This document shows positions 1 through 6,894 of a DNA stretch of 6,894 bases, one piece after another (within the stretch, counting starts at the first letter, position 1; each line of letters opens with the position of its first letter). The notes beneath the pieces were generated by a model. It ran no database searches. It was given only the letters and a program-made list of their open reading frames with translations, and was not told the origin of the DNA. A program made the position numbers and the translations under genes. Source of the stretch: JAUXIQ01 sp030620925 [NCBI: Nitrospinota bacterium] (lineage in GTDB: Bacteria; JAUXIQ01); NCBI GenBank assembly GCA_030620925.1, contig JAUXIQ010000105.1, positions 1 to 6,894 of the forward strand. Reading direction: 5' to 3'.

Positions 1-78
1 CAGCACACTTGAAACCATTCCAGTCAGCTGTATTTAAGGTGTTTTTTCCGGCGTTAAATGGAAACGGAGATAGCGTTA

Positions 79-420
79 ATGGAAGGTAATAGGAGGCGAT
101 TCTTCAGGATAAAATATGGAGACAGGTTCAGGCCTATATTAGAAGCCAGGGTGAAGGAAGGTGAAGCTGAGCTCGAGTGGAAGGAATATAAAGTAATTGA
201 TATCAGTGAAAGAGGAATGAGATTTTCAGGAGAAGAAGTGAGCGAATTTCGACTGAAATCAAAAATGGAAGCAGAAGTAACCTTTTCTGATGGTGAAACG
301 TTTCATACAGAAGGAGAAGTATTGAGGATTACAGGCACTCAGGTAGCCATAGGTTTTTCCGAGGGCGTTCCTTTTTCAAGAATTATTAACGAGTTGAAAC
401 TGAATTTACGCAAGTTTTGA
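79..420 (+). CDS. PilZ-domain protein (predicted cyclic-di-GMP binder)
   Basis: A single-domain protein of 113 residues. It carries the two hallmarks of PilZ domains: an RxxxR motif near the N-terminus (Arg6 to Arg10 within RRRFFRIKY) and a D-x-S-x-x-G motif (Asp41, Ser43, Gly46 within DISERGMRF). These are followed by the usual beta-rich stretch ending in an IGF-type segment. In this family the motifs wrap around cyclic-di-GMP, so it is probably a small cytoplasmic receptor that passes the signal to a partner by contact; no output domain is attached. An in-frame ATG at 58 would add seven residues but lacks a ribosome site, whereas ATG 79 follows GGAGA (66-70) at a good distance, so 79 was chosen. 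The target process (motility, exopolysaccharide, other) cannot be read from the neighbours. Confidence 0.88.
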   Translation: MEGNRRRFFRIKYGDRFRPILEARVKEGEAELEWKEYKVIDISERGMRFSGEEVSEFRLKSKMEAEVTFSDGETFHTEGEVLRITGTQVAIGFSEGVPFSRIINELKLNLRKF

Positions 421-573
421 TTTTCTTTGAGAAGGTTCGATACAGCTATTTCTGATCACTCATAATCTTGCCCGCCCGCCGGTACTATTTTCTGCCAGAA
501 GGTTTAGACGATTCTATCGCAGTAACAAATTTATTACTCCGCCAACCCTGCTTTGATAATCTTTTCTTCCACC

Positions 574-591
574 ACAGCGATTAATCGCTGT
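574..591. repeat. 18-bp perfect palindrome
   Basis: ACAGCGATTAATCGCTGT is identical to its own reverse complement over all 18 bases. It lies about 250 bp upstream of the IHF-like gene. Perfect twofold symmetry of this length suits a dimeric regulator's operator. It has no loop, so it is a poor RNA hairpin, and no T-run follows, so it is not a terminator. The cognate protein is unknown. Confidence 0.5.
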
Positions 592-708
592 ACTTCCGGC
601 CGTCATCGGGGATTTACAAAGAGCAAATATTCCATATAAATAATTAAGTAGTTTAAAATAATGGTTAAGATTTCGACAATTTTTTACGAACTATAGGGAG
701 AAAGGATT

Positions 709-725
709 AATTTAGGGCCTAAATT
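709..725. repeat. 17-bp inverted repeat upstream of the IHF-like gene
   Basis: AATTTAGG and CCTAAATT are perfect 8-base inverted arms around a single G. The element is 120 bp before the start codon of the IHF-like gene, close enough to regulate its promoter. It is a candidate operator; autoregulation of IHF/HU genes is known in other bacteria but is not demonstrated by this sequence. Confidence 0.45.
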
Positions 726-844
726 CAATAGATTAAACTCAAACCGAGGTTCTGAAAAAGAGCGTAAATTTTTTTTCATATATGCAATAACCATGCTTGG
801 GCGCATGAGCTCGGGCGGCACAGACAAGAGCGGGAACAAGCAAA

Positions 845-1141
845 ATGATTAAAAAAGACATCGTAAACAAGGTAGCCGGCATGATGAACCTCTCTTTAAG
901 CGAAGCCGAGGAGGTTGTAGAGTCCGTCTTCACGGTGGTGAAAAACGCCCTGGTCTCCGGCGAGAAAGTCGGTTTACACGGTTTCGGCAACTTCCGTGTA
1001 GTCAAAAAAAACTCACGTCCGGGCAGGAACCCGAAGACGGGCGAGGAGATCATGATTGCCGCCAGGAAGGTGATCACTTTCAAGGCCAGTGACAAGCTTA
1101 AACAGGCGGTAAACCATCTACCACCTGAGCAGGATGAATAA
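845..1141 (+). CDS. IHF-alpha/HU-family DNA-bending protein
   Basis: A protein of 98 residues, the usual length for the HU/IHF family of nucleoid proteins, which bind as dimers and bend DNA. The N-terminal helices (about residues 3-40) form the dimer body. GFGNF follows at 46-50, then the beta-arm signature RPGRNPKTGEE at 58-68 with the DNA-intercalating Pro63, and a C-terminal helix at about 82-90. The arm and the ITFKASDKLK ending resemble IHF-alpha more than plain HU, but alpha, beta and HU cannot be separated firmly by eye. ATG 845 is the only usable start, because an in-frame TGA lies at 806-808. The ribosome site is weak (GCGGGAAC). A short acidic tail (PPEQDE) extends past the fold. 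Two palindromic elements lie upstream and may be control sites. Confidence 0.93.
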   Translation: MIKKDIVNKVAGMMNLSLSEAEEVVESVFTVVKNALVSGEKVGLHGFGNFRVVKKNSRPGRNPKTGEEIMIAARKVITFKASDKLKQAVNHLPPEQDE

Positions 1142-1162
1142 TTATTTCTTTTATCACCTGTT

Positions 1163-1191
1163 TTGACACCCCCTACCCTCTTATTGATACC
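1163..1191 (+). promoter_or_regulatory. Candidate sigma-70 promoter for the 84-residue gene
   Basis: A perfect TTGACA (1163-1168) is followed after 17 bases by GATACC (1186-1191). The -35 box and spacing are ideal, but the -10 matches TATAAT at only three positions. It would start transcription about 20-25 bases before the GTG at 1220, so the small gene may be transcribed apart from the IHF-like gene ahead of it. Confidence 0.35.
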
Positions 1192-1219
1192 CATGCTTTT
1201 TCAGGGAAGGTAGAATGTC

Positions 1220-1474
1220 GTGGAATGGGAAGAACTAAAAGCATTTTTTGAGAAGCACCCCCACCTTAAAGAAAAGAAGTCGGGGCTACATAAATTTTTG
1301 CTGGACCCCTACCTGCGAGAAAAGTATCAGGTCAGCCTGGACGAGGCTGAATACCTGGCCGGGGTTGAGGTTAAAGAACAAGAAAACGCCAGCTCCTTCG
1401 CCTGGGCGCGAGAGCTGGTACGTTATCGGAGAAAAAGAGGACTAAACATTTCACCTGCTAAGTCGTCTTACTAA
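1220..1474 (+). CDS. Small charged protein of unknown function (84 aa)
   Basis: I do not recognise a family. The product is rich in Glu, Lys and Arg, has no cysteine, signal peptide or membrane segment, and looks mostly helical and cytoplasmic. It opens with an acidic/basic helix (EELKAFFEKHPHLKEKK), has a middle section containing SLDEAEYLAG, and ends with a basic patch (RYRRKRG, about residues 68-74) that could touch nucleic acid. GTG 1220 is the only start available because TAG stands in frame at 1211-1213. It is supported by AGGGAAGG (1203-1210) nine bases upstream. It begins 78 bases after the IHF-like gene on the same strand and may be a weak operon partner or have its own promoter at 1163-1191. 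The coding call rests on the ribosome site and the protein-like composition. Confidence 0.6.
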   Translation: MEWEELKAFFEKHPHLKEKKSGLHKFLLDPYLREKYQVSLDEAEYLAGVEVKEQENASSFAWARELVRYRRKRGLNISPAKSSY

Positions 1475-1659
1475 TACTTCTTCCCGCCATAGCTTTCCCT
1501 GCTACCCGGACAACCCTGCGCCCGGCACGACAGGAGAGCATCACTATTTAAACGGTCCAACCCATAAAGCCTGCCTAAATATATGTCGATAATAAATACG
1601 AGTCATGTCAGTGGGGGAAATACTAATTAACGGATTTATGAGCGACAAAGGAGCAGGTC

Positions 1660-2175
1660 ATGGAAATGAACAACTCTAATAACAGCAGGAAGACACTATC
1701 AAAAGCTTTCTATTTAATCTCATTCATCGCAGCTTCCGGTTTATTGCTGGCCCTATCAATTATGCAAAAGACCGATGGTGCTGGTATTGTAAATATTTTT
1801 CTTCCAGCCCTCTACTTGATCATCGTATTTTGCATATTTCTTTACAAGGTATGGTCAGCGATTCAAGACGGCAAGGCGCGAACCACACCCGGTAAAGCCG
1901 TTGGGTTCCTGTTTATCCCAATTTATAACATCTATTGGATGTTTCAAGCCATTTTGGGATTTGCGAAGGACTATAACGCATACATCGAACGGCACGGAAT
2001 CAGGGCCCCCAAACTTTCCGAGGGATTGTTCCTGGCTCTCTGCATTTTTAATCTCGTGGAAGGTGCTGCTCAAAGCATGCCCGTTGCAATTGGAATCTCT
2101 GTTTTGATCGTCACATTCATTCTCGGGTTAATGACCATCAACAGTGCCTGCAACGCGGTCAATAGATTACCATAA
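1660..2175 (+). CDS. Multi-pass membrane protein of unknown function (171 aa)
   Basis: An integral inner-membrane protein with about five hydrophobic segments (roughly residues 15-34, 43-65, 80-100, 121-137 and 140-160). The conserved-looking core between segments two and three reads ARTTPGKAVGFLFIPIYNIY and then ends in FAKDYN. From memory, this Pro/Gly-Phe-aromatic signature recurs in uncharacterised bacterial membrane proteins, some of which carry a GYF_2-type domain; no enzymatic motif is evident. No cleavable signal is seen, and the Asn/Ser/Arg-rich first 12 residues are probably cytoplasmic. ATG 1660 has a very good ribosome site, AAAGGAG (1647-1653), six bases before it. It stands alone: 185 bases of non-coding DNA precede it and a minus-strand gene converges on it. 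The function is unknown. Confidence 0.82.
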   Translation: MEMNNSNNSRKTLSKAFYLISFIAASGLLLALSIMQKTDGAGIVNIFLPALYLIIVFCIFLYKVWSAIQDGKARTTPGKAVGFLFIPIYNIYWMFQAILGFAKDYNAYIERHGIRAPKLSEGLFLALCIFNLVEGAAQSMPVAIGISVLIVTFILGLMTINSACNAVNRLP

Positions 2176-2184
2176 TTTCTTTGT

Positions 2185-2207
2185 GCCGTAACACAGGTAT
2201 TTACGGC
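2185..2207 (+). terminator. Weak candidate terminator hairpin after the membrane-protein gene
   Basis: GCCGTAA (2185-2191) and TTACGGC (2201-2207) form a perfect 7-bp stem with a 9-base loop, nine bases after the stop codon. Only a poor T-run follows (CATTTATAA), so it may be a processing or pausing structure and not a true intrinsic terminator. Confidence 0.35.
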
Positions 2208-2230
2208 CATTTATAAGGGACAGGGCCGCT

Positions 2231-3508
2231 TCAAAGGCTCCCCATGAGCCTTTCGTATTCTTCCCTTATCTGATCCCTGAAATCGGGGGGGGCTATTTTA
2301 AGGAGAGAGTGAGCGCGTTCCTTGAGCGTCTTGCCGCGAAGGTCGGCGTGCCCGTATTCAGTCACCACGAACTGAACGTCGTGCCGGGGGGTGGTGATGG
2401 TGGTGCCCTGCCTGGGTGCGGCGACGATTCGGGAGTGCTTACCGTTGGGTGAAGTGGAGGTCATAGCGGTGATGGCCATGCCCCCGGGTGAATGCTCGGC
2501 GGCGCGGACGAAATCCAGTTGCCCCCCCACGCCGGAAATCTGCTGCGTACCAATCGACTCGGCGTTTATCTGCCCCCGAAGGTCCACCTCTATGGCCGAG
2601 TTGATTCCCACAAAGTCAGGTATTTGCCCCAGTACGTCTATGTTATGCGTGCGCTCCACGGAGTCCACCAATATCCTGGGGTTATTGTCCGCATAACGGT
2701 AGAGGACCTGGGTGCCCATCAAGCCGGCGGTGATGGAGACCCCGTGGTCGAAGGGTTTGCGGGTGTTGGTGACCACCCCTCTTTCTATCAGGTCTATGAT
2801 GCCGTCGGTCAGCATGCCGGAGTGGATTCCGATCTCCTTCTTATCCACCAGGAAGCGCTGTATCATGTCCGGAACGGCCCCCAGGCCGAGTTGGAGGCAT
2901 GCCCCGTCGGGTACGAGGTCGGCCACGTTCTCGGCCACCTTCTTCTCCACCTCACCTATCTCGCCGGTGGGCATCTCCAGAAGCTGCTTAGTGACTTCTG
3001 CGGCGAGTTCTATCTCCGATTCGTGGATGAGGGTCGGCTCCCCGGTGCGGGGAACATTTTCGTTTATCTGGGCAATGACTGTCTTCGCCACCCGGGCGAC
3101 GATAAGAGCTATCCCCAAAGAGATGCCGGTGCTCATGTACCCCCTTTCGTCCGGGGGACTTAGCTGAAGCACGGCCGTATCTACAGTGATGATGCCTTCC
3201 CTGAACAGCTTGGGCATAAAGGATATGTTCGAGGGGATATACTCCGCACGGCCCTCCCGCAGCGCTTCCCTTGATGGGGGGCTGCCCAGGAAGGTGAGCA
3301 GCTTGAAGCTGCCGTCCATCTCAGGTTCGAGGTACTTGCATCGGCTGGGGTGGTGCAGGCCGTTGATAATCTTCACATCCCGCAGTTCATCTTTACGGGC
3401 CACGAGCGCATCCACCAGTGCCACAGGCTCGTTGCAGGCGTGGCTCACAAACACCGTCTGGCCCGATTTTATCACCGAAACCGCTTCTTCCGGAGAAACG
3501 ATTTTCAT
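2231..3508 (-). CDS. Acetyl-CoA hydrolase/CoA-transferase family protein (AbfT-like) lacking the catalytic Glu
   Basis: A 425-residue cytoplasmic enzyme of the family that includes 4-hydroxybutyrate CoA-transferase (AbfT). It aligns along its whole length. Family landmarks are SPPDERGYMSTG in the N-terminal half, then LQLGLGAVPD, LTDGIIDLIERGVVTN, and in the C-terminal half SIGTQQISGVGGQLDFVRAA, ITTPRHDVQFVVTEYG and ADLRGKTLKERA. The usual reaction moves CoA between carboxylic acids through a glutamyl-CoA intermediate. AbfT has HSEM with catalytic Glu238, while this protein has HSGM with Gly231 (codon 2816-2818). It may therefore be a hydrolase-like or altered enzyme. ATG 3508 was chosen over a TTG at 3547 because AGAGGA (3518-3523) lies nine bases ahead, and the promoter at 3554-3581 would make the TTG nearly leaderless. 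It is divergent to the B12-subunit gene. The acid substrate is unknown. Confidence 0.9.
   Translation of the reverse strand: MKIVSPEEAVSVIKSGQTVFVSHACNEPVALVDALVARKDELRDVKIINGLHHPSRCKYLEPEMDGSFKLLTFLGSPPSREALREGRAEYIPSNISFMPKLFREGIITVDTAVLQLSPPDERGYMSTGISLGIALIVARVAKTVIAQINENVPRTGEPTLIHESEIELAAEVTKQLLEMPTGEIGEVEKKVAENVADLVPDGACLQLGLGAVPDMIQRFLVDKKEIGIHSGMLTDGIIDLIERGVVTNTRKPFDHGVSITAGLMGTQVLYRYADNNPRILVDSVERTHNIDVLGQIPDFVGINSAIEVDLRGQINAESIGTQQISGVGGQLDFVRAAEHSPGGMAITAMTSTSPNGKHSRIVAAPRQGTTITTPRHDVQFVVTEYGHADLRGKTLKERAHSLLKIAPPDFRDQIREEYERLMGSL
2233..2253. terminator. Hairpin overlapping the end of the CoA-transferase gene
   Basis: AAAGGCTC (2233-2240) and GAGCCTTT (2246-2253) make a perfect 8-bp stem around CCCAT. 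The stem includes the last codons and touches the stop codon of the minus-strand CoA-transferase gene. No T-run follows on either strand, so a role as bidirectional terminator between the convergent genes is only a possibility. Confidence 0.3.
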
Positions 3509-3553
3509 ATCCTCAAATCCTCTTTTTTTGGTGGGGATTTCGATCAATCCTGA

Positions 3554-3581
3554 ACTATAGCATAACTCGACGTCATCTCAA
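3554..3581 (-). promoter_or_regulatory. Sigma-70 promoter for the CoA-transferase gene
   Basis: Read on the minus strand: TTGAGA (3576-3581), 16-base spacer, TATAGT (3554-3559). Both boxes match consensus at five of six positions. TGC directly before the -10 gives an extended -10 (TGnTATAGT). Transcription should start near 3547, leaving a leader of about 40 bases with the ribosome site AGAGGA. Confidence 0.6.
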
Positions 3582-3627
3582 AAATAAAGAAGAGAGTATG
3601 ACATTCACAAAAGTTTTGGAAGGGAGT

Positions 3628-3656
3628 CTGAGGGCCCCGCCGCAGGCGGGACTCAG
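3628..3656. repeat. GC-rich hairpin, possible interspersed intergenic repeat
   Basis: CTGAG-GGC-CCCGCC (3628-3641), loop GCA, then GGCGGG-A-CTCAG (3645-3656). The outer 5-bp and inner 6-bp stems pair perfectly around a small internal bulge. It is far more GC-rich than its flanks and is followed by AATGACA, a layout that recalls short hairpin repeats scattered between genes in many bacterial genomes. No second copy is in this window. No T-run follows, so it is not an ordinary terminator. Confidence 0.45.
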
Positions 3657-3749
3657 AATGACAATTGAGGCGTTTCAGCGGCAGTTCGATCACTGTATCA
3701 TTAAGAGAAGCGGGATTTCTATCAAAGCGGTTCTCTCAGTCGAAGGATA

Positions 3750-3778
3750 TTGACACAATTAGATTCAATCTGTAACAT
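3750..3778 (+). promoter_or_regulatory. Sigma-70 promoter for the B12-subunit gene
   Basis: Perfect TTGACA (3750-3755), a 17-base spacer, and TAACAT (3773-3778, four of six matches). The small inverted repeat AGATT-C-AATCT (3761-3771) sits exactly between the boxes, where a repressor could act. The expected start is near 3785, giving a leader of about 63 bases, too short for a cobalamin riboswitch. Confidence 0.6.
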
Positions 3779-3847
3779 AATCATCACCGATAGCTTTTCA
3801 GGATTCGAATTCAATGCCGTGCTGCATAAAACCAACCGGGAGGAATA

Positions 3848-4252
3848 ATGGCAGAAACCGGACTCAAAGTAATCATGGCCAAGCTGGGCCTCGACGGGCA
3901 CGACAGGGGCATACTGCTGGTGAGCCAGTGGCTCAGGGACGCAGGCCTCGAGGTCATCTACCTGGGCGGATACCAGACGCCTGATAACGTGATCAACGCC
4001 GCAATCCAGGAGGACGCCAAAGTAATCGGCCTCAGCTTCGCCGGCGGAGACCACCTGTTCCACACCGCAAAGATGGTGGAAAAGCTAAAAGAAAAAGGGT
4101 TGGGGGATACAATCCTTATAGCAGGCGGAGTCTTCCCCGATCAGGATATACCAAAGCTGAAAGAGCTGGGGGCGCAGGAGGTTTTCGTAGCCGGAACGCC
4201 CATGCAAACCATAGCGGACTACATGACGGGCCTCAAAGAGAGCGTATCCTGA
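3848..4252 (+). CDS. Cobalamin-binding small subunit of a methylmalonyl-CoA-mutase-type acyl-CoA mutase
   Basis: 134 residues forming one B12-binding domain, equal to the C-terminal domain of methylmalonyl-CoA mutase or to the separate small subunit of two-part mutases such as 2-hydroxyisobutyryl-CoA mutase. The DxHxxG motif is intact (Asp16, His18, Gly21 in LDGHDRG; the His is the lower cobalt ligand). It is followed by the GLS motif (Ser63) and the AGG motif (Gly93-Gly94) that line the nucleotide tail. Family members carry out adenosylcobalamin radical carbon-skeleton rearrangements together with a large TIM-barrel subunit, and no such subunit is in the window. ATG 3848 follows GGGAGGA (3838-3844) closely. 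The gene is divergent to the CoA-transferase and convergent with the CMD gene. A decayed partial copy lies at 4816-4987. Which acyl-CoA it serves cannot be told from this domain alone. Confidence 0.92.
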   Translation: MAETGLKVIMAKLGLDGHDRGILLVSQWLRDAGLEVIYLGGYQTPDNVINAAIQEDAKVIGLSFAGGDHLFHTAKMVEKLKEKGLGDTILIAGGVFPDQDIPKLKELGAQEVFVAGTPMQTIADYMTGLKESVS

Positions 4253-4313
4253 ATCAGCCAGCCGGTCCCCTCTGCCCCTGCGTAAAAAGTCCCGGAAAGG
4301 GTAAACGGTGCTG

Positions 4314-4715
4314 CTACTCCTCTTCCCACTCCCCTCTCTTCTCGAGCACTTCTTTCAGGGCGAACATGCCCTCCACCATGGTGGGCATCCCACCGTAAAC
4401 GGCCATCTGGAAGATGACCTCCGCCACCTCTTTGGGCTCTGCGCCCACGTTCAGCGCGGCGTCGATGTGCATCTTAAGCTCGTTGTTGCGGTCCAGCACG
4501 GTGAGGGCGCCCACCGCACAGAGCTCCCGCTCACGCTGGGTCAATACCTCCCTGGAATAGAGGCGCCCGATCGTAAACATCGAGAACTGCTTGGCCAGGT
4601 CCTTATCGAACTTACGCCAGATGTCATAGGGCCCCTCGCCCCTTGTCTGTTTCCCGAACAACATATCCGTAGTCTTCCTGGTGAGCTCTTTGAGTTCATT
4701 GATATCGTCGGTCAT
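4314..4715 (-). CDS. Carboxymuconolactone decarboxylase (CMD)-family protein, copy A
   Basis: 133 residues with one all-helical CMD domain. Recognisable parts are GRLYSREVLTQRERELCAVG (51-70), KMHIDAALNVGAEPKEVAEV (81-100) and IFQMAVYGGMPTMVEG (101-116). The family contains gamma-carboxymuconolactone decarboxylase and the AhpD peroxidase. This protein has a single cysteine (Cys66) and no CxxC, so an AhpD-type disulfide role is unlikely; a lactone or beta-keto-acid type reaction is possible but unproven. The ribosome site AAGGAGG (complement of 4721-4727) is excellent, five bases from ATG. The gene ends 61 bases from the convergent B12-subunit gene. It differs from copy B at 11 residues: 16, 22, 23, 28, 31, 48, 49, 58, 77, 78 and 106. 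Confidence 0.88.
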   Translation of the reverse strand: MTDDINELKELTRKTTDMLFGKQTRGEGPYDIWRKFDKDLAKQFSMFTIGRLYSREVLTQRERELCAVGALTVLDRNNELKMHIDAALNVGAEPKEVAEVIFQMAVYGGMPTMVEGMFALKEVLEKRGEWEEE

Positions 4716-4790
4716 CGCTGCCTCCTTTTTCAGTATGCCTGATAACTAATCTTTCATCCCAAACCGGGGTGGACTCAAAAAACAGGGGGT

Positions 4791-4799
4791 ATTATATCA
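4791..4799 (-). promoter_or_regulatory. Extended -10 promoter for CMD copy A
   Basis: On the minus strand this reads TGATATAAT, a perfect extended -10 (TGnTATAAT). No convincing -35 box lies 17 bases upstream, as is common for this promoter type. The leader to the start codon is about 68 bases. The same nine bases stand before copy B. Confidence 0.55.
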
Positions 4800-4815
4800 G
4801 GAAAACGGGAAGTAA

Positions 4816-4987
4816 GTGTCTAAGACCGGCTTTTTCCGTCTGAGGCTAATTAGAGGCGGTTACGGAATTTTCCCCGATCAGGATATACCCAGGCAAAAAG
4901 CTTGGGGCGCAGGAGGTTTTCGTAGCCGGAACGCCCATGCAGACCATAGTGAACTACATGACTGGCCTCAAAGAGAAGGTATCCTGA
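4816..4987 (+). pseudogene. Frameshifted remnant of the B12-subunit gene
   Basis: From 4870 the sequence repeats the last part of the intact B12 gene. FPDQDIP is kept, then 27 bases of the original are matched by 25 here. This -2 shift breaks the frame before the conserved tail resumes as QEVFVAGTPMQTIVNYMTGL and stops at TGA 4985-4987. Upstream, LIRGGYGIFPDQD resembles LIAGG-VFPDQD of the intact protein, so decayed homology may reach about 4848. A GTG at 4816 preceded by CGGGAAG reads MSKTG, like MAETG at the intact start, which hints at a large internal deletion; this is weaker. The DxHxxG cobalamin motif is missing, so the remnant cannot make a working subunit. Confidence 0.8.
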
Positions 4988-5055
4988 ATCGGCCGGCCGG
5001 TCCCCCCTGCCCCTGTGTAAAAAGCCCCGGAAAGGGTTGTCTCCATCGAGCGATG

Positions 5056-5457
5056 CTACTCCTCTTCCCACTCCCCCCTCTTCTCGAGAACTTCTTTCAG
5101 GGCGAACATACCCTCCACCATGGTGGGCATGCCACCGTAAGCGGCCATCTGGAAGATTACCTCCGCCACTTCCTTCGGCTCTGCGCCAACGTTGAGCGCG
5201 GCGTCGATGTGCATCTTAAGCTCGCGGTGGCGGTCCAGCACGGTGAGGGCGCCCACCGCACAGAGCTCCCGCTCACGCTGGGTTATAACCTCCCTGGAAT
5301 AGAGACGCCCACCCCAAAACATCGAGAACTGCTTGGCCAGGTCCTTATCGAACTTACGCCAGATGTTATAGGGCCTCTCGCCTCTGGTTTCCTCCCCGAA
5401 TAACATATCCGAAGTCTTCCTGGTGAGCTCTTTGAGTTCATTGATATCGTCGGTCAT
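5056..5457 (-). CDS. Carboxymuconolactone decarboxylase (CMD)-family protein, copy B
   Basis: Paralogue of copy A with the same length and 122 of 133 residues identical. The helical CMD core (RERELCAVGALTVLDR, MHIDAALNVGAEPKEVAEV) and the C-terminal 27 residues are unchanged. The differences are partly paired: TI to WG at 48-49, NN to HR at 77-78, KQ to EE at 22-23. FWGGRLYSREVI is closer to the family pattern as I recall it than FTIGRLYSREVL of copy A. The reading frame, ribosome site (complement of 5463-5469) and extended -10 promoter are all intact, so both copies are probably expressed and under selection. The family contains gamma-CMD and AhpD; no CxxC is present, and the reaction is unknown. 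Downstream on the plus strand lies the B12-gene remnant. Confidence 0.88.
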   Translation of the reverse strand: MTDDINELKELTRKTSDMLFGEETRGERPYNIWRKFDKDLAKQFSMFWGGRLYSREVITQRERELCAVGALTVLDRHRELKMHIDAALNVGAEPKEVAEVIFQMAAYGGMPTMVEGMFALKEVLEKRGEWEEE

Positions 5458-5533
5458 CGCTGCCTCCTTTTTCGGTATGCCTGATAACTAATCTTTCATC
5501 CCAAACCGGGGTGGACACAAAAAAAACAGGCGC

Positions 5534-5542
5534 ATTATATCA
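5534..5542 (-). promoter_or_regulatory. Extended -10 promoter for CMD copy B
   Basis: TGATATAAT on the minus strand, identical to the element before copy A, although the sequence further upstream is unrelated. That the box survives at the very edge of the duplicated block supports it as the working promoter. Read-through from the upstream CcdA-like gene, which ends 53 bases away, is also possible. Confidence 0.5.
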
Positions 5543-5595
5543 CAAAAACCGAGGTTGGGCGGGTGATGGCGGCCTTTTTCACGCCGCTGCCCCTG

Positions 5596-6342
5596 CTACA
5601 TGCGCTCTAGGAGCCAGGAGGGCGTCCAGCCGGCGGCGATACCGGCCAGGAGGGTGAAGTAGTTGGTTATGAGTAGGAGGCCCACTATCACCAGCAGTAT
5701 CCCGCCGATGACGTGGAAGACCTTAATATATTTTCTGAACCGGGCGTAGAACTTCATGAACGAGCCCAGTGCGAAAGAGCTCACCAGGAAGGGAACGGCC
5801 AGCCCCAGGGAATATGCGGACAACAGGCTCACGCCGGAAGAGACCTTCCCCGAAGTGGTGGCCAGCATGAGGACGGAGCCCAATATGGGCCCCACGCATG
5901 GGGTCCAGCCCGCAGCGAAGACGGCGCCCACCACTGCGGAGCCCGCGTAACCGGCGGGCTTGTTCTTCAACTGAATCTGTTTGTACTGCATGAAAACAGG
6001 AATTTTGAGTATGCCTATTAAATAAAGCCCGAAAACAACGATAATCACCCCGCCCACCCTGGAAATGATGGTCTGATAGTTCAAAAAGGTCTGCCCCAGC
6101 AGGCTGAAAGAGGCCCCCAGGCTTATGAAAACGAAGGAGAACCCCAGGATGAACAACACAGAGTTGAGCATGACCACCCTCCTCGACCCCGGGTTCAATC
6201 CGCCGCCGTCGAGCTCGTCGAAGCTGATCCCTGTGATGAAAGAGAGATAGGAGGGGAACAGCGGCAGCACACAGGGGGAAAGGAAAGATAGCAGACCCGC
6301 CGCCATGGCCACCATGATGTTGAGGTTCTCAGCACCTTGCAC
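5596..6342 (-). CDS. ccdA: CcdA/DsbD-type membrane thiol-reductant transporter
   Basis: 248 residues with about six transmembrane helices. It belongs to the cytochrome c biogenesis protein transmembrane family (CcdA, the membrane core of DsbD). These proteins carry electrons from cytoplasmic thioredoxin across the inner membrane to extracytoplasmic thiol-disulfide proteins, for example for cytochrome c maturation. The two redox cysteines are present in their signatures: LSPCVLPLFPSYLSFITG (Cys24) and GWTPCVGPILGS (Cys149). GTG 6342 was chosen because GGAGAAG (complement of 6350-6356) lies seven bases before it and it gives the usual short N-terminus; a TTG at 6417 would add 25 polar residues and has no ribosome site. 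It follows the oxidoreductase gamma subunit by 88 bases on the same strand. No thioredoxin-like or cytochrome c partner is in the window. Confidence 0.92.
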   Translation of the reverse strand: MQGAENLNIMVAMAAGLLSFLSPCVLPLFPSYLSFITGISFDELDGGGLNPGSRRVVMLNSVLFILGFSFVFISLGASFSLLGQTFLNYQTIISRVGGVIIVVFGLYLIGILKIPVFMQYKQIQLKNKPAGYAGSAVVGAVFAAGWTPCVGPILGSVLMLATTSGKVSSGVSLLSAYSLGLAVPFLVSSFALGSFMKFYARFRKYIKVFHVIGGILLVIVGLLLITNYFTLLAGIAAGWTPSWLLERM

Positions 6343-6366
6343 GTTCAGTCTTCTCCACAATCGGTC

Positions 6367-6372
6367 TTTATA
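6367..6372 (-). promoter_or_regulatory. Possible -10 box before the CcdA-like gene
   Basis: TATAAA on the minus strand (five of six matches) in an AT-rich patch, about 25 bases before the GTG start. No good -35 is paired with it, and the leader would be only about 18 bases, so it is a weak candidate. Confidence 0.2.
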
Positions 6373-6430
6373 AGATTTACTACTGGAAAATCTATTAGGC
6401 GGTCGGCGAAATGGCAAATTTTTTGGCGGG

Positions 6431-6894
6431 TTACCTCTTTTCCACCGCCTGCTCGTTTTCTTCGATCCAGTCGTGGCCGCAGCGAAGGGCCTGCTTGTTC
6501 ATGGAGAAAAAGCCCTCCTTGCCGCTCTGCTGAAGGCTTTCACTCAGGGCCCCTTCCAGGGCTTCTATGGGCAGAGCGCCGGTAATCGCAGTGTAGGCGC
6601 CCAGCAGGACCAGGTTGAACACCCGGTTGGTCTCAATTTCCTGGGCCAGGTCGCTGGCGGGCAGGGCTACTACGTTGATATCGTCCCGGGTAACCTCGGC
6701 GGGATCGACCAGCGAGTTGTCGATGATTAGGGTGCCCCCGGGAACGAGGTCTTTTTCATAAATCTTCAGAGCCGGGAGGTCGGCGATTATCATTACCTCC
6801 GGGACGGAAATGAGGGGGGATAGTATCTCCCTGTCGGACAGGACGACATAACAGGCCACCCGCCCTCCCCTGCGAAAGGTATCGTAGGTCGGGA
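6431..6894 (-). CDS. 2-oxoacid:ferredoxin oxidoreductase gamma subunit, partial (N-terminus outside window)
   Basis: The frame is open to the window edge, giving about 154 residues of a gamma subunit whose first few dozen residues are missing. An internal GTG at 6859 is not the start, because family-like sequence continues upstream: PTYDTFRRGGRVACYVVLSD corresponds to the PSYGxExRGG..C.V..SD segment of the family. LISVPEVMIIADLPAL, VPGGTLIIDNSLVD and NLVLLGAYTAITGALPIEAL follow. In this family the gamma subunit joins alpha and beta subunits and a ferredoxin-like delta subunit to oxidise pyruvate, 2-oxoglutarate or branched 2-oxoacids to acyl-CoA while reducing ferredoxin, typically in anaerobes. 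The gamma subunit is often last in the operon, so the other subunits are probably just to the right. It looks most like the 2-oxoglutarate type (KorC), but the substrate is not certain. Confidence 0.88.
   Translation of the reverse strand, partial: PTYDTFRRGGRVACYVVLSDREILSPLISVPEVMIIADLPALKIYEKDLVPGGTLIIDNSLVDPAEVTRDDINVVALPASDLAQEIETNRVFNLVLLGAYTAITGALPIEALEGALSESLQQSGKEGFFSMNKQALRCGHDWIEENEQAVEKR

What the first reader, a model, noticed from the sequence alone, without database searches (positions are those of the whole stretch)
2816..2818. CoA-transferase with Gly in place of the catalytic Glu
AbfT-type enzymes have a HSEM-like motif whose Glu (Glu238 in the Clostridium aminobutyricum enzyme) forms the glutamyl-CoA intermediate. 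Here the aligned motif is HSGM with codon GGC, two base changes away from either Glu codon. The rest of the family landmarks are intact and the gene has a strong promoter, so it is not obviously decaying. It may be a thioesterase/hydrolase-type, regulatory or otherwise altered member.
Basis: partly seen in the sequence, partly recalled or inferred. Interest (0 to 1): 0.6.

Follow-up and report, generated by a model that had tools for sequence, protein, structure and literature searches.

The report
CoA-transferase lacking its usual catalytic residue
This bacterial gene encodes a CoA-transferase-like enzyme that has lost the glutamate thought essential for the reaction, and it belongs to an old, conserved branch of such enzymes in which a histidine has appeared next to the vacant spot, so it probably works by a different chemistry.

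Summary
In the intact CDS 2231-3508 (minus strand, 425 aa), codon 2816-2818 (GGC, Gly231) aligns with catalytic Glu238 of AbfT and Glu294 of AarC. It is not a private defect: homologues without the Glu (Gly, or a one-residue gap) occur in six phylum-level groups, fall on one side of one branch when the active-site columns are removed (100/97), and show purifying selection in ten related pairs (dN/dS 0.06-0.27; window not among them). All 65 Glu-less rows read (50 from one phylum) carry His where ordinary members have the internal oxyanion-hole Asn (AarC Asn347; window His288); of 103 Glu-bearing rows 97 have Asn and none His. One Glu-less family-I enzyme is characterised: ThnP (Gly238), which moves CoA between two carboxyls of one molecule. 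Its possible substitute Glu269 falls, by spacing, on window Gly262. Best reading: the enzyme shifts CoA within a dicarboxylic acyl-CoA, the substrate's own carboxylate filling the empty site and His288 assisting. It lies divergent from a mutase B12-domain gene, in a genome with 17 acyl-CoA mutase large-subunit matches over cut-off (some fragments). Activity is inferred; a ring-cleaving or thioester hydrolase remains possible.

The parts
2231..3508 (-). CDS, 425 aa, Glu-less family-I (Cat1/AbfT-like) CoA-transferase homologue; ATG start at 3508
   Evidence: PF13336 184 bits, PF02550 71 bits; TIGR03948 281 bits, below its 675 cut-off; PDB 3eh7 E 7e-100; start
2816..2818 (-). Gly231 (GGC) in place of the catalytic Glu (AbfT Glu238, AarC Glu294)
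2645..2647 (-). His288, in place of the internal oxyanion-hole Asn (AarC Asn347); His in all 65 Glu-less rows read
2723..2725 (-). Gly262: column that is Phe in 99 of 102 Glu-type rows and Glu in 54 of 59 Glu-less rows (50 of these 54 from one phylum); by spacing the ThnP Glu269 column
   Evidence: ThnP numbering
2879..2893 (-). QLGLG loop (QXGhG motif, CoA loop), kept
   Evidence: sequence; motif from PMC11659651; columns
2510..2533 (-). GVGGQLDF, region of the external oxyanion hole (AarC GIGGSGDF, Gly388), kept
3554..3581 (-). promoter-like TTGAGA-16-TATAGT with extended -10; consensus match only
3848..4252 (+). divergent neighbour: B12-binding small subunit/domain of an acyl-CoA mutase
   Evidence: TIGR00640 120 bits over cut-off 57; PF02310

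Best explanation
Shown: the window encodes a member of an old group of Cat1/AbfT-like CoA-transferase homologues that lack the nucleophilic Glu and carry a His at the internal oxyanion-hole position, most simply by one ancient change. Inferred: it is an intramolecular CoA-transferase. It moves CoA from one carboxyl to the other of the same dicarboxylic mono-thioester, probably a substituted succinyl- or glutaryl-CoA. The substrate's own free carboxylate occupies the space vacated by the Glu side chain, attacks the thioester to give a cyclic anhydride, and CoA thiolate reopens it at the other carbonyl. His288 holds or polarises that carboxylate/oxyanion, as Asn347 does for Glu294 in AarC. In this organism it may set the CoA on the carboxyl needed by a B12 acyl-CoA mutase or by beta-oxidation (weakest step).
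For: One branch, 100/97 with active-site columns removed, 98 in a larger quick tree. His in 65 of 65 Glu-less rows against 0 of 103 Glu rows. Purifying selection in ten related pairs. ThnP, Gly238, shown to transfer CoA within one molecule with no acetyl- or succinyl-CoA donor, an internal anhydride being one mechanism its authors propose. AarC Asn347 buttresses Glu294. L185/L186 have Gly plus Glu at +31, the spacing printed for ThnP. Neighbours: acyl-CoA dehydrogenase just upstream in L123 and L124, its N-terminal domain only in L187, as thnO-thnP in N47; MenB/BadI-like ring-enzyme homologue and thiolase in L123; MaoC-like in L189, CitE-like lyase in L187, these below NCBIfam cut-offs. Divergent acyl-CoA mutase genes in the window and in L200/L201 (one genus); 17 mutase large-subunit matches over cut-off in G000, some contig-cut.
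Against: No activity is shown for any protein of this sample. I could not obtain the ThnP sequence, so its membership and its His are inferred from residue spacing. Glu loss and His sit on one branch, so the perfect association counts as one event plus long conservation; 50 of the 65 rows come from one phylum. By path length the nearest rows to the window are Glu-type (L182, L184; highest identity 46%, L184), and its place inside the group is weakly supported. In the G084 phylum the usual neighbour is a nucleoside hydrolase (32 of 34 loci), which does not suggest dicarboxylates. L011, L036 and L183 have no telling neighbour close by. The window is a whole contig, so context is short.
Confidence: 0.5

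Rival explanations
1. IpdAB-like C-C hydrolase: without Glu the fold binds an acyl-CoA and hydrolyses a carbon-carbon bond (retro-aldol/retro-Claisen), with His288 as base.
For: IpdAB, class I, has Gly57-beta for the catalytic Glu, no CoA transfer detected, and opens a ring (PMC5380842, passages). L123/L124 carry the Glu-less gene with an enoyl-CoA hydratase-family gene (in L123 MenB/BadI-like) and a thiolase, as the echA20/ipdAB/fadA6 set does.
Against: IpdAB is a two-subunit, glutaconate-CoA-transferase-like enzyme; the Cat1-type Glu-less enzyme that was assayed (ThnP) is a CoA shifter.
Confidence: 0.17
2. Acyl-CoA thioesterase: His288 activates water in the space left by Glu.
For: The Pfam names include 'hydrolase', which is only a label.
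Against: CoA-saving intramolecular transfer is the only activity I found for a Glu-less family-I single-chain enzyme. The CoA-loop and external oxyanion motifs of transferases are kept.
Confidence: 0.13
3. Ordinary intermolecular transfer through a relocated acid (the Glu at column 262, ThnP Glu269).
For: 54 of 59 Glu-less rows have Glu there, 60 of 65 with the later rows; the ThnP authors considered Glu269.
Against: The window has Gly262, L183 Val, L013 Asn, L029 Ser, L011 a gap. The ThnP authors put Glu269 6.5 A from the CoA sulphur in a model and found no external donor.
Confidence: 0.07
4. Pseudoenzyme, regulatory CoA-binding protein, decaying copy or assembly error.
For: Single match in a fragmented genome (445 contigs); no close relative of the window gene was found (best 46% identity), so selection on the window gene itself was not measured.
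Against: Open frame; Gly or gap with His in independent genomes; dN/dS 0.06-0.27 in related pairs; near-invariant residues kept.
Confidence: 0.1

Closest known systems
ThnP (N47_E41340), intramolecular CoA-transferase of anaerobic naphthalene degradation, family I Cat1 subgroup (PMC11659651)
   Same: Cat1/AbfT-like single chain; Gly at the catalytic Glu; QXGhG loop kept
   Different: ThnP has Glu269 (31 after the Gly), the window Gly there; ThnP lies in the thn operon next to an acyl-CoA dehydrogenase gene, the window gene is divergent from a mutase B12-domain gene. ThnP sequence not compared directly.
4-hydroxybutyrate CoA-transferase AbfT (PDB 3gk7) and butyryl-CoA:acetate CoA-transferase (TIGR03948)
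   Same: whole-chain similarity (3gk7 37% in the fold alignment; E 9e-93)
   Different: catalytic Glu238 is Gly; the oxyanion-hole Asn is His; far below the TIGR03948 cut-off (281 of 675 bits)
IpdAB, COCHEA-CoA ring-cleaving hydrolase (PMC5380842)
   Same: class-I homologue with Gly for the catalytic Glu
   Different: two-subunit glutaconate CoA-transferase-like enzyme; C-C hydrolysis
[quoted passage not shown]
   Same: reaction type proposed here, CoA moved within one dicarboxylic acid
   Different: family III enzyme with a catalytic Asp (passages)

Membership tests
Class I / Cat1-AbfT CoA-transferases | whole-chain homology, AcetylCoA_hydro N and C domains | tested here: met
   Foldseek top hits 2oas, 3gk7, 3eh7 (weak model, pLDDT 69.5)
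Class I / Cat1-AbfT CoA-transferases | catalytic Glu forming the acyl-glutamyl anhydride | tested here: not met
   Gly231
Class I / Cat1-AbfT CoA-transferases | internal oxyanion-hole Asn (AarC Asn347) | tested here: not met
   His288
Class I / Cat1-AbfT CoA-transferases | QXGhG CoA loop and GxGG external oxyanion region | tested here: met
   QLGLG 206-210 and GVGGQLDF 326-333
TIGR03948 butyryl-CoA:acetate CoA-transferase | curated equivalog cut-off | tested here: not met
   280.8 of 674.8 bits
Glu-less group defined here | groups with the other Glu-less rows when active-site columns are removed | tested here: met
   100/97; 98
Glu-less group defined here | His at the AarC Asn347 column | tested here: met
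ThnP-type intramolecular CoA-transferase | Gly at the catalytic Glu | tested here: met
   ThnP G238; window Gly231
ThnP-type intramolecular CoA-transferase | Glu 31 residues after the Gly (E269) | tested here: not met
   window Gly262
ThnP-type intramolecular CoA-transferase | CoA transfer between two carboxyls of one substrate, no external donor | not testable with these tools
   needs purified protein
IpdAB ring-cleaving hydrolase | alpha/beta two-gene glutaconate CoA-transferase-like architecture | tested here: not met
   single chain with both AcetylCoA_hydro domains

The most novel reading that the evidence does not exclude
A group of family-I CoA-transferase homologues spanning at least six phylum-level groups has abandoned covalent Glu catalysis: Glu lost, oxyanion-hole Asn turned into an invariant His, catalysis by the substrate's own carboxylate. 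Some members, the window one among them, have no spare Glu at the ThnP Glu269 column either. The group would be a general tool for flipping CoA between the ends of dicarboxylic acyl-CoAs, in some lineages feeding B12 mutases.
Probability: 0.4. Interest if true: 0.75.

Novelty: new variant of a known kind. Interest (0 to 1): 0.6.

Why it matters
Class I CoA-transferases are a textbook case of covalent catalysis by a Glu. The ThnP authors left open how a Glu-less member works. An invariant His at the place of the residue that steers the Glu, in every Glu-less relative read here, gives a single residue to test. It also suggests (inference) that such genes, if named 'acetyl-CoA hydrolase/transferase' or 'butyryl-CoA:acetate CoA-transferase' in genomes, should not be read as butyrate- or acetate-exchange enzymes.

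Tried and rejected
Close relatives of the window gene: none found. The genome-contig scan gave one locus (Desulfoluna, Glu-type), the two viral-contig scans one contig (Glu-type). G000 is the only genome of its phylum held.

Getting ThnP itself: N47/NaphS2 could not be fetched by name. I searched the phylum of a dsrA-positive genome and the class of G625 and got ThnP-like residue patterns, not ThnP.

Structure: AlphaFold2 with a 3-row alignment gave pLDDT 69.5, pTM 0.65. Good enough for the fold, but rmsd was 14-16 A to the top hits, so I read no active-site distances from it.

Sequencing error or decay was judged unlikely. A substitute Glu at column 262 was rejected for the window (Gly262).

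The Pro (L021, with Met) and Asp (L112, with Cys) variants lack the His; they fell outside the Glu-less group in the quick tree and were left out of the careful tree and of the 65 and 103.

Limits of the counts: one search listed matches at E 1e-60 or better to a profile of three Gly rows, with at most four candidates scored per genome. In some searches only hits over strict thresholds to Glu-less profiles were seen, so they favour the group; five hits were listed among 395 genomes (three Glu-less, two Glu-type) and weaker ones were not seen. In one search, 50 of 51 hits were read (G472 left out). The trees are unrooted: 'clade' assumes the root lies on the Glu side, as the Glu of the more distant AarC/ScpC suggests. 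Careful tree: 54 rows, quick tree: 72 rows, both chosen by me from those aligned. A first alignment had translated six minus-strand loci on the wrong strand and was redone. The first neighbour count for the nucleoside hydrolase, 31 of 34, may have held shadow frames and was redone with tblastn: 32 of 34 loci, two of which (L134, L190) are one genome.

Full report
Observation. The window holds an intact reverse-strand gene, 2231-3508, of 425 codons from an ATG with a ribosome-site-like sequence. It matches the N- and C-terminal acetyl-CoA hydrolase/transferase domains, and solved 4-hydroxybutyrate CoA-transferases with E down to 7e-100. Codon 2816-2818 is GGC, Gly231, in HSGM. In all five alignments printed (20 sequences matched) this residue faces the Glu of HSEM/HTEM/HTEL, which is chain residue 238 of 3gk7. 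The gene is the only match in its genome, G000, a 445-contig assembly.

How rare. I searched 59 and then 386 genomes drawn across the domain and aligned 109 rows: all 108 places listed (the window among them; read) and L022. The catalytic column is Glu in 100, Gly in 4 (window, L011, L013, L029), a gap in 3 (L036, L043, L103, with HSLLVD- or HSLIVD-like motifs), Pro in 1 and Asp in 1. In L011 the gap could be placed on either side. So Glu is nearly universal, and the exceptions are not singletons.

A second change. Comparing Glu-less (Gly or gap) with Glu-bearing rows column by column, one position separates them perfectly with a single residue gained: window His288 (codon 2645-2647) is His in 7 of 7 Glu-less rows and never in the 100 Glu rows, where it is Asn in 94. 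Adding the phylum of G084 (51 of 95 genomes with a match, 50 read, all Glu-less) and five hits from a large dsrA-bearing phylum (three Glu-less, two Glu), the 163 rows give 59 Glu-less, all His, and 102 Glu rows with Asn 96, Ser 3, Cys 2, Gly 1. The class of G625 added six more Gly+His rows, and a viral-collection contig one Glu+Asn row: 65 of 65 against 0 of 103 in 170 rows, the Pro and Asp rows having Met and Cys. Fifty of the 65 come from one phylum. E. coli ScpC links the numbering: window Gly231 = ScpC Glu286 = AarC Glu294, and His288 = ScpC Asn339 = AarC Asn347. In AarC, Asn347 polarises and orients Glu294 and forms the internal oxyanion hole (PMC4876117, abstract and passages read). So the residue that serves the Glu changed along with the loss of the Glu.

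One branch, kept by selection. With the catalytic, His and 262 columns removed, 16 Glu-less rows lie on one side of a branch among 54 rows, bootstrap/SH-aLRT 100/97, and in 99% of 200 bootstrap trees; a quick tree of 72 rows gave 98. The association of Glu loss with His is therefore most simply one ancient event followed by long conservation, not many independent events. The window branches early in both trees, but the order there is weakly supported, and by path length its nearest rows are the Glu-type L182 and L184 (46% identity to L184). Members come from six phylum-level groups: G000 alone, G039 (3 genomes), G036/G182, G084 (95 genomes), G288/G149 and the phylum of G023 (395 genomes searched). 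Ten pairs of related Glu-less genes show dN/dS between 0.06 and 0.27; the window gene has no relative close enough to include. Of the residues kept in at least 97% of Glu-type rows, most are kept in at least 13 of 17 divergent Glu-less rows; the losses are Glu231 and Phe262 (0 of 17 each), with Arg80 kept in 8 of 17.

What is known. ThnP of the naphthalene-degrading culture N47 is a family-I, Cat1-subgroup enzyme with Gly238 for the Glu. [quoted passage not shown] Its authors weigh Glu269 (6.5 A from the CoA sulphur in a model) against an internal anhydride of the substrate (PMC11659651, passages and section 4.4 read; also the review PMC12016498, passages). Glu269 is 31 residues after Gly238. 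In the window, Gly231+31 is Gly262, whereas 54 of 59 Glu-less rows have Glu there, 50 of them from the G084 phylum; L185 and L186 have Gly plus Glu at +31. A spare Glu is thus common in the group but absent in the window, L183, L013, L029 and L011, so it cannot be the shared answer; the His can. IpdAB, like glutaconate CoA-transferase, has Gly for the Glu and hydrolyses a C-C bond (PMC5380842, passages read): it resembles that transferase in sequence but lacks its Glu, hence the main rival. I searched the open-access library for Glu-less class-I enzymes and intramolecular transfer. In the listings I saw no other Glu-less class-I enzyme; one search also listed the family-III mesaconyl-CoA enzyme (PMC9196870, passages), and one search showed 10 of 2,716 papers. 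Subscription papers are mostly not held.

Neighbours. G036 and G182: an enoyl-CoA hydratase-family gene (MenB/BadI-like in G036, below cut-offs), class III CoA-transferase, acyl-CoA dehydrogenase and the Glu-less gene in that order; in G036 an HMG-CoA-synthase-like gene with ChsH2-type domains and a thiolase follow (PRK06157 over its cut-off; BbsB far below), and in G182 those two lie some 5 kb away on the other strand. G149: a thiolase (PRK08256 over cut-off) two genes downstream. G488: an acyl-CoA dehydrogenase N-terminal domain just upstream and a CitE-like lyase downstream; G625: a MaoC-like gene overlapping the start. G674 and G532, one genus: a divergent acyl-CoA mutase large subunit. 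The window: a divergent B12-binding mutase domain. G000 has 19 matches to the mutase large-subunit model, 17 over its cut-off, several cut by contig ends, so the number of genes is at most about that. Against this pattern, in the G084 phylum a nucleoside hydrolase lies beside the gene in 32 of 34 loci, and L011, L036 and L183 have no telling neighbour close by in the stretches read.

Mechanism. Shown: loss of the nucleophile, His in place of its supporting Asn, one branch, selection in relatives. Inferred: the substrate's distal carboxylate takes the place of the Glu, which suits succinyl- and glutaryl-type esters that close to five- or six-membered anhydrides; His288 steadies it; CoA thiolate, still held by the kept QXGhG loop and GxGG region, reopens the anhydride on the other side. 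The link to a B12 mutase in this organism is the weakest step. The structure model confirms the fold only.

Verdict. It is a new variant of a known kind, because ThnP already shows one Glu-less family-I enzyme. What I did not find in print, within the searches named, is the group as such, its spread, the invariant His, and members without the spare Glu.

Noticed in passing
window 4126-5457: Tandem duplication (spacing about 740 bases, 91-92% over most of it) of the end of the B12-binding gene plus the carboxymuconolactone-decarboxylase-like gene, leaving two CMD copies (4314-4715, 5056-5457, both minus) and a remnant of the B12-gene end.
   Followed up: partly
G000, contigs C374, C176, C39, C311, C439, C282, C122, C118, C330, C398, C154, C262, C226, C97, C353, C41: 17 acyl-CoA mutase large-subunit matches over cut-off (some contig-cut fragments) in a 2.5 Mb genome, some beside class III CoA-transferase, FAS1-type dehydratase, MmgE/PrpD or 2-oxoacid oxidoreductase genes: perhaps for branched or alkyl-dicarboxylic acids.
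   Followed up: partly
G084 phylum loci L125, L190-L192, L132-L161: The Glu-less gene sits beside an inosine-uridine nucleoside hydrolase in 32 of 34 loci (Pfam in L152 and L192); no link to CoA chemistry is obvious.
   Followed up: partly
L127:6564-8471 (G039): A divergent family member (L021) with Pro at the catalytic Glu and Met at the Asn column, outside the Glu-less group in the quick tree.
   Followed up: no
L187:9040-9447: ORF of only an acyl-CoA dehydrogenase N-terminal domain (135 aa) directly before the Glu-less gene, whose likely ATG is at 9474.
   Followed up: no
window 6431-6892: Gamma-type subunit of a 2-oxoacid:ferredoxin oxidoreductase; another such gene lies next to a mutase pair on contig C439 of the same genome.
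   Followed up: partly
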